Below are positions 1 through 64,000 of a stretch of 64,000 bases of DNA, piece by piece. Under the pieces are notes generated by a model. It ran no database searches. It worked only from the letters and a program-made list of their open reading frames with translations, and was not told where the DNA came from. The stretch spans positions 62,001 to 126,000 of the forward strand of contig SCRD01000013.1 of NCBI GenBank assembly GCA_004298155.1. Direction: 5' to 3'. The stretch's first letter is position 1. Every line of letters begins with the position of its first letter. Both the position numbers and the translations under genes were made by a program. Origin of the DNA: Acidobacteriota bacterium (GTDB lineage: Bacteria; Acidobacteriota; Terriglobia; UBA7540).

Positions 1-102
1 ACTCCCGGCCCCGAGAGAGGCTGCCTTACTGCCCGCTAGATAGCGTAACAAAGAACTCTCTTTTGGTTGGCATCACACGTGTTGCCTCCCGTCAAAAGCA
101 AA

Positions 103-135
103 GTGCCCTGCCGTCCGAAAAGGATGACAGGGCAC
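103..135 (-). terminator. Hairpin, probable bidirectional terminator
   Basis: An inverted repeat with arms GTGCCCTG (103-110) and CAGGGCAC (128-135) is extended inward by CGTCC/GGATG with one G-T pair, leaving a small A-rich loop. Read on the minus strand it lies just after the stop of the OmpA-like gene at 158 and is followed by a T-rich stretch (TTTGCTTTT). Read on the plus strand it is followed by GGTTGGTTTTC. It can therefore end transcription from both sides. The structure was read by eye and no folding energy was computed. Confidence 0.6.
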
Positions 136-157
136 GGTTGGTTTTCTAATCCTCTCC

Positions 158-1882
158 TTATTCAGCGCTCTTAACCTTGCTGAGCGAAGGCGTTGGCCGC
201 ATGTGAATAATCGTCACATCAGGTGCGTTATAGGGGTAGGTTGGAGTGGACCGGAGGTTGTCCGGCGTCAGAACCGTATCAACACGCCGGTTGTGCGCCA
301 GGACTTCGTCAACCCAATGGCGAATGTTGGCTGGCTTGTTGGGGTTTTCACCCTCAAGCTGTTTCACCTCGTTCTGGCTGAGATTCTGGGTTTTGCCGAG
401 GGCCTTGACGTCGATCAGGTCGGCAGGGACGCCCTGGCTTACGAGGTAGTTCTTAACAATGTTCGCGCGCCATTCGGAAAGCTCCTGGTTATAGCGCTTG
501 GAGCCGCGGCGGTCAGCATGGGCCTCAAGCACAAGGCGGGAATCAGGCGCAATTTTGTGGTGGTCAACGAAGGTCTGGGCCAGTTTATTCAGGGCATCCT
601 TCTGGCTCCGCAGAAGACCGTTGTCTCTGTGGCGGCGATTGGGCCAGTTCGTGGGGAAGAAGATACTAGTCAGCTCAACTTTCACATGAGCCTGCTCGAT
701 GAGACCCACAATGTGCAATGTGGCGGTTTGTGTTGCAGATCCGCCGCACTCGTTTGTAGCGTGCAGGGTGTAGGTGTCCGTTTCATCCACAGGTCCGAAA
801 CCGGCCTGCTTGGGCGTCGGCGTAACCGTTCTGGTACCGCTGGCGTCTACTGTGCCCAAGGGGTCAATGGAAACAGCCTGGGCATTGGTAGTGGACCAGG
901 AGAGAGTAGCCGATCCCTGCTCAACCACTTGGTCCCCCACCTTGTGATAGCGAACTTCGGCCGGACTCATGGTGAGAGAAGCCTGTATCGATGAATCGAC
1001 GTTGACGGTGGCACTCTGCTTGACGATGCCGCCGGGTCCGGCGGCTGTAAAATCATAGGTGGTTGTCTGCTTGGGCGTCACACTCTGGTTGCCATTGGCC
1101 CCGACCTTGCCGATTTCGCTGATGGTATTCTCAACGGAGTCAGCCGAAGACCAGCTGAGCTCGCTGGACTGGCCGCATTTGACGCTGGTCGGATTGGCGG
1201 AGAACTCACCCGTCGTCGGCGCTACTGCTACGCGGGTGGTCGAGATGCCCGCCTTGAATCGCGGTATAGGCGAAGTCAGTTTCGCGAGCCTCGGCCACGG
1301 CTTAGTCTTCAATGCGCCGTTCTGGTTGACCTTTACGATGACGCGCTCGTTGGCCTTCACCGTCACTGGGCCGGACCAGATTTCCTTACCCCACCATGTC
1401 ACCGTCACCTGGTAGGTTCCGGGGTGCACAAGCAATTCCTGTTGCCAGATAAAACTGTTGTCAAATTCGTCGACGTGTCCGACAAAGTAGTCCGGGGTTT
1501 TGCCGTTCAGGAGGACTGCTGCGTGCGTGGGTCCCTTGATCTGAATTCTTCCCCATGGTCCCGACACGGGGCCACCTTCGGGCTTCAAGGAGACATCCAA
1601 CTTGGTAATCTTCCCCGCCTCCATTGTCACTTTTCGGGATTCGGGCGCATATCCATAGTTACGGACAGTGACCGTATGCTCACCAGGATCAACCCAGATG
1701 GTGCAGAAAATCCCACCGCAGCTACCTTGTTTTAACGCAGCACCGTCTACAAAAACAAAGGCCTGCTTAGGGCTGACGTGAATCTTCAGCTTCGCCTTTT
1801 GCGCGAATGCAGGAGCCACAACGGATAACAAAACAGTGAGAATGATTCCCGTCACTAGATAAAATTTGCGTCGCGGGTCCAT
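158..1882 (-). CDS. PEGA-domain and OmpA-like peptidoglycan-binding envelope protein
   Basis: The 574-aa product starts MDPRRKFYLV and has a hydrophobic signal segment ending near AFAQ. Two PEGA-like beta modules follow (residues about 30-190; the first carries the typical GEHTVTVRNYGYAP pattern), then two Ig-like sections rich in LSWS. The C-terminal part (about 420-540) is OmpA-like, with the pattern LVLEAHADRRGSKRYNQELS and then ADLIDVKALGKTQ, which resembles the peptidoglycan-binding loop. It probably sits in the outer membrane or periplasm and binds the cell wall. The start is chosen at 1882 because GGAGG lies 8 bases before this ATG; the reading frame stays open 13 codons further upstream but without a ribosome site. 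It is a single gene with a terminator behind it. Confidence 0.8.
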   Translation of the reverse strand: MDPRRKFYLVTGIILTVLLSVVAPAFAQKAKLKIHVSPKQAFVFVDGAALKQGSCGGIFCTIWVDPGEHTVTVRNYGYAPESRKVTMEAGKITKLDVSLKPEGGPVSGPWGRIQIKGPTHAAVLLNGKTPDYFVGHVDEFDNSFIWQQELLVHPGTYQVTVTWWGKEIWSGPVTVKANERVIVKVNQNGALKTKPWPRLAKLTSPIPRFKAGISTTRVAVAPTTGEFSANPTSVKCGQSSELSWSSADSVENTISEIGKVGANGNQSVTPKQTTTYDFTAAGPGGIVKQSATVNVDSSIQASLTMSPAEVRYHKVGDQVVEQGSATLSWSTTNAQAVSIDPLGTVDASGTRTVTPTPKQAGFGPVDETDTYTLHATNECGGSATQTATLHIVGLIEQAHVKVELTSIFFPTNWPNRRHRDNGLLRSQKDALNKLAQTFVDHHKIAPDSRLVLEAHADRRGSKRYNQELSEWRANIVKNYLVSQGVPADLIDVKALGKTQNLSQNEVKQLEGENPNKPANIRHWVDEVLAHNRRVDTVLTPDNLRSTPTYPYNAPDVTIIHMRPTPSLSKVKSAE

Positions 1883-2586
1883 CAGGTCAACCTCCGTCAA
1901 ACATGAACCATCCTCGGGCAATCCGCGTTATTTGCACGCAGGACGGATTTCAATTACGCTGCCTCTAACGAGGCTACACGCCTTAACGATATGTCAAACC
2001 AGGAGATATGTCAAACAAAAGAAATGGGTAATTAAGAAATCTCGATAATGGGGTCCAATCGGTACGGTGCCCTTCAAACAAAGAAGAAAATTCCTTAGCT
2101 TGATAATTCAAGTTGTCAGGACCAATATTCCCGCATTGATCATCCAAATATATGCCATTTCTAGGCTTTACAACTGGCCAGATCGCCGGGCCTGGAATTG
2201 GGGAGGCATTTGTCTCGCGTCAGCATCTGGGCTAGACACCTGCCACCCCCATAAGGCTCCCCAACTGCATCAATTCGCCTGCGCAACTCTGCAGGCCTGT
2301 ATTAACATTTGCCAAAGGCATGCGCCTTCTTTCATCGCAAAGCTGACACAAAATGTCGTCCACCCTTGACATTTTAAGGCACAACGCAGTCTGCGAAGGC
2401 AGCTTCCAACCATCCAAAGGAACAAATCACCTCCCACAACCATCCTGATTTCTGCCAAATGGGGGCCGACTATAATTTTTTTCTCATGACGGCCCGATGT
2501 GGAAAGAGAGGTGCCCAAAGCCAGAGTTGGAACGCGATGTTCAGTTCCCTTCGCACGCTGTGGATCCAATTTCGCTAGATAATGCA
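1883..2586. other. Intergenic region without recognisable gene
   Basis: These roughly 700 bases lie between two divergently read genes. They are AT-richer than their surroundings. No ORF here has a ribosome site or a recognisable product. A TATAAT at 2471-2476 could be a -10 box for the pilin-like gene, but no convincing -35 box lies 16-18 bases before it. Nothing else was identified. Confidence 0.5.
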
Positions 2587-3099
2587 ATGAGAACCGAATC
2601 GAAAGGCTTTTCACTTATTGAACTGCTGATTGTTGTTGCCATCATCCTGATTGTCGCTGCGATCGCCATTCCCAATTTTCTGCGTTCGCGGGTGGCAGCC
2701 AACCAGGCTTCTGCTGTTGAGTCTCTTCGAACGCTCAGCACGGCCGAATTTACGTACTCCTCCACCTATAACGCAGGCTACACGGAAACGCTGGGTTATC
2801 TCGGGCCCCCACCCTCCGGCTTCCCCGGCGGCGTCACTCACGCGACAATCGTCGATGATGTGCTGTCAGGAACTGCAGCGGCAGGGGCGACCGCGATGAC
2901 GTCCTCTAAAAACGGCTACCTGTTCACCTATTCCCCTGGTGTTGTCATCAGCGGGCAGGTTTTCTCCTTCACCATCACCGCCGATCCCGTTACCCGGGGG
3001 ACCACCGGCCTGAATTCTTACTTTGTGGACCAGACGGGCGTCGTGCGGCAGAATTCCACCACGCAGGCCAGCGCTGCAGACTCACCTCTGGCTGGATAA
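2587..3099 (+). CDS. Type IV pilin-like protein (class III signal peptide)
   Basis: This 170-aa prepilin begins with a short charged leader (MRTESKG) followed by the prepilin peptidase site G/FSLIELLIVV, with the conserved Glu at position 5 of the mature protein, and a long hydrophobic N-terminal helix (to about residue 30). The rest (NFLRSRVAANQASAVESLRTLSTAEFTY onward in pattern) matches the PilA/PilE type found in Acidobacteriota. The ATG at 2587 is preferred over an upstream in-frame start at 2497 because it gives a normal short leader; the ribosome site is weak. No pilus assembly genes lie nearby, so it is an orphan pilin or pseudopilin. Confidence 0.88.
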   Translation: MRTESKGFSLIELLIVVAIILIVAAIAIPNFLRSRVAANQASAVESLRTLSTAEFTYSSTYNAGYTETLGYLGPPPSGFPGGVTHATIVDDVLSGTAAAGATAMTSSKNGYLFTYSPGVVISGQVFSFTITADPVTRGTTGLNSYFVDQTGVVRQNSTTQASAADSPLAG

Positions 3100-3177
3100 G
3101 TCCCGGCAAAAGGATCCTTATAAATATCCTTTCGCGAATAGGCAGAAAGAGTTGTGGGTGAAAAGTCGAAGATTGAG

Positions 3178-3238
3178 GAGGAAGTCTTCCGCGCCCCAGG
3201 CAGTTCTGCTCACCCTTCGCGGCGCGGCAGACTTCCTT
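3178..3238. terminator. Long hairpin between convergent genes
   Basis: Arms 3180-3195 and 3221-3236 are complementary at 15 of 16 positions, extended by one A-T and one G-T pair at the base, with a 25-base loop. The hairpin lies between the pilin-like gene and the convergent peroxiredoxin gene, the expected place for a shared terminator. Neither side has a proper U-tract, so it may instead protect 3' ends or be a small repeat. Confidence 0.45.
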
Positions 3239-3251
3239 ATCCTTGTGAAAA

Positions 3252-3911
3252 CTACTTGGGTTGTGGAACGATTCGCATATAAGGCCGGGGCGCCTTCCAC
3301 CCGCCAGGATAGAGTTTTTTCGCCTCTTCGTCTGATACCGCTCCGGACAGGATGACGTCACCGCCTTGTTTCCAGTTCACGGGAGTAGAGACTTTGTGCT
3401 TCGTTGTGAGCTGTATCGAGTCCAGGACCCGCATCACTTCATCGAAGTTGCGTCCGGTGCTCATCGGGTAAGTAAGCATCAACTTGATTTTTTTGTCCGG
3501 GCCGATCACGAACACCGTACGGACGGTCTGGTTGTTGGCAGGGGTGCGACCCTCGGAGGTCTGCCCGGCATCTGCAGGAAGCATGTCATAAAGCTTCGCG
3601 ATTTTGAGTTCCGGATCGCCGATCATGGGATAATTCACCTTGTGCCCCTGGGTCTCTTCAATGTCGACTTCCCACTTTTTATGGCTCGACACGGGGTCCA
3701 CGCTGAGGCCGATGATCTTGCAGTTGCGCTTTGCAAACTCCGATTGCAGTCCAGCCATATACCCCAGTTCCGTAGTGCACACAGGAGTAAAGTCTTTGGG
3801 ATGAGAAAAAAGAATGGCCCAGCCATCGCCGATCCATTCGTGGAACCTGATCGTTCCCTGCGTGGTGTCGGCAACGAAATCCGGGGCCGTGTCATTGAGA
3901 CGTAGTGACAT
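3252..3911 (-). CDS. Peroxiredoxin, 1-Cys (Prx6) type
   Basis: The 219-aa thiol peroxidase begins MSLRLNDTAPDF and has the peroxidatic site DFTPVCTTE at about residues 38-46, with the Thr-x-x-Cys arrangement. Its length, the C-terminal extension with KLYPGGWK-like and RPYMR segments, and the lack of a second conserved resolving Cys motif point to the Prx6/1-Cys subfamily. It would reduce peroxides in the cytoplasm. Of two adjacent ATGs, the one at 3911 is chosen because AAGGAG is then 6 bases upstream. It is monocistronic and reads convergently with the pilin-like gene. Confidence 0.9.
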   Translation of the reverse strand: MSLRLNDTAPDFVADTTQGTIRFHEWIGDGWAILFSHPKDFTPVCTTELGYMAGLQSEFAKRNCKIIGLSVDPVSSHKKWEVDIEETQGHKVNYPMIGDPELKIAKLYDMLPADAGQTSEGRTPANNQTVRTVFVIGPDKKIKLMLTYPMSTGRNFDEVMRVLDSIQLTTKHKVSTPVNWKQGGDVILSGAVSDEEAKKLYPGGWKAPRPYMRIVPQPK

Positions 3912-4140
3912 CATGTGCTCCTTAAACAAAGTATGATTTTTCGGATAAATCCGCCAAAATAAAGTCTAGGTGTTGCGGATTCTTCGTGTCAAGCGGATTC
4001 TCCGTTGCCACAACGAAACCGTTGACCGCACGCGTCTGGAACTGCGATCAAATCCACAATTTTCCCCCGGCGGACGAATCAGACTGTGAACTCGCTGCTA
4101 CAGAATTATCTTTCGATTCTTGCGACTGGGTTAAGATGCC

Positions 4141-5919
4141 ATGACGAAGGAGAAAATCTTGCAAAACCACGACGCGAATAATTCAGGAAAGAAGTCTCGG
4201 CGGGATTTCCTAGCCAGTGGTATCGCAAGTCTTGCCGGCTCATCGTTGCTGGCAGAGCAGATTGCCAATGGAGCGACGGTTGCGGGCGGCCCCACCATAG
4301 GAATCCCGAAGCAGAACCCGAAATCTGCCGAAGTGTCCCCACAAGGATATCCGGGGAGCTCCAAAAAAGGGACTGGCGTGCTGCGTGGGTTGATGGCCGA
4401 CGCAGGGCGGGTTCCGGAGAACCCTTCCTACTACCGGCGAGCCATCGACTTCTGCCGTGAATGGGGCATGAACACCTACCTGATTTCCCTGGCGGACGAC
4501 CAGGGCTGCGCTTTTCGTTTCAAGAGCCATCCTGAACTTATCACTCATAGAAACGCCCTCACGCACGAGCAGGCACTGGAACTCGCCGAGTACGCCCGCC
4601 AGCGCGGTGTGGAGCTGATCCCTGAAATCGAATCCTTCGGCCACACGCGGTTTATCACCGGCGTTCCGCAGTATGCGCACCTGCAGGACGCGATGCAAGG
4701 TGGACGTGGCAATTTTTCTGCGGTTAGTCCGGCAGCTCCGGAAACGCTGAAGCTCTTCTCTGACCTTTACCGCGAAGTCGCGGAGATTTTCCCGTCACGT
4801 TATTTCCACGGCGGCTGCGATGAAGTCAATTGGGGAGGGTCTGAGGTTTCGCGTGAGGCACTCAAGAAGAAAACCCGGGACGAGATCTGGGCCGAGTACG
4901 TGAATTCTCTTGATGAGATCACGCGCAAGCTGGGCAAAGAGCTGATTGTCTGGGGCGACTTCGTCCTGCACAAGCAGCCCGGCGTTCTGCCGCGGCTCAA
5001 CAAGGACATCATCGTTATGGACTGGCAATACTACGTGACTGACCCCAGTCCGTTGGAGCAGGCGGCGCGCAAGGTGATCGACACGGGACTGAGGGCGATC
5101 GGCGCTCCGTCCATCATTTCGTGCCGCTGGGGATTACGCGCCGGCGCAAATGCACTGCGCAACATTGACGCCTTCGCGGACGCCTACAGCCGCATCGAGA
5201 GTCCGAGCGCTCTCGGGGTGATTGTCACCAACTGGGTGCCCTCTCGCTACATCCAGGGGTCTATGTGGGACAGCTTCGCCTACACGGGGGTCGCTTTGAA
5301 TGAGGGCAGCGTTGCAGCGCGGGCATCGGCCTTCCGGCGCTTTGTCGAAAAACATTATCAGACAGAATGGAATGAAAATTGGTCCGACATTTTTTCGACC
5401 CTTTACGAGATCACACCCAACCGGGAGTCCTGCTCGCCGCGCTGGATGCGGCCCGTACTGCCCATTCCCTGGAAAAGCGACGACGAGCTAAAGGCGGCCG
5501 CAACATCCGGCATGCTCAACGCCCCGCCTTTCCGGCGGCTGCTTAGCCAGCTTGTCTTCAGTGAAGCTCAGGTGAGGGACAATTTTGACGACTTCCTCAC
5601 CTTCCGGCTTTCCGTGGAGTATATGGAGCACGTTTTCTGGCGAGTTTCGGTCCTGGTAGAAGAAGCCGCGAGGGCGAATCGCACGCCTGAATCGTCGGCG
5701 GCTCTTACCCGGACCATCGCCGAACGCGACCAGCGGTTGCTTGCGAAACTGGACGCTTCCTGGAACAAGGGCCGCGCCAGCGATGCGGAAGCGAAAACAC
5801 AAACAGTATTCGATCTCCAGCCGGGTGACCAGTTGCTCTACACTTTCCACCAGGCTGCAAGTTTCTCGCAGCAACTGGCGAGCGACCCGGAACGCTTCGC
5901 TCAACTGCTTAATGCCTAG
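4141..5919 (+). CDS. Tat-exported GH20-like beta-N-acetylhexosaminidase
   Basis: The 592-aa product has a twin-arginine signal (SRRDFLASG, residues 19-27) followed by a hydrophobic stretch. A TIM-barrel-like region has GLMADAGR (84-90), an ELIPEIESFGHTR strand and HGGCDE at 223-228. The Asp-Glu pair of HxGxDE is the catalytic pair of GH20, where the Asp orients the substrate acetamido group and the Glu is the acid/base. It probably removes terminal GlcNAc or GalNAc outside the cytoplasm. The usual GH20 N-terminal domain is not obvious, so the substrate is uncertain. It stands alone, with tRNA-Ser downstream. Confidence 0.8.
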   Translation: MTKEKILQNHDANNSGKKSRRDFLASGIASLAGSSLLAEQIANGATVAGGPTIGIPKQNPKSAEVSPQGYPGSSKKGTGVLRGLMADAGRVPENPSYYRRAIDFCREWGMNTYLISLADDQGCAFRFKSHPELITHRNALTHEQALELAEYARQRGVELIPEIESFGHTRFITGVPQYAHLQDAMQGGRGNFSAVSPAAPETLKLFSDLYREVAEIFPSRYFHGGCDEVNWGGSEVSREALKKKTRDEIWAEYVNSLDEITRKLGKELIVWGDFVLHKQPGVLPRLNKDIIVMDWQYYVTDPSPLEQAARKVIDTGLRAIGAPSIISCRWGLRAGANALRNIDAFADAYSRIESPSALGVIVTNWVPSRYIQGSMWDSFAYTGVALNEGSVAARASAFRRFVEKHYQTEWNENWSDIFSTLYEITPNRESCSPRWMRPVLPIPWKSDDELKAAATSGMLNAPPFRRLLSQLVFSEAQVRDNFDDFLTFRLSVEYMEHVFWRVSVLVEEAARANRTPESSAALTRTIAERDQRLLAKLDASWNKGRASDAEAKTQTVFDLQPGDQLLYTFHQAASFSQQLASDPERFAQLLNA

Positions 5920-6079
5920 AGCATGGACGGCATCATTGTTTTCCGGCCTGAAGAGCAGCATTCGCGATGGCGCTCCCCGGGAAAGCTCTGTTGCTTTTCG
6001 CCTCGCAGCTTTCGGCACACCGTGGTTTTAGACTAGCCACGAAGGAGTTCCACGGGTTAAAATTAACGCTCAAATCGCC

Positions 6080-6173
<94 letters not shown>

Positions 6174-6403
6174 GTTCTTTAATTTCAGTTGTTTAATACA
6201 CATTCAAAGCTACAGCGTGTTGACGGTATAAGCAGGGCGGCAGGAAGCTGCCATAGATTTCCCTCGGCACTTGCCTTCCCAGCGAAACTAAAACTGCATA
6301 GATTGCTGCGCTCCCTTCTGATTATTCAGATAATCGGGTTCCCTTTCAGGGGGCCGTCTTGCTCCATGTGGCAGCATAAGTTTGAAATGCCGAGGAGAGC
6401 TTT

Positions 6404-7639
6404 ATGAAGATGCGTTTGTGCCGAAATGTTATCTGGCTCATTCCGATTTTTAACCTGCTTTCGGGCCTGCCAGAGCTTCTCGCCCAGGCCGGCACGATGC
6501 CGCAGTTCGGCCACGTAGTAATTGTAGTCGGAGAAAACGCCGACTATAACTCCACCTACAGTTCCTCAAACATGCCTTATCTGACTTCGCTGGCGAACGC
6601 TTACGGCATTGCCGCCAACTATTACGCCGACACGCATCCTTCAATCGGAAACTACTTCGTTCTGACGTCCGGCAAGATCTTTACCAACGACGATTCCCAG
6701 ACTCCCTCCAGCCTGCCCCTTTCCGCCCACAACATTGCGTACGAGGTGCAAAATGCCGGGAAGACATGGAAAGACTACCAGGAAAGCGTCCGTGGGTGCG
6801 GCGCTCTCAACAGTGGCGGCTACTATGCACGCCACGACCCGTTCACATACTTCACTAATATCAACTCCCAAACTTCCAATTTTGTCTGCATGAGCCAGTT
6901 TCAGGCTGACATTGCGAACAAAACGCTCCCCAATCTTTCCTGGCTGGTACCAAACGGCTGCGACGACGCACACGATTGTTCGCTGAGCACATTCGACATC
7001 TGGCTTAAGGCCGAGATCGCCCCTCTGCTGGCAAGCAATTACTTTCAACCTGGTGGGGACGGCCTGCTGATCATCACTTTTGACGAAAACAGCGGCAGCG
7101 GCTCGGCCACAACGACAGGAACAACGGACGGAGGAAAGGTGGAAACGGTCGTGATCAGCGCCGTGAGCATTTCGGGCTACCAATCAACAACCAGGTACTA
7201 TCACGAAAATACGCTGCGCACTATCGCCCAGGGGCTCGGAGTGAACTACGCCAACCTCGGCGCGGGCGCCACGTCGGCGCCTATGTCCGACTTTTTCAAA
7301 AATACGAATAGTTCAGGCGGGTCGGTCTCTCTTTCACCTGCTTCGGCAACCCTGAGTGCCACAGTCGGATCAAGTTCGACCCAGAAGTTTACGGTTTCGA
7401 ATACTTCGGCTTCATCGGTAAATGTCACAGGCGTAACGATCATTCCCGGAATTCTTGGCGCGGGATTCACTCAGTCGAACAACTGCTCAAGCCTGAGTGC
7501 GAACGGAGGTTCCTGCGCAGTGACTGTGGCCTTCACGCCCAGCCAGACTGGAACCGCGACCGGAACCCTCTCGTTCCCTTATAAAGCAGGCGGCAGCCTG
7601 CAGAACGTAAGCCTGAATGGTCTTGGGTTTCCCCACTAG
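6404..7639 (+). CDS. Secreted phosphoesterase (phospholipase C / acid phosphatase family) with C-terminal choice-of-anchor D domain
   Basis: The 411-aa product has a signal peptide (to about residue 30). The catalytic domain (about 33-300) begins FGHVVIVVGENADY and has the THPSIGNY segment and the LLIITFDENSGSG segment typical of the PF04185 phosphoesterase family, which acts on phosphate monoesters or phospholipids with bound metal. Residues about 305-411 form an Ig-like domain of the ASPM/choice-of-anchor D type (SLSPASATLSATVGSSSTQ), a common secretion-linked module in Acidobacteriota. GAGGAG precedes the ATG. No operon partner is visible. The exact substrate cannot be told. Confidence 0.82.
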   Translation: MKMRLCRNVIWLIPIFNLLSGLPELLAQAGTMPQFGHVVIVVGENADYNSTYSSSNMPYLTSLANAYGIAANYYADTHPSIGNYFVLTSGKIFTNDDSQTPSSLPLSAHNIAYEVQNAGKTWKDYQESVRGCGALNSGGYYARHDPFTYFTNINSQTSNFVCMSQFQADIANKTLPNLSWLVPNGCDDAHDCSLSTFDIWLKAEIAPLLASNYFQPGGDGLLIITFDENSGSGSATTTGTTDGGKVETVVISAVSISGYQSTTRYYHENTLRTIAQGLGVNYANLGAGATSAPMSDFFKNTNSSGGSVSLSPASATLSATVGSSSTQKFTVSNTSASSVNVTGVTIIPGILGAGFTQSNNCSSLSANGGSCAVTVAFTPSQTGTATGTLSFPYKAGGSLQNVSLNGLGFPH

Positions 7640-7933
7640 GTGGGTTGCTCGAGCTCGAATAAAGGGCCGGCGTATCGGTAGAAATAAGCACACTCGTCCA
7701 TCCCCATGATGGCCGGCGGCTTGATGCTGGAAGACAGAAGTGTCTGTGAGATACGGATGCAGGCAGGGCCTTATTTCCCGTCACAAGGGATGGCTGACCA
7801 ACTCTAATTGCTTTCTGAAACCGCTGAAGCGCGGAAGACAGCAAGTCAGAAGCAGTGGGTCGGCCGACGGCACAAAAGCAGCCATCGCTTTGTCGGGGTG
7901 GAAGCAACTCCGGTGGGATTTAACCAGACACGC

Positions 7934-9154
7934 TCAGAGCTTGAGGGGAGGGATTTCCAGGAAAGCGGCCATGCTGGAGGTCAATGCCGTCCCCATGAAT
8001 TCGAAGGCTCCGATGTCCCAGCCGTTGCCGGAGGAACGAATCTGCGGACGGGCGTCGCCAGCGAAGTCGTAGCTGGGTGCGCCCTGGGAGGTCCCGGCAT
8101 TGATCGCCGGGCTGGAGGACTTTAGCTGGAAGTATTTGACAGCATCGCTGGGCTGGGCCAGGAGGGGGTCGGCCTGGTAATTGACGATCTGGGGGTCCGC
8201 TCCGACGGTTGCCGATTGGGTCCCGGTCTGCAGACTGTAGCCCCCATAGGCATTCGCGTAGCTGAGGTTGTTGTTGTACTGGTTGTGGGTCCCCGTGGTG
8301 CCCTGCTCATCAAAACCGTAGTTAGCGTTGTGGATAAAAATGTTGTCGGTCACGACCAGGGAGTCAGCGGCGGAGCCCCTGGAGCCGACCACCAGACCGT
8401 CATTGCCGCTGGTCAGGACGGTATTGCCCGAGATGGTGATGCCCCAGGGCGAAGAACCCCACACCTGGATACCATTGGACCAGTTGTGATAGATGATGTT
8501 GTTCAGGACGTGTCCCCCACTTCGGTCGGCGTATATGCCGTGGATGTAGGTGCAGGCTCCCAGCGGAAAGTTCGCGACGTCGTTGACCACGTTGCCCACG
8601 TCATCACTGTTGTCGCCGTGGTCGTGGATGCCGGCCCCGCCGTTGCTGTTGCAGTTTGCCGGGATGACGTTGTGAACGTGGTTGCCCTGGATCACCACAT
8701 AACTCCCGCCGTTGCCGATGCCCTGGAAGGAGGCGCCCGAGACGTCGAACCCCCGGATGGTGACGTAGCTGCCCTCGTTGTCCCAGACGTTCTGATCGAG
8801 GCTGCCGTTATAAGACGAATTGACGATTTTGGCCGCCCAGGGTGTGTCGGAAACGTAGGTGATGCGGGCGCTGCTGGTGCCGCTCGCGGTGGTCACCAGG
8901 TTGCCGGCGTAGGCGCCGGGCGCGACATGCACGGTGGCTCCCGGGCCCACCTGCCTCGAGGCGTAGTCGATCGTTGCCCAGGGACTGCCCGCCGACCCAT
9001 TTCCCCTTGCATCGCTCCCCCCCGTCGAGACATAGTAGTTATTGGTCTCAATGGGGTTCGAACTAACCACCCGAGCGGGAGATGCTCCCGCACAGCCAAA
9101 TGCCAGAATTAAACCGCCCAGCAGCACTTCCTTCAAATCTCTCTCCTGTTCCAA
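7934..9154 (-). CDS. Secreted right-handed parallel beta-helix protein with choice-of-anchor Q end
   Basis: The 406-aa product has an N-terminal hydrophobic segment and then YYVSTGGSDARGNGS, the usual beginning of DUF1565/pectate-lyase-like beta-helices. Repeated short N-I-I/V-I-x-G-N turns follow (for example GITISGNTVL and LVVTDNIFIHNAN). The end AINAGT...YDFAGDARP...WDIGAFEF is the choice-of-anchor Q signature. It may bind or cleave polysaccharide outside the cell; no catalytic residues can be assigned. It lies downstream of the 1278-aa repeat protein on the same strand. Confidence 0.8.
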   Translation of the reverse strand: MEQERDLKEVLLGGLILAFGCAGASPARVVSSNPIETNNYYVSTGGSDARGNGSAGSPWATIDYASRQVGPGATVHVAPGAYAGNLVTTASGTSSARITYVSDTPWAAKIVNSSYNGSLDQNVWDNEGSYVTIRGFDVSGASFQGIGNGGSYVVIQGNHVHNVIPANCNSNGGAGIHDHGDNSDDVGNVVNDVANFPLGACTYIHGIYADRSGGHVLNNIIYHNWSNGIQVWGSSPWGITISGNTVLTSGNDGLVVGSRGSAADSLVVTDNIFIHNANYGFDEQGTTGTHNQYNNNLSYANAYGGYSLQTGTQSATVGADPQIVNYQADPLLAQPSDAVKYFQLKSSSPAINAGTSQGAPSYDFAGDARPQIRSSGNGWDIGAFEFMGTALTSSMAAFLEIPPLKL

Positions 9155-9368
9155 TTTACAGGGACAAAATTATACCCTCTCAACTTCCTGGAGATGCTGG
9201 ACTGGCTTACCAAGGCGGCCCGCCATAACGAAGACGATCTGCGTGCGGAGACCTATTTCCCACCTGGCATGCGTGCCTTGTCGGTGTCAACAGCGTTGTT
9301 GTTGTCATCTATAAACGCCACAGACTATTGAAATGAATTGAACAGATGAACCGCCGGCATCGGGAACG

Positions 9369-12300
9369 CTAACGCCCCCTCCCTTTTAAGCTTACCTGCT
9401 GGGGACTTCCGGTTGCATTGTCCGCAATCGAAAGAGTGGCCGTTCTTGGGCCTGTCGCTGAAGGCGTGAACGTTATGCTTATACTACAATTAGCCCCCGG
9501 CGTCACGGAGCTACCACAGTTGTTTGACTGAGCGAAGTCTGAGCTGTTGCTGCCGGTGATGATAATGCTAGCGATGTTCAACGTTGCGTTACCCGAGTTC
9601 GTGAGTGTGTCCGATTGTGGTGAACTGGTTGTCCCAACGCCAACCTTACCAAAAGTTACGCTCGATGTAGACAGGGTCACCGCAGGACCCAAGCCCGTGC
9701 CCGTCAGCCCCGCCGTCTGCGGACTGTTGGTAGCGTTGTCGGTTGCCGCCAGCGAGGCCGTGAGCGTCCCCGCAGCCGTGGGTGTGAAAGTCACGTTGAT
9801 CGAACAACTGGCTCCGGCTGCCAGGCTGGTCCCGCAGTTGTTTGTCTGGCTGTAGTCCCCGCCGTTGGTCCCCGTGATGGCGATGCTCGTGATGCTCAGC
9901 GCTGCACTCTGCGGATTGGTCAGGGTGAGCGTCTGGGCCGGGCTCGCAGTGCCCACCGTCTGGCTGCTGAAAGTCAGCGAGGCGGGCGATAGGCTGGGCA
10001 GCGCCGTCCCCGTGCCCGTCAGCCCCGCCGTCTGCGGACTGTTGGTGGCGTTGTCGGTTACCGCCAGCGAGGCCGTGAGCGTTCCCGCAGCCGCTGGCGT
10101 AAAGGTCACGTTGATCGAGCAACTGGCCCCGGCTGCCAGACTCGTTCCGCAGTTGTTCGTCTGGCTGTAGTCTCCGCTGTTGGTCCCCGTGATGGCGATG
10201 CTCGTGATGCTCAAGGCCGTGCTTTGGTAATTTGTGAGGGTGACGGTCTCAGGTGCGCTCGAACTGCCTACGTTCTGGCTGCTGAAAGTCAGCGAGGCGG
10301 GCGATAGGCCGGGCAGCGCCGTCCCCGTGCCCGTCAGCCCCGCCGTCTGCGGGCTGTTCGTGGCGTTGTCGGTGACCGTGAGCGAGGCCGTGCGCGTCCC
10401 CGCAGCTGTGGGCGTAAAGGTCACGTTGATCGAGCAACTGGCTCCGGCCGCCAGACTCGTTCCGCAGTTGTTCGTCTGGCTGTAGTCCCCACCGTTGGTC
10501 CCCGTGATGGCAATCCCCGTAATGCTCAGCGTCGCGCTTGTCCCGTTGAACAAGCCGACCACCTGAGGAGCGCTTGTGGTTCCCACAGCCTGCGAATTGA
10601 ATGCCAGCGAAGGTGACGTCAGGCTAACGGCGGCCGGGCCTCCGGAAGCACTTCCTTTGAATCCGGCAAGCACACTGCCATTCCAATTCGAAGAAGAATA
10701 TGTCATTGAGGTCGTCGTTCCGGTCTGAATGGAAGTAACGGCCTGGTACTGCATCGCCATCCGAATGTTTGATCCGTTTGCTCCGATATTCACCTTATTA
10801 TTGGGTATCACGTAGCCGGCTCCGGCAATCCAGGAGCTTTCATTTCCAGAGGCGTCCGCTGCAAAGATCAGGACGTCACTTGGATTGGTGGTCGTCAAAC
10901 TGCCGCTTGTGGCAGTGGTAGCCGAAGCAAGGCTTGCGTGGTTCGCCGAGCCGTCAGCCACCCCGGAAGCAGATGCCCCGGACAATTCCATCACCATGAT
11001 GCCCGGCTTGATGACGCCACCAGCCGTCGAGTAACGCACTGTTACGCTGGTCACCGCTGCTGAATTGGCAATATAGAACATGCCCGTACGCGGCCCGGTG
11101 TCGCTTTCGTTTACGTAGCCGCTGGAAGTCAGCGCCCATACCTGCCCGGCGGAGTCGGTCACGGTAAAGTTGTCTGTTCCGTTGGAGGATTCGCGGCAGA
11201 ATGCCACCAGGAGATCACCGGACTGGGTGGTAATATTCACCGAGAACGAGGTGAACGCAGTCCCGCTGGTATCAATATTATTCTGAACTTGCACAAAAGC
11301 CGGCACAGAGGGCATTGCCCCAGTTCCTGTTAGAGTAACCGCCTGCGGGCTGTTCAAGGCGTTGTCGGTGAAGGTGAGGTTCGCTGTGCGCGTCCCCGCG
11401 GCTGTTGGAGTGAAGGTCACATTGATGGTGCAACTGGTTCCTGCCACCAGACCGGTTCCGCAGTTGTTTGTCTGGCTATAGTCCCCGCTGCTGCTCCCAG
11501 TGATGGAAATGCCGGAAATGCCAAGCGAACCATTGCCGGTGTTGGAAAGCGTAATGGCCTGCGACGGGCTTGTAGTACCTACGTTCTGCTTGCCAAATGC
11601 CAGTGCCGTAAGCGACAAGCCAACTATCGGAATTCCCGTTGCTGTAACACCAGTTCCCGTGAGGCTGTCGCTCTGAGGGCTGGTTGTGGCGTTGTCAGAA
11701 ACTGTCAAGCTGCCTGTCCGCGTACCGGTTGCCGTGGGGACGAAGGTTACACTGATCGTGCAGTTCGATCCTGGCGCCACGCTGGAACCGCAATTGTTCG
11801 TTTGGGAAAAGTCGCCGGTGACACCGATGCTAGAAATGTTTAAGTTGCCGGTGCCTGAGTTCGATAGTGTCACGTTCTGAGGGGAACTCGAGGTCCCAAC
11901 CGGCTGGTTTGCAAACGTGAGAGAAGTTGGGCTGAGGGTCGCTGCCGGCGCCGTCCCGCTGCCCGAAAGCGCAGCCGTCTGGGGGCTGGCCGGGGCATTG
12001 TCGGTTACCGCCAATGAGGCCGTGCGCGTTCCCGCGGCCGTGGGTGTGAAAGTCACGTTGATCGAACAACTGGCTCCGGCTGCCAGGCTGGTCCCGCAGT
12101 TGTTTGTCTGGCTGTAGTCCCCGCCGTTGGCCCCCGTGATGGCAATCCCCGTAATGCTCAGCGCCGCGCTTTGGTAATTTGTGAGGGTGACGGTCTCAGG
12201 TGCGCTCGAACTGCCTACGTTCTGGCTGCTGAAAGTCAGCGAGGCGGGCGATAGGACAATCCCCTGCAACGCGGGTTGGCCGCCAACGCCGCAACTGCCA

Positions 12301-13205
12301 GTGGGAATCTGGAACGCGAGGGCACCCGTTGTGAATGCCCCATTCACCCATAGTGCATTTTTTCCGGGAAACGTGTTTGGATCACAGGTAAGTGCTTTTT
12401 GGTCGAAGCCAGAGGGGACGGAGGATGCGATGCTGAAGCTGGAAGCCGTCACTTCAGATAACGTTGTCGAGTTCACAGCCCAGACGTAATCGCAATAATC
12501 GGAGGCTTCAAAAAAAGTGCTCCCTCCGATTGCCAGCCCGCTGAGGACGCACAGGCCGTTAGCGCCGGTGTGCGGCGGGATGACAGGGGTACCCTTGGGG
12601 ATGTCAGGCGCCTGCTGGATAAAACCAAGGAATGACCCGGTACTGGCGTTGTATGACGCGAATTCGGTGGCAAAATCTTCGTGAACATACAGAATGCTGT
12701 TCACGCTGTCGATTGCCAGGCCATCCACAATGTCGTCTGAGCCGCATCCGGCCGGTGGTGAACAGAAAGCCTCCTGAACCGTAAATGCAACCTGATATGG
12801 GCCGGAGACATTCTTGTTGGCGTCGAGCGGAATTTTAATGACCTGGTTGGTGATGGTGCCTCCACCTTCGCCAGCCCAGATGACGTTCCGTGACGCATCG
12901 TACGCGATGGCTCCCAGGCCGCCATCGATGTTATACCCCGCAATCACGGCACCCGTGGCTGGATTTGCCTTGTAGAGGTCATTGGAGTTCGTGTGGGCGG
13001 AATCGTAGCAGGAGTACCAGAGGTTTGTGCCGTCAAATGTAATGCCCGTCCCAACGGAGTTGCCATCTTTGTCTATTCCGCAGACAGCGCTGAAGGTTAC
13101 CTGGCCAAGAAATGTTCCCACTTGGCCAAAACTGAAAGAGGCAGGAAACAGCGTTCCTGCCGCCAGCAGCAGAATGTATAGGCGGGGTATTCTCTTGACT
13201 AGCAT
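9369..13205 (-). CDS. Giant secreted protein: beta-propeller-like head and seven choice-of-anchor D repeats
   Basis: The 1278-aa product has a signal peptide (ends near SFSFGQ). Residues about 30-310 have regularly spaced blade-like motifs (GITFDGTNLWYS, GLAIDSVNSILYV) like an NHL/SMP-type propeller. Three choice-of-anchor D (ASPM/SPD-2/Hydin-like Ig) repeats of about 105 residues follow, each with a D-Y/F-S-Q-T-N-N-C-G core and a Cys pair. Next is a unique domain of about 200 residues and then four more repeats. It is likely an extracellular or surface matrix protein. It follows the exopolysaccharide cluster on the same strand but 169 bases separate them, so co-transcription is unproven. Confidence 0.8.
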   Translation of the reverse strand: MLVKRIPRLYILLLAAGTLFPASFSFGQVGTFLGQVTFSAVCGIDKDGNSVGTGITFDGTNLWYSCYDSAHTNSNDLYKANPATGAVIAGYNIDGGLGAIAYDASRNVIWAGEGGGTITNQVIKIPLDANKNVSGPYQVAFTVQEAFCSPPAGCGSDDIVDGLAIDSVNSILYVHEDFATEFASYNASTGSFLGFIQQAPDIPKGTPVIPPHTGANGLCVLSGLAIGGSTFFEASDYCDYVWAVNSTTLSEVTASSFSIASSVPSGFDQKALTCDPNTFPGKNALWVNGAFTTGALAFQIPTGSCGVGGQPALQGIVLSPASLTFSSQNVGSSSAPETVTLTNYQSAALSITGIAITGANGGDYSQTNNCGTSLAAGASCSINVTFTPTAAGTRTASLAVTDNAPASPQTAALSGSGTAPAATLSPTSLTFANQPVGTSSSPQNVTLSNSGTGNLNISSIGVTGDFSQTNNCGSSVAPGSNCTISVTFVPTATGTRTGSLTVSDNATTSPQSDSLTGTGVTATGIPIVGLSLTALAFGKQNVGTTSPSQAITLSNTGNGSLGISGISITGSSSGDYSQTNNCGTGLVAGTSCTINVTFTPTAAGTRTANLTFTDNALNSPQAVTLTGTGAMPSVPAFVQVQNNIDTSGTAFTSFSVNITTQSGDLLVAFCRESSNGTDNFTVTDSAGQVWALTSSGYVNESDTGPRTGMFYIANSAAVTSVTVRYSTAGGVIKPGIMVMELSGASASGVADGSANHASLASATTATSGSLTTTNPSDVLIFAADASGNESSWIAGAGYVIPNNKVNIGANGSNIRMAMQYQAVTSIQTGTTTSMTYSSSNWNGSVLAGFKGSASGGPAAVSLTSPSLAFNSQAVGTTSAPQVVGLFNGTSATLSITGIAITGTNGGDYSQTNNCGTSLAAGASCSINVTFTPTAAGTRTASLTVTDNATNSPQTAGLTGTGTALPGLSPASLTFSSQNVGSSSAPETVTLTNYQSTALSITSIAITGTNSGDYSQTNNCGTSLAAGASCSINVTFTPAAAGTLTASLAVTDNATNSPQTAGLTGTGTALPSLSPASLTFSSQTVGTASPAQTLTLTNPQSAALSITSIAITGTNGGDYSQTNNCGTSLAAGASCSINVTFTPTAAGTLTASLAATDNATNSPQTAGLTGTGLGPAVTLSTSSVTFGKVGVGTTSSPQSDTLTNSGNATLNIASIIITGSNSSDFAQSNNCGSSVTPGANCSISITFTPSATGPRTATLSIADNATGSPQQVSLKGRGR
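9697..10641. repeat. Three tandem 315-bp DNA repeats inside the giant protein gene
   Basis: The segment starting GTGCCCGTCAGCCCCGCC recurs at 9697, 10012 and 10327, an exact spacing of 315 bases (105 codons, one choice-of-anchor D domain). The third unit ends where the next unit would start. Conservation extends to silent positions, which indicates recent duplication or gene conversion. Confidence 0.85.
12168..12255. repeat. 88-bp exact copy of 10221-10308
   Basis: Positions 12168-12255 and 10221-10308 are identical by direct reading over 88 bases, although about 1.9 kb apart in the same gene. This is another copy of the repeat DNA, in the repeat nearest the propeller-like head, and supports recent recombination between units. 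Confidence 0.85.
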
Positions 13206-13374
13206 AATCGCCTCGAATCTCAGTAGACGGTGAACTTAATCCCGCACCGACATTGGGGGATCGAAGCCCGATCGGACCTCCTTCGATATAGACTCGGCCA
13301 TTTCCGACTGGAGCCCGGGTTTGAAGATGCGCCTTACAGGCAGGCGCAGCGCCTGTGCACTTCCGGGAAAATAC

Positions 13375-15594
13375 TTAGGCTGCCACCGGAACGGTTTCCT
13401 CTTGCGGAGCGGTCTCACGTTTTATGCCATACGACTGAGCGAGCTTGCGAACGGCCCTGATGACGTCCTCTACATCCGAGGCGGTCATCCTCGGGCACAG
13501 GGGTAACGAAACCATTTGGTCAGAAACCTGCCGGGCAACCGGAAAGCTTTCGGGCCGCATTCGGAAATTTTCCCGGTAGTAGGGCTGCAGGTGCATGGAA
13601 ATGAAGTGTGTTCCTGTTCCAATATTCTCAGCCTTAAGGGCCAGCATAAATTGATCGCGGCTGATGCTGAATTGGTCGAGCTGGAGCAGAATGATGAAGA
13701 GGTGGTGTGCGTGGCGGATGCCAGGTCGTTGCGCCAGGGGCGTAATGGCGGAAAGATCTGAAAAACCGTTGCAGTACATTTCAACATACTGTTTGCGAAC
13801 CTGGATGAATTCCTCCAGTCGCGGCAACTGATGCAGGCCCAGGGAAGCCTGAACATCGGTCATATTCATCTTGAAGCCGGGGGCCAGGAGCTGCCAGTGC
13901 AGGCTTCCTTCTGCTGAGTATCGCTTCCAGGCGTCGCGGCTGATGCCCTGGTTCGACAACATCCTGGCGCGGTCGGCAAGATCGTCGTCATTGGTCGCGA
14001 GCAAACCACCCTCGATGGTGGTGATATTCTTAATAGGATAAAAGCTGAAGGCAGTCGCTTCACTAATGGCGCCGACCTTCTTTTCTCCGTACTCAGCTCC
14101 GATGGCGTGGGCCGCGTCCTCTATTACAACCAAACCATGCCTTTCGGCGATGGCGCGGATACGGGTGAGGTCGCATGGCTGGCCGGCCATGTGGACGGGA
14201 AGGATTGCCCGGGTTCGCGGCGTGACAGCAGCTTCGATTTTCGTGACATCGATGTTGAGGGTGTCGGGTTCCACGTCTACGAAAACCGGCTTCGCCCCCT
14301 GATGGATCACGACGCTCGAAGTCGCGGGCCAGGAGATCGGCGTAGTGATCACTTCGTCGCCCCGTCCGACTCCCGAGGCGGCCAGGGCAAGCTCTAGCGC
14401 GCCCGTGCAGGAGCTTACCGCGATGGCGTGTTTTACGCCGAGGTATTCCCGGCACATTGCCTCGAACCGCTGGGTCTTGGGGCCGGTGGTGATCCAGCCG
14501 GAGCGCAGCGTATCAATCACCTCCTCTTCCTCGGCCTTTCCGAGTAATGGAAGGGCCAGGGGCAGGAAGTGGCGGCGCACCGGTTCGCCGCCGGCCGCCG
14601 CCGGAGCACTGGACGCCTCCCGAAGCCGGCGGACCGTGTAGTAGTGCGAATCATCCGTTCGGGGAAAGCGCCCGTTCCGGACCGCCGCGGCAACCTCGTC
14701 GACACCTTCGTCAATGCTCATGCAAGGACGGAAACCCACGATCTTTTCGAACAGGGCGCCCGAGACGCGATAGTCTCGCTTGTCCGCGTCATCGGCTCGA
14801 CAGTAAAGTTCCGTATCCCCAGTCCGCTGGCTGACCAACCTGCCCAGCTCGGCGATCCGCATATTGGCTGCCGCGACGTTGAAATAGCGTCCCGAGACCA
14901 TCTCTGGCGGCGCCTTCATGCAGGCAAGGTAAGCGCGCGCGGCGTCCAGCACATGCAGAAATGGCCTCCACTGCTGCCCGCCTCCCGTCACCGTAACTCG
15001 CCCCCGAGTGACCGCGTGCATCGTCATAACATTGATGGACAAATCAAAACGCATACGAGGAGAAACGCCAAACAGCGTCGCTTTCCGGAGCGCAACCGGG
15101 TGGAAGGCGCCGGAGGCAAGCGGGAGGATTTTCATTTCCGCTTCGATCTTCGCCTGGGCGTATGCGGAAACAGGGTTGAGGGGGGAATCCTCGACCAGGA
15201 AGCTTTCGCCTCCCGCCCCATAAACGCTGCATGATGATGCGAACAAAAACCGCTCGACGCCTCGTTCTTTGCTTAACGTGGCGAGTCTGATCGACGCGTC
15301 ACGATTCACCTGGACCGTCCACTCAAGGTCAAGCTCGCAAGCTGGATCGTTGCTGAGCCCGGCCAAATGCACCACCGTCCCAACTTCGTCCAGCAGGCTC
15401 GGATCAAAGGTTCGAATGTCCCCCTTAATGATTCGAAACCGGGGATGTGAGGCGACAGAGCCTAAAACTGCCTCGCCAAAATAATACTTGTCGAATGCTA
15501 TAACTTCATAACCGTCCTCCAGAAGCATAGGGGCAAACACCGAACCAAGATATCCACCTGCGCCAAGCAATAGAACACGAGAGTCCCGGGTCAT
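13375..15594 (-). CDS. Fusion of NAD-dependent epimerase/dehydratase and DegT/DnrJ/EryC1 aminotransferase
   Basis: The 739-aa bifunctional protein has an N-terminal extended SDR (about 5-325) with the NAD loop GAGGYLG (11-17), SSCSVYG (120-126) and the catalytic pair Y145xxxK149. After a short Ala-rich linker, residues about 342-725 form a complete DegT-type sugar aminotransferase with the PLP-Asp segment EDAAHAIGA (492-500), the Schiff-base Lys K522 in FYPIKN, and the usual NMTDVQASLG. It would modify a nucleotide sugar and then aminate its keto group. The start at 15594 is chosen because GGAGGAGG lies 5 bases upstream; in-frame ATGs at 15609 and 15642 lack this. It is the last gene of the polysaccharide cluster. 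Confidence 0.88.
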   Translation of the reverse strand: MTRDSRVLLLGAGGYLGSVFAPMLLEDGYEVIAFDKYYFGEAVLGSVASHPRFRIIKGDIRTFDPSLLDEVGTVVHLAGLSNDPACELDLEWTVQVNRDASIRLATLSKERGVERFLFASSCSVYGAGGESFLVEDSPLNPVSAYAQAKIEAEMKILPLASGAFHPVALRKATLFGVSPRMRFDLSINVMTMHAVTRGRVTVTGGGQQWRPFLHVLDAARAYLACMKAPPEMVSGRYFNVAAANMRIAELGRLVSQRTGDTELYCRADDADKRDYRVSGALFEKIVGFRPCMSIDEGVDEVAAAVRNGRFPRTDDSHYYTVRRLREASSAPAAAGGEPVRRHFLPLALPLLGKAEEEEVIDTLRSGWITTGPKTQRFEAMCREYLGVKHAIAVSSCTGALELALAASGVGRGDEVITTPISWPATSSVVIHQGAKPVFVDVEPDTLNIDVTKIEAAVTPRTRAILPVHMAGQPCDLTRIRAIAERHGLVVIEDAAHAIGAEYGEKKVGAISEATAFSFYPIKNITTIEGGLLATNDDDLADRARMLSNQGISRDAWKRYSAEGSLHWQLLAPGFKMNMTDVQASLGLHQLPRLEEFIQVRKQYVEMYCNGFSDLSAITPLAQRPGIRHAHHLFIILLQLDQFSISRDQFMLALKAENIGTGTHFISMHLQPYYRENFRMRPESFPVARQVSDQMVSLPLCPRMTASDVEDVIRAVRKLAQSYGIKRETAPQEETVPVAA

Positions 15595-15775
15595 ACGTAC
15601 CTCCTCCATTCGGCTTTCTTTAGTCACGGCAGGACTGTTCATTCGGAAGACATTGCGATTTCATGAGGGCGCCCTGGGTGATGAATTTCTTCTCGCGCAA
15701 ATTCCTGAGGGCGGCGAGCACAGAGGGCACGGAGACAAGACTGAGAATCTTCGTAGCGCACGATGATGGCAGTCG

Positions 15776-16513
15776 TTACGGCTCCAGGACGGGCCGGGAG
15801 TACGAGCCAACGCCGAGGTCTGGTTCTTCCGCCGGACGCAGGCCCAGCGCGCGCGCCTTTCGCGTCTCGGGCGGGTCAGGGAATGCCTTCCGGCCCGCCA
15901 CGATAGCGAGCACGATCCAAAGGGTTCGAAAAACCAGCCGCAGATCGTAAAACCAACTCATTTCCCGGACGTAAACCAGGTCGAGAGCAATTCTCGTTTC
16001 GAGGACATTTTTCACGTAGGAGGTCTCCGGATCCGCCGGGTCCAGGCATTTCTCTCCGTGGGTGTAGTTAAAGAGGCTGCCGGGACTTGTCAAACCCGGC
16101 AAAACGCTCAGTACTTCAAACTGCTCCGGGCGGTAATGGTTCTTGACAAAATGCGGGTCCTCCGGCCGAGGCCCCACAAAGGACATCTCTCCCTTCAATA
16201 TGTTGAATAACTGCGGCAGCTCGTCAATTTTGGTCAGCCGAAGAAAGGAGCCGAAGGGAAAAACGCGTGGGTCCTTTTGCAGCGTAATGCGGCTTTCAAG
16301 AACGCGCAGGGTGGCGTGCATGGTCCGAAACTTATACATGATGAAGACTCCGCCGTTCCGCCAAACGCGGATGGCCCGGTAGAAAATGGGTCCGGGGCTG
16401 GAAAACCGAATCCCAATGGCCGCGATGCACAACGCCGGGCTCACCGCAATCAATGCGAGTAAAGCAAGGACCGGCTCCACGATGCGCCTGAGCATGGCTG
16501 GCAATCCTTTCAT
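15776..16513 (-). CDS. Initiating phosphoglycosyl transferase (bacterial sugar transferase)
   Basis: The 245-aa membrane protein has one hydrophobic N-terminal segment (about 10-35), followed by PGPIFYRAIRVWRNG, MYKFRTM, DELPQLFNILKGEMSFVGPRPE and a PGLTSPGSL segment, the standard order of the PF02397 family. It would transfer a sugar phosphate from a nucleotide sugar to undecaprenyl phosphate and so start repeat-unit synthesis at the inner membrane. It is the short monotopic form without the multi-TM N-terminal domain of WcaJ. The R-x-x-x-R-W-R-N-G region lacks the usual R-x-G-x-x-G-K wording, so it is somewhat divergent. Confidence 0.88.
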   Translation of the reverse strand: MKGLPAMLRRIVEPVLALLALIAVSPALCIAAIGIRFSSPGPIFYRAIRVWRNGGVFIMYKFRTMHATLRVLESRITLQKDPRVFPFGSFLRLTKIDELPQLFNILKGEMSFVGPRPEDPHFVKNHYRPEQFEVLSVLPGLTSPGSLFNYTHGEKCLDPADPETSYVKNVLETRIALDLVYVREMSWFYDLRLVFRTLWIVLAIVAGRKAFPDPPETRKARALGLRPAEEPDLGVGSYSRPVLEP

Positions 16514-16663
16514 TCGATCGTGCTGAACAGTGGCGATGCTCCCCGGCCGCCGACAACGCAGCGTTCAGGGAATTTTTCCGAGTTGACCCTATCACCGCGA
16601 CGACTGGTGGCTTTTCTGGCGCGGGCAACTCAAGAAACTTAACGCCAGGCGGAGTGTTTGTTT

Positions 16664-17755
16664 TCAGTTCGTTGCTTCCGCCATACGTTCCGGCTGCGGA
16701 GAAGGCGCGCGGGCACCGGTCGCAAAGGCGACCAGTGTGCCGTATCCGTACGCGACATGAAAACCCAGAAATACAAATGGGAGGCATAAGGCCCCCACAG
16801 CCTTCTCGCGCCACGCAACCTGTAAAGCTGCAACCGTGCCGACAGCCATGTACACTCCCAGAAGGGCCAACAACGGCAGCGAAGTAAGTTCGCGGTTAGC
16901 GTGCGGCAAAATGAGTCCGCAAAGGGCGAGCAGAGAGGCGGACAACAAGGCAGCCAGGAAAAAGAAAGGGACAAAGTGGCGGAGAGCCATACAGGTCAGG
17001 TTTTCTTTGAATGATAGAACGTTCCAGAATCCTGCCCGGTAGGCATATACCAGCAGGCCCTTCAAAGTTCCTTTCGGGTGGTAGTAACATTCGGTCTTCC
17101 AGGTGCAATAGAGCTTGTGCCCCTTCGCGCGGAGCTTCTGTACCATGTCATTGTCCTGATTTCGAAGAAGTTGTTCCGAAAACCCGCCCACCTCAAGAAG
17201 CGCCGCTATGCGGGCGATCGGATAATTCACGGTTTCCGAAGCCCCTTCCTGCTGGGTCCTGAAAGACTTGCGGGAAGATCCGAAGGGATGGCTCACCGCC
17301 CACGCCACAAGGCTAGCCTCCAGCGTCTCATCTAAAGGCCGTGTCACGATGCGCCCAACACACGCAACAGCGTTGTGGGAAATCATCTCCTTCAGGCAGA
17401 CCGAAATGTAATCTCTCCGGTAAGTTGTGTGCGATCCGAAGATGCAAACGTACTGCCCCCTGGCTTCGCGCAGGCCCAAATTGAACGCGAAGGGCGTCTT
17501 CCTCCTTTGATTCACCAGAATTCTGAGCCGCGAGTCAGTGGCCGCGATACTTTTCAGGATTTCTCCGGTTCCGTCTTCTGACATTCCATCAATGGCTAGA
17601 ATTTCAAGATCGAAATCCGGGGTCTCCTGATTGAGCAGCGAGGCGAGACTCTTTCCCACGGATGCGGCCTCGTTGAAAATTGCGAGGATTACTGAAACGA
17701 GCGGGCGTTCACTAGAGGTGGCGTTTTGCATGGTTTGTCCTGATTTTTGGCTCAT
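16664..17755 (-). CDS. Membrane-associated family 2 glycosyltransferase (ExoA-like)
   Basis: The 363-aa product has a GT-A domain (about 18-250) beginning VSVILAIFNEAASVGKSL, with AIDGMSEDGT and a second acidic motif region (SHTTYRRDYISV, GGFSEQLLRNQDNDM). Three or four hydrophobic helices fill the last 110 residues. This layout matches ExoA-like enzymes that add a sugar to a lipid-linked repeat unit. It is the only recognisable classical GT2 in the cluster, so other transferases must lie elsewhere or be unrecognised. The ATG at 17755 is used; an in-frame ATG 8 codons later is also possible. Confidence 0.83.
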   Translation of the reverse strand: MSQKSGQTMQNATSSERPLVSVILAIFNEAASVGKSLASLLNQETPDFDLEILAIDGMSEDGTGEILKSIAATDSRLRILVNQRRKTPFAFNLGLREARGQYVCIFGSHTTYRRDYISVCLKEMISHNAVACVGRIVTRPLDETLEASLVAWAVSHPFGSSRKSFRTQQEGASETVNYPIARIAALLEVGGFSEQLLRNQDNDMVQKLRAKGHKLYCTWKTECYYHPKGTLKGLLVYAYRAGFWNVLSFKENLTCMALRHFVPFFFLAALLSASLLALCGLILPHANRELTSLPLLALLGVYMAVGTVAALQVAWREKAVGALCLPFVFLGFHVAYGYGTLVAFATGARAPSPQPERMAEATN

Positions 17756-17869
17756 CTTGACACCCTAGGCAGAACCGGATTTTCAGCCCCTACAAGCCGC
17801 CTGGCGAACTTGCGGACGACGGCTAGTCAGTGCTGCGCGTGTAGCGGTTATTCCCATTTTTCAGGCTTT

Positions 17870-18883
17870 TTATGCGGCTTCTTCGAGAGCCTGCACTTTT
17901 TCGGGTTCCCATGGGAATTGGCTGGCCATTTCAATCGCGGCGACAACTTCAGCTCCGAACTCGCCATCTGTGTGAGGTGTTGCGCCCGATTCAACACACT
18001 CCAGGAAATGGTCGATTTCGATCAGCAGCGGTTCAGTGTTGGCAAGATTGGGTGCAACCATGTCGCCGGTTCGATAGGTTAGCTGGAATTCGCCGAACGT
18101 TTCCGGCTGCCGCGTAACCACGCCGCGATCATAAATCCGAACCTTTTCGCTCGGATCGGTGTCGTCGTAGACCACCATGCGCTTCGAACCTACCACACAC
18201 GTGCGGCGCAGTTTTTGGGGGGAAAGCCAGCTGACCTCGACGGAGGCAATAGGACCGCTGGGGAACTGGAACCAAAGATACGCAATGTCGCGATTGGCCC
18301 GTTGAACGCAAACCCTGCCGAAGGACCGGGCTTCAACAGGCGACTCTCCCAGCCAGTAGAGGAGGATCGAAATATCGTGCACGGCCAGGTCCCAGACTAC
18401 GTCCACGTCCTTCTGGTAAAGGCCAAGGTTGACTCTCGAGCAACTGATATAATACAAATCACCCAGGGTCCCTGAATCGATCAACTCCTTGACCTTCACC
18501 ACCGGAGGGCTGTAAACGAAGGTGTGCCCCGCCATCAACGTCCTGCTGAGGGCCTTTGCAGTCATATTCAGTTCTCTGGCCCTGGCGACGCTGTCCGCCA
18601 AAGGCTTCTCTACAAAGACATGTTTGCCGCGTTGGAGAGCCAACCGAGCCAGTTTGTAATGTGTGCCGATCGGCGTTGCGATCGCCACTGCATCGACATC
18701 CGAATCGAGGAGATCTTCCACATTTCGATACCCTCGGAGATTCGGGTATTGTTTAGTTATCTTTTCTAACCTTCGAGGATCCAGATCACAACAGGCTTTA
18801 AATTCGCAACGCTGGGTCTGGTTAAGGACCCTCGCCAGGTTAGGACCCCAATACCCCAAACCGATCAATCCGACTTTGATCAT
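17870..18883 (-). CDS. Gfo/Idh/MocA-family nucleotide-sugar oxidoreductase
   Basis: The 337-aa product has the Rossmann loop GLIGLGYWGPN at residues 5-15, the EKPLA motif (about 95-99) holding the catalytic Lys, and the WDLAVHDISILLYWLG helix with the usual His. The family oxidises or reduces sugars with NAD(P). In polysaccharide clusters the closest roles are WbpB/WlbA-like 3-oxidation of UDP-sugars before amination by a DegT enzyme, which fits the aminotransferase domain encoded in this cluster. The ATG follows GAGAAGATC, a fair ribosome site. Confidence 0.87.
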   Translation of the reverse strand: MIKVGLIGLGYWGPNLARVLNQTQRCEFKACCDLDPRRLEKITKQYPNLRGYRNVEDLLDSDVDAVAIATPIGTHYKLARLALQRGKHVFVEKPLADSVARARELNMTAKALSRTLMAGHTFVYSPPVVKVKELIDSGTLGDLYYISCSRVNLGLYQKDVDVVWDLAVHDISILLYWLGESPVEARSFGRVCVQRANRDIAYLWFQFPSGPIASVEVSWLSPQKLRRTCVVGSKRMVVYDDTDPSEKVRIYDRGVVTRQPETFGEFQLTYRTGDMVAPNLANTEPLLIEIDHFLECVESGATPHTDGEFGAEVVAAIEMASQFPWEPEKVQALEEAA

Positions 18884-18954
18884 GATCTTCTCCTTGTTCG
18901 AGCAGTCGAAAAATACTAATTGAGTTCATTCAATCGCAAGCCACTGTGACGCAA

Positions 18955-20859
18955 TCAGGAAACGTCAAAGACGTCGGCCCAAAGCTCCAGATTAATAACC
19001 CGGAACAGCGGAGCGTCCGAAAGTGCACAGGCTGACCCATCGAAGAAACGGGTGATTTCGTCCTCAACTTTTTGCGGAACGAGAAATCTCTCCATACGCA
19101 ACTGGGCAGACGCCAGGTGTTGCCTGATTCCCGCCTGCATTCCCTCTTTAATCCACTTCTTCTGCGGAGCCGAAAACCACATCTTGTCTTTTCTTAACCG
19201 AACCCGTTCAGGCAGGATGCCTCTGAGTGATTGGCGAAGGATGCACTTCGTCCAGCCATGCCTCAGCTTCAGGTTGTCCGGGCAGTTGACCAGGAACTCG
19301 GCCAACTCATGATCCAGAAACGGTACCCGGGACTCGATGGAATGGGCCATGGAATTGCGGTCTTCGTAATGGAGCAGCGTAGGAACACTCAATCGCGTCG
19401 CGTCGAGCTTCTGCCGTTCGGCGAGGCTCTGCCCGGGGCCAAGAAGCTTTGAGAACCCGTTTCGACACTCTTGTAAAAGATGGGGCTGGCACAAGCGCTG
19501 GGCAAGGGAAGAAGGGGCGTTGACAAAATGCGGGAGGTACCGGCCTGCCCGTTTCCAGAGTGACGGCAAATCAGTTCCATTCATCAACCTGAAGAACGCT
19601 TCGGAGAGGAATTTGGGGTCTGCCGATTTAAGGAGATGCCATAAGTAAAAGTAGTAGAACTTGAGGTACCCACATAGAGTTTCGTCTCCGCCCTGACCGT
19701 CGAGCAAAACCGGGATCCTCTCTTCACGGGCCTTGCGCATTACGCACCACTGTGCGAACACGCTGGCGTCACCAAACGGCTCGTCCTGATGCCAAAGCAG
19801 GCGCTTGAAATTCGCCCAAAACTCTTCCGGCTTTGGAAATATCAAATGGGACCGGACGCCTGTGGACCGCACGACCTCGGCCACAAAGTCACGCTCATCA
19901 AACGCTTTGTCCTCGGAGCATGATGAAAAGGTGTGAAAGTCCCCGGCAGGAGAAATCTTTCTGGCGACGCACACGATTGAAGAAGAATCCAGCCCGCCGC
20001 TCAGACAGGACCCAACCGGCACGTCACTCCGCATGCGTATATTCACTGCTCGAGTGAACTTGTCCAGAAATTCATCGCGCAGCTCATCCTCGTCGCCTTT
20101 CGTCTCGCGCAACTGAAGGTCCCAATAAGTCCGGATTTCCGGCACCACCGATGATTGCGAAAGGTCGAGTGTCAGGTAACTCGCGGCCGGCAACTGAAAG
20201 ATGCCTTTAAAAAAGGTTTCGTTAGTGAAATCCCGCAGGGCATATTCCAGGTAGGCAAAAACCGCTTGATCATTGGCCTCACGCCGAATTTCCGGTGACA
20301 CGAGCAATTGCTTGATCTCGGAGCCGAAGATGAAGTGCTTCGGGCCCACATGGTAGTAAAATGGTTTCTCCCCAAAGCGGTCCCGCGCGCAGAACAATCT
20401 TTGACGGGATTTGTCCCACAATGCAAAGGCCCACATCCCGTTAAAACGTTTGAGACAATCCACACCCCACTCTTTGTAGGAACGCAGAATGACCTCTGTA
20501 TCAGTGTGAGTTTTGAAGGAGTGTCCCAGTTCTTCCAGGGCTTTGCGGATTTCAACGTAGTTGTAGATTTCCCCGTTAAAGGTGATGAATAGGGTTCCAT
20601 CTTCTGTCTGCATCGGCTGATTGCCAAGCGCTGAAAGGTCCAGGATGGCCAATCGCCTGCTGCCCAGCCCAATCATGGGATTTTTGAAGCCTGGCAAATA
20701 GCGTTCGTTATGGAATACTTCGCCTGGCGCTGCCTTGTCCTGGGAGAAAAACGCGAAACCGAACCCATCCGGGCCTCTGTAATCGATGAGGTCGGTCATC
20801 GAAATCAACAGCTTGGGGTCGAATCCGTCAGGGGCCGCAATCCCTGCTATTCCACACAT
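18955..20859 (-). CDS. Glutamine-hydrolysing asparagine synthase-like amidotransferase
   Basis: The 634-aa product starts MCGIAGIAAP, so Cys2 is the glutaminase nucleophile. Residues 2-215 form the class II glutamine amidotransferase domain (with YRGPDG and FNGEIYNY), and about 240-600 form the synthetase domain with PPi loop SGGLDSSS. AGGTGAG precedes the ATG. Within polysaccharide clusters such AsnB paralogues are known or proposed to amidate sugar carboxylates (WbpS-like) rather than make asparagine. That role is inferred from context; cellular asparagine synthesis cannot be excluded. Confidence 0.88.
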   Translation of the reverse strand: MCGIAGIAAPDGFDPKLLISMTDLIDYRGPDGFGFAFFSQDKAAPGEVFHNERYLPGFKNPMIGLGSRRLAILDLSALGNQPMQTEDGTLFITFNGEIYNYVEIRKALEELGHSFKTHTDTEVILRSYKEWGVDCLKRFNGMWAFALWDKSRQRLFCARDRFGEKPFYYHVGPKHFIFGSEIKQLLVSPEIRREANDQAVFAYLEYALRDFTNETFFKGIFQLPAASYLTLDLSQSSVVPEIRTYWDLQLRETKGDEDELRDEFLDKFTRAVNIRMRSDVPVGSCLSGGLDSSSIVCVARKISPAGDFHTFSSCSEDKAFDERDFVAEVVRSTGVRSHLIFPKPEEFWANFKRLLWHQDEPFGDASVFAQWCVMRKAREERIPVLLDGQGGDETLCGYLKFYYFYLWHLLKSADPKFLSEAFFRLMNGTDLPSLWKRAGRYLPHFVNAPSSLAQRLCQPHLLQECRNGFSKLLGPGQSLAERQKLDATRLSVPTLLHYEDRNSMAHSIESRVPFLDHELAEFLVNCPDNLKLRHGWTKCILRQSLRGILPERVRLRKDKMWFSAPQKKWIKEGMQAGIRQHLASAQLRMERFLVPQKVEDEITRFFDGSACALSDAPLFRVINLELWADVFDVS

Positions 20860-21037
20860 AGCTCACCTTTAAAAATGCCCATTGTCCCAAATTTGAACAT
20901 GTAGTCCAGACTCATGAGTCATCCGGGCCCTGGTTGATATTTGAAAAGCAAAGGTGTTGCTGGAGATTTCTCCCGACACACCGCACATGGCGTCCGCTGG
21001 TCACTCGACTCAAACCAAAGGTTTACAGTTTTTTTTA

Positions 21038-21772
21038 TCAGGCTGCGTTGACCAGTATCTCTCTTTCCTTGGCCGCGTTCGATTTCACGACAGCATCCAG
21101 GAAATCCGACTCGAGAAGAGATCGGAGGATGGCGATATTTGGCATTACGCAGTGGCCACCGATAACACCGGGAAAAGTCCAGGATGGGAGAAAATCAATC
21201 TCTTCCACAAAGGCATTGACATCTTCAAAGGTGCCGCCATACCCGGATGCGATTCGTTCGACGTCCTGGGCCCATCCGATAAGTATGCCCAGGTAAGTGG
21301 TTTCGAGAAGCTTGCTGATCTCGGCCAGTTCTGGAGTGCAAAATGGAGCCGTTTTGAATCCCGCTTGTGCGAAGTGGTCAAGGGCCATTTCGAGGGCGTC
21401 CCTGCGACAGGCGCCGACAAACTTTTTGTAGCGGAGCATATCAGCCTCCATTCGCACGTGCTTTCCTCGAACGGGGCTGTAGGCCAGCTGCTGATCACCA
21501 ACAGCTTCCTGAACTTTACGGGTTGTTCCCGGGGCCACCGTGCTGTTAATGATCGCCAGGGAAGGCTGATATTTGCTGATGTAATCAGCCGTTGTCTTGA
21601 CGAAGTCAGGTATTTGAAATGGATAACAAATGTGAAGTATGGAACACGGCTTTTCAATATCCACGGGAAGTATATCGATATTGGCGCACTCAAAACTTCT
21701 GCTCAAAATGCGTGAAAGCGGTCGGCCCACCTCACCCATGCCAACGACGACTACAAGGCCATTAGTTTCCAC
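21038..21772 (-). CDS. Short nucleotide-sugar dehydrogenase-like protein
   Basis: The 244-aa product starts at a GTG with GGAGG 7 bases upstream. Residues 6-16 form a Rossmann loop (VVVGMGEVGRP), followed by NSTVAPGTTRKV and YSPVRGKH. The SKLLETTYLG helix and GGHCVMP come next. These correspond to the UDP-glucose/GDP-mannose dehydrogenase family, including the active-site Cys in GGHC. The family normally has 400-450 residues with a C-terminal sugar-nucleotide-binding domain; that domain is absent. The NAD domain also looks shortened. It may be a divergent small family specific to such clusters or act with a partner. Function unknown. Confidence 0.72.
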   Translation of the reverse strand: METNGLVVVVGMGEVGRPLSRILSRSFECANIDILPVDIEKPCSILHICYPFQIPDFVKTTADYISKYQPSLAIINSTVAPGTTRKVQEAVGDQQLAYSPVRGKHVRMEADMLRYKKFVGACRRDALEMALDHFAQAGFKTAPFCTPELAEISKLLETTYLGILIGWAQDVERIASGYGGTFEDVNAFVEEIDFLPSWTFPGVIGGHCVMPNIAILRSLLESDFLDAVVKSNAAKEREILVNAA

Positions 21773-21813
21773 GTTTCTGCCTCCTTCTCTTTGACGCTGA
21801 CTCTGGCGACAGG

Positions 21814-23052
21814 CTACATAAGCGCTGCTTTTATGAGTCCAGGCAGGTTTCCAACAGAAATTCGTTCTTGATGTTTTGCCAGGATTGTTTTGCCAATCGA
21901 ACTTCCAACAGAATCGAGGTCATTCTTTGTGACATCGACCCTTTCGAACGGAATGTGGTAACAGGTCAGGATGGCCTGGAACCGCTGGTCGATGGTACGA
22001 AGTTCCTCTGGCAGGTACTCCATTTTTCGCATGTATAAAGCGGAATAATCTCCGGTAAGCCAGAAGGTGAGATCGACCGGCCACGCATACAAACAATCAA
22101 TGAAGTCCTTGGCCCGATTTCTGAGCGACCTCTGCCGGGGATCAAGGCGCTCGGCCGGGTGACGATCGTAGACCACAATCCATCCTCTGCGAGCGAAGAG
22201 CCACCCATAGACACGGCGCATGAAAAGGTCATAGCGGAAACCAAGCTGCCACACGAGCAAGGGCTTTCTATGCCGATCTACGAAGCGCATTATCCGGGTC
22301 TGGTAATTGTGCGGGCCCATGTAAATCACTTTGACCGGTGCGGGCAGGTTGCGGAGCGCGCCCGCCACGCTGCTCTTGCCAGCTCCATCCACACCGAGGA
22401 GGGCCACTTCGAGGCCCGTTTTCCTCATCACCTGCCAGATTCGATAAGCAACTCTCCGATACTGCGTTCTAAAGATCATCCGCAAGTCCGCAACGATCAC
22501 GCCTTTCAGGAGCAGGTATAAAGTCAGGAGCCTGGTGCTTCCCTTTCGCCATAAAGCCCGGCCTAAAGGCCCGAATTTTGGATCGCCAATTCGCCGGTTG
22601 CGCCAGGGAGGCCCGCCGGCTTTTTGTTCGAAGCATTTTGTTCCCTTGCGGTCCACTACGGCGTGGAGCAGACAAGCCGTTCGCGCTTCCAGAGGAACCT
22701 GGCCGACGGGCAGGCGAAATCCAGGCCCCCAACGCTCTGCGCTGTAGAGGTCGATCGTGTAGGGGTCGGGAGTCCCGAGCAATTGAAACCGAAATCGTTC
22801 AAGATAAGCGTGCGGCTTGAACACGCGATAAAACCCCTCGTCATTCAGGAACGCCTTGACCAGGCCCGAATCCTTTGTGATCAAAACATCAAGGTCGGCC
22901 GAACTCGATGTCTGAAGGGGGTTGAGAAAGTCCGGGCCACGCAGGAGCGCTGCGTCCGGGGCCAGCCGTTTTATCTGGCTCCAGACAAACCGGTAATAAT
23001 CCTGCCCCTTTTCTACGGCCGGCCCGGTCTCATTCAGAAGATTCACCGCCAT
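21814..23052 (-). CDS. Nucleotidyltransferase-like plus thymidylate-kinase-like P-loop fusion protein
   Basis: The 412-aa product has an N-terminal part (about 15-190) carrying SSSADLDVLI at 49-58, a pattern close to the G-S-x-x-D-x-D of MNT/PolB-type nucleotidyltransferases. From about 212 to 390 it resembles thymidylate or small-molecule kinases: P-loop GVDGAGKSS (220-228), VVYDRHP and an acidic DVTKND segment. It may phosphorylate a sugar or another cluster intermediate. I do not recognise a named family. It sits between the ATP-grasp and short dehydrogenase genes with short spacers, which suggests a job in precursor or decoration chemistry. Confidence 0.62.
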   Translation of the reverse strand: MAVNLLNETGPAVEKGQDYYRFVWSQIKRLAPDAALLRGPDFLNPLQTSSSADLDVLITKDSGLVKAFLNDEGFYRVFKPHAYLERFRFQLLGTPDPYTIDLYSAERWGPGFRLPVGQVPLEARTACLLHAVVDRKGTKCFEQKAGGPPWRNRRIGDPKFGPLGRALWRKGSTRLLTLYLLLKGVIVADLRMIFRTQYRRVAYRIWQVMRKTGLEVALLGVDGAGKSSVAGALRNLPAPVKVIYMGPHNYQTRIMRFVDRHRKPLLVWQLGFRYDLFMRRVYGWLFARRGWIVVYDRHPAERLDPRQRSLRNRAKDFIDCLYAWPVDLTFWLTGDYSALYMRKMEYLPEELRTIDQRFQAILTCYHIPFERVDVTKNDLDSVGSSIGKTILAKHQERISVGNLPGLIKAALM

Positions 23053-23110
23053 CAGCTTATTCCTGTCGTCAAGAAAGACTTTGCATGCGCCTTTGTTCGG
23101 ATTGAACCAA

Positions 23111-24319
23111 TCAGACTCGCTGCGTTGGTTGGAGATGCGATTTGCCAGGCACGGTTAAGGCAACCCTCGATTGCCGCCTCTCCCTAATTCGTCGGCTGAT
23201 CTGCGACTGCACCCGCTCAGCGGGCTCAAAGAAATTGGGCATGAAATCGGCGAAAGATAAATTTGATCTGACCCGCGGGTTGAACGTGTCGGACAGCACG
23301 GCGCCAATAGACGCCGGGCGCTTCGAGATGTGCAGCGTTTCCAGCAATGGCCAGTGGAAGCGAATCTTCCGGTTGTAGCGCTCTGAGTATTCGATCGTCT
23401 GGCCTTGTGCCAGTTGGCAGAGGTAATAGGGAAAATCCACGCCGGCAGCCAGAGCCAGGTCAAGCGAGCCCCAGAACTTGGGATTAATCTCCACCAGCTT
23501 GTAATCGTGGTCGCCGGTATCGTAACGGAACTCCACCATGGCCACTCCGTGCCATCCCAGTTGGTTGAGGAGCAGCGTACCGTATTCTTTGAGTTTCTGG
23601 TCGTAATAGCTTTCCGCGCAGCAACTGATCCCTCCAGCCGGGGGAACTTCGCGGACACGGCGATGCATGAAAATCCTCTTGCAGACGCCCTTCTGGTATA
23701 GAGCAAAGAATCCGCACCCAAATCCCGGAATATACTCCTGCACGATGGGCGGGCGTGTGCGGGACTGCCTGCTCCGCTCCCACAAAACCTCGTACTGCTC
23801 AAGTAGTTCCTGTGGAGTGCGCGCGTATTGGACCCCTTTTTTGACAAGCGGCTCAATGGCAGCCTTGATCACCACGGGAAACTTGAGATCCCGGGAAAGA
23901 CTGAGCACCTCATCCGGAGATTCAGGCGAAACGGTCCTTGGCGCGGGAACGCCGACTTTTTGCGCCAGTTCGTTGACGTACCTTTTATCGGCCGCCAACC
24001 GGATGGTTTCCGCATCGACAATCTCCAGCCGGCTGAGCGAGTTTATTTCGTTTTTGTGCTGTGCCAGGGCAAGCGTGGGATCGTACCCAACTGGAATAAT
24101 CAGATCGAAGTGGAACCGGCGAATGAGATCTATAACGGCCGGGGAAAAAGAACCTTCATAGGGCGCAGGAACTTCGTATCTTGCCGAGCAGTATCGCGAG
24201 TAAGAAGCCAGTCTTGTGGGTTTATCGGCCAATACCGAAATCCGGATTCCTTTTTTGCCAAGACTGCGAACAATACCCAACGATTGAGGATAACTGTCAT
24301 CTGTAACCAGGACGTGCAT
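23111..24319 (-). CDS. ATP-grasp carboxylate-amine/thiol ligase-like protein
   Basis: The 402-aa product has an N-terminal Rossmann-like pre-ATP-grasp domain (MHVLVTDDSYPQSLGIVRSL), and then KRYVNELAQKVGVPAPRT, FPVVIKAA, PPIVQEYIPGFG and VEINPKFWGSLDLAL. The last provides the E-x-N metal ligands of ATP-grasp enzymes. Such enzymes join a carboxylate, through an acyl phosphate, to an amine. In an exopolysaccharide cluster this could attach an amino acid or other acyl group to a sugar; that is inference. GGGAGGGG precedes the ATG. Confidence 0.85.
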   Translation of the reverse strand: MHVLVTDDSYPQSLGIVRSLGKKGIRISVLADKPTRLASYSRYCSARYEVPAPYEGSFSPAVIDLIRRFHFDLIIPVGYDPTLALAQHKNEINSLSRLEIVDAETIRLAADKRYVNELAQKVGVPAPRTVSPESPDEVLSLSRDLKFPVVIKAAIEPLVKKGVQYARTPQELLEQYEVLWERSRQSRTRPPIVQEYIPGFGCGFFALYQKGVCKRIFMHRRVREVPPAGGISCCAESYYDQKLKEYGTLLLNQLGWHGVAMVEFRYDTGDHDYKLVEINPKFWGSLDLALAAGVDFPYYLCQLAQGQTIEYSERYNRKIRFHWPLLETLHISKRPASIGAVLSDTFNPRVRSNLSFADFMPNFFEPAERVQSQISRRIRERRQSRVALTVPGKSHLQPTQRV

Positions 24320-24543
24320 AAACCCCTCCCGGACTCACAATGCTCCATGCTTTCTTTGCGCGTGGAGTTGCCTCCCCTGGATCCCTCCAGCGTAATGAGT
24401 GCAAAGAAAAACAGTGCTTCCCAGCGCCAGGCAGAGCCGATGTAATGAACTTCTCACGGAATTGGGCTGGGCAAGACCTGCCGTGCCGGCCCTCCAGCAA
24501 CCGAATTCGGGCAGAGATATTCCCATGGCCCGGCGTGCTTGTT

Positions 24544-26043
24544 TCATGTCAGAACGGCGTCGCAAACACGAGCATTTTCACCTGCCGCACCCCAGACGTG
24601 GACTGCCGGCAAAAGGCCGACCTCGCTATACCTTTGATGGGTTGCCTGGACGAACTTAATGGCGGTCAGCCACTTGTCCTTCCATTCCCAGCGATGGTCC
24701 AGCAGTTTCCAGTAAATATCGCCAGTTTCCCGGCTCATCCAACCGCCGCCAAATGCGCGGGGATGCCAAAGCAAAGAGATCCCGCCCCAGCCATAGCGGC
24801 GGCTCGTTGCCAGCAGCTTCGCGACTTCGGCAAATCCATCAGCCTTACCCTCTCCGCCAAATTCGAAACGCAGGCTCAGATCCATGGCGGCCAGAGGGAT
24901 CTCGAGGAAAGTTGCGGGCCTTTCTTCCCGGAAGTTGTAGGGAGGAAATGCGAAGCAAGCTCCCGCGCGATACCCGATTCGCTCCACCCACCCGATCGAG
25001 GTGTCATAAAGAGCCCCCGAGCGCTCGAGCGAAGGGATGAGTCGGTCGAGCGTAAACCGCAGCCAGTGCTGACGCCCTCCCTGCGGGTTGAGGCCGAGCT
25101 TCCGCAGGCGGATGTATTCCCCCGGCAGCCCGTCGCTCTCCTCAAGGCACCTGTAAGATCCGTGCACCCCGACTTCCATGCCCTCTCTTTCCAGGGAATG
25201 GGCCAAATCCCTGAGTTCAGGAAGTTCGCTCGTGTAATTGGCGTCCCGCCGGTGCAGATGCCGCGTGAGAAAATAGAAACTGGAATTGACCCCTCTCTGT
25301 TTTTCACCTTCCACCACGTTTGGAACCTGAGCCAATGGATCGCGCCTGGTCAGGCATCTGCGAGCCGCCATTTTTATCTGGTCGAAGGCAAGCTCCCGGC
25401 TTTTTCCTTCCAGCCATGAGGAGGCAGCGTTCTTGCCCAGCCGCATGACGCAATTGGCCCGGCCCACCGGGAGGTAATCAACGTCATGCGTTGCAATGAC
25501 AAAGTGGGAGGAAAACTCGGCTGAAGTCAATGTCCGGCCGGCAACCCGTCCGGTCACCGCATCGAGGGCTTTCTGCAAAAACCACATGGCGACGGCGGCG
25601 TGAGGGACCCGGGCGTCGAGCTTATGTCGCCCCACATAGCTGGCCTCAAACGGGACCCTCCCGCAGGGATCCAGGTCCTTGACACTGTATTCATCCGCGC
25701 ACGAAACCCACTCGAAAACTTCTCCCAGCCAATCGGGTTCGTGACCCGCCGGAGGAGAATAAAACGTCGCCGTTGTCTCATTGTCCCTGCCGAACCGTTT
25801 GGGCGGCGGCGCGGGTTCGAGAGGCGAGCGCGGACGATAGAGATTGCTCAGCCGAAGAACCGGTTTTCCCGGGCCATTGCCCAGGCCAGGCGGGTAATGG
25901 ATCACCACATCCGCGCTCTCGCGCTCCGCCGGTTCAAGCAGAGGGCTGTGCCCATGGATCGCGCAGAAAAGCCGAAACGCGTAAGTTAGCCGCGTCCGGT
26001 GCGTCCAGTTCTGATCGGGTGAGAATTCGAGAAAGATTCGCAT
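24544..26043 (-). CDS. NodB-like polysaccharide deacetylase family protein
   Basis: The 499-aa product has no signal peptide. The central part has ATHDVDYL (about 183-190), resembling the T-x-D-D/D-V-D metal motif of NodB domains. VGVHGSYR matches the second His motif, and IGYRAGACFAF the motif-3 Arg region, with a late LLWHPRAFGGGW that could supply the last His. It may deacetylate a lipid-linked or soluble intermediate on the cytoplasmic side. The start follows the O-antigen ligase-like stop codon by a single base, so translation is coupled. Confidence 0.75.
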   Translation of the reverse strand: MRIFLEFSPDQNWTHRTRLTYAFRLFCAIHGHSPLLEPAERESADVVIHYPPGLGNGPGKPVLRLSNLYRPRSPLEPAPPPKRFGRDNETTATFYSPPAGHEPDWLGEVFEWVSCADEYSVKDLDPCGRVPFEASYVGRHKLDARVPHAAVAMWFLQKALDAVTGRVAGRTLTSAEFSSHFVIATHDVDYLPVGRANCVMRLGKNAASSWLEGKSRELAFDQIKMAARRCLTRRDPLAQVPNVVEGEKQRGVNSSFYFLTRHLHRRDANYTSELPELRDLAHSLEREGMEVGVHGSYRCLEESDGLPGEYIRLRKLGLNPQGGRQHWLRFTLDRLIPSLERSGALYDTSIGWVERIGYRAGACFAFPPYNFREERPATFLEIPLAAMDLSLRFEFGGEGKADGFAEVAKLLATSRRYGWGGISLLWHPRAFGGGWMSRETGDIYWKLLDHRWEWKDKWLTAIKFVQATHQRYSEVGLLPAVHVWGAAGENARVCDAVLT

Positions 26044-26044
26044 C

Positions 26045-27454
26045 TTATGAGTCCGCCGCCGTTTCCAGTTGTGTCACTTCCTGCCGTTTGGAATCGATAA
26101 TGCGGCAGGCGACAAATGCGATGCCGCACCAGAGCCAGACAAAGCGATTGTCGTCGACATCACCACTCGCGGTTGTGAGGAGCAAACAGTAGACCAAAAT
26201 CGGCAGGACAAAGGCATAACGGCTGCTTTCTTCGTAAAAGGCCTTTTTCGCCGCCCGGAGACCGATGATCAGAAAGATGACAAAAGGAATAAGCCCAAGC
26301 AGGCCCTCTTCCACGCCGACTTCCAGAAGCTCGAAATGTGGATACTCCGGTGGGTCCTGCTGATCGTTATGCCAGTAATACGTTTCCCATCCGCCGACTC
26401 CCCAGCCCCATAGCGGTTTCTGCGCGAACCCGTCCAGGGCCGCCCGATAAAACACAAGCCTTCTACCCCCGCTGCCTTTATCTGTTGACGTTCCCCGCAC
26501 CATCTGGACTACTTCCACGCTCTTCTCCCGAAATCTTTGCGCTGCATACCCTCTAATCCATTGGCCCGGGACAATCAGCAAAGCGGCCACAATGACGGCA
26601 CACCCGCCCAGTGCAATCAGGGGAGTGATATAGCCTACTCGTTGAGGCCGGAAGAACACCCCTCCAAGCAGAACCAGGATCAACGAAAAGAGAGCGTCCC
26701 GCGTCTCGGAGGCAATCAGCCCCGCGGCGAGGATTGGCAACGCCAGGATCAGAAGGTTCTTTATCCAGGGCTCCTCAAACAATCCGAGATAAAGAACCAG
26801 CAGGATAGCCATTCCGATAAGCTGGCCGATCCCGATGTGCACGGGCTGGTAGTGTTCTGCATAGGTGCCCTGGCTGACCCCCGAAACTCTGGACAGGCTC
26901 AATATGAGTGCAAGGGCAACTGTAGCCAATGTGAAGTGCCGCAAATCGCGCTCTTCGATCATCACAATGAAGGGAGCTATGAAACAAAGCGTCCCCACGA
27001 TGAGAAAGCTCACCAGCTTGCTCCCTCCATAGCCGGGGGCCCGAGTCCATAAAAAGCTGACGGTCAGGGCTGCTGCAAAGAGGAAGTAAAAGGCGATTCC
27101 TTTCCCCTGGCCTTTAAACAAATCTCCCAGCCACAGACCCTTCTCACGTGTCGAGAGTTTGATCAGGCGGAAAAAGATTGCCAGAGCGAGGAGGACTGCT
27201 CCCAGGGTAAGCTCTGTCGGGTCCAAAATACGGCGGTAGGGATTCGCGGGCATCGGCATCCCCTGCGATATAAACAAAATCGGAGGGATGAATGCCGCCG
27301 GAAACTTCGCCAAAGCGATCGCCATACACGGAAGCAGCAGAACTATGAGAAGCGCCCAGACAGGGTGGACCCCCTGGTTGATTGCCGCCACGACGCCGGC
27401 AAGGGCCGCTATGGCCACCAGGGCGCAGATCGAAAATCGAGTGGTATCTCTCAC
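26045..27454 (-). CDS. O-antigen ligase / Wzy-type polymerase family membrane protein
   Basis: The 469-aa product has about a dozen hydrophobic helices and a large loop (about 300-380) leading to GWGVGGWETYYWHNDQ and PHFELLEVGVEEGLLGL. This is the PF04932 signature, where the loop His precedes the E-x-x-x-E-x-G-L-x-G-L helix. It would polymerise lipid-linked repeat units or ligate the chain on the periplasmic side. The GTG start at 27454 has GGAAGA about 5 bases upstream. It lies 30 bases after the flippase gene. Confidence 0.86.
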   Translation of the reverse strand: MRDTTRFSICALVAIAALAGVVAAINQGVHPVWALLIVLLLPCMAIALAKFPAAFIPPILFISQGMPMPANPYRRILDPTELTLGAVLLALAIFFRLIKLSTREKGLWLGDLFKGQGKGIAFYFLFAAALTVSFLWTRAPGYGGSKLVSFLIVGTLCFIAPFIVMIEERDLRHFTLATVALALILSLSRVSGVSQGTYAEHYQPVHIGIGQLIGMAILLVLYLGLFEEPWIKNLLILALPILAAGLIASETRDALFSLILVLLGGVFFRPQRVGYITPLIALGGCAVIVAALLIVPGQWIRGYAAQRFREKSVEVVQMVRGTSTDKGSGGRRLVFYRAALDGFAQKPLWGWGVGGWETYYWHNDQQDPPEYPHFELLEVGVEEGLLGLIPFVIFLIIGLRAAKKAFYEESSRYAFVLPILVYCLLLTTASGDVDDNRFVWLWCGIAFVACRIIDSKRQEVTQLETAADS

Positions 27455-27484
27455 TTTATTCTTCCCGCCTCATATGGACGACCA

Positions 27485-29092
27485 CTACGAAACGAACCAA
27501 TCCACCTTCCGGCTTGGAAAGGCGTCATTCCAGGCGAACCCAAACCATGGGGTGCGCAGCTTGAGCAACGCCACTACAAACGCAATGCTGGAGAGCAAGA
27601 TCATGAGGGAGCATTCAATAAACCCTGCTTGAGGGCCCAGCACCCATCGGCCTCCGAAGCAGAGCCCTCCCAGCAATAGGCTTATTGCCAGGACAGGGGC
27701 GCAGCGCGCCCACGGGACCCTCAGGTTGTATAGTTTGCGGAAAGTGCGCGCTGTAAGCATACCCAAAAGGGCCATTGACCCGACCATGCACAGGGCAATG
27801 GCGTCGAGCAGATAAGCGGATGCGACGGTGTTGAGGACCGCGACAAGGACCACCAGATAGAACGCGAAGACAACGAGAACATTCATGGCGTTCAGCGGTC
27901 TGACCGTTTTTGCGTCGATGCCGCTCCTTAGCGCCATGAAAAACAGATAAGGCGGAATAGCAAGAACCAGCAAGCGAACGAGCGTTATTGCCGGCGCGTA
28001 TTGCGGGCCGACCCACAAATACACCAGGGCATCCGTGAAGACGATGAGTTCAAGCGACATGAACAGGGAAAGTTCGATCACCGCCGCCATCATGTATTCG
28101 AGCGATCTGCGGACGTCATCCATCTGATTCTGGCCGAGCATCATGCTGAATTTGGAAAGAAGTACTGTGCTCAGGGGCCCTGCCGTATAACCCGCTACCA
28201 GCAACATGCTGGATCCCAGCAGGAGGTAGGAGACTTCCTTCATTGGAAGGTAGTGCGTTGCAGCGATGGGCCCGATCGTGAACAAGGCGGCAGCGCCAAA
28301 ATCACCCGGCACGCGGCTGACGCCGTACCATAACATTTCTGCTGCAAATGGTTTCAGGTTTGGCAGCTTCTCCGCCGCTACCCGGCGCAGAATGGGCAGG
28401 GCAAAAAGGAGGGAGGCCACAATGGTAAGAATTCCCGTGACGCCTATAATCAGCGGAATAGACCGGGTTGGGTAGAGGATTGCCACGACAACCACCGGAA
28501 CCAGGGCAAAGTGGAAAAATTGGATCGCGTTGGCGCACCCCATGGCCAGAATCCCCCGATAGTATCCGTAGACAGCGGTCTGCGCTGCCATCCCTCCCAA
28601 ATAAAGAACTAGCGGCAGGATTAAGGTTGCCAATTCGGCGTTGCCAAACATCCAGCGGGCAAAAGCATAACGCCCCAGATACAAAATCACTCCTGAGAAA
28701 CCCACAACCGCCATCAGGCAGAGTAACGCAACCAGGAAGTACGCCCGGCGTTCCCGTTCAGGCTTTGTGATCGAGTAGGCAACATAACGCGGCAGGGCGT
28801 TTGCCAGGCCCAGCAGGATTCCGGCGACCAGCCACGCAGAAACGCGTCGAAGCAACAGGTATTCGCCCAACTCGACCGGCCCGAGCAGGCGTCCAATTAG
28901 CGAAACAAGCGCCAGGCCGGCAACCAGGACGCTGAACTCGGTGACCATTGTCATGGCCAGGTCCCAGGTGACCGGGCGCCTCCTGGGCGCGGCGTGAGTG
29001 GTATCTGCCCATTCAGCGGGCGCACCCCTGGCCCCGACCCTCGCCGTTTCTAATGCGTCGATGCGTGCTTCTATGAGAGCGCCCTCAGCCAC
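27485..29092 (-). CDS. Wzx-type polysaccharide flippase (MATE/MOP superfamily)
   Basis: The 535-aa product has a hydrophilic N-terminal extension of about 45 residues. Around 12 to 14 hydrophobic segments follow, beginning MTMVTEFSVLVAGLALVSLIGRLLGPVELGEYLLLRRV, shown here by its positions 47-85. The G-R-x-L-G-P-x-x-x-G-x-Y pattern is typical of PST/oligosaccharide flippases. It would move undecaprenyl-linked repeat units across the inner membrane. The GTG at 29092 has AAGGA 7 bases upstream, which supports the unusually long cytoplasmic N-terminus. Confidence 0.85.
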   Translation of the reverse strand: MAEGALIEARIDALETARVGARGAPAEWADTTHAAPRRRPVTWDLAMTMVTEFSVLVAGLALVSLIGRLLGPVELGEYLLLRRVSAWLVAGILLGLANALPRYVAYSITKPERERRAYFLVALLCLMAVVGFSGVILYLGRYAFARWMFGNAELATLILPLVLYLGGMAAQTAVYGYYRGILAMGCANAIQFFHFALVPVVVVAILYPTRSIPLIIGVTGILTIVASLLFALPILRRVAAEKLPNLKPFAAEMLWYGVSRVPGDFGAAALFTIGPIAATHYLPMKEVSYLLLGSSMLLVAGYTAGPLSTVLLSKFSMMLGQNQMDDVRRSLEYMMAAVIELSLFMSLELIVFTDALVYLWVGPQYAPAITLVRLLVLAIPPYLFFMALRSGIDAKTVRPLNAMNVLVVFAFYLVVLVAVLNTVASAYLLDAIALCMVGSMALLGMLTARTFRKLYNLRVPWARCAPVLAISLLLGGLCFGGRWVLGPQAGFIECSLMILLSSIAFVVALLKLRTPWFGFAWNDAFPSRKVDWFVS

Positions 29093-29303
29093 TTGCGCAT
29101 CCTTACCCCACCGGGATGGTCACTCAAACAAACGGATTGAATAAGAAAAAAGACCTGATCCATGAATAACCGCGGCGCCAGATGTATTTGTGTTGCCCTG
29201 GCGGCAGGAAGAGAGCCTTCATCGAGGCACGCCGTGTGAGCTTGTGAATTTTTGGCCCGCTTCCGGGGCCGGCCATCCAGTGCAGCTTGCTCCCGATCGA
29301 ACG

Positions 29304-30068
29304 CTAGAGCTTTCGATAGAGGGCTTCCGGGATTGGAAATACGCGGTCTGCCAGTACCGCCCCCAGCAGGCGCACATTAGCAGCTTCCAGGCTCTCTTTC
29401 ACCTTCAGGGCCGTGGCGCGCCGTGTCGAATTGGCCTTAAGCACCAGGACAACGCCGTCCGCAAACCGGCCAAACAGTGTGGCCTCGCGAGAAGCATTGG
29501 CAGGGGGCGCGCTGACCAGGACGTGGCTGAATTTCTCACGCAGCTCTGAAACCTGGCTTTGAAGCCGGTCCAGCGTAAGCATGGCTTGTCCCTCTGCATT
29601 CAGCAAACCGGCAGACAGCAGCCACATTGGTTTATTCCCGATCTTTCGAGCCACCCGCCTCGCATTCCCGTCTGCGAGGACGAGCTCGGTTATGCCGCAA
29701 TCGCTGGCAGGGCCATATTGCTTGTGGAGTGAAGGATTCTGCAGATTGGCGTCAACGACGCAAACTTCGCCCGACGTGTGCGAGGCAAGAATTTCTCCCA
29801 CACGAAGACAGAGGGAACTGGACTCCTCATCGTCGTCAACCCCACAGAAGACCACCGTGTTGGGAGCTTCCGGCCCTGGCAGGAGGAATACCCGCTGCAC
29901 AAGGTCCAGCTCTTCTCCCGTCGGCGCGGCCTCCAGTTTCTCTCGAACAACAGGCAATTCAACAACAGGATTTTCCGCCGGTTCGTGACAAGCTGCGGCT
30001 GCATCCGGCACGGTCAGCAAGCTGAACCGCTCGCCCAGTTGGGTCAAAAGCTCAAAGTTTTTGCTCAT
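29304..30068 (-). CDS. CpsD/CapB-like BY-kinase homologue with lost Walker A motif
   Basis: The 254-aa product aligns by eye with the cytoplasmic kinase half of Wzc-type systems. Walker A' is VCVVDANLQNPSLH (102-115), close to the usual V-x-x-I-D-x-D-x-R-x-P-x-x-H, and a later strand HVLVSAPPAN takes the Walker B position. The Walker A segment expected as G-E-G-K-S/T reads GVDDDEESSS at 76-85, with no Gly-Lys. The C-terminus has only one Tyr, not the usual tyrosine cluster. It is likely a non-phosphorylating structural or regulatory partner of the Wzc-like protein. Confidence 0.75.
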   Translation of the reverse strand: MSKNFELLTQLGERFSLLTVPDAAAACHEPAENPVVELPVVREKLEAAPTGEELDLVQRVFLLPGPEAPNTVVFCGVDDDEESSSLCLRVGEILASHTSGEVCVVDANLQNPSLHKQYGPASDCGITELVLADGNARRVARKIGNKPMWLLSAGLLNAEGQAMLTLDRLQSQVSELREKFSHVLVSAPPANASREATLFGRFADGVVLVLKANSTRRATALKVKESLEAANVRLLGAVLADRVFPIPEALYRKL

Positions 30069-30122
30069 TCTTTACCCTCGTATTATCAACAATAGCAATC
30101 TGCAATCGATTTCGTATTTTGT

Positions 30123-30320
30123 TTATGATGGCGCTTCTCGTCTTCGGAGGACCGGTGAACGCCTGAACAGGGGAAGCTGGCCCTCCTGGATTTCACTTAC
30201 CTTTTGTGCCGTCCCGGAACCCGGCAAGCTATTCTGCAATGCGCAAATTTCAGCTTCGATCCCCAGGTAAACAAACGCGGATTGTCCGCCGCTGTGTGCT
30301 GCCGCCAACGCCGCCCTCAT
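30123..30320 (-). CDS. Small ORF translationally coupled to the ExeA-like ATPase gene
   Basis: A 65-aa frame starts with an ATG overlapping the stop of the ATPase gene (ATGA at 30317-30320) and ends at 30123, filling most of the gap before the BY-kinase-like gene. The product is a soluble, mixed-charge peptide (begins MRAALAAAHSGGQ) with no recognised domain. The coupling and position are the only support. It could be a decayed remnant or a chance frame. Confidence 0.35.
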   Translation of the reverse strand: MRAALAAAHSGGQSAFVYLGIEAEICALQNSLPGSGTAQKVSEIQEGQLPLFRRSPVLRRREAPS

Positions 30321-31369
30321 GGCCTGCCGACGTTGCCCGATGCCTTTAAAGGAAAAATCGAAAACTGAGCGTCAGGAAGGGCATGTCCAGGGGCCCCTTG
30401 CGCCCCATCGCACTTCGCAACCGAAGCCGCCTCCCGTGGGAACATGGGAGCTGAGTAAAGGGAATCTCTATCCTGACTGTTCCGCAGGAGTGATTTGGAA
30501 CCGATTGCGGACGCCAGGCTGCCGGAATCGGATCCATGCGCCTTATGCCCCTCCGAACCGAGCGAAACGATGTCCATGTCAGCGGCAACTTCCCGCACGA
30601 TGGCGCCGTCAATTTGTCTTTTGTGTGTGGCAAAACCGAGCGACAGCGCATTAAAACACAGGTTATTAATGATCCTCGGTATACCCCTGCTCAGCGCTGC
30701 GATCAAATCCAGGGCTTCGAGATTAAAAAGGCCTCTTGCGGTTGCACTCGCGAGGCTGAGACGGTGATGGATGTATTGCTCTGTTTCCGGGCGGTCCAAA
30801 GGCTGCAGGCGCGCCACAGTTGCGAACCGCTGGCGGAGCTGCTCAAGTTCGGGGCGGGCAAGTTTATCCGCAAGCGCGGGCTGGCCGGCAAGGATGATTT
30901 GAATCAGCTTCAGTCCATCCGTCTCAAAATTCGAAAGCAGGCGCACCGATTCCAGGACCTGGTCGCTGAGATTTTGCGCTTCATCGATTACGACAACAAC
31001 GGGACGGCGGAAGGCCGCCTCCCGGAAAAGGAAATCGTTCAACTGCTGGTGCATCCTTACGATGTCGTCACGCTCATTGCCCACTCCGAGGTCGTCGAGC
31101 ACGCGCCGGAGCAGTTGGCGGGGAGTGGATTGAGTTTGAAAAATGAACGCCGTCCGGGCTTTTCCGCGAAGGTGTTCCAGCAGATAGTAAAGCAAAGTCG
31201 TTTTCCCCATCCCGACAGGAGCAATCATCGCCATAAAGCCGCGTTCCGCCTGGATACCGTAAAGGAGAGACGCCAGCGCCTCGCGGTGAGTTGGGCTCAG
31301 ATAGAGGCATCGCGGATCGGGCGTAGCCCCAAAGGGATGACGACGCAGGTTGTAGTAATTAAGAAACAT
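30317..31369 (-). CDS. ExeA-like AAA ATPase of polysaccharide loci
   Basis: The 350-aa product begins MFLNYYNLRRHPFGATPD, the usual start of ExeA/GspA-type ATPases and of the ATPase seen in exosortase-linked polysaccharide loci. Walker A is GMGKTT (53-58) and Walker B VVVVIDEAQ (124-132); QRFATVARLQPLD and GIPRIINNLC follow as sensor and winged regions. About 60 residues at the C-terminus are low-complexity. The start at 31369 is chosen because conserved sequence begins there. It overlaps the chain-length gene by 11 bases, so it is coupled to it. No exosortase was found in the window. Confidence 0.83.
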   Translation of the reverse strand: MFLNYYNLRRHPFGATPDPRCLYLSPTHREALASLLYGIQAERGFMAMIAPVGMGKTTLLYYLLEHLRGKARTAFIFQTQSTPRQLLRRVLDDLGVGNERDDIVRMHQQLNDFLFREAAFRRPVVVVIDEAQNLSDQVLESVRLLSNFETDGLKLIQIILAGQPALADKLARPELEQLRQRFATVARLQPLDRPETEQYIHHRLSLASATARGLFNLEALDLIAALSRGIPRIINNLCFNALSLGFATHKRQIDGAIVREVAADMDIVSLGSEGHKAHGSDSGSLASAIGSKSLLRNSQDRDSLYSAPMFPREAASVAKCDGAQGAPGHALPDAQFSIFPLKASGNVGRP

Positions 31370-32936
31370 GTAGTTCAAATCCGTTGTGGCTCTTGCCGTT
31401 TGTTTTGCCGTTGGCCTTGGATTTACCGTTCGCCTTGGCATCCTCTCTCCTGGGAAGTGTAAGAAGCACGGGGACATTGAGATAGGATTCCACTTCCTGG
31501 GGCGTCCGGAGGGTGGGATCAATATAATCGGCGGCGAACGCCAGTCCCAAAGCTGCCAGAAGGGCGATCAGCCCGCTGACCAGAATGTACCAGAGGCTGG
31601 AATGGACAGGCAGGACTGGCACCATCGGCGCCTCCGCAATCCTTACGTTGAGGATGTTTCGCTGATCGAGGGCTTCAGATATGCTCGATTCCTGCTGTTT
31701 GCGAAGGTAGAGCATGTAGTTGTCTTCAGCCGTCTTGACGTTGCGTGCCAGGTCCTGCTGCACGACTCCCTGCTTCTGGAGCCATTGGGCCCTGGCTTCG
31801 TAGGTGCGGACCATCTGCCCCAGGGCCGTTTCGCGGGCTTGCCAGCCCGCCAGGTCCGCCTGCGATTTGATCAGGTCTTCCCGCACCTGTTCGAAGGCAG
31901 GGTCCCGGTCGCTCGTAACCTCCTGCCATTGCGATCTCTCCGCTTCCACGATGGCGGCTTTCGTCTGGGCAATCTGTTGTTCCACATCTTCCACCGGGCG
32001 GTAAGTGGGCTCATATTTTCCCAGCAGTTCAGTCCTCTTCAACTCCAGGTCCAGCAACGTTTCCTTCAATTTTTCGATCAACAGGGCCTTGTCGGAGCTC
32101 TTGATCTGTGTTGTCATGCGCGGAGCAATCTTTGCCATCTGGGCGTCGAGGGCGCGGACTCGCTCATGCGCCTGCGCAATCTGCGCCACGGTTTCTCCCT
32201 GCATCGCGTTGAAGGAGTCCAGTTGGCGCAGCGCAGCATCGGTTTCCACGGCGGCCGAAACGACACCCTCATCCTGCGTGAAGCGAACCAGCCTGGCTTC
32301 GGCTTCAGTAAGGTTCTTTCGATATTCGGCAGTCTGGGTCTGGAAGAATTCCACGGTTCCCTTGGGCCGGTGGAGCTCTGCGTGAGACCTCAAGTACAGC
32401 TCTCCCAAAGAGTGGAGAACTCGCGCTGCCGACTGGGGGTCGGAGGAACGATATTTGACGGAGATGACATCGGCCATTTTGACCACCTGAATGTCCAAAT
32501 CGCTTTCCAGCCTGCGGACGGCCTGCGCAGTCCTTGCCGCTTTTTGCTCCTCCGGGGAACCCATGTGCAGTCCCAGGAAACGGCCGGGCCGGGAGTCAAG
32601 CCCGCAGGAAACAACGACCTGTTGGAGCAGGCTTGGACTCTCGAGGAGGGCAAGTTCTGAGTTCATTTCCTGCTCGGTAACCTGGGTTCGCATTTCCGGT
32701 GTGGCGTTTTCCTGCGCTGTCACCACAGGGTTGGCCCTTTTGCCATTCTCGACCAGAATCATCATTTGGGACTGGTAGCGGCCTGACCGGTAAAGACAGA
32801 ACATCGCGCCCACCAGAATGACGATGAAAGAAGAGATCGCAACTTTTCGATGCCGGAACACAATGGCGGCAATGTCGCGCGCAGTCACCAGGGAAGTTGT
32901 CTTGCTGCCGTTGGGCGGCGTGTGCTGAGAATTCAT
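31359..32936 (-). CDS. Wzc/GumC-like polysaccharide chain-length determinant (no kinase domain)
   Basis: The 525-aa inner-membrane protein has one hydrophobic segment near the N-terminus (about 30-50). A Wzz domain has a long coiled-coil periplasmic part (about 170-420, rich in E, Q and R with the ALLIEKLKETLLDLELKR helix), and a second hydrophobic segment follows (about 455-475). The tail is a short Lys/Asn-rich cytoplasmic end. It controls chain length and connects to the export protein. The kinase half is a separate gene (29304-30068). The ATG at 32936 has GGAGG 6 bases upstream. Confidence 0.88.
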   Translation of the reverse strand: MNSQHTPPNGSKTTSLVTARDIAAIVFRHRKVAISSFIVILVGAMFCLYRSGRYQSQMMILVENGKRANPVVTAQENATPEMRTQVTEQEMNSELALLESPSLLQQVVVSCGLDSRPGRFLGLHMGSPEEQKAARTAQAVRRLESDLDIQVVKMADVISVKYRSSDPQSAARVLHSLGELYLRSHAELHRPKGTVEFFQTQTAEYRKNLTEAEARLVRFTQDEGVVSAAVETDAALRQLDSFNAMQGETVAQIAQAHERVRALDAQMAKIAPRMTTQIKSSDKALLIEKLKETLLDLELKRTELLGKYEPTYRPVEDVEQQIAQTKAAIVEAERSQWQEVTSDRDPAFEQVREDLIKSQADLAGWQARETALGQMVRTYEARAQWLQKQGVVQQDLARNVKTAEDNYMLYLRKQQESSISEALDQRNILNVRIAEAPMVPVLPVHSSLWYILVSGLIALLAALGLAFAADYIDPTLRTPQEVESYLNVPVLLTLPRREDAKANGKSKANGKTNGKSHNGFELHVS

Positions 32937-32966
32937 ACTAGACCTCCACAAATCCAATCCGGTTGG

Positions 32967-33710
32967 CTATGGCACTGGATTGAAATATAACGACATCGAC
33001 GATGTCGGCAGAAACCTTTCAATCTTGGAAATTGCGTTCTGGGGGACGAACAGCATATCGCCTGGCCGGAGATAGCTGTCTTCCTGGAAAGCGCCCCTGC
33101 TGAGTATTTTCTTGAGATCCACTTTTTTGACTTCCACGAACCCAGGGGTCGATCTCCGGAATAGAAGCACTTCTGAACTCTTGGATTTTGGCGTGAGGCC
33201 GCCGGCGATGGCGATGGCTTCGGAAACGGTCGTGTCTTCCCTCAAGTCGTACTTGCCCGGATGGCCGACCTGGCCGCCCGCAACAAAATACGGTTTTTGA
33301 AAATCCCTGATCTGCACATTGATGACCGGTTCATGAAGGATTTTCGCGTATGCGTCAGTCAGAGATTGCGTCAATTGCGGGACAGTGCTGCCCTTGGCAA
33401 AAAGTCCGCCGACGCTGCGCAATGTGATGTACCCATCGGGCGCAATCGTCAGCGTCTGGTTGAATTCCGGGCTGAGGGGAAAGTCCAGATCTAAAATATC
33501 GCCGGGCTGAAGCAGGTATCGCGGCGTGCGCTCTGCAAACTGCCGGGGTTCGTTGGCCGGATTCGGGCTATCGACGCTACTGGCATCAGGTTGGGTGGAA
33601 ACAGACGCAGGTTGGGGGTCGTGGTTACTCTCCGCCCCCTTCACCAACCAGGGCCCGGCAACAATTCCTAAACTCATAACTATTCCAATGGCAAGTTTGA
33701 ATCGGTGCAT
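32967..33710 (-). CDS. Wza-like polysaccharide export protein
   Basis: The 247-aa product has a signal peptide (to about residue 26) without a clear lipobox. The Poly_export domain follows (RYLLQPGDILDLDFPLSPEFNQ, residues about 64-85, then IAPDGYITL), with a SLBB beta-grasp region (YFVAGGQVGHPGKYDL) and LRPGDMLFVPQNAI. It would form the periplasmic or outer-membrane export channel. The C-terminal amphipathic helix of Wza is not evident, so it may need an outer-membrane partner. It is placed directly before the chain-length gene, 30 bases apart. Confidence 0.87.
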   Translation of the reverse strand: MHRFKLAIGIVMSLGIVAGPWLVKGAESNHDPQPASVSTQPDASSVDSPNPANEPRQFAERTPRYLLQPGDILDLDFPLSPEFNQTLTIAPDGYITLRSVGGLFAKGSTVPQLTQSLTDAYAKILHEPVINVQIRDFQKPYFVAGGQVGHPGKYDLREDTTVSEAIAIAGGLTPKSKSSEVLLFRRSTPGFVEVKKVDLKKILSRGAFQEDSYLRPGDMLFVPQNAISKIERFLPTSSMSLYFNPVP

Positions 33711-33846
33711 CCTCTGCTCCTTTTTGTTCGTCCGGCAAACTCAGCGCGCTGTGTGTTTCTCCACCCGGCTCCCTCTGTTCCTTTACTTCCGCCGGCCCCT
33801 CTTTCCCGGGCCCTTGACAGGATTCCTCGACAGCTGCCTCGAGCGA

Positions 33847-34398
33847 TCAAGAACTCGCAGCCTCACACCGGAAAGGACTGCTTCCGTTTACCCGCTCGAA
33901 GTCGGCGGCATCAACTTCCACCGCAAGCGACCTCCCAAGAAGTTCGACTGAAACAACCAGATGATAGTGGCCATTCTTCCGGACCAGGATTCCTTCCAGG
34001 CCTCTGAGCGGTCCGGATTTGCTCCGTACCCGGTCGCCGATATTCAGAAAGGGATGGGGCTCGACGGAGAGCCCGTTCTTCACGGTTTTCCGGACAGCCG
34101 CGATCTCGTCCTCCGGTATTGGGGAGGCCCGGCCCGCTTGCCGCACAAAATCATAAACCCCGGGAGTTCGGAGAATCGTATTGCGCTCATCAAAACCGGA
34201 GAAAACGAATAGATAATTGGGAAACAACGGCAGAGAAAGTTCCTTGACCCGGTCTCGCCATCGGTGTCGAGCTTCATAAACGGGGAGAAATACTTCCACC
34301 CCCTCCTTGTCGAGAAACCGGGCTACCGTCCTCTCATGACGGTGCCGTGTATAGAGCGCAAACCAGGCACGAGGCTGACTTCTCAACTCAATATCCAT
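33847..34398 (-). CDS. NusG-like transcription antiterminator (UpxY/RfaH type)
   Basis: The 183-aa product has an NGN domain (residues about 10-112) with WFALYTRHRHERTVARFL and LSLPLFPNYLFV, and a KOW domain (about 117-170) with IGDRVRSKSGPLRGLEGIL. Specialised NusG paralogues encoded first in capsule and exopolysaccharide operons bind RNA polymerase and allow it to read the long operon. This gene is the first of the 21-kb minus-strand polysaccharide cluster, which fits. A small inverted repeat sits in its leader. Confidence 0.88.
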   Translation of the reverse strand: MDIELRSQPRAWFALYTRHRHERTVARFLDKEGVEVFLPVYEARHRWRDRVKELSLPLFPNYLFVFSGFDERNTILRTPGVYDFVRQAGRASPIPEDEIAAVRKTVKNGLSVEPHPFLNIGDRVRSKSGPLRGLEGILVRKNGHYHLVVSVELLGRSLAVEVDAADFERVNGSSPFRCEAASS

Positions 34399-34432
34399 TG
34401 GTGAACCTGTCTGGATAAAGCTCCGCCCTTGT

Positions 34433-34447
34433 GACCTACATGAGGTC
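34433..34447 (-). promoter_or_regulatory. Short leader hairpin before the NusG-like gene
   Basis: GACCT (34433-34437) and AGGTC (34443-34447) form a perfect 5-bp inverted repeat with a 5-base loop, about 35 bases upstream of the antiterminator start. Specialised NusG proteins are recruited at small hairpins in operon leaders, so this is a candidate recruitment site. It does not match the enterobacterial ops sequence, and a stem this short can occur by chance. Confidence 0.22.
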
Positions 34448-34555
34448 TTCGTTGAATTAATTGCCGCCCCAAAAAAGCTGGCTGCAAATCTCTAATGGTT
34501 GACTACCCAGGAATGGAGTCCCACACGCTTCAAACGGCTGGCCTGAATCCTTTAA

Positions 34556-34933
34556 TCAGACTTCTTCCGGAAAGAGATCGGCAAGGATTTCCCTCGCGTC
34601 CTTTCCCGATATACCGACACCCTCTTTGAAGGTCACTGCCATCTCATACCAGAGACGGGAAACAGCGGAAGCGACCTTGGCGTTATACCGAAACCGGATC
34701 TCTCTGTTTCTACGGTCTCTGAATTCCACCATGACCTCAACATTTGAACCTTGCTCCAATGGATGAGCCAAACAAATCTGCGCCGTTGTTTCGTCGATCA
34801 TTTCCAGTCTTCCATCGAGCTCCTCGGCGCCATTATTAGTGCGAGCAAATGCCTTGAGTGGGATTGAGACTCTCAGGGGACGAGATGGCTGTTTAGGCTG
34901 GTTCTGCCCAACTTTCGATATGGTGTCCGACAT
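34556..34933 (-). CDS. PilZ-like domain protein
   Basis: This 125-aa soluble protein has a beta-rich core of about 100 residues. The pattern (PLRVSIPLKAFAR, EQGSNVEVMVEF, VSRLWYEMAVTF) resembles single-domain PilZ proteins of Acidobacteriota. However, the R-x-x-x-R and D/N-x-S-x-x-G residues that bind cyclic di-GMP are not complete, so ligand binding is doubtful. It precedes the antiterminator gene by 157 bases on the same strand and may regulate polysaccharide output. A run of ten G (34935-34944, minus strand) sits one base before its ATG. Confidence 0.6.
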   Translation of the reverse strand: MSDTISKVGQNQPKQPSRPLRVSIPLKAFARTNNGAEELDGRLEMIDETTAQICLAHPLEQGSNVEVMVEFRDRRNREIRFRYNAKVASAVSRLWYEMAVTFKEGVGISGKDAREILADLFPEEV

Positions 34934-35250
34934 GCCCCCCCCCCAAATACGCGTTATGTTGCCGGATTATAGAATCCAGCGCAATCGGGCAAACGTGTAT
35001 AAATCAGCCCTGATGAAAGTGCATGGGCGTGGTCGGAAAATCTACTTAGGACTGTCTCTTAGAAGACTAAGGCCGATTCCCGGGAGAGCAACGCGGGTTG
35101 AGTAGGATTAATGGTTCGACTCTTTGTCCTGCAGTTCAAACTTTGTGCTGACTCGGCGGAAGGCAAGCCAGGCAGGGGCGCATGTCCGTGAGGCGTGAAG
35201 CAGGCCGCTCGTTGTCACGATTTGGCAATCGAAACAGGAAGGGGTGCTCT
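34934..35250. other. Intergenic region with a C10/G10 homopolymer
   Basis: No gene or known RNA was recognised in these 317 bases between the NarL-type regulator and the PilZ-like gene. The notable element is the run of ten C (34935-34944) abutting the PilZ-like start. No GEMM-type cyclic di-GMP riboswitch pattern was found. Confidence 0.5.
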
Positions 35251-35907
35251 TTAATGATCGGAGCGCTGATAGTACCACACGGCAACTTCTACACGAGAAT
35301 TTACCCGGAGTTTTCTGTATATCGTCTCGGTATATCGACGGACAGTATTCTCCGAAATTAACAGGCGTTGGGCAATCTCCTTATTCTGAAAGCCCTTGGC
35401 GAGTAAAGCCGTAATTTCAGCCTCCCGAGCAGTCAATTTGTCAGGGGTCGAAGCATCGGGCAGTTTATGCTGGACCAGACTCTGGACAGTCCTTGCCATT
35501 GTCATTGGAGAAAACCACATTTCTCCTTTCAGCACCGCTTGAATTGCCTTTTGCAGTGTGTCCTGGTCGGCCCGCTCTGTTATCAGGCCCCATGCCCCGT
35601 TGTGCGCCGCCTGAGCTTCAACCTCATCCCCCGCCTTCTCAGCGAACAGCAGGCACCTTGTCGAGGGAGAAATCTCCCTGACTCTTCTAACGTAGCTGAA
35701 GCTAACCGGCATGTTTTCGCAGTCAATGAGAAGGACCTGGGGTTTGCTAGTCATAATTGAATCTAATGCTTCGCTGAAAGTGTCGGAATCCAGGCAAATG
35801 GTCATGTTGTCTCCCATGGGCAAGGCAAGCATGAGAGAGCAAAGCGCTTTTCGGAACAGCCTGCGCGGGCTGATAATGCCTGCGGTAACCACTTGGGTCA
35901 CCCCCAT
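35251..35907 (-). CDS. NarL/LuxR-type response regulator with degenerate receiver
   Basis: The 218-aa product has a receiver-like domain (about 1-130) with a possible phosphoacceptor D62 in VLLIDCENMP. It lacks the acidic pair normally found after the first strand (here IISPRRLFRK). The C-terminal GerE-type HTH is intact (residues about 152-215: KLTAREAEITALLAKGF, NKEIAQRLLISENTVRR, IYRKLRVNSR). It binds DNA, probably without classical phosphorylation. No histidine kinase gene is adjacent. Its position ahead of the PilZ-like and polysaccharide genes makes it a candidate local regulator. Confidence 0.85.
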   Translation of the reverse strand: MGVTQVVTAGIISPRRLFRKALCSLMLALPMGDNMTICLDSDTFSEALDSIMTSKPQVLLIDCENMPVSFSYVRRVREISPSTRCLLFAEKAGDEVEAQAAHNGAWGLITERADQDTLQKAIQAVLKGEMWFSPMTMARTVQSLVQHKLPDASTPDKLTAREAEITALLAKGFQNKEIAQRLLISENTVRRYTETIYRKLRVNSRVEVAVWYYQRSDH

Positions 35908-36427
35908 GCGCTGGCTAGTCGATAGGTGGGTTATCTGGAATAGGTTGAGTTCTAGCGCCCAAGAATCGACATGCGAGACGACTTTCTAAGCGACATGATT
36001 AACTTTGGTGTCAATATACGGTTTGAACTCACCTGCGTTACTGATGGCGCTTGTTTTGCAATGTAAGCATTACCGATTCCGAACCGATACTAAATTCCAT
36101 CCCCAATATCTGTTGGCCGCTATGCTATACACATTTTCTAACAATCTCAACTGGTTAGCGAAAATGTTTCATTGTTGGAAGGTACCCTTGTGTGATACGG
36201 CGCAGAGTGTGATGCAGGCTCGTCCGCTCCAATTTTCGCGAAACTTTTTGCACGGACGCAACAAATTTCGCAGCAGCTGGCTTCAGGCCACGGTGAGTTA
36301 AATGCCGGCAGATTCAATGGGTGGCTGACGCCAGCCCCACCAGACCTGCCCGAAGCCATCAACTACCTGACGCGTATGCCTGTGATATGCGCTATAACTG
36401 CCGTGGATATGGAGGCCGCTGCCGAGG
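35908..36427. other. Intergenic region, nothing recognised
   Basis: These 520 bases separate the NarL-type regulator from the enolase-superfamily gene. Short frames exist on both strands but none has a ribosome site or recognisable product. The first half is AT-rich and may contain the regulator's promoter. Confidence 0.5.
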
Positions 36428-37564
36428 TCACCAGATGAGGGCAGCGGGAGACTTGCCGGAAAGGACGTCCTGGTCGAGTTCATAACCGAAGCCGGGCGCC
36501 GGGCTGAGATCGACGAAGCCGTGCTGTGGCTGCGGTTCGCCCTTCAGCAGTGGATTGCCTCCCTGGGCGAAGATGTCCACAAACTCCGCACGCGGCGCAT
36601 TCTCGGTGGACATCACAAAATGGTAGGTGGGCGCCCCCACGCCGTGCGGAATCACCGGCAGGCCGTGGGCGCTGGCCATGGCGGCAATCTTCTTCAATTC
36701 TGTAAGCCCGCCCGCGCGGTAGATGTCTGGCTGCAGGATGTCCACCGCCTTCTTTTCGATCAGGTCGCGGAACCCGTAGCGCGTGTATTCATGTTCGCCG
36801 CCGGTAATCATCACTCCCGTCACCGCGTCCTTGATTCTCCGGTAGGAATCGATCTGGTCGGGCGGCACCGGCTCTTCAATCCACAACACCTTGAACTCCG
36901 CAATGGCTTTGGCCAGCGCAATCGTGTAAGGAACGTCAAGCGCCATGTAGCAGTCGAGCATGATGTCGCCGTCGGGCCCGATCAGCTCGCGGGTCTTTGC
37001 CACCAGCTCCACATTTTTCCTCAAGCCCTCCAGGCCGTCGGCCGGGCCGTAGGGCACCGCTAACTTGACGTGGCGAAAGCCCTCTTTCAGGTGCCGCTCG
37101 GTGAGGTTACCGGTCACATAGACAGGAATGCGATCCCTGGTTTTCCCTCCGGCCAACTGATAAACAGGCATGCCTGCTGCCTTGCCCGCCAGGTCCCACA
37201 GCGCCAGGTCAATGCCGCTGATCACTTCAATCACAATCCCTTTGCGCCCATAGAACTGCGAGGCGCGGAACATCTGCTCCCACAACCGCTCGATGTCCGA
37301 AGGATCTTTGCCGACGAGAAGCTGCCTGAACTGGTCCTCGATGATGGCCGCAGCCACCTTCCCTTTGCCGCCTCCTACCGTGCCGAGGCCGCGCAGGCCG
37401 TCGCGGGTGACAATCTCAACAATCGCCGCCGACATCGGACCGAACCAGCTTGAGCGCTTCGCCTTGTATTCCGGGTAGATCGACATCGGGTTCGCGATGA
37501 CGCCCTCGCTCAGCCATGAGGCGCTCATCGGGACCACGTGAACTTTCACTTCGCTGATCTGCAT
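36428..37564 (-). CDS. Enolase-superfamily sugar-acid dehydratase, rhamnonate dehydratase-like
   Basis: The 378-aa product has an N-terminal capping domain and a TIM barrel. Metal ligands are visible in DIMLDCYMALD, LWIEEPVPPD and GGEHEYTRYGF. A catalytic His is in VIPHGVGAPT, after DILQPDIYRAGGLTELKKIA. The GEHEYTR wording and the order of motifs are closest to L-rhamnonate dehydratase and related acid-sugar dehydratases, which remove water from an aldonate to give the 2-keto-3-deoxy acid. The ATG at 37564 has GGAGG 4 bases upstream; the frame continues 14 codons upstream without a site. Substrate is inferred. Confidence 0.8.
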   Translation of the reverse strand: MQISEVKVHVVPMSASWLSEGVIANPMSIYPEYKAKRSSWFGPMSAAIVEIVTRDGLRGLGTVGGGKGKVAAAIIEDQFRQLLVGKDPSDIERLWEQMFRASQFYGRKGIVIEVISGIDLALWDLAGKAAGMPVYQLAGGKTRDRIPVYVTGNLTERHLKEGFRHVKLAVPYGPADGLEGLRKNVELVAKTRELIGPDGDIMLDCYMALDVPYTIALAKAIAEFKVLWIEEPVPPDQIDSYRRIKDAVTGVMITGGEHEYTRYGFRDLIEKKAVDILQPDIYRAGGLTELKKIAAMASAHGLPVIPHGVGAPTYHFVMSTENAPRAEFVDIFAQGGNPLLKGEPQPQHGFVDLSPAPGFGYELDQDVLSGKSPAALIW

Positions 37565-37663
37565 TCTGCCTCCATTACTTACCCATCCCCCTGAGCGCAA
37601 CGGCACCCTCGTCGGGTGGTATCTCGCTTTCGGATCTCTGCGATCCGTTTGAAGGGAGATCGC

Positions 37664-38944
37664 TCACTTGGTCATGACCACATACTGGCACCCGCTGTCC
37701 GTGAACTCGGCACACTTCGCGAACCACTCATGGCCATGATCGTCGCGAAAGTCCAGTCCGGTGGAGACCCGGAAGACGGGGCCACCATCGACCTGTATGG
37801 AGGTGGGAAACCTGTGGGAGGCGTAATGAACGGAGAGCACCCGCTGATGCGTCTTTACGTTTTCCACCTCTTCCAGGCCGCCCGATGCGTCGTAGCTGTA
37901 GGAGAGTGTTTCGCCCGAGGCGTTCGTCGAGCGGGAAAGACGCCTCTTTTCATCGTAGGCGTAAGCTGCATTTTCTCCGGAGCTGTCTTTGATGGAAACA
38001 ATAATTGGTCCCTGGTAACGAAGCTTCAACCAGCGCCCGTCGCTGGAGCGGACCTCGTGGAGATTGCCCTGGCGGTCGCGGTCGAAGGTAAGACTCGCGC
38101 CGGAAGGTTCAATCAACCCCACCAGCGCGTCCTCCTGTGGTCGCTGGGAATAGTAGGAATCGGGAAAGACAATCGTTCTGCCATCGGGCAAATCATAGTC
38201 CCATCCGTTGCCGTTCCAACCTGCGAGCGCGTTATCGAACAGTGACCCCGCGCTGCCAGGTTTATAAACCGCATCGGTGTAGCCCGTGCCTTTGGAAATC
38301 CGATTGAACAGAACGCCTCTCCTGTCCGCAAACCAGAGAGTCTGGTCGGTGTAGGGATTCCGGTGGCCGGTGGGGAAGGTGAGGTATTCGTCGGGAAGAT
38401 AAACTTGATGGTCCGAATTCCAGTCTACATACCGTTGGACGACGTGGGTAAACGCAATCGGAGGATCGCCGGGCAGGTAGAGGTCGGTCTGTACGAACAT
38501 TACCGTGACGGTATCCAGGTATAACTCGACGGCGTTCACCGGACCACCGCCCGGAACCAGATCCAGGCAATCGCGGATTGGACTTGCCGGCTGGCTCGGC
38601 CCGCTGCCCGTAGGCGCAGGACCCCCTCGACTCGGCTTCTCACTAATCCCCTCCCCGACGGGGAGCACCATACAAGGATTGATTCCCGATGGCCCATGTA
38701 GGGCCGCCGGAGTGGCTTTGGCCAGCCTGTCCTCCTCCTCTCTCAGTCGCCGCCGGAGCGCCGGATCGACCCGCCATGGAACGAGCTTCACCATTCCCGT
38801 GGCGACTTCAATTCTAAGCACGACCCAGGGAGCGAACCAGCGCATGAAAAACGCCAGTCCGATCGCGATAATTCCGAAGATAGTCCACTCAATCAGTTTG
38901 CGTTTTGTTGTCTTCACCTCGTTTGTTTTGTCACCCTTCTCCAA
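37664..38944 (-). CDS. Membrane-anchored RHS/YD-repeat-like protein
   Basis: The 426-aa product has one N-terminal transmembrane helix (about 18-38), a proline- and glycine-rich linker, then several YD-type units: GNLHEVRSSDGRWLKLRYQG, AAYAYDEKRRLSRSTNASGE and LSYSYDASGGLEEVEN (within about 290-370). RHS proteins are usually over 1000 residues with a C-terminal toxin; this one is short and ends without a recognisable toxin or RHS core motif. It may be a stand-alone wall-associated beta-barrel shell fragment. Function unknown. Confidence 0.68.
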   Translation of the reverse strand: MEKGDKTNEVKTTKRKLIEWTIFGIIAIGLAFFMRWFAPWVVLRIEVATGMVKLVPWRVDPALRRRLREEEDRLAKATPAALHGPSGINPCMVLPVGEGISEKPSRGGPAPTGSGPSQPASPIRDCLDLVPGGGPVNAVELYLDTVTVMFVQTDLYLPGDPPIAFTHVVQRYVDWNSDHQVYLPDEYLTFPTGHRNPYTDQTLWFADRRGVLFNRISKGTGYTDAVYKPGSAGSLFDNALAGWNGNGWDYDLPDGRTIVFPDSYYSQRPQEDALVGLIEPSGASLTFDRDRQGNLHEVRSSDGRWLKLRYQGPIIVSIKDSSGENAAYAYDEKRRLSRSTNASGETLSYSYDASGGLEEVENVKTHQRVLSVHYASHRFPTSIQVDGGPVFRVSTGLDFRDDHGHEWFAKCAEFTDSGCQYVVMTK

Positions 38945-38962
38945 TGTGTTCTGATGCCCTCC

Positions 38963-40456
38963 TCAGTGTAATGTAATCACGCTCACCTCAAACGGGCCCA
39001 GCGCCGTCTCGTCGCGCGCCAGGCGCGCCGTTCCCACGCCGGATTCTGCTGTCTGTTCATTCACGTACTGTTCGCTCGAGCCGGCCGCCCCCGCCAGCGA
39101 AATTGTTGCCGGACGGTTGCGCCGGTTGATCAGCAGCAGTTTGTGCTGGCCCGATTTTGTCACGAATCCCTGCGCGTAGACAGCTTCTGAACTGCCGTCC
39201 GTCTTCACCAGCTTGTCTCCCGGGCCGAAATTGTCGTGCAGAAGCTTCAGCACCCAGAAGCGCGCATTGGGCTGCCCGGTTGTCCAGTTCACCATCGACA
39301 CGCTTGGAAACTGCGTGGGATAACCGACCAGTTGCGATTCACCAGCCACCTCGATTCCCTGCTTTGCCAGTTCCACGTATAGATAGGCGAACATGGCGCC
39401 GCACAGGTTCCAGTAGCCATTTGGGATGGGCCGAACCAGATGGGCCTCTGTGTCATAGGGCAGGATGCAGCCAAGCTCGTTTGTGTCGGTCAGGGTCTCG
39501 GGCGAAAGCCGCTGGCGGATTGCCTGGATGAACCGGACCGTGTCCAGAAAGCGGTCGGCCTGGTCAAAGAAAGTGTACTGCCAGTTGTTCAGGCTCTGGT
39601 CGGGCGAAGGACCGGCATAGAAGTGATAAGAGATCATGTCCAGCGGGGTCCCCGCCACGTGGTTCTGATGGTTCAGAAAGTACTCAAAGAATTTCGGGTT
39701 CACCGAGGGCGCTGCGAGGGCCCCGCTCACAAACTTGATGCCGGGGTCGATTTTGTGGATCGCCGCCGTCACAGTGTCATAGAGCCGAGTGTAAAATTCC
39801 GGGCTCATGTTGTGTTCAAAGTCCACCTCGTTTAGGACTTCCCAATACTGGATCTTATAATGGTGGCCGGACTCATGGCGCTGGCCGAATTCATCCCTAA
39901 AGCCGCCCTGCGTATACCAGCCGGCCAGCCGCGCGTAATAATCCGCCACTTCCTTCATGCTGGGATCGCGCAGTTCCGAGCCCTGCTCATAACTCCAGTC
40001 CGCCTGGTCCGGGTCTGAGGGATATTCCACCGGCTTCTCCGTCTTCCACATCCACTGCGGAATGGTGCTGAAGTTGATCATTACCGAATGCCCCGCCTGG
40101 GCATTCATAAGATCTTCCATCATGGGATCGATCAGCGAAAAGTCCCAGGATGTCTTCCCGTCCGAGGGAGGCTCGAGTTCCGCCACACCCAGCTTCGGGT
40201 AGGGTAGCCAGGGGACGTAGCGAACGTAATCGGCGCCAAGGTCTTTCAGGCTCTCGAAAACCCGGTCGTGGATTTTCGATCCCCGCCGCAGCGGCGGATT
40301 CACCACCACCTGGAGCGTTGGAGTCGTTTTGGAAACTTCCTCGATCTTGCTCCAGTCCACCTGGACGTTGCCCGTGGACTGCGCATACAAACACGGAGTC
40401 AAGAGGGCCGCAGCGACCCCGATCCACAGTTTTGTTCGCATCTTCATGGTCTTCAT
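38963..40456 (-). CDS. Secreted GH39-like (clan A) glycoside hydrolase
   Basis: The 497-aa product has a signal peptide (cleavage near YAQ, about 26). Its TIM barrel has the acid/base motif WEVLNEVD (E210), which corresponds to the conserved Asn-Glu of clan A, and a second Glu in TDTNELG (E327) in the nucleophile position. A C-terminal beta domain completes it. GH39 enzymes cleave beta-xylosides or alpha-iduronides; other clan A families are possible. The ATG at 40456 has GGGAGGA 8 bases upstream; the frame is open 12 codons further. It is 18 bases from the RHS-like gene on the same strand, so they may form a pair. Confidence 0.76.
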   Translation of the reverse strand: MKTMKMRTKLWIGVAAALLTPCLYAQSTGNVQVDWSKIEEVSKTTPTLQVVVNPPLRRGSKIHDRVFESLKDLGADYVRYVPWLPYPKLGVAELEPPSDGKTSWDFSLIDPMMEDLMNAQAGHSVMINFSTIPQWMWKTEKPVEYPSDPDQADWSYEQGSELRDPSMKEVADYYARLAGWYTQGGFRDEFGQRHESGHHYKIQYWEVLNEVDFEHNMSPEFYTRLYDTVTAAIHKIDPGIKFVSGALAAPSVNPKFFEYFLNHQNHVAGTPLDMISYHFYAGPSPDQSLNNWQYTFFDQADRFLDTVRFIQAIRQRLSPETLTDTNELGCILPYDTEAHLVRPIPNGYWNLCGAMFAYLYVELAKQGIEVAGESQLVGYPTQFPSVSMVNWTTGQPNARFWVLKLLHDNFGPGDKLVKTDGSSEAVYAQGFVTKSGQHKLLLINRRNRPATISLAGAAGSSEQYVNEQTAESGVGTARLARDETALGPFEVSVITLH

Positions 40457-40679
40457 CCGTCGGTTCCTCCCCGCATTGCGCTCATCAAGCACTATCTGGC
40501 AGCCAGCCTAGATTACGATAAAATGCACCCATTAATTCTGAAAAATAATAAGGCCCCCGAAACACGTTGATCTCTTATCAGAAGCCATGTGCAAAGAGAC
40601 GGGCGCGAACCGCGTTCGCTGCGCTTTTCCACCTGGCGGTTTCTAGCAGGAATTAGATGCTGTCGGATAAGATAATTCC

Positions 40680-41684
40680 GTGAACTACGACGCAATCCTG
40701 TGGGTCTCGTTTGGTGGCCCGGAAAAAGAAGAAGACGTCATTCCCTTTCTTGAGAACGTCCTGCGCGGCAGGAACGTTCCCCGCGAACGCATGATGGCCG
40801 TCGCGAACCATTACTACCATTTCGGCGGCAGGAGCCCTATCAATCAGCAGAACCGCGAGCTGATCCGGGCGCTCGAAGCCGAATTGGCTGCTCACGGCCC
40901 GCGCCTGCCTGTCTACTGGGGCAACCGCAATTGGCATCCTTTGCTCACCGATGCAGTGGCCAAAATGAGAGCCGACGGGGTCAAGCGTGCGCTCGCCTTT
41001 GCCACTGCCGCTTACAGCTCATATTCGAGCTGCCGTCAGTATCTGGAGAACATTGAAAACGCCCAGACTGCCGCCGGCGATGGCGCTCCGGTGATTGACA
41101 AGGTCCGACCCTTCTATAATCATCCCGGCTACATCGCCGCCATGACGGCGCAGGTGCAAGATGCGCTGGAGCAAATCCCGCCCGCAAGAAGGAGCGCCGC
41201 CCACATCGTTTACACAGCGCACAGCATTCCGCTCCGAATGGCGGAGAATTGCCAGTATGCGCAGCAACTGCTTGAAGCTTCGCGACTGGTCTCCGCCGCC
41301 CTGGGCAGGTCTGGCGACCCGCTCGTTTACCAGAGCCGCAGCGGCCCGCCCACACAACCCTGGCTGGGGCCGGACATCCTGGAGCACCTGAGAATGATCA
41401 ACAACGAGGGGCAGGTGAGCGACGTGGCCGTCGTTCCCATCGGCTTCGTGTCAGACCACCTGGAAGTGCTTTACGATCTCGATACGGAAGCCCGCCATCT
41501 CTCGGAGGAACTCGGCATGAATATGGTCCGCGCAGCAGCCGTGGGAACCAACCCCGGCTTTGCGCGGTTGGTCCGTGATTTGATCGTGGAAAGGATGGAA
41601 GAGAAATCAGCACGCCCAAGCATGGGAAGCCTGGGACCATGGCCGGACGTCTGCCACGCCGGCTGCTGCCTGCCCCCGCCTTAA
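40680..41684 (+). CDS. hemH: Ferrochelatase with C-terminal cysteine cluster
   Basis: The 334-aa product starts at a GTG. It inserts ferrous iron into a porphyrin at the end of haem synthesis. Motifs are LWVSFGGPE (7-15), YTAHSIPLRM with the catalytic His, YQSRSGPPTQPWLGPD, and PIGFVSDHLEVLYDLDTEA. The last residues are DVCHAGCCLPPP with Cys at 325, 329 and 330, as in ferrochelatases that carry a [2Fe-2S] cluster. Whether its substrate is protoporphyrin IX or coproporphyrin III cannot be told. It is the only plus-strand gene in this stretch; its neighbours do not belong to haem synthesis. Confidence 0.92.
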   Translation: MNYDAILWVSFGGPEKEEDVIPFLENVLRGRNVPRERMMAVANHYYHFGGRSPINQQNRELIRALEAELAAHGPRLPVYWGNRNWHPLLTDAVAKMRADGVKRALAFATAAYSSYSSCRQYLENIENAQTAAGDGAPVIDKVRPFYNHPGYIAAMTAQVQDALEQIPPARRSAAHIVYTAHSIPLRMAENCQYAQQLLEASRLVSAALGRSGDPLVYQSRSGPPTQPWLGPDILEHLRMINNEGQVSDVAVVPIGFVSDHLEVLYDLDTEARHLSEELGMNMVRAAAVGTNPGFARLVRDLIVERMEEKSARPSMGSLGPWPDVCHAGCCLPPP

Positions 41685-41731
41685 AGGGTGTGTTCAGAAA
41701 AGATTATTCACCCGCCGCTCCCGCCAGGGGA

Positions 41732-42421
41732 TTATTTCCTGTAGAAGCCTGGAAACTCCTTTTTGAGCGCCCGCAGCTTGGGCAGATCATTAAAAACGAT
41801 GTAAGGGTAGTTCGGATGGCGTTCGAGAAAGTTCTGATGGTAGGCCTCCGCTGGATAGAAAGCCTTGAAAGGCACTATCTGGGTTACGATGGGCCGTGAG
41901 AAAACGCCTGCCTTGTCGAGTTGCTGGATATAAGCCTGGGCGACCTGTTTCTGCTCGTCGCTGGTATAGAAAATAACGGAGCGGTATTGTGGCCCGACAT
42001 CCGGCCCCTGTCGATTGACCTCGGTGGGATCGGTGGCCACGGAGAAGAAGATTCGCAGCAGTTCGCTGAACCGGACCTGTGACGGGTCATAGGTGATCTT
42101 CACGGACTCGGCATGGCCGGTAGATCCAGTCCCGACCGTCTCATACTCCGCAGTTCCAGCGTCCCCTCCCGAATAGCCGGAAACGACACTTTCAACGCCT
42201 TTCACGTGCTTGAAAACGGCATCAACACCCCAGAAGCAGCCTCCCGCCAGGACCGCCGTCTGCTTGCCCTGCGTCGCGGAAATACTGGACGGTCCCGCAA
42301 ACGCGGGGACCTGGCCGCGTGCCGCAGTTGAGCAGCCCGCCCCTGCCAGCACAGGCAACGGCAACAGCATGAGAACTGCTCTTCGAAAGGTATTCGCACA
42401 CGAGTTTTTCATTTCAATCAT
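41732..42421 (-). CDS. msrA: Exported peptide-methionine (S)-S-oxide reductase
   Basis: The 229-aa product has an N-terminal signal segment ending LPVLAGAGC; the Cys might be a lipid attachment site but the residue at -3 is Gly, so the lipobox is weak. The catalytic domain has AGGCFWGVDAVF (nucleophile Cys about 62), SGYSGG, the GHAESVKITYDP strand and the YHQNFLERHP end. It reduces the S epimer of methionine sulfoxide, here probably in the periplasm. The msrB gene lies directly upstream on the same strand, with a palindromic repeat between them. Confidence 0.92.
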   Translation of the reverse strand: MIEMKNSCANTFRRAVLMLLPLPVLAGAGCSTAARGQVPAFAGPSSISATQGKQTAVLAGGCFWGVDAVFKHVKGVESVVSGYSGGDAGTAEYETVGTGSTGHAESVKITYDPSQVRFSELLRIFFSVATDPTEVNRQGPDVGPQYRSVIFYTSDEQKQVAQAYIQQLDKAGVFSRPIVTQIVPFKAFYPAEAYHQNFLERHPNYPYIVFNDLPKLRALKKEFPGFYRK

Positions 42422-42433
42422 CTCGCTTTCGCG

Positions 42434-42489
42434 GTAGCGGCGGCCCCGCCGAGAGGGACCGCCAAATGGCGAGATGAACTCGCCGCTAC
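42434..42489. repeat. Three-way-junction palindromic repeat (REP-like)
   Basis: Outer arms GTAGC (42434-42438) and GCTAC (42485-42489) enclose two complete hairpins. The first is 42439-42463, a 9-position stem with one mismatch and a 7-base loop. The second is 42468-42484, a perfect 6-bp stem GGCGAG/CTCGCC with a 5-base loop. Four bases (AAAT) separate them. The whole fills the gap between msrB and msrA. Such compact multi-hairpin GC-rich units are typical of dispersed REP-like elements. Confidence 0.65.
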
Positions 42490-42516
42490 GATTCGAAAAC
42501 AGGACAGTACTCCCGC

Positions 42517-43122
42517 CTATGCCAGCTTGACAAAGTGCAAGGCCGCTGAATTCATGCAGTATCGAAGCCCAGTGGGTTTTGGCCCATCGTCAAAGACGTG
42601 GCCCAGGTGCGCGTCGCACCTCCGGCAGGAAACCGCCGTCCGTCTCATGCCGAAGCTGTAGTCTGCAGTTTCCCGGATGTTTTCTTTGGCGACCGGCTCC
42701 CGGAAGCTGGGCCAGCCGGTGCCGGACTCAAACTTGGTGCTGGAACTGAAAAGCGCCGTGCCACAGCAGATGCATCGATACAAACCCTTCTGGTGAAGGT
42801 CCCAATAAGCGCCCGAAAACGCCCTCTCGGTCCCCGCCTTGCGCGTGACCTCGAATTCGATCGGTGTTAGCTGTTTGCGCCAATCGTCGTCGCCTTTTAC
42901 AATTGTGGGAACCTCCACCACCCCCCGACGCAGGCCATTGCTGTCAAACTCCACTATTCGAACCGTCTTCGTTTTTCCGGTGGTTGGAGGCTTCGCGGCC
43001 GCCGCCGTCGATTCCGACTGGCGCGCCACGGCAAATCCTGCAAGGGCGTTTGCCGACCGTCGAATAAAGGCCCTGCGGCCAACCCGCATGCCAGGCTCGC
43101 TCTCAACAGGATTAGATTTCAT
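42517..43122 (-). CDS. msrB: Tat-exported peptide-methionine (R)-S-oxide reductase
   Basis: The 201-aa product has a twin-arginine type signal ([11 protein letters not shown]) followed by an Ala-rich segment. The MsrB domain (about 75-200) has zinc-binding pairs CICCG and [12 protein letters not shown], the [10 protein letters not shown] segment and the catalytic RYCMNSAAL. It reduces the R epimer of methionine sulfoxide and complements the neighbouring MsrA outside the cytoplasm. The ATG at 43122 is preferred for the GGGGG 8 bases upstream; a GTG 12 codons further is possible. Confidence 0.92.
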
Positions 43123-43570
43123 GATTGATGCCCCCAAAGACTGAGATGCGTCAGCCACGACCGATGGTGGCTCAGATTGGCTTGTGGCACGGGCACCCTG
43201 CCCGTGACCTGGTCAAAAGCTGGACCGGGATGGCGGTGTCACAACCCACGAACCAAACTGATTCACTATCGGTCGTAGCCATTCATTAGTGAAATACCAG
43301 CGGAGGCGGGATTTATTCCCAGGAATCAAATGTCGGTTTTTCCGGAGGTTGCGCGATTCGCTGGCGCTGTAGCAGCTTGCCGAAAAAAGGTCTCTCCTGC
43401 TGTCACCTTGAGCCCGTTCGACCTTAATTCACGAACGGCCCTGGGCGAAGTCGAAGAGGCTCAGGATAAACTCCGCGACGGAACTCTGCATTTATTTCAA
43501 CGCAAATACGGGGATGCTTCGCTTCGTTCAGCATGACGTGATGGCGTTTTTCACCGCCCTGCCAGATGGA
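43123..43570. other. Intergenic region with dispersed-repeat remnant
   Basis: No gene was recognised in these 448 bases. From about 43396 to 43537 the sequence carries fragments such as CACCTTGAG, GGGCGAAGTCGAAG and GCTTCGCTTCGTTCAGCATGAC, which resemble a widespread interspersed bacterial repeat with complementary TGAGCGAAG/CTTCGCTCA ends. Confidence 0.5.
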
Positions 43571-44731
43571 TCAATCGGTGGAGATCACTTTTTGCGAATC
43601 GCGTGTGACGAGGATGGTGAATGTCGCGACTGCCGCGGCAGAAATCATGGGGACCCACAGGATGTTGCGCAATCCAGTTGCTGCCAGGGCGCCGCAGATG
43701 CTCGGCCCGGCCGTCCCGCCTACCAGCGACACGGCCATGATGGCGCCAAACACAGTACCCGTCTGGCGTGGAAATCGGTCGCCCGCAACGCCCAGCGCCG
43801 TGGGGTATATGGATGCAAGGCCAAGGCCGATAACGATCATGCCCAGCACCGCTACGGGCAACTCGCGGCTGCTATAGGCCACCACCGCGCCGGTCACGGC
43901 GACGGCGGCGGAAAGCAGCATGGTCCGCCGGCTGCCCAGCACCCGCAGCAGGAAGGCCGCTCCCAGCCGCCCGGCCCCGATGGCCGCGCTCAGCCCCACC
44001 AGCGCCCAGTTGGCGCGCTCGGGCCCGGAGTGGAACGTGCCGGCAACAATCTTCCCCGCCCAGACAAACATGCTGTTCTCGCTGCCCGACTCAAAAAACA
44101 GCAATGCGCCAAAAAGCCACACCAGGGGATGGTTCAGCACGCGCAACAGATCCGCCAGGCGTGTTCCGGCATGGGTGGGAGCAGGAAAGCGGAAGGCCAG
44201 CACAGGGACCAGGATAACCCCCGCGCCAATCGCCAGAATGTGCAGCACGGAAGCCGTCCCAAACTTTCCGCTGAGGGTAGACATCAGCAGCGGGGCTGCC
44301 AGCGCTCCCAGGCTGAATGAGAATCCCAGCAGGTTCAGTGCCGCTCCGCGCCCGGCCACGCTCAGATCGGCCACCAGGGCGTTGGTTGCCGTATTCAGCA
44401 CGCCGCCGCCAAAGCCGTAAACCAGCGCTGCAATCGCCAGCGCCATGTAGGTGTGGAGCGAAGGCATCAGGCCCACCGCACCCGCCACCATTGCCAGCGC
44501 GACAGCCAGCACAGGCTTGGCTCCCACGGTGTCAAGCACCAGCCCCACCAGAATGGTCGCGATGAGAATGCCCGCCAGCGGGAACGATCCCAGGCTGCCT
44601 GCCTGAACGTAATTGACCTCCAGCGACGGCAAGAGCGAGCCCATCAACAGCAAGACCACCCCAAACACGAACATGCAGGCGTTGGCCGTCAGCACCAGGG
44701 CGAATCGGCGAATCTCAAAGTTCTTGGACAT
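43571..44731 (-). CDS. Major facilitator superfamily sugar permease (FucP-like)
   Basis: The 386-aa protein has 12 predicted hydrophobic helices, starting MSKNFEIRRFALVLTANACM. The frame continues 42 codons upstream, but that part is not MFS-like. The two six-helix halves with short loops, the AGVILVPVLAFRFP centre and the FESGSENSMFVWAGKI helix fit the fucose/glucose permease group. The gene lies 49 bases after the ROK kinase stop on the same strand, so uptake and phosphorylation of a sugar are probably coupled. Substrate not known. Confidence 0.82.
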   Translation of the reverse strand: MSKNFEIRRFALVLTANACMFVFGVVLLLMGSLLPSLEVNYVQAGSLGSFPLAGILIATILVGLVLDTVGAKPVLAVALAMVAGAVGLMPSLHTYMALAIAALVYGFGGGVLNTATNALVADLSVAGRGAALNLLGFSFSLGALAAPLLMSTLSGKFGTASVLHILAIGAGVILVPVLAFRFPAPTHAGTRLADLLRVLNHPLVWLFGALLFFESGSENSMFVWAGKIVAGTFHSGPERANWALVGLSAAIGAGRLGAAFLLRVLGSRRTMLLSAAVAVTGAVVAYSSRELPVAVLGMIVIGLGLASIYPTALGVAGDRFPRQTGTVFGAIMAVSLVGGTAGPSICGALAATGLRNILWVPMISAAAVATFTILVTRDSQKVISTD

Positions 44732-44780
44732 CGTGTTATGGCAACTCGAGGCCTTTGCGTCTTTGCGTGGACTTATTTTT

Positions 44781-45707
44781 TCAGGATTTTTTCTTCCGCG
44801 TCGCCAGCCGGTCGCAATGGTCAAACGCCAGCCTGGCTGCGCCCAGCAGGCCGGCACGCGTGCCCAGGCGGCTGCGCACCACGCGGACCTGCTTCACTGC
44901 CAGCGGCTGCCCCCACTGCTTCATCGTCTTTCGCGCGACGTTGAGAACCAGGTTTCCTGCTGCGGCCACTCCGCCGCCGATCACAATCACTTCCGGATTG
45001 AGCACGTCTACCAGGTTCGAGAGGCCAAGTCCCAGGTCGTGCCCGGCGCTTTCCAGCAACTTCTTCGCTTTGCGGTTGCCGCGCCGCGCGAGCACGGTGA
45101 GCTCGCGGGCGCTGAGTTTGCGGCCAAATGCCTTGCTTGCTGCAAGGCCAATGCCCGTCCCGCTGGCATGGGTTTCAAAGCAGCCGATCGATCGATAAAT
45201 GGGCTGATACCGGTTCCGCAGCGCCATCCACCCCACCGACCCGGCCAGCTCTCCATGGCCGCGCAGCAGCCGCCCGCCGGTGAGAATGCCGGCGCCGATG
45301 CCGGTCCCAACGGCCAGGAACACCACGTCACGGCAGCCGCGGGCCGCGCCCCGCCAGGCTTCGCCCATCACGAACGCATTGCGGTCGCTCTCCACCAGCG
45401 TGGGCAGCCGGAACCGCTTTTTGAGGGCAGGCCCCAGCGGCATGCGCTTCCAGCCCGGGATGTTCGGCGCCCACACGTGGCCATCCGGCCAGGCCAACCC
45501 CGGAACGTCAACTCCGATGGCGCGGATTTGTCTGGCCGGCATTCGCTCCAGCAATTCCACTACAGCTTCCACTACTTTACGCCCGCCGGCGGATGGCGTA
45601 GGAATTTCGGCATAATCTGAGAGACCGCCTTTTCGGCTGACGCGCGCCGCGGCAATTTTTGTGCCGCCGATATCCACCGCCCAAACTGCATGAGGTTTTT
45701 GAGCCAT
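44781..45707 (-). CDS. ROK-family sugar kinase lacking the usual zinc cysteines
   Basis: The 308-aa product begins MAQKPHAVWAVDIGGTKIAAARV with the DxGxTK phosphate loop. GTGIGAGILTGGRLLRGHGELAGSVGWM follows, whose pattern G-T-G-I-G-x-G matches ROK kinases, then a late VIVIGGGVAAAG. The zinc motif C-x-C-G-x-x-G-C-x-E reads YQPIYRSIGCFET, so only the last Cys remains. It probably phosphorylates a hexose or amino sugar taken up by the adjacent permease. The ATG at 45707 is chosen because family similarity begins there. Confidence 0.82.
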   Translation of the reverse strand: MAQKPHAVWAVDIGGTKIAAARVSRKGGLSDYAEIPTPSAGGRKVVEAVVELLERMPARQIRAIGVDVPGLAWPDGHVWAPNIPGWKRMPLGPALKKRFRLPTLVESDRNAFVMGEAWRGAARGCRDVVFLAVGTGIGAGILTGGRLLRGHGELAGSVGWMALRNRYQPIYRSIGCFETHASGTGIGLAASKAFGRKLSARELTVLARRGNRKAKKLLESAGHDLGLGLSNLVDVLNPEVIVIGGGVAAAGNLVLNVARKTMKQWGQPLAVKQVRVVRSRLGTRAGLLGAARLAFDHCDRLATRKKKS

Positions 45708-45763
45708 GATTTGCGTCGTGTCCTTTGATGCATCGCAGCCACGGCTGCCAATCCGGTCGAAAA

Positions 45764-45878
45764 CACCCATCACCCGGTTCGCTGCGCTCCCCACCCTCTC
45801 TCCTCGAAGAGGGCAAAAAGAAACCCTAATCAAACCCCTCTACCTGGGGAGAGGACGCCGGCGGGTGAGGGAGCCCTT
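45764..45878. repeat. Dispersed inverted repeat unit
   Basis: The stretch contains CACCCTCTCTCC followed by GAAGAGGG, then CCCTCTACC, GGGGAGAGG and GGCGGGTGAGGG. This arrangement of CCCTCTCC-like and GGGAGAGGG-like halves is a common interspersed repeat in bacterial chromosomes. It lies between the GH42 and ROK genes; the two genes remain on the same strand. Confidence 0.5.
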
Positions 45879-45889
45879 GCAGGCGCAGA

Positions 45890-48196
45890 TCACTCTGCTG
45901 CGCTCAGCTTCACCACCCAGATTTCGCCGTTGCTCAGGTTCTTATCCAGCAGGACGTTTCCATGGTCGTCCTTGAATGTGACCGGGTGATCGGTGACGAT
46001 GTCTCGCGCCTGACGGACGCCCCATGGAACGTGGATAGAAATGGAAGCCTGGGCGGGCTTCTGGGCATGATTGAAGACAAAAACCAGTTGCTCCCGCGCG
46101 GTCACCAGCCGGCGGACTTCAACTTCATCGGTTCCCTCGCCGGACACTTTCACTTCTGGCCTGACGCCAGCGGCCTGCGCGAGTGAACGCAAAAGGTGTC
46201 CGGTGGATGGATCACGTTCACGCTCATAAGAGAGGGCCAGAAACGTTCCGGCCAGGATGGCTTTTCCCTTGCCGTAATTCTTTTCAACCATGGCGGGCTG
46301 GCCGTTGGTGAAGCGGGCCAGGACCTGCGCTCCCTCGAGCGGCTCAAGCTCTTCTTCGAAGCTGTCACCACGTACGGCTTCGCCGGATTTCATGCCTGGG
46401 AGGCTGGGCGAAGGTTCCATCACCAGCCGCGCGGCCTCGACCGGGCGGATGATTTTTTCGCGAGCGCCAAACACCTGCGCAAGTCCGAAGCCGGGAATGA
46501 CGTCGCTGGCAAACCCACGGTCATTGTTCCAGGCCAGCCGGGCCCCGGCCACCGCCGTTCCTCCCTGTTCGACGTAACGCTTGATTCCCTCAGCCACCTG
46601 CTGTGAAATCATGACCGCATAGGGAAGAAACAGAATCTTGTAAGCCTTCGCTCGGCCGTCGATGACATCCTGTGTGCTCACAAAATCCACCGGGATCTGC
46701 TCTTCAAGAAAAGCGCGGTGCAGGCCTTCGAGCGAATCCCGCTCGGCATTGCCGAGCGTCGAAAGGGACGGCTCCGTCCCGCCCACCATGTAGGAGAGCC
46801 GGTTATAAAGGATGGCCACCTCTGCCGGTGCAGCCTGCGCCCTATCGATTGATGCGGCATTTTGCGCAATGGCGGTTGCGGTTTCGCCGGCGGCATGCGC
46901 GCGCGGCGTGAGCGTGCCATCCAGGTTGATCAGCCCATACCCATTCGACTCATAGCCGGCGTTCATCGGATACCAGGCGTAGACGGCGATTTCCCGCGCC
47001 CCATGAGCGATCACCTGCCACATCCAGTAGGCTTCATCATGGCCGGTGACGGGCCCTGCGATGCGCATGCCCGTGACGCCCTGGCCCGCCTGGAGTTCGC
47101 CGATCCAGAAGCCTTTGCCGAAGCTGTGCCCGGCTGAGCGCGTGAAGTCGAGTCCGGCCGCGAGGTGCTCGTAAGACCAGGGGCTGCGGGACTCCGCATG
47201 CTTGGGGTAGAGAGATGTACCAAAGAAGTCGGCACTTCCCGACATCGCGAAGTCGTCCGGCTCGCCGTAACCGTCGCGCGGGTCGGTAAAGAGTCCTGGC
47301 ACGGCGGCATGGCTGGTGATGGGGTGAACGCGGTCGGCGCTGCGAACGGCATCGACGCGCGTCTTGAGATCGGCGGCCAGCTTGGCAGTGATGAAGTCTC
47401 GCCAGTCGAGATAGTCGGTGAAGGAGAGGATGGTTGAGAAGCGCGGCGGCGCAACGTCATCCCAACTTGCAAATCCGCGATACCACGCATGGTTGAGGGC
47501 CTCCAGGGTCTGGTACTTTGCCTGAAGCCACTCGCGGAACCGCGACTGGGTGTAACGACAGTAGCAGAATTCGGGATTTTGAAGATAATCAAACCCCGCC
47601 CAGTTTACCAGGTGTGGCTCGCTCCACACGTCCCAGCCGTAAAGCGCGTCGTAACGGTTTGCGTCCTGCGACAGGGCTTCGATGAATTTGACGACCTCAT
47701 TGCGGACGGACTCATCGTCAATGCAGAAGCCGGGCGCAGCCTGAGAATCAATCACGGCTCCGGAACGGTCAACGAACCGCGCGTCCGGAAATCGTTGCCC
47801 CACCCAGTCTGGCGCGGAATCGGTATAAATCTGGATGATCACCCGCAGGCCGCGCTCCTGCGCGAGGCGCAGCAGCAGATTGAGGTTCTGGAAGTCAAAC
47901 TGGCCGGGCTTTGGCTCGGCGGTGGCCCAATCCACCCAGCACTTGACGGTGTTGAAGCCAACTGCCTTGATCTGGTCAAGATCACTGCCCCAGCGCCCGG
48001 CGCTCGAAGAATTGACCGGCTCCAGCATGGGAGCGCGCGCTTTGCCGCCTCCGTACCACACGGCCACCGGGAAAAACGGTTGCGAGGAAGGAGCGGCTTG
48101 AGGCGTGCCGCGGCCAGCAACCACCCAGGTGAGGCCAAGGGCCATCAGAGCAGCAACACATCCGAACCTGCTGAGCTTCAAGGTTTTGAAATTCAT
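45890..48196 (-). CDS. Secreted GH42-like beta-galactosidase
   Basis: The 768-aa product has a signal peptide (to about residue 28). A TIM barrel (about 40-440) starts FFPVAVWYGGGKAR, with acid/base E193 in YGWDVWSEPH and nucleophile E367 in WIGELQAGQG. A Rossmann-like trimerisation domain (about 470-680; VAILYNRLSYM, ILFLPYAVMI) and a small C-terminal beta domain follow, the domain order of GH42. It probably releases beta-galactose or a related sugar outside the cytoplasm. Its neighbours are SIS, ROK and MFS genes. Confidence 0.83.
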   Translation of the reverse strand: MNFKTLKLSRFGCVAALMALGLTWVVAGRGTPQAAPSSQPFFPVAVWYGGGKARAPMLEPVNSSSAGRWGSDLDQIKAVGFNTVKCWVDWATAEPKPGQFDFQNLNLLLRLAQERGLRVIIQIYTDSAPDWVGQRFPDARFVDRSGAVIDSQAAPGFCIDDESVRNEVVKFIEALSQDANRYDALYGWDVWSEPHLVNWAGFDYLQNPEFCYCRYTQSRFREWLQAKYQTLEALNHAWYRGFASWDDVAPPRFSTILSFTDYLDWRDFITAKLAADLKTRVDAVRSADRVHPITSHAAVPGLFTDPRDGYGEPDDFAMSGSADFFGTSLYPKHAESRSPWSYEHLAAGLDFTRSAGHSFGKGFWIGELQAGQGVTGMRIAGPVTGHDEAYWMWQVIAHGAREIAVYAWYPMNAGYESNGYGLINLDGTLTPRAHAAGETATAIAQNAASIDRAQAAPAEVAILYNRLSYMVGGTEPSLSTLGNAERDSLEGLHRAFLEEQIPVDFVSTQDVIDGRAKAYKILFLPYAVMISQQVAEGIKRYVEQGGTAVAGARLAWNNDRGFASDVIPGFGLAQVFGAREKIIRPVEAARLVMEPSPSLPGMKSGEAVRGDSFEEELEPLEGAQVLARFTNGQPAMVEKNYGKGKAILAGTFLALSYERERDPSTGHLLRSLAQAAGVRPEVKVSGEGTDEVEVRRLVTAREQLVFVFNHAQKPAQASISIHVPWGVRQARDIVTDHPVTFKDDHGNVLLDKNLSNGEIWVVKLSAAE

Positions 48197-48247
48197 CTCA
48201 GGATGCCCTCCTCCGGGCCGGCAGAAACGGCGGCCCTGCAGCCTGCT

Positions 48248-49003
48248 TCAGGGGACGCGATGGGAGACGCGACGGGCAAACTCCACAAAGACGCGCTGGT
48301 TGTGGCCGGGTTCGAGCCCCACGTTGGGTGAAACGAAAGTGGAAGGCTTGTGGCCGCTCTTCACCAGCAGCGAGCCAACTTCCGCCACCAGCGCCATGGC
48401 GATAGTTACGGCTGCGATGGTTGATCCGGCCGCAAACCTTTCCTTAATTCCCTCTATATCCACCAGGGCATCCTCCGGCGGAACGCAGTTGTCGATGGCA
48501 ACGTCGGCAACGTCCGAGAGCTTCTTGCCGCTGGAATGAGTGGCTGCCGCCTGGCGGTAATTCTGATGTGACGAAACCGTAACAACCGTAAGTCCCCGGC
48601 CCTTGGCTTCAAGCGCCACTTCCACCGGAGCGGCGTTCAATCCGCCATGCGAAAAGACTACGATGCTGTCACGCGGCTCGAGGGCATAACTGGCCAGAAC
48701 ATTTTTGGCGTAACCTTCCTCGCGCTCGAGCCACAGCAATTCGCGCGCGCCGCCCGGCCCCACTACGTTGAACCACATCAACCGCGGGTCATAAATCGGA
48801 CAGAAACCGACAAAGCTGCCGTAGCGGGGAAAGATATCCAGCACCGGAATCACCGAGTGGCCGCTACCGAACAGGTAGACCAGGCCGTCCGACCTGATGG
48901 ATTCCGCCATCGCCGCTGCTGCCTTTTGGATGGCAGGCTGCTGCGTCTGTTCGATCTGTTTGACGATTCCATTGATTCGAGAAAAATATCTTTCTGATGA
49001 CAT
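48248..49003 (-). CDS. SIS-domain sugar-phosphate binding protein
   Basis: The 251-aa product has a single SIS fold: LVYLFGSGHSVIPV, DSIVVFSHGGLNAAPVEVAL (about 110-130) and LTVVTVSSHQNYR. It resembles the uncharacterised sugar isomerase (UPF0309-like) group, which binds or isomerises phosphosugars. It is the first gene of the minus-strand set SIS - GH42 - ROK - MFS. The ATG at 49003 is chosen for the nearby AGGA; in-frame starts at 49027 and 49075 are also open. Confidence 0.82.
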   Translation of the reverse strand: MSSERYFSRINGIVKQIEQTQQPAIQKAAAAMAESIRSDGLVYLFGSGHSVIPVLDIFPRYGSFVGFCPIYDPRLMWFNVVGPGGARELLWLEREEGYAKNVLASYALEPRDSIVVFSHGGLNAAPVEVALEAKGRGLTVVTVSSHQNYRQAAATHSSGKKLSDVADVAIDNCVPPEDALVDIEGIKERFAAGSTIAAVTIAMALVAEVGSLLVKSGHKPSTFVSPNVGLEPGHNQRVFVEFARRVSHRVP

Positions 49004-49561
49004 AGGGTCCTGTTCTTCGTCTTCCATGCTGATTTTGTTCCAAGTCCGACTGAACAAGCAGACGGAGACGAGCATTTTGGGGTTTGCGTGGCCGCGTCAG
49101 GATTGCAAAAATGTCAGACAGCAAGCGGCGGGAAGCCTGGACCGAAGAATCTGTGGCCGGTTTTCGCGGCCACACAGGCAACCAGCAGTACGGCTGTATG
49201 GCGTTCCCGAACTTTTTGCTCTAGAAGCGCACCCCGCATTTGTTGTTGCAAATAAGGGACATTTCTACACCCGCGGTGCTCCCTATGGCAAGTGCGTATT
49301 GAGGCCGGCCCTGCCATCGAACTTGCAACGAAAACCATTTGAGCCTGAGCGGGTCTAAATTTCAAGTACTTGCAACTCTGGCCGCAAAATATTCAATCGG
49401 GCTGGTGAGTCTGCAGGACTGCTCTATGCACCTACCTTCTGAGGCAATTAAGAAATTGGGCTATAGTAATCTGCAGGTCCACATTCTATCTGCTGTAACC
49501 ATGTCGCAATTATTAATATTCTATTGCGCATAGGCTAGTATTGATTTTTACGAAAAACCCA
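49004..49561. other. Divergent intergenic region upstream of the TonB receptor gene
   Basis: These 558 bases lie between divergent genes and hold no recognised coding sequence. A perfect 10-bp palindrome CAAGTACTTG is at 49363-49372, and the string ACTTGCAAC occurs at 49321-49329 and 49369-49377 in part. The stretch is AT-rich towards the promoter described next. Confidence 0.5.
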
Positions 49562-49590
49562 TTGACAGTTCCTCTCCGTGGCGATACAAA
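49562..49590 (+). promoter_or_regulatory. Sigma70-type promoter of the TonB receptor gene
   Basis: TTGACA at 49562-49567 is followed after exactly 17 bases by TACAAA at 49585-49590. The expected transcription start is near 49597, about 200 bases before the ATG at 49797. Confidence 0.55.
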
Positions 49591-49626
49591 GGAAGTGGGT
49601 ATAGTTTCTTGCACAAGTTTCGAGGT

Positions 49627-49657
49627 GGTTGCGCGTTCAAAAGTTGTTATCGCAACC
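49627..49657 (+). promoter_or_regulatory. Inverted repeat / possible LacI-type operator in the TonB receptor leader
   Basis: GGTTGCG (49627-49633) and CGCAACC (49651-49657) are perfectly complementary over 7 bases with a 17-base spacer, about 30 bases after the expected transcription start. The right half, TGTTATCGCAACCA, also resembles a LacI-family operator with a central CG and TG/CA ends. It could be a repressor site or an RNA hairpin. Confidence 0.35.
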
Positions 49658-49796
49658 AGGAAATTTTGCGCGGTAAACCGCTACATTCTGGCTTCCAAGA
49701 CGTTTTCCACATCGCCTTCCTAGCTTGAAGATTGGGCCTCAGCGCCTGTTGCGATCAAGGGTCAAGGGAAATAATCAGAAAACGGAGGAGTGGAAT

Positions 49797-52700
49797 ATGG
49801 CAGCAATGCTTGTGCGGCATTGCCGTACTTTACGAAACTTAACCGGTCTATTAGTTACCGGCATTATTATGATGGGGCTGCTCACTTTGGGCAGCGGACC
49901 GCTGATTGCCCAGGAAGTAACAGGCGGGATCACCGGCATCGTAACGGATTCATCCGGCGCCGCGGTGCCGGCGGCCAGCGTAACAGCCACCGATTCAGCG
50001 CGCGGCACTGTGTGGCCGACCACGACAAATTCTGCTGGAGTTTACAACTTTCCGCGGTTGCCAGCAGGACAATACACGGTCAAAGCGACAGCCAAGGGCT
50101 TCGCGACGACCACCAAACCTTCCTTTGAGTTACAAATGAATCAGGTTGCGCGAGTGGATTTACAGTTGCAGGTCGGGGCCGTGACGCAGACCGTAGAAGT
50201 GACGGGCGCTCCCCCGCTGCTCCAAACTGAAACCATGCAGAGGGGTTTTGTCACCAACTCGAACTTCAACGTCAATCTGCCGCTAGCCACACGCAACTTC
50301 ATCCAGCTTACTTTGCTGGCGCCCGGCGTGACCAACGTGAACCCAAGCTCTTTTGTAAATGGCCAGCGAACAGGCGGCGGGGGCCGGCCCTATGTTAACG
50401 GCAACCGCAAGGAAGCCAATAACTTTCTGCTGGATGGGATTGACAATAACCAGACGTCCGACAACCTCACTTCTTATCAGCCGAGCCCGGACGCCATCCA
50501 GGAGTTCAACATCATCACGAACAACGCTCCGGCCCAATACGGCCAATTCCAGGGCGGCGTTATCAGCACCACAATCAAGTCGGGCACAAACGAATATCAT
50601 GGCGACGTGTTTGAGTTCCTTCGCAACGACAAGCTCAATGCCAACAACTGGGCGCGCAACTGGCAGGGTCTGAACAAGCCCGGCCTGCGCTGGAATACCT
50701 ACGGCGGGACGATTGGCGGCCCGATCATAAAAGACAAGCTCTTCTTCTTTGCTGATTATCAGGGCGAGCGTCTCGATAATCCGCCCGTGACGAGTAAAAT
50801 CAGCGTCCTGACCCCAGCCGAGCGCAACGGTGACTTCTCTCAGTTGCTGGCCGAGAAGGGAATTCAGCTTTATAACCCCTGTGCTTCGTTTTCAGGCCCC
50901 TGCACGTCCCCAGCGAACCCGGGGTCCTCTGCTCCATTGCCGTTTACCACAGCTAACACGGGTCTTTCGAATAACATCATTCCCACCAGCATGCTCGATC
51001 CCGTGTCGCAGGGCCTCTTTAGCTCCGGGAAGTATCCCGGCCCGACAGTCCAGAATCCCGCGGGCTCGCCGTTTCCGTATCCGCTCCAGGATAACGCTTT
51101 CAACACGAGCAGCAGCCAAACCCAAAACGACCAGGGCGACGCGAAGATCGATTACATGGCCAATGAGAGCAACCACATCTGGGGCCGATACACGCAGGGA
51201 TTTCAAACAATTCCTGGCACGAATTCGTTTCCGCTGTTTTCCCAAAGCTTCAATAACTCTCCATACCACGGGGCAGTCCTCGACTGGACCCGCACGTTCA
51301 GCCCAACCCTCGTGATGGATGCAAGAATAGGGTTGAACCGGATCTATCTGAACAATGGCGCCTCCACGGCAGCTCTTGGAAATTTCGGCACGCAGATCGG
51401 CATTGCAGACGCCAACGTGCACGGCCCGGGCCTATTAGCACTGAATTTTACCAACGGCCTATCGAACAGCCTTGGCGCATCGGACAGCGAACAATTGTTC
51501 GCCGATACGACGCTTGAACCGACGGTCGATTTCATCTTTACCAAGGGTCATCATGAAATCCATTCCGGCTTCCAGGCGTTGCGCTATATCATCAACACGT
51601 ACTACGCAGGCAACAACGGAAAATTCGGGCTGATGAACTACACCGGAGCGTACACCAGCAGTGGGCCAGGGGCTCCGGCATCGGCAAAAGGGTTCTCGGA
51701 AGCGGATTTTCTGCTTGGGCTGCCCCAGGTAGTGGGACTCGGAATCAGTGCCGGAACATGGGGCCATCGAAGCTGGCTCTTCGCCCCGTACGTTCAGGAT
51801 AACTGGCGCATCAGAACTGACCTCACTCTCAATCTCGGACTGCGCTGGCAGTACAACCAGCCCTTTACTGAGGTCCACGACCGCCAGGCGAACTTTGGCC
51901 CCATCAGCGGAACCGAATACTTTGCGGGCCAGGGCAACTGCCCTTACAGCAATTGCAGGGCTCTCTACAACAATTATTGGAATGATTGGGAGCCGAGAAT
52001 TGGCTTTGCATGGACGCCCAGCTTCAACAAGCAGACTGTGGTGCGCGGCGCGTACACAATCTCCTCGTTCCTGGAAGGTACCGGCACCAACCTCCGCCTT
52101 CCTTTGAATCCCCCATTCAACTCAGAGTTTGAGAACGATTACACTACGGGCACTTCACTTTATTTCCCCAGCTCAACATCGGGCCAGGGGCTTTCGGTTC
52201 TGGCTAGCCCTGCGAACCCGTTTGTTAAAACTAACATCCGGCTGTGGGATCCGAACGTGCGCCCGAATGCGACCCAACAATGGAACTTCAGCGTCGAACA
52301 CCAGTTTCCGGCCCAGACGCTGGTTTCCCTGGCTTATGTAGGGCAACACGGAACGCACCTCATGGTCCCAATGCCTTTCTTCCAGAAACGTCTGCCAGGG
52401 GAAGCCGGCTGTCCGGCTGGCGGAGGCGTCTGCGGCAGTCCGTATCTTTCCGGCAACCCTACGCTCTACAATGAAATCGGCCAGATTTCCGGAACAAATT
52501 CAAACGGCAACCAGCGATACGACGCCTTGCAAGCCAGCATTACCAAGCGTATGACGCATGGGCTGCAACTTCAGGTGTCCTACACCTACTCAAAGACGAT
52601 GACCAATTCCATTGGCTATTACGGTGATGGCGGTCAGGCGGCCTCGAATTCCGCTTACTGGCAGAACCTGTACAACATGGCTTCGGAGTGGGGTCCCTCC

Positions 52701-53246
52701 TACTTTGACACGACACACCTGTTTGTCACTTCCTACACCTACCAGTTACCCTTTGGCAAAGGGAAAGCGTACGGCAGTAACTGGAATTCAGTGACAAACG
52801 GAGTCCTGGGCGGTTGGGAGCTCTCTGGGATCATTTCAGCCCATTCGGGCTACCCGATTACGATTACTGGTCCCGACAATTCTGGAACCAAGAGCAGGGG
52901 CGCCAAGGCAAACTGCATCGCTCCAGTCACGTACTCGAATGGGGTTGGGCCAGGAACAAGCTGGTTCAGCACCAGCTCATTCACACAGGCTTTGGCCGGA
53001 ACTTTCGGCACATGCTCTAATGGCACAGTCCGTGGCCCTGGACTGGGCGGCTGGGACCTGGGAGTCATGAAAAACTTCCATATCTCCGAGGCGAAGTACT
53101 TCCAGTTCCGGAGTGAGTTCCTCAACTTCACGAACACTCCGGTCTTTAACGCGCCTAATCGAAGCGTGACCAGCTCTCAGTTTGGGCAGATACGCAGCTC
53201 ACAGGGTGAACGCAACATCCAGTTCGCACTGAAGTTTTACTTCTAA
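49797..53246 (+). CDS. TonB-dependent receptor, Oar-like, with carboxypeptidase-regulatory domain
   Basis: The 1149-aa outer-membrane protein has an N-terminal signal (ending LIAQ), then a CarboxypepD_reg-like beta domain (about 40-130; GGITGIVTDSSGAAVPAA, NFPRLPAGQYTVKATAKGF), a plug region (about 140-250) and a large barrel ending in NIQFALKFYF with a terminal aromatic. Several FLLDGIDNN, GTNEYHGDVFEFLRN and YVQDNWRIRTDLTLNLGLRW segments are typical of the acidobacterial family. It imports an unknown ligand, probably a saccharide given the hydrolases nearby. GGAGG lies 8 bases before the ATG at 49797; the frame opens earlier at a TTG without a ribosome site. Confidence 0.9.
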   Translation: MAAMLVRHCRTLRNLTGLLVTGIIMMGLLTLGSGPLIAQEVTGGITGIVTDSSGAAVPAASVTATDSARGTVWPTTTNSAGVYNFPRLPAGQYTVKATAKGFATTTKPSFELQMNQVARVDLQLQVGAVTQTVEVTGAPPLLQTETMQRGFVTNSNFNVNLPLATRNFIQLTLLAPGVTNVNPSSFVNGQRTGGGGRPYVNGNRKEANNFLLDGIDNNQTSDNLTSYQPSPDAIQEFNIITNNAPAQYGQFQGGVISTTIKSGTNEYHGDVFEFLRNDKLNANNWARNWQGLNKPGLRWNTYGGTIGGPIIKDKLFFFADYQGERLDNPPVTSKISVLTPAERNGDFSQLLAEKGIQLYNPCASFSGPCTSPANPGSSAPLPFTTANTGLSNNIIPTSMLDPVSQGLFSSGKYPGPTVQNPAGSPFPYPLQDNAFNTSSSQTQNDQGDAKIDYMANESNHIWGRYTQGFQTIPGTNSFPLFSQSFNNSPYHGAVLDWTRTFSPTLVMDARIGLNRIYLNNGASTAALGNFGTQIGIADANVHGPGLLALNFTNGLSNSLGASDSEQLFADTTLEPTVDFIFTKGHHEIHSGFQALRYIINTYYAGNNGKFGLMNYTGAYTSSGPGAPASAKGFSEADFLLGLPQVVGLGISAGTWGHRSWLFAPYVQDNWRIRTDLTLNLGLRWQYNQPFTEVHDRQANFGPISGTEYFAGQGNCPYSNCRALYNNYWNDWEPRIGFAWTPSFNKQTVVRGAYTISSFLEGTGTNLRLPLNPPFNSEFENDYTTGTSLYFPSSTSGQGLSVLASPANPFVKTNIRLWDPNVRPNATQQWNFSVEHQFPAQTLVSLAYVGQHGTHLMVPMPFFQKRLPGEAGCPAGGGVCGSPYLSGNPTLYNEIGQISGTNSNGNQRYDALQASITKRMTHGLQLQVSYTYSKTMTNSIGYYGDGGQAASNSAYWQNLYNMASEWGPSYFDTTHLFVTSYTYQLPFGKGKAYGSNWNSVTNGVLGGWELSGIISAHSGYPITITGPDNSGTKSRGAKANCIAPVTYSNGVGPGTSWFSTSSFTQALAGTFGTCSNGTVRGPGLGGWDLGVMKNFHISEAKYFQFRSEFLNFTNTPVFNAPNRSVTSSQFGQIRSSQGERNIQFALKFYF

Positions 53247-53263
53247 CCTTCTACCGTCTCAGG

Positions 53264-53296
53264 CCTCTTGCGGGATATCGAAAAATCCGCAAGGGG
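53264..53296 (+). terminator. Hairpin after the TonB receptor gene
   Basis: Arms 53264-53273 and 53287-53296 pair over 10 positions including one G-T, with a 13-base A-rich loop. It lies 17 bases after the stop codon. No U-tract follows (the next bases are CCCGGG), so intrinsic termination is uncertain. Confidence 0.35.
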
Positions 53297-53485
53297 CCCG
53301 GGCGCGGTGATAGAAGCAGCATTTCAAGCCATAGCCTTCCTCCTCTTCCGTAGCGCGTCAACTGTAAACCGTTTTAATACGGTTTCAATCGTGAGGAGAG
53401 AAACCTCAGTCTGAATAGAATCCGGCATTCTTTGCCGCCGGGGATTCATGGAGCTGAATGACGAAGTGTGAGTTAAAATACCGGC

Positions 53486-54451
53486 GTGAATCGCAGAACC
53501 TTTCTCGGAATCGCAGCGGCGGTCACCACCATGGACATCAACATGAGCGCGCAACCCACACCCATACCCATCATCGATACCCACATCCATCTGTTCGATC
53601 CAAGGCGTCCGGGGGGCATTCCCTGGCCGCCGAAAGACGACGCAAAGCTCTATAAACCTGCCCTGCCGGAACGCTTCCTGAAAGTGACCGAGGGCCAGGG
53701 CGTTGCAGGCGCCATCGAAGTGGAGTGCAGTCCCCGGCTGGAAGACAACCAGTGGGTGCTGGACATCGCCGCGAAGGCTCCTGTGATTGTAGGCACTATC
53801 GGCGATCTCGAGCCCGAGAAGCCTGATTTTCCTAAGCAATTGGAACGCTTCCACCGCAATCGGCTGTTTCTTGGAATTCGATGCGGAAACTTGTGGGGCC
53901 GCAACATAACCGAGCAGCTTGGAAACCCGGATTTCGTCCGTGGCCTTAAGGAGCTTGCTGGCGCCGGGTTGGTGATGGACACGGCAAACCCCGATCCAGC
54001 GTTGATCGCGGCGGTCGTGCGGCTTACGGACCTGGTTCCCAACCTGCGTGTCGTGATTGACCACCTGCCGCAAATGAAGGAGCCTGCAGATCCGAAGGTT
54101 AGAAGAGAGGTTGAGGCAAATCTGCGGGAGCTTGGTAAACGACCACAGGTTTATGTGAAGATTTCGGAAGTCCTCCGACGGATTGACGGCCGTTTGCGTC
54201 TGGATATCGATTTCTACAGGCCCACTCTTGATCGCCTGTGGAACATCTTCGGCGATCATCGGCTGGTTTATGGAAGCGACTGGCCCAACAGCGACCACAT
54301 TGAAGACTATCCGCAGGAACTCACTCTGGTTCGCGGATATGTCCTCGGCAAGGGACACGCAGCCGCCGAAAAAGTCTTCTGGAAAAATTCGGTCGCCGCT
54401 TATCGGTGGACGAAACGCGACCCCAAACAGCCTGATCCGCACAAAGCATAG
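53486..54451 (+). CDS. Amidohydrolase-2 family lactonase-like enzyme
   Basis: The 321-aa product starts at a GTG and has NRRTFLGIAAAV, a Tat-like signal. The TIM barrel begins IIDTHIHLFD with the His-x-His metal site, then VVIDHLPQ and a late LVYGSDWPN with the catalytic Asp. This is the PF04909 set shared by L-fuconolactonase, L-rhamnono-lactonase and 2-pyrone-4,6-dicarboxylate lactonase. It probably hydrolyses a lactone or amide; a sugar lactone would fit the rhamnonate dehydratase-like gene at 36428-37564. An overlapping antisense frame is not coding. Confidence 0.85.
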   Translation: MNRRTFLGIAAAVTTMDINMSAQPTPIPIIDTHIHLFDPRRPGGIPWPPKDDAKLYKPALPERFLKVTEGQGVAGAIEVECSPRLEDNQWVLDIAAKAPVIVGTIGDLEPEKPDFPKQLERFHRNRLFLGIRCGNLWGRNITEQLGNPDFVRGLKELAGAGLVMDTANPDPALIAAVVRLTDLVPNLRVVIDHLPQMKEPADPKVRREVEANLRELGKRPQVYVKISEVLRRIDGRLRLDIDFYRPTLDRLWNIFGDHRLVYGSDWPNSDHIEDYPQELTLVRGYVLGKGHAAAEKVFWKNSVAAYRWTKRDPKQPDPHKA

Positions 54452-54563
54452 CCAGTTCCGTTGATCCTGCTTTCCATGCAGGCTTTTGTAGCATATACTT
54501 GCCGCCTTACGGACTGAGTTATATTTTGTCACCCTGCAAAACCACCCTTTTGGAGAGCACAAC

Positions 54564-56342
54564 ATGAAGCGACCCTCTCGCTGGCCACTTGGAGTGGCAA
54601 TTCTGGTTATAACGGCGGCACTGCCGCTTTGTGCCGCAGAGCGCTACCACGTCATCATTCAACGCAGTGTTCCCACCACCATGCGCGACGGCGTGGTGCT
54701 GCACGCCGACATTTACCGGCCCGATGCCCAGGGCAGGTTTCCGGTGATCCTCGAGCGGACTCCTTACAATAAAGACGGCAGCCTCGATTTCGCCATGAAG
54801 GCTGCCGAGCACGGCTACATAGCCATCGTGCAGGATGTGCGCGGGAGATACACCTCGCAGGGCGAGTGGTATCCCTTCATGTACGAATCGCAAGACGGCT
54901 ATGACACGGTGGAGTGGGCGGCCGCGTTGCCGTATTCAGACGGCAAAGTAGGGATGGTGGGCGGCTCCTACGTGGGCGCCACGCAAATGCTCGCGGCTAT
55001 CGCACATCCGCCGCACCTGGCCGGAATCTTTCCAGTGGTGACGGCCTCTAACTATCACGACGGCTGGACCTACCAGGGCGGTGCATTCGAGCAGTGGTTC
55101 AATGAATCGTGGACGTCCGGCCTGGCGCAGAATACGATTGAGCGCAGGATTACCGCCGCTACTAACGCGCGCGAGGGCATGTGGACCCTCCCGCTCAGCC
55201 ACTATCCCCTGTTCAACTTCGGAGAGTCTTCGCCCTTACCGAGCAGCCTGGGCTCGCTAGCGCCTTACTTTATTGACTGGCTGATGCACCCGTCGTATGA
55301 CGACTACTGGAAGCGGTGGGCCATCGAGGAGCACTACCCGGACATCAAAGTCCCGGCATATATTGTTGCTGCCTGGTACGACATTTTCCAGGGCGGCTCG
55401 CTGAAAAACTACGCCGGCATCAGGGACCACGGCGGCACTGAAACCGCTCGCAACGAAACCCGCCTGATGGTCGTTATCGGTGGCCATGCAGGCAGCGGAA
55501 GGAAAATTGGTGAAGTGGATTTTGGCCCGCAGGCCGACTTCGATCTGGATGAAATCGAGCTGCGCTGGTACGACCACTTGCTGAAGGGCGTCAACAACGG
55601 GGTTGAAAACGAGAAGCCGGTAAGGATCTTTGTGTTGGGCGAAAACACATGGCGCGACGAAAGCAGTTGGCCACTCGAGCGCGCGAAGAATACCAATTAC
55701 TATCTCCATTCGGACGGTAAAGCGACCCTTCTAACGGGGGACGGCAGCCTTTCCACAAAGGCGCCGCAATCGGAGCCTGGCGATCAGTATGTATATGATC
55801 CGGAGAACCCTGTGCCCACGCTCGGAGGACCGCTCTGCTGTGACGCAGGACGCCTGATGCCGGGACCCGTTGACCAGCGCCCGGATGAAGCCCGGCCAGA
55901 TGTGCTGGTCTTTACCACGCCTGCCCTCAGGCAGGACCTGGAGATTACGGGCCACGTGAAGCTGGAGCTCTATGCCAGCTCCTCCGCGGTCGATACAGAC
56001 TTTACGGGAAAACTGGTCGATGTATGGCCCAACGGGTTTGCACAGAACCTGACAGAGGGTATCGTTCGCGCCCGCTACCGGGATTCACAGGTCAAATCTG
56101 AGTATATGAACCCAGGCCAGGTCTACAAATTTGCGATTGACCTCTGGTCGACCAGCAACGTGTTCAAGGCGGGGCACAAGCTGCGGCTCGAAGTTTCCAG
56201 CAGTAATTTCCCCCGCTTTGACCGCAACCCCAACACTGGCGCCAGTCCAGAAACGGCAAAGCGGTGGGTAAAGGCGACCAACGTGGTCTACCACGACAGC
56301 ACACACCCTTCCGTCCTGGTACTGCCAGTGGTACCGCGTTAA
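54564..56342 (+). CDS. CocE/NonD-family alpha/beta hydrolase
   Basis: The 592-aa product has a signal peptide (to about residue 25). The X-Pro dipeptidyl-peptidase S15-like domain has RDGVVLHADIYRP (41-53), ILERTPYNKDG, the nucleophile motif MVGGSYVGATQ (S135) and a C-terminal jelly-roll (from about 420; VLVFTTPALRQDLEITG, KFAIDLWSTSNVFKAGHKLRLEVSSS). It hydrolyses esters or acyl-peptides outside the cytoplasm; whether it is an esterase, amidase or peptidase is not clear. GGAG precedes the ATG. The GH2 gene follows on the same strand. Confidence 0.88.
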   Translation: MKRPSRWPLGVAILVITAALPLCAAERYHVIIQRSVPTTMRDGVVLHADIYRPDAQGRFPVILERTPYNKDGSLDFAMKAAEHGYIAIVQDVRGRYTSQGEWYPFMYESQDGYDTVEWAAALPYSDGKVGMVGGSYVGATQMLAAIAHPPHLAGIFPVVTASNYHDGWTYQGGAFEQWFNESWTSGLAQNTIERRITAATNAREGMWTLPLSHYPLFNFGESSPLPSSLGSLAPYFIDWLMHPSYDDYWKRWAIEEHYPDIKVPAYIVAAWYDIFQGGSLKNYAGIRDHGGTETARNETRLMVVIGGHAGSGRKIGEVDFGPQADFDLDEIELRWYDHLLKGVNNGVENEKPVRIFVLGENTWRDESSWPLERAKNTNYYLHSDGKATLLTGDGSLSTKAPQSEPGDQYVYDPENPVPTLGGPLCCDAGRLMPGPVDQRPDEARPDVLVFTTPALRQDLEITGHVKLELYASSSAVDTDFTGKLVDVWPNGFAQNLTEGIVRARYRDSQVKSEYMNPGQVYKFAIDLWSTSNVFKAGHKLRLEVSSSNFPRFDRNPNTGASPETAKRWVKATNVVYHDSTHPSVLVLPVVPR

Positions 56343-56451
56343 GGCAAACCAGGTGCGCCGTCGCAAAGTTGCCTGCCAGGGGCGATTGGCCCGCTGTATA
56401 ATGGCGAGCCAAGCTAAAGGCCATCGAGCTGCCTTGCCCGGGGAGTGTGCC

Positions 56452-59121
56452 ATGCGACGATATGCCTGCCTTTTTGCCCTTTCATTACTGATTGGAACAG
56501 GCTCATTCCTGGGAGCGCAGTCTTCAAGGAATGACCAGCCGCCACTTCGTCTGGATCTGGCCAAGGGATGGACCCTTCAGTCCTCTGCACGCGTTCCGCA
56601 GACAGGGAGCGTCATTTCTCAGGACGATTTCAAACCCTCAGGCTGGTACGAGACAAACGTCCCTTCCACCGTTCTTGCCGCGCTGGTCAAGAACAACGTT
56701 TATCGCAGTCCCTATTTTGGGATGAACCTTCGGTCCATTCCCGGTGCGACATATCCTATCGGCAAAAACTTTTCCAACCTTCCTATGCCCGCCGACAGCC
56801 CGTTCAACGTGCCTTGGTGGTACCGAACCAGTTTCCGGTTGCCTGCGGACTTCGCCGGCAAGCAGATATGGCTGCACTTTGGGGGAATTAATTATCGCGG
56901 CGCCATCTGGCTGAACGGACATCAGATTGCGGGGCCCGCCCAGGTGGTAGGCATGTGGCGAACTTATGATTTCAACGTAACGGCGGGGGCTCGGCCGGGC
57001 AAAATGAATTCGCTTGCCGTCGAGGTTACCACGCAGCGCGCCGACGATCTCGGCATCACCTGGGTGGACTGGAATCCGATGCCCCCTGACAAGGACATGG
57101 GACTGTGGCAGGGTGTTACAGTGACAGCAACTGGGCCCGTGGCACTGCGCGATCCTCTGGTGGTTACGAAATTCGACTTGCCGAAACTGGATATTGCTCA
57201 CCTGAGCGTCCATGCAGAACTCGTGAACGGAAGCGGCCATGCTGTCCGAGGCGTTTTGAAAGGAAGTATCAGCGATGTCAGGTTTCAGCAGCAAGTCGAA
57301 CTGAAGCCAAATGAAATGCGCGATGTAGCCTTCTTCCCAGACCAGTTTTCGCAACTCAATTTCCGAAATCCCCGCCTTTGGTGGCCCTGGCAGATGGGAC
57401 CTCAAAATCTTTATCACTTGAAAATGGAGTTTGAGGCTGACGGAGCAATCTCCGATCACCATGAAGCCCAGTTCGGGATTCGCGAAATTACCTCCAAGCT
57501 GAATGCGCATGGCTATCAGGAATTCATGGTAAATGGCAAATCCATCCTGGTCCTGGGCGCCGGATGGGCCCCCGATATGATGCTTCGCTTCGATCCGAAA
57601 AGGACTGAAGAGGAAATCCAGTACGTCAAGGATATGCACCTGAATACGGTCCGCCTGGAAGGTAAAATCATAGACAAACAATTTTTTGATTTGTGCGACC
57701 GGTACGGAATTCTAGTCCAGGCCGGGTGGTGTTGCTGCGACCACTGGGAAAAGTGGAAGAACTGGAAACCGGAAGATTACATGGTGGCGGAAAACTCTCT
57801 GCGAGACCAGGTTCGCCGTGTGCGAAACCATCCTTGCATGCTGGACTGGCTTTACGGAAGCGATAACGCACCGCCGCCACGCGTTGAGAAAATTTACCTG
57901 AAGGTCCTGGGAGAATGCCATTGGCCGAACCCTCACCAGTCCTCAGCCGCTGCGCAGGCGACAACTTTGACCGGCCCCTCCGGATTGAAGATGAACGGCC
58001 CTTACGACTGGGTTCCACCAAACTACTGGCTCCTGGATACGAAGAACGGAGGTGCTTTTGGGTTTGCCACGGAGATCGGCCCCGGCCCGGCAGTGCCACC
58101 GGTATCCTCACTGAAGATGATGATGCCAGAAAAAGACCTCTGGCCCATCAATTCAGTCTGGGACTTCCACGCAGGTGGCGGTGAATTTAAGACTATGGAT
58201 ATTTTTAACAAGGCCCTTGACGAGCGCTACGGCCAGGCGACCGGCGTCGAAGATTACGCTGAGAAGGCGCAGTTGATGGCCTACGAGGGCGAGCGAGCCA
58301 TGTTCGAGGGTTACCGACGGAACAAGTTTGTTTCTACAGGCGTCATCCAGTGGATGTTGAACACTGCATGGCCGGGTTTGATCTGGCACCTCTACGACTA
58401 TTATCTGCGTCCGGCGGGAGGATATTTTGGGACGAAGGAAGCGTGCGAACCACTCCACGTCCAGTACTCTTATGATGACCGTTCCGTGGTAGTTGTTAAC
58501 TCAGGTTTGGACCCACATGAAAAACTAGCAGTCAGCGCCGAAGTTTATGACATTAATTTGAAAAGAAAATTTTCCAGGGAAGAAACCATCAACATCACTC
58601 CAAACAGCAGTACGCGCATTTTTTTCATTCCTAAACTGGACGGCCTCTCGACAACTTATTTCATCCGCCTGACCCTGAAGGGTTCGAGTGGGAAATTGGA
58701 CGACATAAATTTCTACTGGCTTTCCACCAGGCCGGATATCCTGGACTGGGCGAAAACCAGGTGGTATTACACGCCAGTCAGCGGTTATGCAGATTTCACG
58801 GCGCTCAAGCGCCTTCCAGAGGTCCGGGTGGACCTTCGCGCGAAGAGGCATGAAGAGGGGAACCGGGACGTGGTCCGTGTAGCGGTCAGAAATCCCTCAC
58901 CGCACCTGGCGTTTTTCGCCCACCTCCGCTTGGACAAGGGTGAGCACGGCCCTGAGATTCTCCCGGTGCTGTGGACGGACAACTACTTTGAGCTCATGCC
59001 AGGTGAAGAAAGGGTGATTACTGCCAGCTATTCAAGAGGCGAGTTGCAGGGCGCATCGCCCTACGTTGCTGTCGATGGCTGGAATGTTCTCGCGACGTCA
59101 GTTTCAGCAGGGATTCAATAA
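56452..59121 (+). CDS. GH2 exo-beta-D-glucosaminidase-like enzyme
   Basis: The 889-aa product has a signal peptide (cleavage after LGAQ, about 23). A jelly-roll (about 60-230), an Ig-like domain (235-345), a TIM barrel (about 350-720) and C-terminal beta domains follow. The barrel has RLEGKIID, the acid/base Asp D471 in YGSDNAPP and nucleophile E541 in GFATEIGPGPAVPP. This is the Asp/Glu arrangement of CsxA-type exo-beta-D-glucosaminidases, which release GlcN from chitosan ends; related GH2 mannosidases usually have Asn-Glu instead. The ATG at 56452 with GGGAG upstream fits the signal peptide; the frame is open from 56353. Confidence 0.84.
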   Translation: MRRYACLFALSLLIGTGSFLGAQSSRNDQPPLRLDLAKGWTLQSSARVPQTGSVISQDDFKPSGWYETNVPSTVLAALVKNNVYRSPYFGMNLRSIPGATYPIGKNFSNLPMPADSPFNVPWWYRTSFRLPADFAGKQIWLHFGGINYRGAIWLNGHQIAGPAQVVGMWRTYDFNVTAGARPGKMNSLAVEVTTQRADDLGITWVDWNPMPPDKDMGLWQGVTVTATGPVALRDPLVVTKFDLPKLDIAHLSVHAELVNGSGHAVRGVLKGSISDVRFQQQVELKPNEMRDVAFFPDQFSQLNFRNPRLWWPWQMGPQNLYHLKMEFEADGAISDHHEAQFGIREITSKLNAHGYQEFMVNGKSILVLGAGWAPDMMLRFDPKRTEEEIQYVKDMHLNTVRLEGKIIDKQFFDLCDRYGILVQAGWCCCDHWEKWKNWKPEDYMVAENSLRDQVRRVRNHPCMLDWLYGSDNAPPPRVEKIYLKVLGECHWPNPHQSSAAAQATTLTGPSGLKMNGPYDWVPPNYWLLDTKNGGAFGFATEIGPGPAVPPVSSLKMMMPEKDLWPINSVWDFHAGGGEFKTMDIFNKALDERYGQATGVEDYAEKAQLMAYEGERAMFEGYRRNKFVSTGVIQWMLNTAWPGLIWHLYDYYLRPAGGYFGTKEACEPLHVQYSYDDRSVVVVNSGLDPHEKLAVSAEVYDINLKRKFSREETINITPNSSTRIFFIPKLDGLSTTYFIRLTLKGSSGKLDDINFYWLSTRPDILDWAKTRWYYTPVSGYADFTALKRLPEVRVDLRAKRHEEGNRDVVRVAVRNPSPHLAFFAHLRLDKGEHGPEILPVLWTDNYFELMPGEERVITASYSRGELQGASPYVAVDGWNVLATSVSAGIQ

Positions 59122-59280
59122 GAGGCAACCCCCCACGCCGTCAGGACTTAACGGAGTGAATGCAGGAGCGCCTGGCGAGTCTAGTTCAATGAGAATCAGG
59201 ATGAGCGATGGCAGAAAATCGCAATTCAGCTTGTGTGGGACGCCACTCAACCGCGAATATGCCCGGGCTGGTTAATCCGG

Positions 59281-59309
59281 TTGACAAGCAGCTGGAGTTT
59301 GACTAACAT
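59281..59309 (+). promoter_or_regulatory. Sigma70-type promoter of the riboswitch-controlled operon
   Basis: TTGACA (59281-59286), 17 bases, then TAACAT (59304-59309). The expected start near 59316 lies just before the riboswitch. A second TTGACA at 59315-59320 would start transcription inside the aptamer and is less likely. Confidence 0.5.
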
Positions 59310-59340
59310 CAATCTTGACAATTTGGTTGTGTAAGACCTG

Positions 59341-59452
59341 AATCTCATCCAGAGTGGCCGAGGGACGGGCCCTAAGACGCCACGGCAACCGCCCGGTAAA
59401 TAGTTCCGGGGCCAGGTGCTAACTCCCGCCCGTAATTGGGGGAGATGAGACG
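59341..59452 (+). promoter_or_regulatory. SAM-I (S-box) riboswitch aptamer
   Basis: The closing stem P1 is formed by TCTCATC (59343-59349) and GATGAGA (59443-59449). Between them lie AGAGTGGCCGAGGGA, GGGCCCTAAGACGCC, CGGCAACC and CCAGGTGCTAACTCCC, the conserved order of the SAM-I family, including the k-turn and pseudoknot segments. Binding of S-adenosylmethionine would stabilise P1 and let the downstream terminator form. It precedes a threonine-synthase-like gene, not a typical S-box target. Confidence 0.93.
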
Positions 59453-59473
59453 GAGGACGAAAGGTATTGACTG

Positions 59474-59504
59474 AGCCTCCCCGATGAGATCGGGGGGGCT
59501 TTTT
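59474..59504 (+). terminator. Intrinsic terminator of the SAM-I riboswitch
   Basis: Arms 59474-59485 and 59489-59500 pair over 12 positions (one G-T) with a GAG loop, followed by TTTT. The 5' arm contains CTCCCC, which can pair with GGGGAG just before the P1 3' strand, giving a plausible antiterminator. The arrangement predicts OFF at high SAM. Confidence 0.88.
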
Positions 59505-59573
59505 AGTTTACTCTCCCTGACTCTCATATTGATCCCGTGCCACTCTGGAGTTGGAACAGCACTTGGAGGAAAT

Positions 59574-60821
59574 GTGAGTTATCTAAAACTTTTGAAATGT
59601 CGGCAGTGCGGACGGACCTATCAGATTGAGCCTATTGCCGCCTGCGAAGATTGCTGGGCCCCTTTGGAAGTGGTTTACCAATACGATCTGATTCGAGCGG
59701 AAATTCCGCGAAAACAAGTGGAATCACGCCTGCCGACGATGTGGCGTTACAAAGAACTGCTGCCCGTGGCCGGTGAGCCTGCCGTGGGACAGTCAACGGG
59801 GTACACGCCACTGGTAGCAGCTCCACACCTTGCCAAGGCGCTGGGAGTGCGCGAACTCTACCTCAAGAACGACGCCGTCAACTGTCCTACGCTTTCCTTC
59901 AAGGACCGTGTGGTTGCCGTGGCACTGAGCAAGGCGCGCGAATTTGGCTTTGACACCGTGGGATGTTCTTCCACCGGGAACCTGGCAAACTCTGTTGCCG
60001 CACAGGCGGCTGCAGGTGGATTCAAGAGCTTCATTTTCGTGCCCGCCGATTTGGAGCCGGAAAAACTCATTAATACACAGATTTACGGTGCTACGCTGGT
60101 GAAGGTGAGGGGAAATTACGACCAGGTCAACCGGCTCTGTTCTGAGATCTCGCAGAAGTATCCCTGGGGAATGGTGAACGTCAACCTGCGCACCTACTAC
60201 TCTGAAGGCTCGAAGACCTTCGGCTATGAGATCGCGGAACAGCTTGGCTGGCGCGTGCCGCAGAACATTGTGGTTCCGATGGCCGGCGGCTCCCTGATCA
60301 CCAAGATCTACAAGGCTTTTGGTGAGCTCCAGAGGCTCGGTTGGGTTGAGACGGCCGCAACCAGGTTTTACGGCGCCCAGGCAACAGGATGCTCTCCCAT
60401 CACTACGGCGGCCAAGAACCGTACCTGCGAAATCATCCCGCAGAAGCCGAACACGATTGTAAAATCTCTATCGATCGGCAACCCGGCAGACGGCTTTTAC
60501 GCCTCCAGGGTAATTCAGGAGACTGGCGGAGCTGGCGAAGACGTTTCTGATCTCGAAGTGATTGAGGGTATTCGATTGCTAGCCCAGACTGAGGGGGTTT
60601 TCGCGGAAACCGCGGGCGGAGTGACCGTTGCGGTAGCGCGCAAGCTGGTTCAAAATGGAGTTTTGAACCCCGCTGAATCCATTGTGCTGGCCATTACAGG
60701 CAACGGCCTGAAGACCATCGGAGCTGTGAACGGAGAATTCCGGGCTGAGGAAGCCATCCCGCCGAAGCTGGCTGAATTTGAAGACCGTTTCCTGAATCTC
60801 CACGCGACGGCTAGTGCCTGA
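59574..60821 (+). CDS. thrC: Threonine-synthase-like PLP enzyme with N-terminal zinc ribbon
   Basis: The 415-aa product starts at a GTG with GGAGG 4 bases upstream; the frame is open from 59484 but that start lies in the terminator. The first 40 residues form a zinc ribbon (Cys 9, 12, 24, 27). The fold-type II PLP core follows, with K110 in NCPTLSFKDR, SSTGNLANSVAA and a GGSLITKIY loop. Family members convert O-phosphohomoserine to threonine. SAM-I control and the sulfur-carrier gene downstream suggest that this one may make homocysteine by sulfhydrylation; sequence alone cannot separate the two. Confidence 0.88.
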   Translation: MSYLKLLKCRQCGRTYQIEPIAACEDCWAPLEVVYQYDLIRAEIPRKQVESRLPTMWRYKELLPVAGEPAVGQSTGYTPLVAAPHLAKALGVRELYLKNDAVNCPTLSFKDRVVAVALSKAREFGFDTVGCSSTGNLANSVAAQAAAGGFKSFIFVPADLEPEKLINTQIYGATLVKVRGNYDQVNRLCSEISQKYPWGMVNVNLRTYYSEGSKTFGYEIAEQLGWRVPQNIVVPMAGGSLITKIYKAFGELQRLGWVETAATRFYGAQATGCSPITTAAKNRTCEIIPQKPNTIVKSLSIGNPADGFYASRVIQETGGAGEDVSDLEVIEGIRLLAQTEGVFAETAGGVTVAVARKLVQNGVLNPAESIVLAITGNGLKTIGAVNGEFRAEEAIPPKLAEFEDRFLNLHATASA

Positions 60822-60900
60822 GGCACGGCACTTGAAAATGACCGGCGGGATAAAAGTTACGGCCCATCATAATGATTTTTAGAACCGGAGGCAGACTCGA

Positions 60901-61218
60901 TTGCAAATTACAGTTCGGATCCCACCGCCCTTGAGAAAGTATACCGAGGGCGCCGAAAGTGTTGAAACTGCGGCCCAAAACCTTGCTGACCTTTTCGACG
61001 GGCTCGACCAGAAGTTTCCAGGCATCAAGAAAGTGCTTTGTGCTGAGGACGGCACTCCACAACGTTTTCTGAATATTTATGTCAACGATGAGGATATTCG
61101 CTTTCTGGGGGGCTTGCAGTACAATTTCAACGACGGTGATGAAATACTGTTAATCCCCGCCATCGCCGGGGGCGCTCCGACTGAAGTAGCGGAACCTCTC
61201 TGCCCTGGATGCCACTAA
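60901..61218 (+). CDS. ThiS/MoaD-like sulfur carrier protein with C-terminal tail
   Basis: The 105-aa product starts at a TTG with GGAGG 9 bases upstream. It is beta-grasp: QITVRIPPPLRKYTEGAE at the start, NIYVNDEDIRFLGGL in the middle, then DGDEILLIPAIAGG. In this family a free C-terminal Gly-Gly is activated by a ThiF/MoeB-type enzyme and receives sulfur as a thiocarboxylate. Here the Gly-Gly (90-91) is followed by 14 more residues ending CPGCH, so proteolytic maturation would be needed. The gene lies between the threonine-synthase-like and homoserine kinase genes and overlaps the latter. No activating enzyme or JAMM protease is in the window. Confidence 0.83.
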   Translation: MQITVRIPPPLRKYTEGAESVETAAQNLADLFDGLDQKFPGIKKVLCAEDGTPQRFLNIYVNDEDIRFLGGLQYNFNDGDEILLIPAIAGGAPTEVAEPLCPGCH

Positions 61219-62141
61219 CCACTAAGGCCATGCCCCAGCGCGGTTCAGTACGCGTTCCTGCAACCAGTGCCAACCTTGGATGTGCCTTTGATTGTGCGGC
61301 GCTCGCCTTGAATCTTTATCTCGACATCCACGTAACACGCAGGTCCGACCTTGGTGTAAGTGTGCACTACAAGGGCGTGAACCCGGACAGAATTCCCTCG
61401 GACGAAAGTAACCTGATTGCCGCCAGCATAAAGAAAATTCTTCTGCGCTGGGGCAAAGATTACGGATTCAATCTGGAAATCAACAATCAGATTCCGGTTG
61501 GAGTGGGACTGGGATCCAGCGCGGCGGCTATTGTGGGCGCCATCGCGGCGGCCCACTGGCTTACGGAAAGAGCGCTTTACGATGACGAACTGGTTTCACT
61601 TGCGACGGAGATTGAAGGGCACCCGGACAACGTTGCGGCGGCGTGGCACGGAGGTTTCACGGTGGCTATGCAGGAGAACCAGCACGTATGGTCGTATTCT
61701 TCTCCAGTCCCTGATCTGTTCCACGTCGTGCTGGTAATCCCCGACTATGCGCTTCCAACGGAAAAAGCTCGGGCCGTGCTGCCTCCCCAGTATTTACGGG
61801 CCGATGTTACTCACAACATTCAGAGGGCCGCCGTACTGGCAGCTCAGATGTTTTCCGGTAAGGTTGATTTCCACCCCGATCTTTTTGACGACCGCCTGCA
61901 TCAACCTTATCGGGCAGGTCTCGTGCCCGGCCTGAAAGAAGTTCTTACGATGAGACACTCTAGTTTGTACGGTCTCTGCCTCAGCGGCGCCGGGCCGTCA
62001 ATCCTGGCTTTCACTAAAGGAAGCTCCCCCGAAGTGGGTGAGGCCATCTGCCAGGTACTTCGTGAAAAAGGTGTGGAATCCAGTTATTCCGTTCTCGTCC
62101 CCGACAATCGGGGCGCTAAAGGCTGGAGCTTGCCTGTCTGA
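61209..62141 (+). CDS. thrB: Homoserine kinase
   Basis: The 310-aa GHMP kinase has VRVPATSANLGCAFDCAALAL (14-34, shown by motif), the ATP loop PVGVGLGSSAAAIVGAI (about 96-112), EGHPDNVAAAWHGG and LCLSGAGPSILAF near the end. It phosphorylates homoserine to O-phosphohomoserine, the substrate expected for the first gene of the operon. The ATG at 61209 overlaps the sulfur carrier gene by 10 bases; an ATG seven codons later (61230) is an alternative start with a better ribosome site. It belongs to the same SAM-controlled operon. Confidence 0.92.
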   Translation: MPLTTKAMPQRGSVRVPATSANLGCAFDCAALALNLYLDIHVTRRSDLGVSVHYKGVNPDRIPSDESNLIAASIKKILLRWGKDYGFNLEINNQIPVGVGLGSSAAAIVGAIAAAHWLTERALYDDELVSLATEIEGHPDNVAAAWHGGFTVAMQENQHVWSYSSPVPDLFHVVLVIPDYALPTEKARAVLPPQYLRADVTHNIQRAAVLAAQMFSGKVDFHPDLFDDRLHQPYRAGLVPGLKEVLTMRHSSLYGLCLSGAGPSILAFTKGSSPEVGEAICQVLREKGVESSYSVLVPDNRGAKGWSLPV

Positions 62142-62198
62142 TTTCCGATTACTTCGTCTCCAAAAAAGTCTGCCGCTCTGTGCCAACTGAATTTGCTG

Positions 62199-64000
62199 CT
62201 AGTACCGGATTGCGGTCAATCGGCCTTCATTTTCACCCCGTAGCCAGATGTAAATAGGAGCGCGAGGGCTGGGTGGGGGCCACGCCATTTCAATTTTGAG
62301 GGTCTGGTCCTGGCTGCTTCCGGGAACAGGAGTGGGAATGCCCTGCACAGGGTAGCCTGTGCCTGGTTCCCACCCGGTCTTCTCAATCATCTGCAGGTCC
62401 TGCCCGATGAGCGTCCCTGCATAAAGCGAGTCGCCAAGTTTTTGATTGTTTAAGGTGAACCTGCTGATATTCGGCAGCCTTGTTACACGGCCAAGGGCGT
62501 ATGGATTTGAACTGCCGGTCGTTTCGTCCGTTACGCTTGCATCCAGCAGACAGCCCGACTGGCCCACGGCGCCAGGATCAACCGAAAGAAACAGTGCGCC
62601 ACTACCAGCAAAATCAAGCTGGGCCGATCCGGTCTTGTCGCCGGGATGCAGAGTGAGCGGCTGACGGGTTTCGTTATCATTACTGCAGTCCAGGGTGAGA
62701 GCAGGACTTGGCCCCATATGTTCGGTCTGGACGACGAAGCTTACCGGCGACCCCGCCGGGATTTCGTTTTTCGCGAGAGAGATATTGGTTTCCTTTGGGA
62801 ATGACGCCCTTACGTCCGTGATTACCGGCCGCGGACCCACCACGTGAACCACATCCGCCACCGACAGCGGCTTACTGATTCCTTCAACGTAAAGGCTGGC
62901 GCTCAGCAGTTCATCCCTTTGAGCATTTGGAGCAAGGCGAAGCGTGGCTTTGCGCCCCTTCGCCTCGTTATAGCCTTTTGACACTGGAGTCAGGGACCAC
63001 TCGGCATTATCGCCTGTAATGCGGGTAATGCGATCGAGGCCTGAGCCCTGCAGGATGATTGTCTGTTCCTTTTCACCCAGGTTCGCCCGTAGTGGCAGGC
63101 CCAGGAGCTTCGGGTTGGGCGGATGGATGGTCAGCGGCAAGTCCTGGATCGCTCCGTTCAACTGAGTGAGCATCAGGAAATAGCGTCCGGCGTCAAGGAT
63201 GGTAGTGTCAACTTCCGTTTGCAGTATGTTCTGGCCGCCTCCCTGTTTTCCCTTTTCAAGCGTGAACGTAAGTTCTTTTGCCGTAGCGTTCTGATTGCTC
63301 GCCGGTACCAGGGCCAGCTTGTCCACAAATTCGAAGTCGGGCCCGGTCAGCTTGACAGCGACTGTTCCGCTCCCGTGGATGAGATTGTCTTCGGATTCCG
63401 GCGCAATCTTTGCCGTGGAAAGATCGGCAAACTTGTGGACTTCCACCGTACCCGCCACGCTGAAAGGCGTCCAATCCCAGAGGGCGGCCAGCTTGTACTT
63501 GCCCGGCGAAAGCTTTACCTTACTGAGGTCCAGAGCGAGGGTATCGTCGGAAGGGCCCACAGTTACCTGGACTGGGACCGTGGAATGATGATCGTCTGAG
63601 ACCAGCCGCCATTCGCGTGCGCGCGCGAGGTCTCTTAGCTGAGCTCGGGTGGCACATATCACTTTGACGTCAGACTTCCAATCAAGAGGTATGTGTGCAG
63701 TCGCGGGAAGCGATGCCGTCGGTGGGCCGCTATTGGGCACCCGGCGCACCCACAGGTAAGCTGTCCGCATGCGTTTGGTAGTCTCCTTCTGGGTAGTACA
63801 CAGTTCAAGGTCGCCTGAGGCTGTTGGCTGTGCAAATGCAGCACGGAAGTCTGTGTCAGGAAACATCAGCGTCCTCATGTTTTGCAGCAATGATGCTCCG
63901 CCGGCAGCCAACCCGACAGGAGTGCTGCCCCAGAACAATGCCGCCACCCAGGCGGCGACACCAGCGGATTGTTGGAGCGCCCCGGAACTCGTCCGTTCCG
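62199..64000 (-). CDS. Membrane-anchored beta-rich protein of unknown function, partial
   Basis: The frame stays open to the right edge, so the N-terminus is missing; about 600 residues are visible. Close to the edge is a hydrophobic segment (GVAAWVAALFWGSTPVGLAA), then a long extracytoplasmic part of repeated Ig/IPT-like strands (for example LIHGSGTVAVKLTGPDFEFV, QTIILQGSGLDRITRITG). No catalytic motif was recognised. It is convergent with thrB, 57 bases apart, and no terminator is visible between them. Confidence 0.7.
   Translation of the reverse strand, partial: ERTSSGALQQSAGVAAWVAALFWGSTPVGLAAGGASLLQNMRTLMFPDTDFRAAFAQPTASGDLELCTTQKETTKRMRTAYLWVRRVPNSGPPTASLPATAHIPLDWKSDVKVICATRAQLRDLARAREWRLVSDDHHSTVPVQVTVGPSDDTLALDLSKVKLSPGKYKLAALWDWTPFSVAGTVEVHKFADLSTAKIAPESEDNLIHGSGTVAVKLTGPDFEFVDKLALVPASNQNATAKELTFTLEKGKQGGGQNILQTEVDTTILDAGRYFLMLTQLNGAIQDLPLTIHPPNPKLLGLPLRANLGEKEQTIILQGSGLDRITRITGDNAEWSLTPVSKGYNEAKGRKATLRLAPNAQRDELLSASLYVEGISKPLSVADVVHVVGPRPVITDVRASFPKETNISLAKNEIPAGSPVSFVVQTEHMGPSPALTLDCSNDNETRQPLTLHPGDKTGSAQLDFAGSGALFLSVDPGAVGQSGCLLDASVTDETTGSSNPYALGRVTRLPNISRFTLNNQKLGDSLYAGTLIGQDLQMIEKTGWEPGTGYPVQGIPTPVPGSSQDQTLKIEMAWPPPSPRAPIYIWLRGENEGRLTAIRY

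What the first reader, a model, noticed from the sequence alone, without database searches (positions are those of the whole stretch)
61169..61215. Sulfur carrier with a 14-residue tail ending Cys-Pro-Gly-Cys-His after its Gly-Gly
ThiS/MoaD proteins act through a free C-terminal Gly-Gly. Here Gly90-Gly91 is followed by APTEVAEPLCPGCH. Other systems (for example HcyS of Wolinella and QbsE) carry residues after Gly-Gly that a JAMM metalloprotease removes. The tail here is longer and carries a C-x-x-C pair, which could bind metal or form a disulfide, or be a signal for processing. The tail codons also contain the thrB start, so the extension may have arisen through gene overlap.
Basis: partly seen in the sequence, partly recalled or inferred. 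Interest (0 to 1): 0.7.

Follow-up and report, generated by a model that had tools for sequence, protein, structure and literature searches.

The report
Ordinary tail on methionine-pathway sulfur carrier
The Cys-rich tail is an unconserved run-on at the end of a small sulfur-carrier protein; the gene itself belongs to a riboswitch-controlled methionine-making operon of a type described in Streptomyces in 2024.

Summary
The 105-aa ThiS/MoaD-like protein at 60901-61218 ends IAGG-APTEVAEPLCPGCH. The tail is not a conserved feature. Among 88 distinct thrC-linked orthologues, 63 have 0-2 residues after Gly-Gly, and only one other has any C-x-x-C. The same-genus sister stops after GGAV; its DNA beyond the stop aligns with the tail codons, and both Cys codons differ. 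AlphaFold gives most of the tail pLDDT below 50. The thrB start is most likely at 61230, after the stop, so there is no gene overlap.

The gene sits in SAM-I riboswitch (59342-59451), threonine-synthase-like PLP enzyme, sulfur carrier, homoserine kinase. The PLP enzyme is a distinct family (105 proteins) with threonine-synthase active-site positions uniformly replaced. It rarely co-occurs with MetX/MetA (11 both; 146 and 88 alone). SAM-I riboswitches precede it in 38 of 39 evaluable acidobacterial loci and in several other phyla. This matches the MetM/MetO homocysteine-synthase pair reported from Streptomyces albulus in 2024 (known here only through a citing paper).

Most likely function: MetO thiocarboxylate supplies sulfur to O-phosphohomoserine to make homocysteine. 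The tail is tolerated or trimmed by the genome's JAMM protease. New member of a known kind.

The parts
59342..59451 (+). SAM-I riboswitch aptamer (RF00162), the only one found in this genome
   Evidence: 81 bits, E=1.7e-17; single match in G000
59473..59501 (+). Terminator-like hairpin followed by T run: likely expression platform of the riboswitch
   Evidence: Consensus scan; inferred role
59574..60821 (+). Threonine-synthase-like PLP enzyme, predicted MetM-type homocysteine synthase (GTG start after GGAGG)
   Evidence: PF00291 and TIGR00260; altered active-site positions shared by 105 family members
60901..61218 (+). ThiS/MoaD sulfur carrier, predicted MetO (TTG start, 105 aa)
   Evidence: PF02597; nearest solved structures 4n6e_B and 3dwg_C (the latter M. 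tuberculosis CysO, identified from memory); confident fold, mean pLDDT 85.5
61168..61173 (+). Gly90-Gly91, the conserved carrier terminus
   Evidence: Invariant in the 34-sequence alignment
61174..61215 (+). Non-conserved 14-residue tail APTEVAEPLCPGCH
   Evidence: Tail comparison; sister DNA lies after a stop; residues 89-102 pLDDT <50
61230..62141 (+). Homoserine kinase ThrB (ATG 61230 preferred over 61209)
   Evidence: TIGR00191 248.5 bits over cut-off; start conserved in sister; only match over cut-off in the genome

Best explanation
The locus is a SAM-riboswitch-controlled homocysteine (methionine) operon: metM (threonine-synthase-like), metO (sulfur carrier) and thrB. ThrB makes O-phosphohomoserine. 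MetO is adenylated and thiocarboxylated at Gly91 by a MoeZ-type E1 encoded elsewhere in the genome. MetM uses the MetO thiocarboxylate (or sulfide) to replace the phosphate and yield homocysteine for MetH. High SAM switches the operon off. The 14-residue tail on this copy of MetO is a lineage-specific run-on caused by a shifted stop codon. It carries no conserved function and must be trimmed, probably by the genome's Mec-type JAMM protease, if Gly91 is to become a thiocarboxylate. Shown here: gene order, riboswitch, family relationships, altered active site, lack of MetX/MetA, presence of MetH, MoeZ and JAMM, and non-conservation of the tail. Inferred: the reaction, the sulfur route and the trimming.
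For: SAM-I riboswitch upstream, the only one in the genome. Riboswitch upstream of the same gene in 38 of 39 evaluable acidobacterial loci and in 7 of 13 loci from other phyla, including Verrucomicrobia, Planctomycetes, NC10, Mariprofundus and a deltaproteobacterium. ThrC-type gene directly upstream of the carrier in all 30 class loci and in nearly all non-actinobacterial loci of the second set. Near-exclusion with MetX/MetA across 299 genomes: both 11, ThrC-type only 146, acyltransferase only 88, neither 54; odds ratio 0.046. Own genome lacks MetX and MetA and has MetH. A separate threonine synthase sits beside aspartokinase. 105 family members replace threonine-synthase residues (Tth T88, S155, R160, Q164) with L, N, Y, S. 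In three relatives MetY-MetX (one locus truncated) occupies the carrier's place in the same operon. Carriers fused to a NIL domain occur in two loci. A citing paper reports MetM (O-phosphohomoserine to homocysteine), a sulfur-carrier-family MetO and an upstream SAM riboswitch in S. albulus (PMC12172450). An actinomycete locus in the collections shows that architecture, 50% identical. Tail.
Against: No biochemistry was done, and the primary MetM paper is not held. Fifteen genomes of the same family show no close carrier beside the riboswitch-controlled ThrC-type gene, so the carrier is not obligatory there, or the CysO paralogue stands in. Three relatives keep the gene next to MetY and MetX. 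The own genome also has cystathionine gamma-synthase/lyase-like enzymes, so a parallel trans-sulfuration route is possible. The co-occurrence test is not corrected for phylogeny. The M. aeruginosa homologue acts mainly as threonine synthase in vitro and was not shown to make homocysteine in vivo (PMC12172450).
Confidence: 0.82

Rival explanations
1. The ThrC-type enzyme is an ordinary threonine synthase, and the operon makes threonine; the SAM riboswitch only balances the aspartate family.
For: TIGR00260 thrC matches above cut-off; thrB is in the operon; the M. aeruginosa homologue has threonine synthase activity (PMC12172450).
Against: A second ThrC beside aspartokinase; uniform replacement of active-site residues; linkage to a sulfur carrier across phyla; near-exclusion with MetX/MetA.
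Confidence: 0.1
2. The CPGCH tail is functional in this lineage, as a metal site, disulfide or protease recognition tag, newly evolved on this carrier.
For: Cys is over-represented just after Gly-Gly in the family (9 of 66 at +1 against 3.3% expected, uncorrected for phylogeny); the paralogous CysO of this genome ends GG-SMTCCICS; L133 has a 17-residue Cys-rich tail.
Against: The same-genus sister lacks the tail and both Cys codons; tail length and sequence vary freely; predicted disordered.
Confidence: 0.06
3. The sulfur carrier serves cysteine synthesis (CysO/CysM/Mec type) rather than homocysteine synthesis.
For: Nearest solved relatives are CysO-like; the genome has a cysM-mec-cysO-moeZ cluster; actinobacterial relatives sit beside CysM.
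Against: That cluster has its own CysO (41% identical); the window copy is tied to the ThrC-type gene and a SAM riboswitch.
Confidence: 0.07

Closest known systems
MetM/MetO of Streptomyces albulus (Hasebe et al. 2024, doi 10.1128/aem.01247-24; known here through PMC12172450)
   Same: Threonine-synthase-like homocysteine synthase, sulfur-carrier-family partner, upstream SAM riboswitch
   Different: Acidobacterial; thrB is in the operon; the carrier has a 14-residue tail, whereas the actinomycete relative seen here ends at Gly-Gly
HcyS/HcyF/HcyD of Wolinella succinogenes (details from memory; cited in PMC5764234)
   Same: Protein thiocarboxylate supplies sulfur for homocysteine; residue after Gly-Gly removed by a JAMM protease
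   Different: Wolinella uses a MetY-type enzyme on O-acetylhomoserine; here a ThrC-type enzyme and no MetX; JAMM and E1 are not in the operon
CysO/CysM/Mec of Mycobacterium tuberculosis
   Same: Same carrier subfamily (3dwg); the genome has a full CysM-Mec-CysO-MoeZ set
   Different: The window gene is not linked to CysM and lies under a SAM riboswitch
QbsE/QbsD (thioquinolobactin; from memory)
   Same: Carrier with extra residues starting with Cys after Gly-Gly, removed by a JAMM protease
   Different: Siderophore pathway; two residues rather than 14

Membership tests
MetM/MetO homocysteine synthase system | ThrC-type PLP enzyme distinct from threonine synthase | tested here: met
   The genome's other ThrC aligns to family members at only about 30-37% identity; altered active-site positions in 105 members
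MetM/MetO homocysteine synthase system | Gly-Gly sulfur carrier partner gene | tested here: met
   60901-61218, GG at 90-91; linkage conserved
MetM/MetO homocysteine synthase system | Upstream SAM riboswitch | tested here: met
   RF00162, 81 bits; also in the actinomycete relative
MetM/MetO homocysteine synthase system | Direct sequence similarity to S. albulus MetM/MetO | not tested
   S. albulus sequences not held; as a proxy, the Nonomuraea pair with the same architecture is 50% and 42% identical
MetM/MetO homocysteine synthase system | O-phosphohomoserine to homocysteine activity | not testable with these tools
   Needs an enzyme assay
HcyS/HcyF/HcyD (Wolinella) | Carrier linked to MetY-type sulfhydrylase with O-acetylhomoserine supply | tested here: not met
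   Neighbour is ThrC-type; no MetX/MetA in genome
HcyS/HcyF/HcyD (Wolinella) | JAMM protease and E1 in the same operon | tested here: not met
   Both are on another contig, C2
CysO/CysM/Mec | Carrier encoded with CysM and Mec | tested here: not met
   A separate paralogue holds that place
Canonical threonine synthase | Conserved active-site residues T88, S155, R160, Q164 (Thermus numbering) | tested here: not met
   L, N, Y, S in essentially all of 105 members; that these are substrate-binding residues is from memory

The most novel reading that the evidence does not exclude
MetO-type carriers are often made as precursors with variable, sometimes Cys-led tails or whole fused domains (homoserine kinase in L018, NIL in L109 and L116) after the Gly-Gly, and a JAMM protease releases the active carrier. 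The window tail would be one extreme of a general maturation step.
Probability: 0.25. Interest if true: 0.45.

Novelty: new member of a known kind. Interest (0 to 1): 0.28.

Why it matters
The tail itself matters little. The operon suggests that the recently described O-phosphohomoserine route to homocysteine is widespread in Acidobacteriota and beyond, and that it largely replaces MetX/MetA there. That would explain methionine synthesis in many genomes that automated tools would call auxotrophic; PMC5764234 stated in 2018 that at least one homocysteine pathway remained to be found. The fused and tailed carriers raise a testable question about precursor trimming.

Tried and rejected
A conserved CxxC metal or disulfide site was rejected (2 of 88 orthologues). 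A metO-thrB overlap as the origin of the tail was rejected: the likely thrB start is 61230 and the sister lacks an ATG at 61209. A wholly new homocysteine pathway was my working idea until PMC12172450 showed prior description; earlier literature searches did not reveal it, although one search did list that paper. Checking threonine-synthase phosphate-binding residues in the literature found nothing, so their roles are from memory. The primary paper is not held. Other failed calls. Cys enrichment in tails was tested: weak overall (p 0.04 without L133), stronger at +1 (p 3e-4), uncorrected for shared ancestry; left unexplained.

Full report
The window encodes a 105-aa ThiS/MoaD-like carrier at 60901-61218 with Gly90-Gly91 followed by APTEVAEPLCPGCH. 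The Gly codons are 61168-61173 and the tail codons are 61174-61215.

The tail is not conserved. A search of 299 genomes of the same class and a scan of named genomes gave orthologues with the ThrC-type neighbour. Of 88 distinct complete ones, 20 end exactly at Gly-Gly, 43 have one or two more residues, 13 have tails of 10 to 34 residues, and two carry whole fused domains. Only this protein and L133 have a C-x-x-C. The same-genus relative L004 ends GGAV-stop. Its DNA after that stop aligns with the window's tail codons, but where the window has the two Cys codons TGC it has TTC and CGC. AlphaFold models the core well (mean pLDDT 85.5) and leaves residues 89-102 below 50. The simplest reading is a shifted stop codon that turned spacer into coding sequence.

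The proposed overlap with thrB fails. The ATG at 61209 is ACG in L004, while ATGCCCCAGCGC at 61230 is conserved. The homoserine kinase therefore most likely starts 11 bases after the carrier's stop.

The neighbourhood identifies the pathway. A SAM-I riboswitch lies at 59342-59451 (81 bits), followed by a terminator-like hairpin at 59473-59501, then a ThrC-type PLP enzyme, the carrier and ThrB. It is the only SAM riboswitch found in the genome. The same riboswitch lies upstream of the same gene in 38 of 39 evaluable acidobacterial loci (loci cut at a contig end set aside) and in 7 of 13 loci of other phyla; two further non-acidobacterial loci had none.

The ThrC-type enzyme is probably not the genome's threonine synthase. 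Another ThrC is encoded beside aspartokinase. In 105 members of the ThrC-type family, positions equivalent to Thermus T88, S155, R160 and Q164 are L, N, Y and S. From memory, several of these contact the substrate phosphate in true threonine synthase.

Distribution fits a methionine role. Across 299 genomes, 157 have the ThrC-type enzyme and 99 have MetX or full-length MetA. Only 11 have both, against 146 and 88 with one alone and 54 with neither (not corrected for phylogeny). The window's genome lacks MetX and MetA but has MetH. In two relatives with intact loci the same riboswitch operon reads ThrC-type, MetY-like, MetX, ThrB, so MetY-MetX occupies the place of the carrier; a third, truncated locus shows the same order. 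Fifteen genomes of the same family, the two just named included, show no close carrier beside the enzyme, and most of those examined keep thrB in the riboswitch operon, so the carrier can be lost or supplied elsewhere.

The maturation enzymes are present but unlinked. Contig C2 carries CysM, a JAMM protease, a second carrier ending IAGG-SMTCCICS, and a ThiF-rhodanese E1. Trimming of the window carrier by that JAMM protease is inferred by analogy with HcyS/HcyD and QbsE/QbsD (from memory).

This system has been described. PMC12172450 reports that Hasebe et al. (2024, Appl Environ Microbiol 90:e01247-24) identified MetM in Streptomyces albulus. MetM converts O-phosphohomoserine to homocysteine, metM has an upstream SAM riboswitch, and metO is the S. 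albulus counterpart of a sulfur-carrier-family gene next to thrC in Microcystis. I could not read the primary paper. An actinomycete locus in the collections, Nonomuraea gerenzanensis, has riboswitch, MetM-like (50% identical) and MetO-like ending at Gly-Gly, with the same active-site motifs. The window operon is therefore best filed as a MetM/MetO operon with thrB. The enzymatic defining feature is untested here, and the direct comparison with the S. albulus proteins could not be made.

What is left that is mildly new: the wide distribution and near-exclusion with MetX/MetA; carriers fused after Gly-Gly to ThrB (L018) or to a NIL domain (L109, L116); and a Cys bias at the first residue after Gly-Gly (9 of 66 against 3.3%, uncorrected for ancestry).

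Noticed in passing
L060:7310-7669 (G000 contig C2): The genome's second carrier, in a cysM-mec-cysO-moeZ cluster, also has a Cys-rich tail after Gly-Gly (SMTCCICS).
   Followed up: partly
L018:1498 onwards / L171 (G174): Carrier fused in frame to homoserine kinase, with the Gly-Gly internal (GGAPTAAVSVVVPATSANLG); ThiS and GHMP kinase domains both match Pfam.
   Followed up: partly
L109:6001-6513 and L116:6001-6531: Carrier fused after Gly-Gly to a NIL domain; L109 also has a 96-bit SAM riboswitch, CysM, JAMM and MoeZ nearby.
   Followed up: partly
L156, L157, L172: SAM-riboswitch operon (L172 truncated upstream) in which MetY-like and MetX genes sit between the ThrC-type gene and thrB in place of the carrier.
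   Followed up: partly
Orthologue tails: Cys is over-represented at the first position after Gly-Gly (9 of 66); cause unknown, ancestry not corrected.
   Followed up: partly
L072:6796-8184 (G000 contig C18): A 462-aa JAB-ThiF fusion protein, apparently an unrelated ubiquitin-like conjugation or sulfur-transfer gene.
   Followed up: no
L076 and L077 (JAMCXS MAG): Two metM-metO-thrB operons with riboswitches in one assembly, each about 80% identical to the window in MetM: duplication or mixed bin.
   Followed up: no
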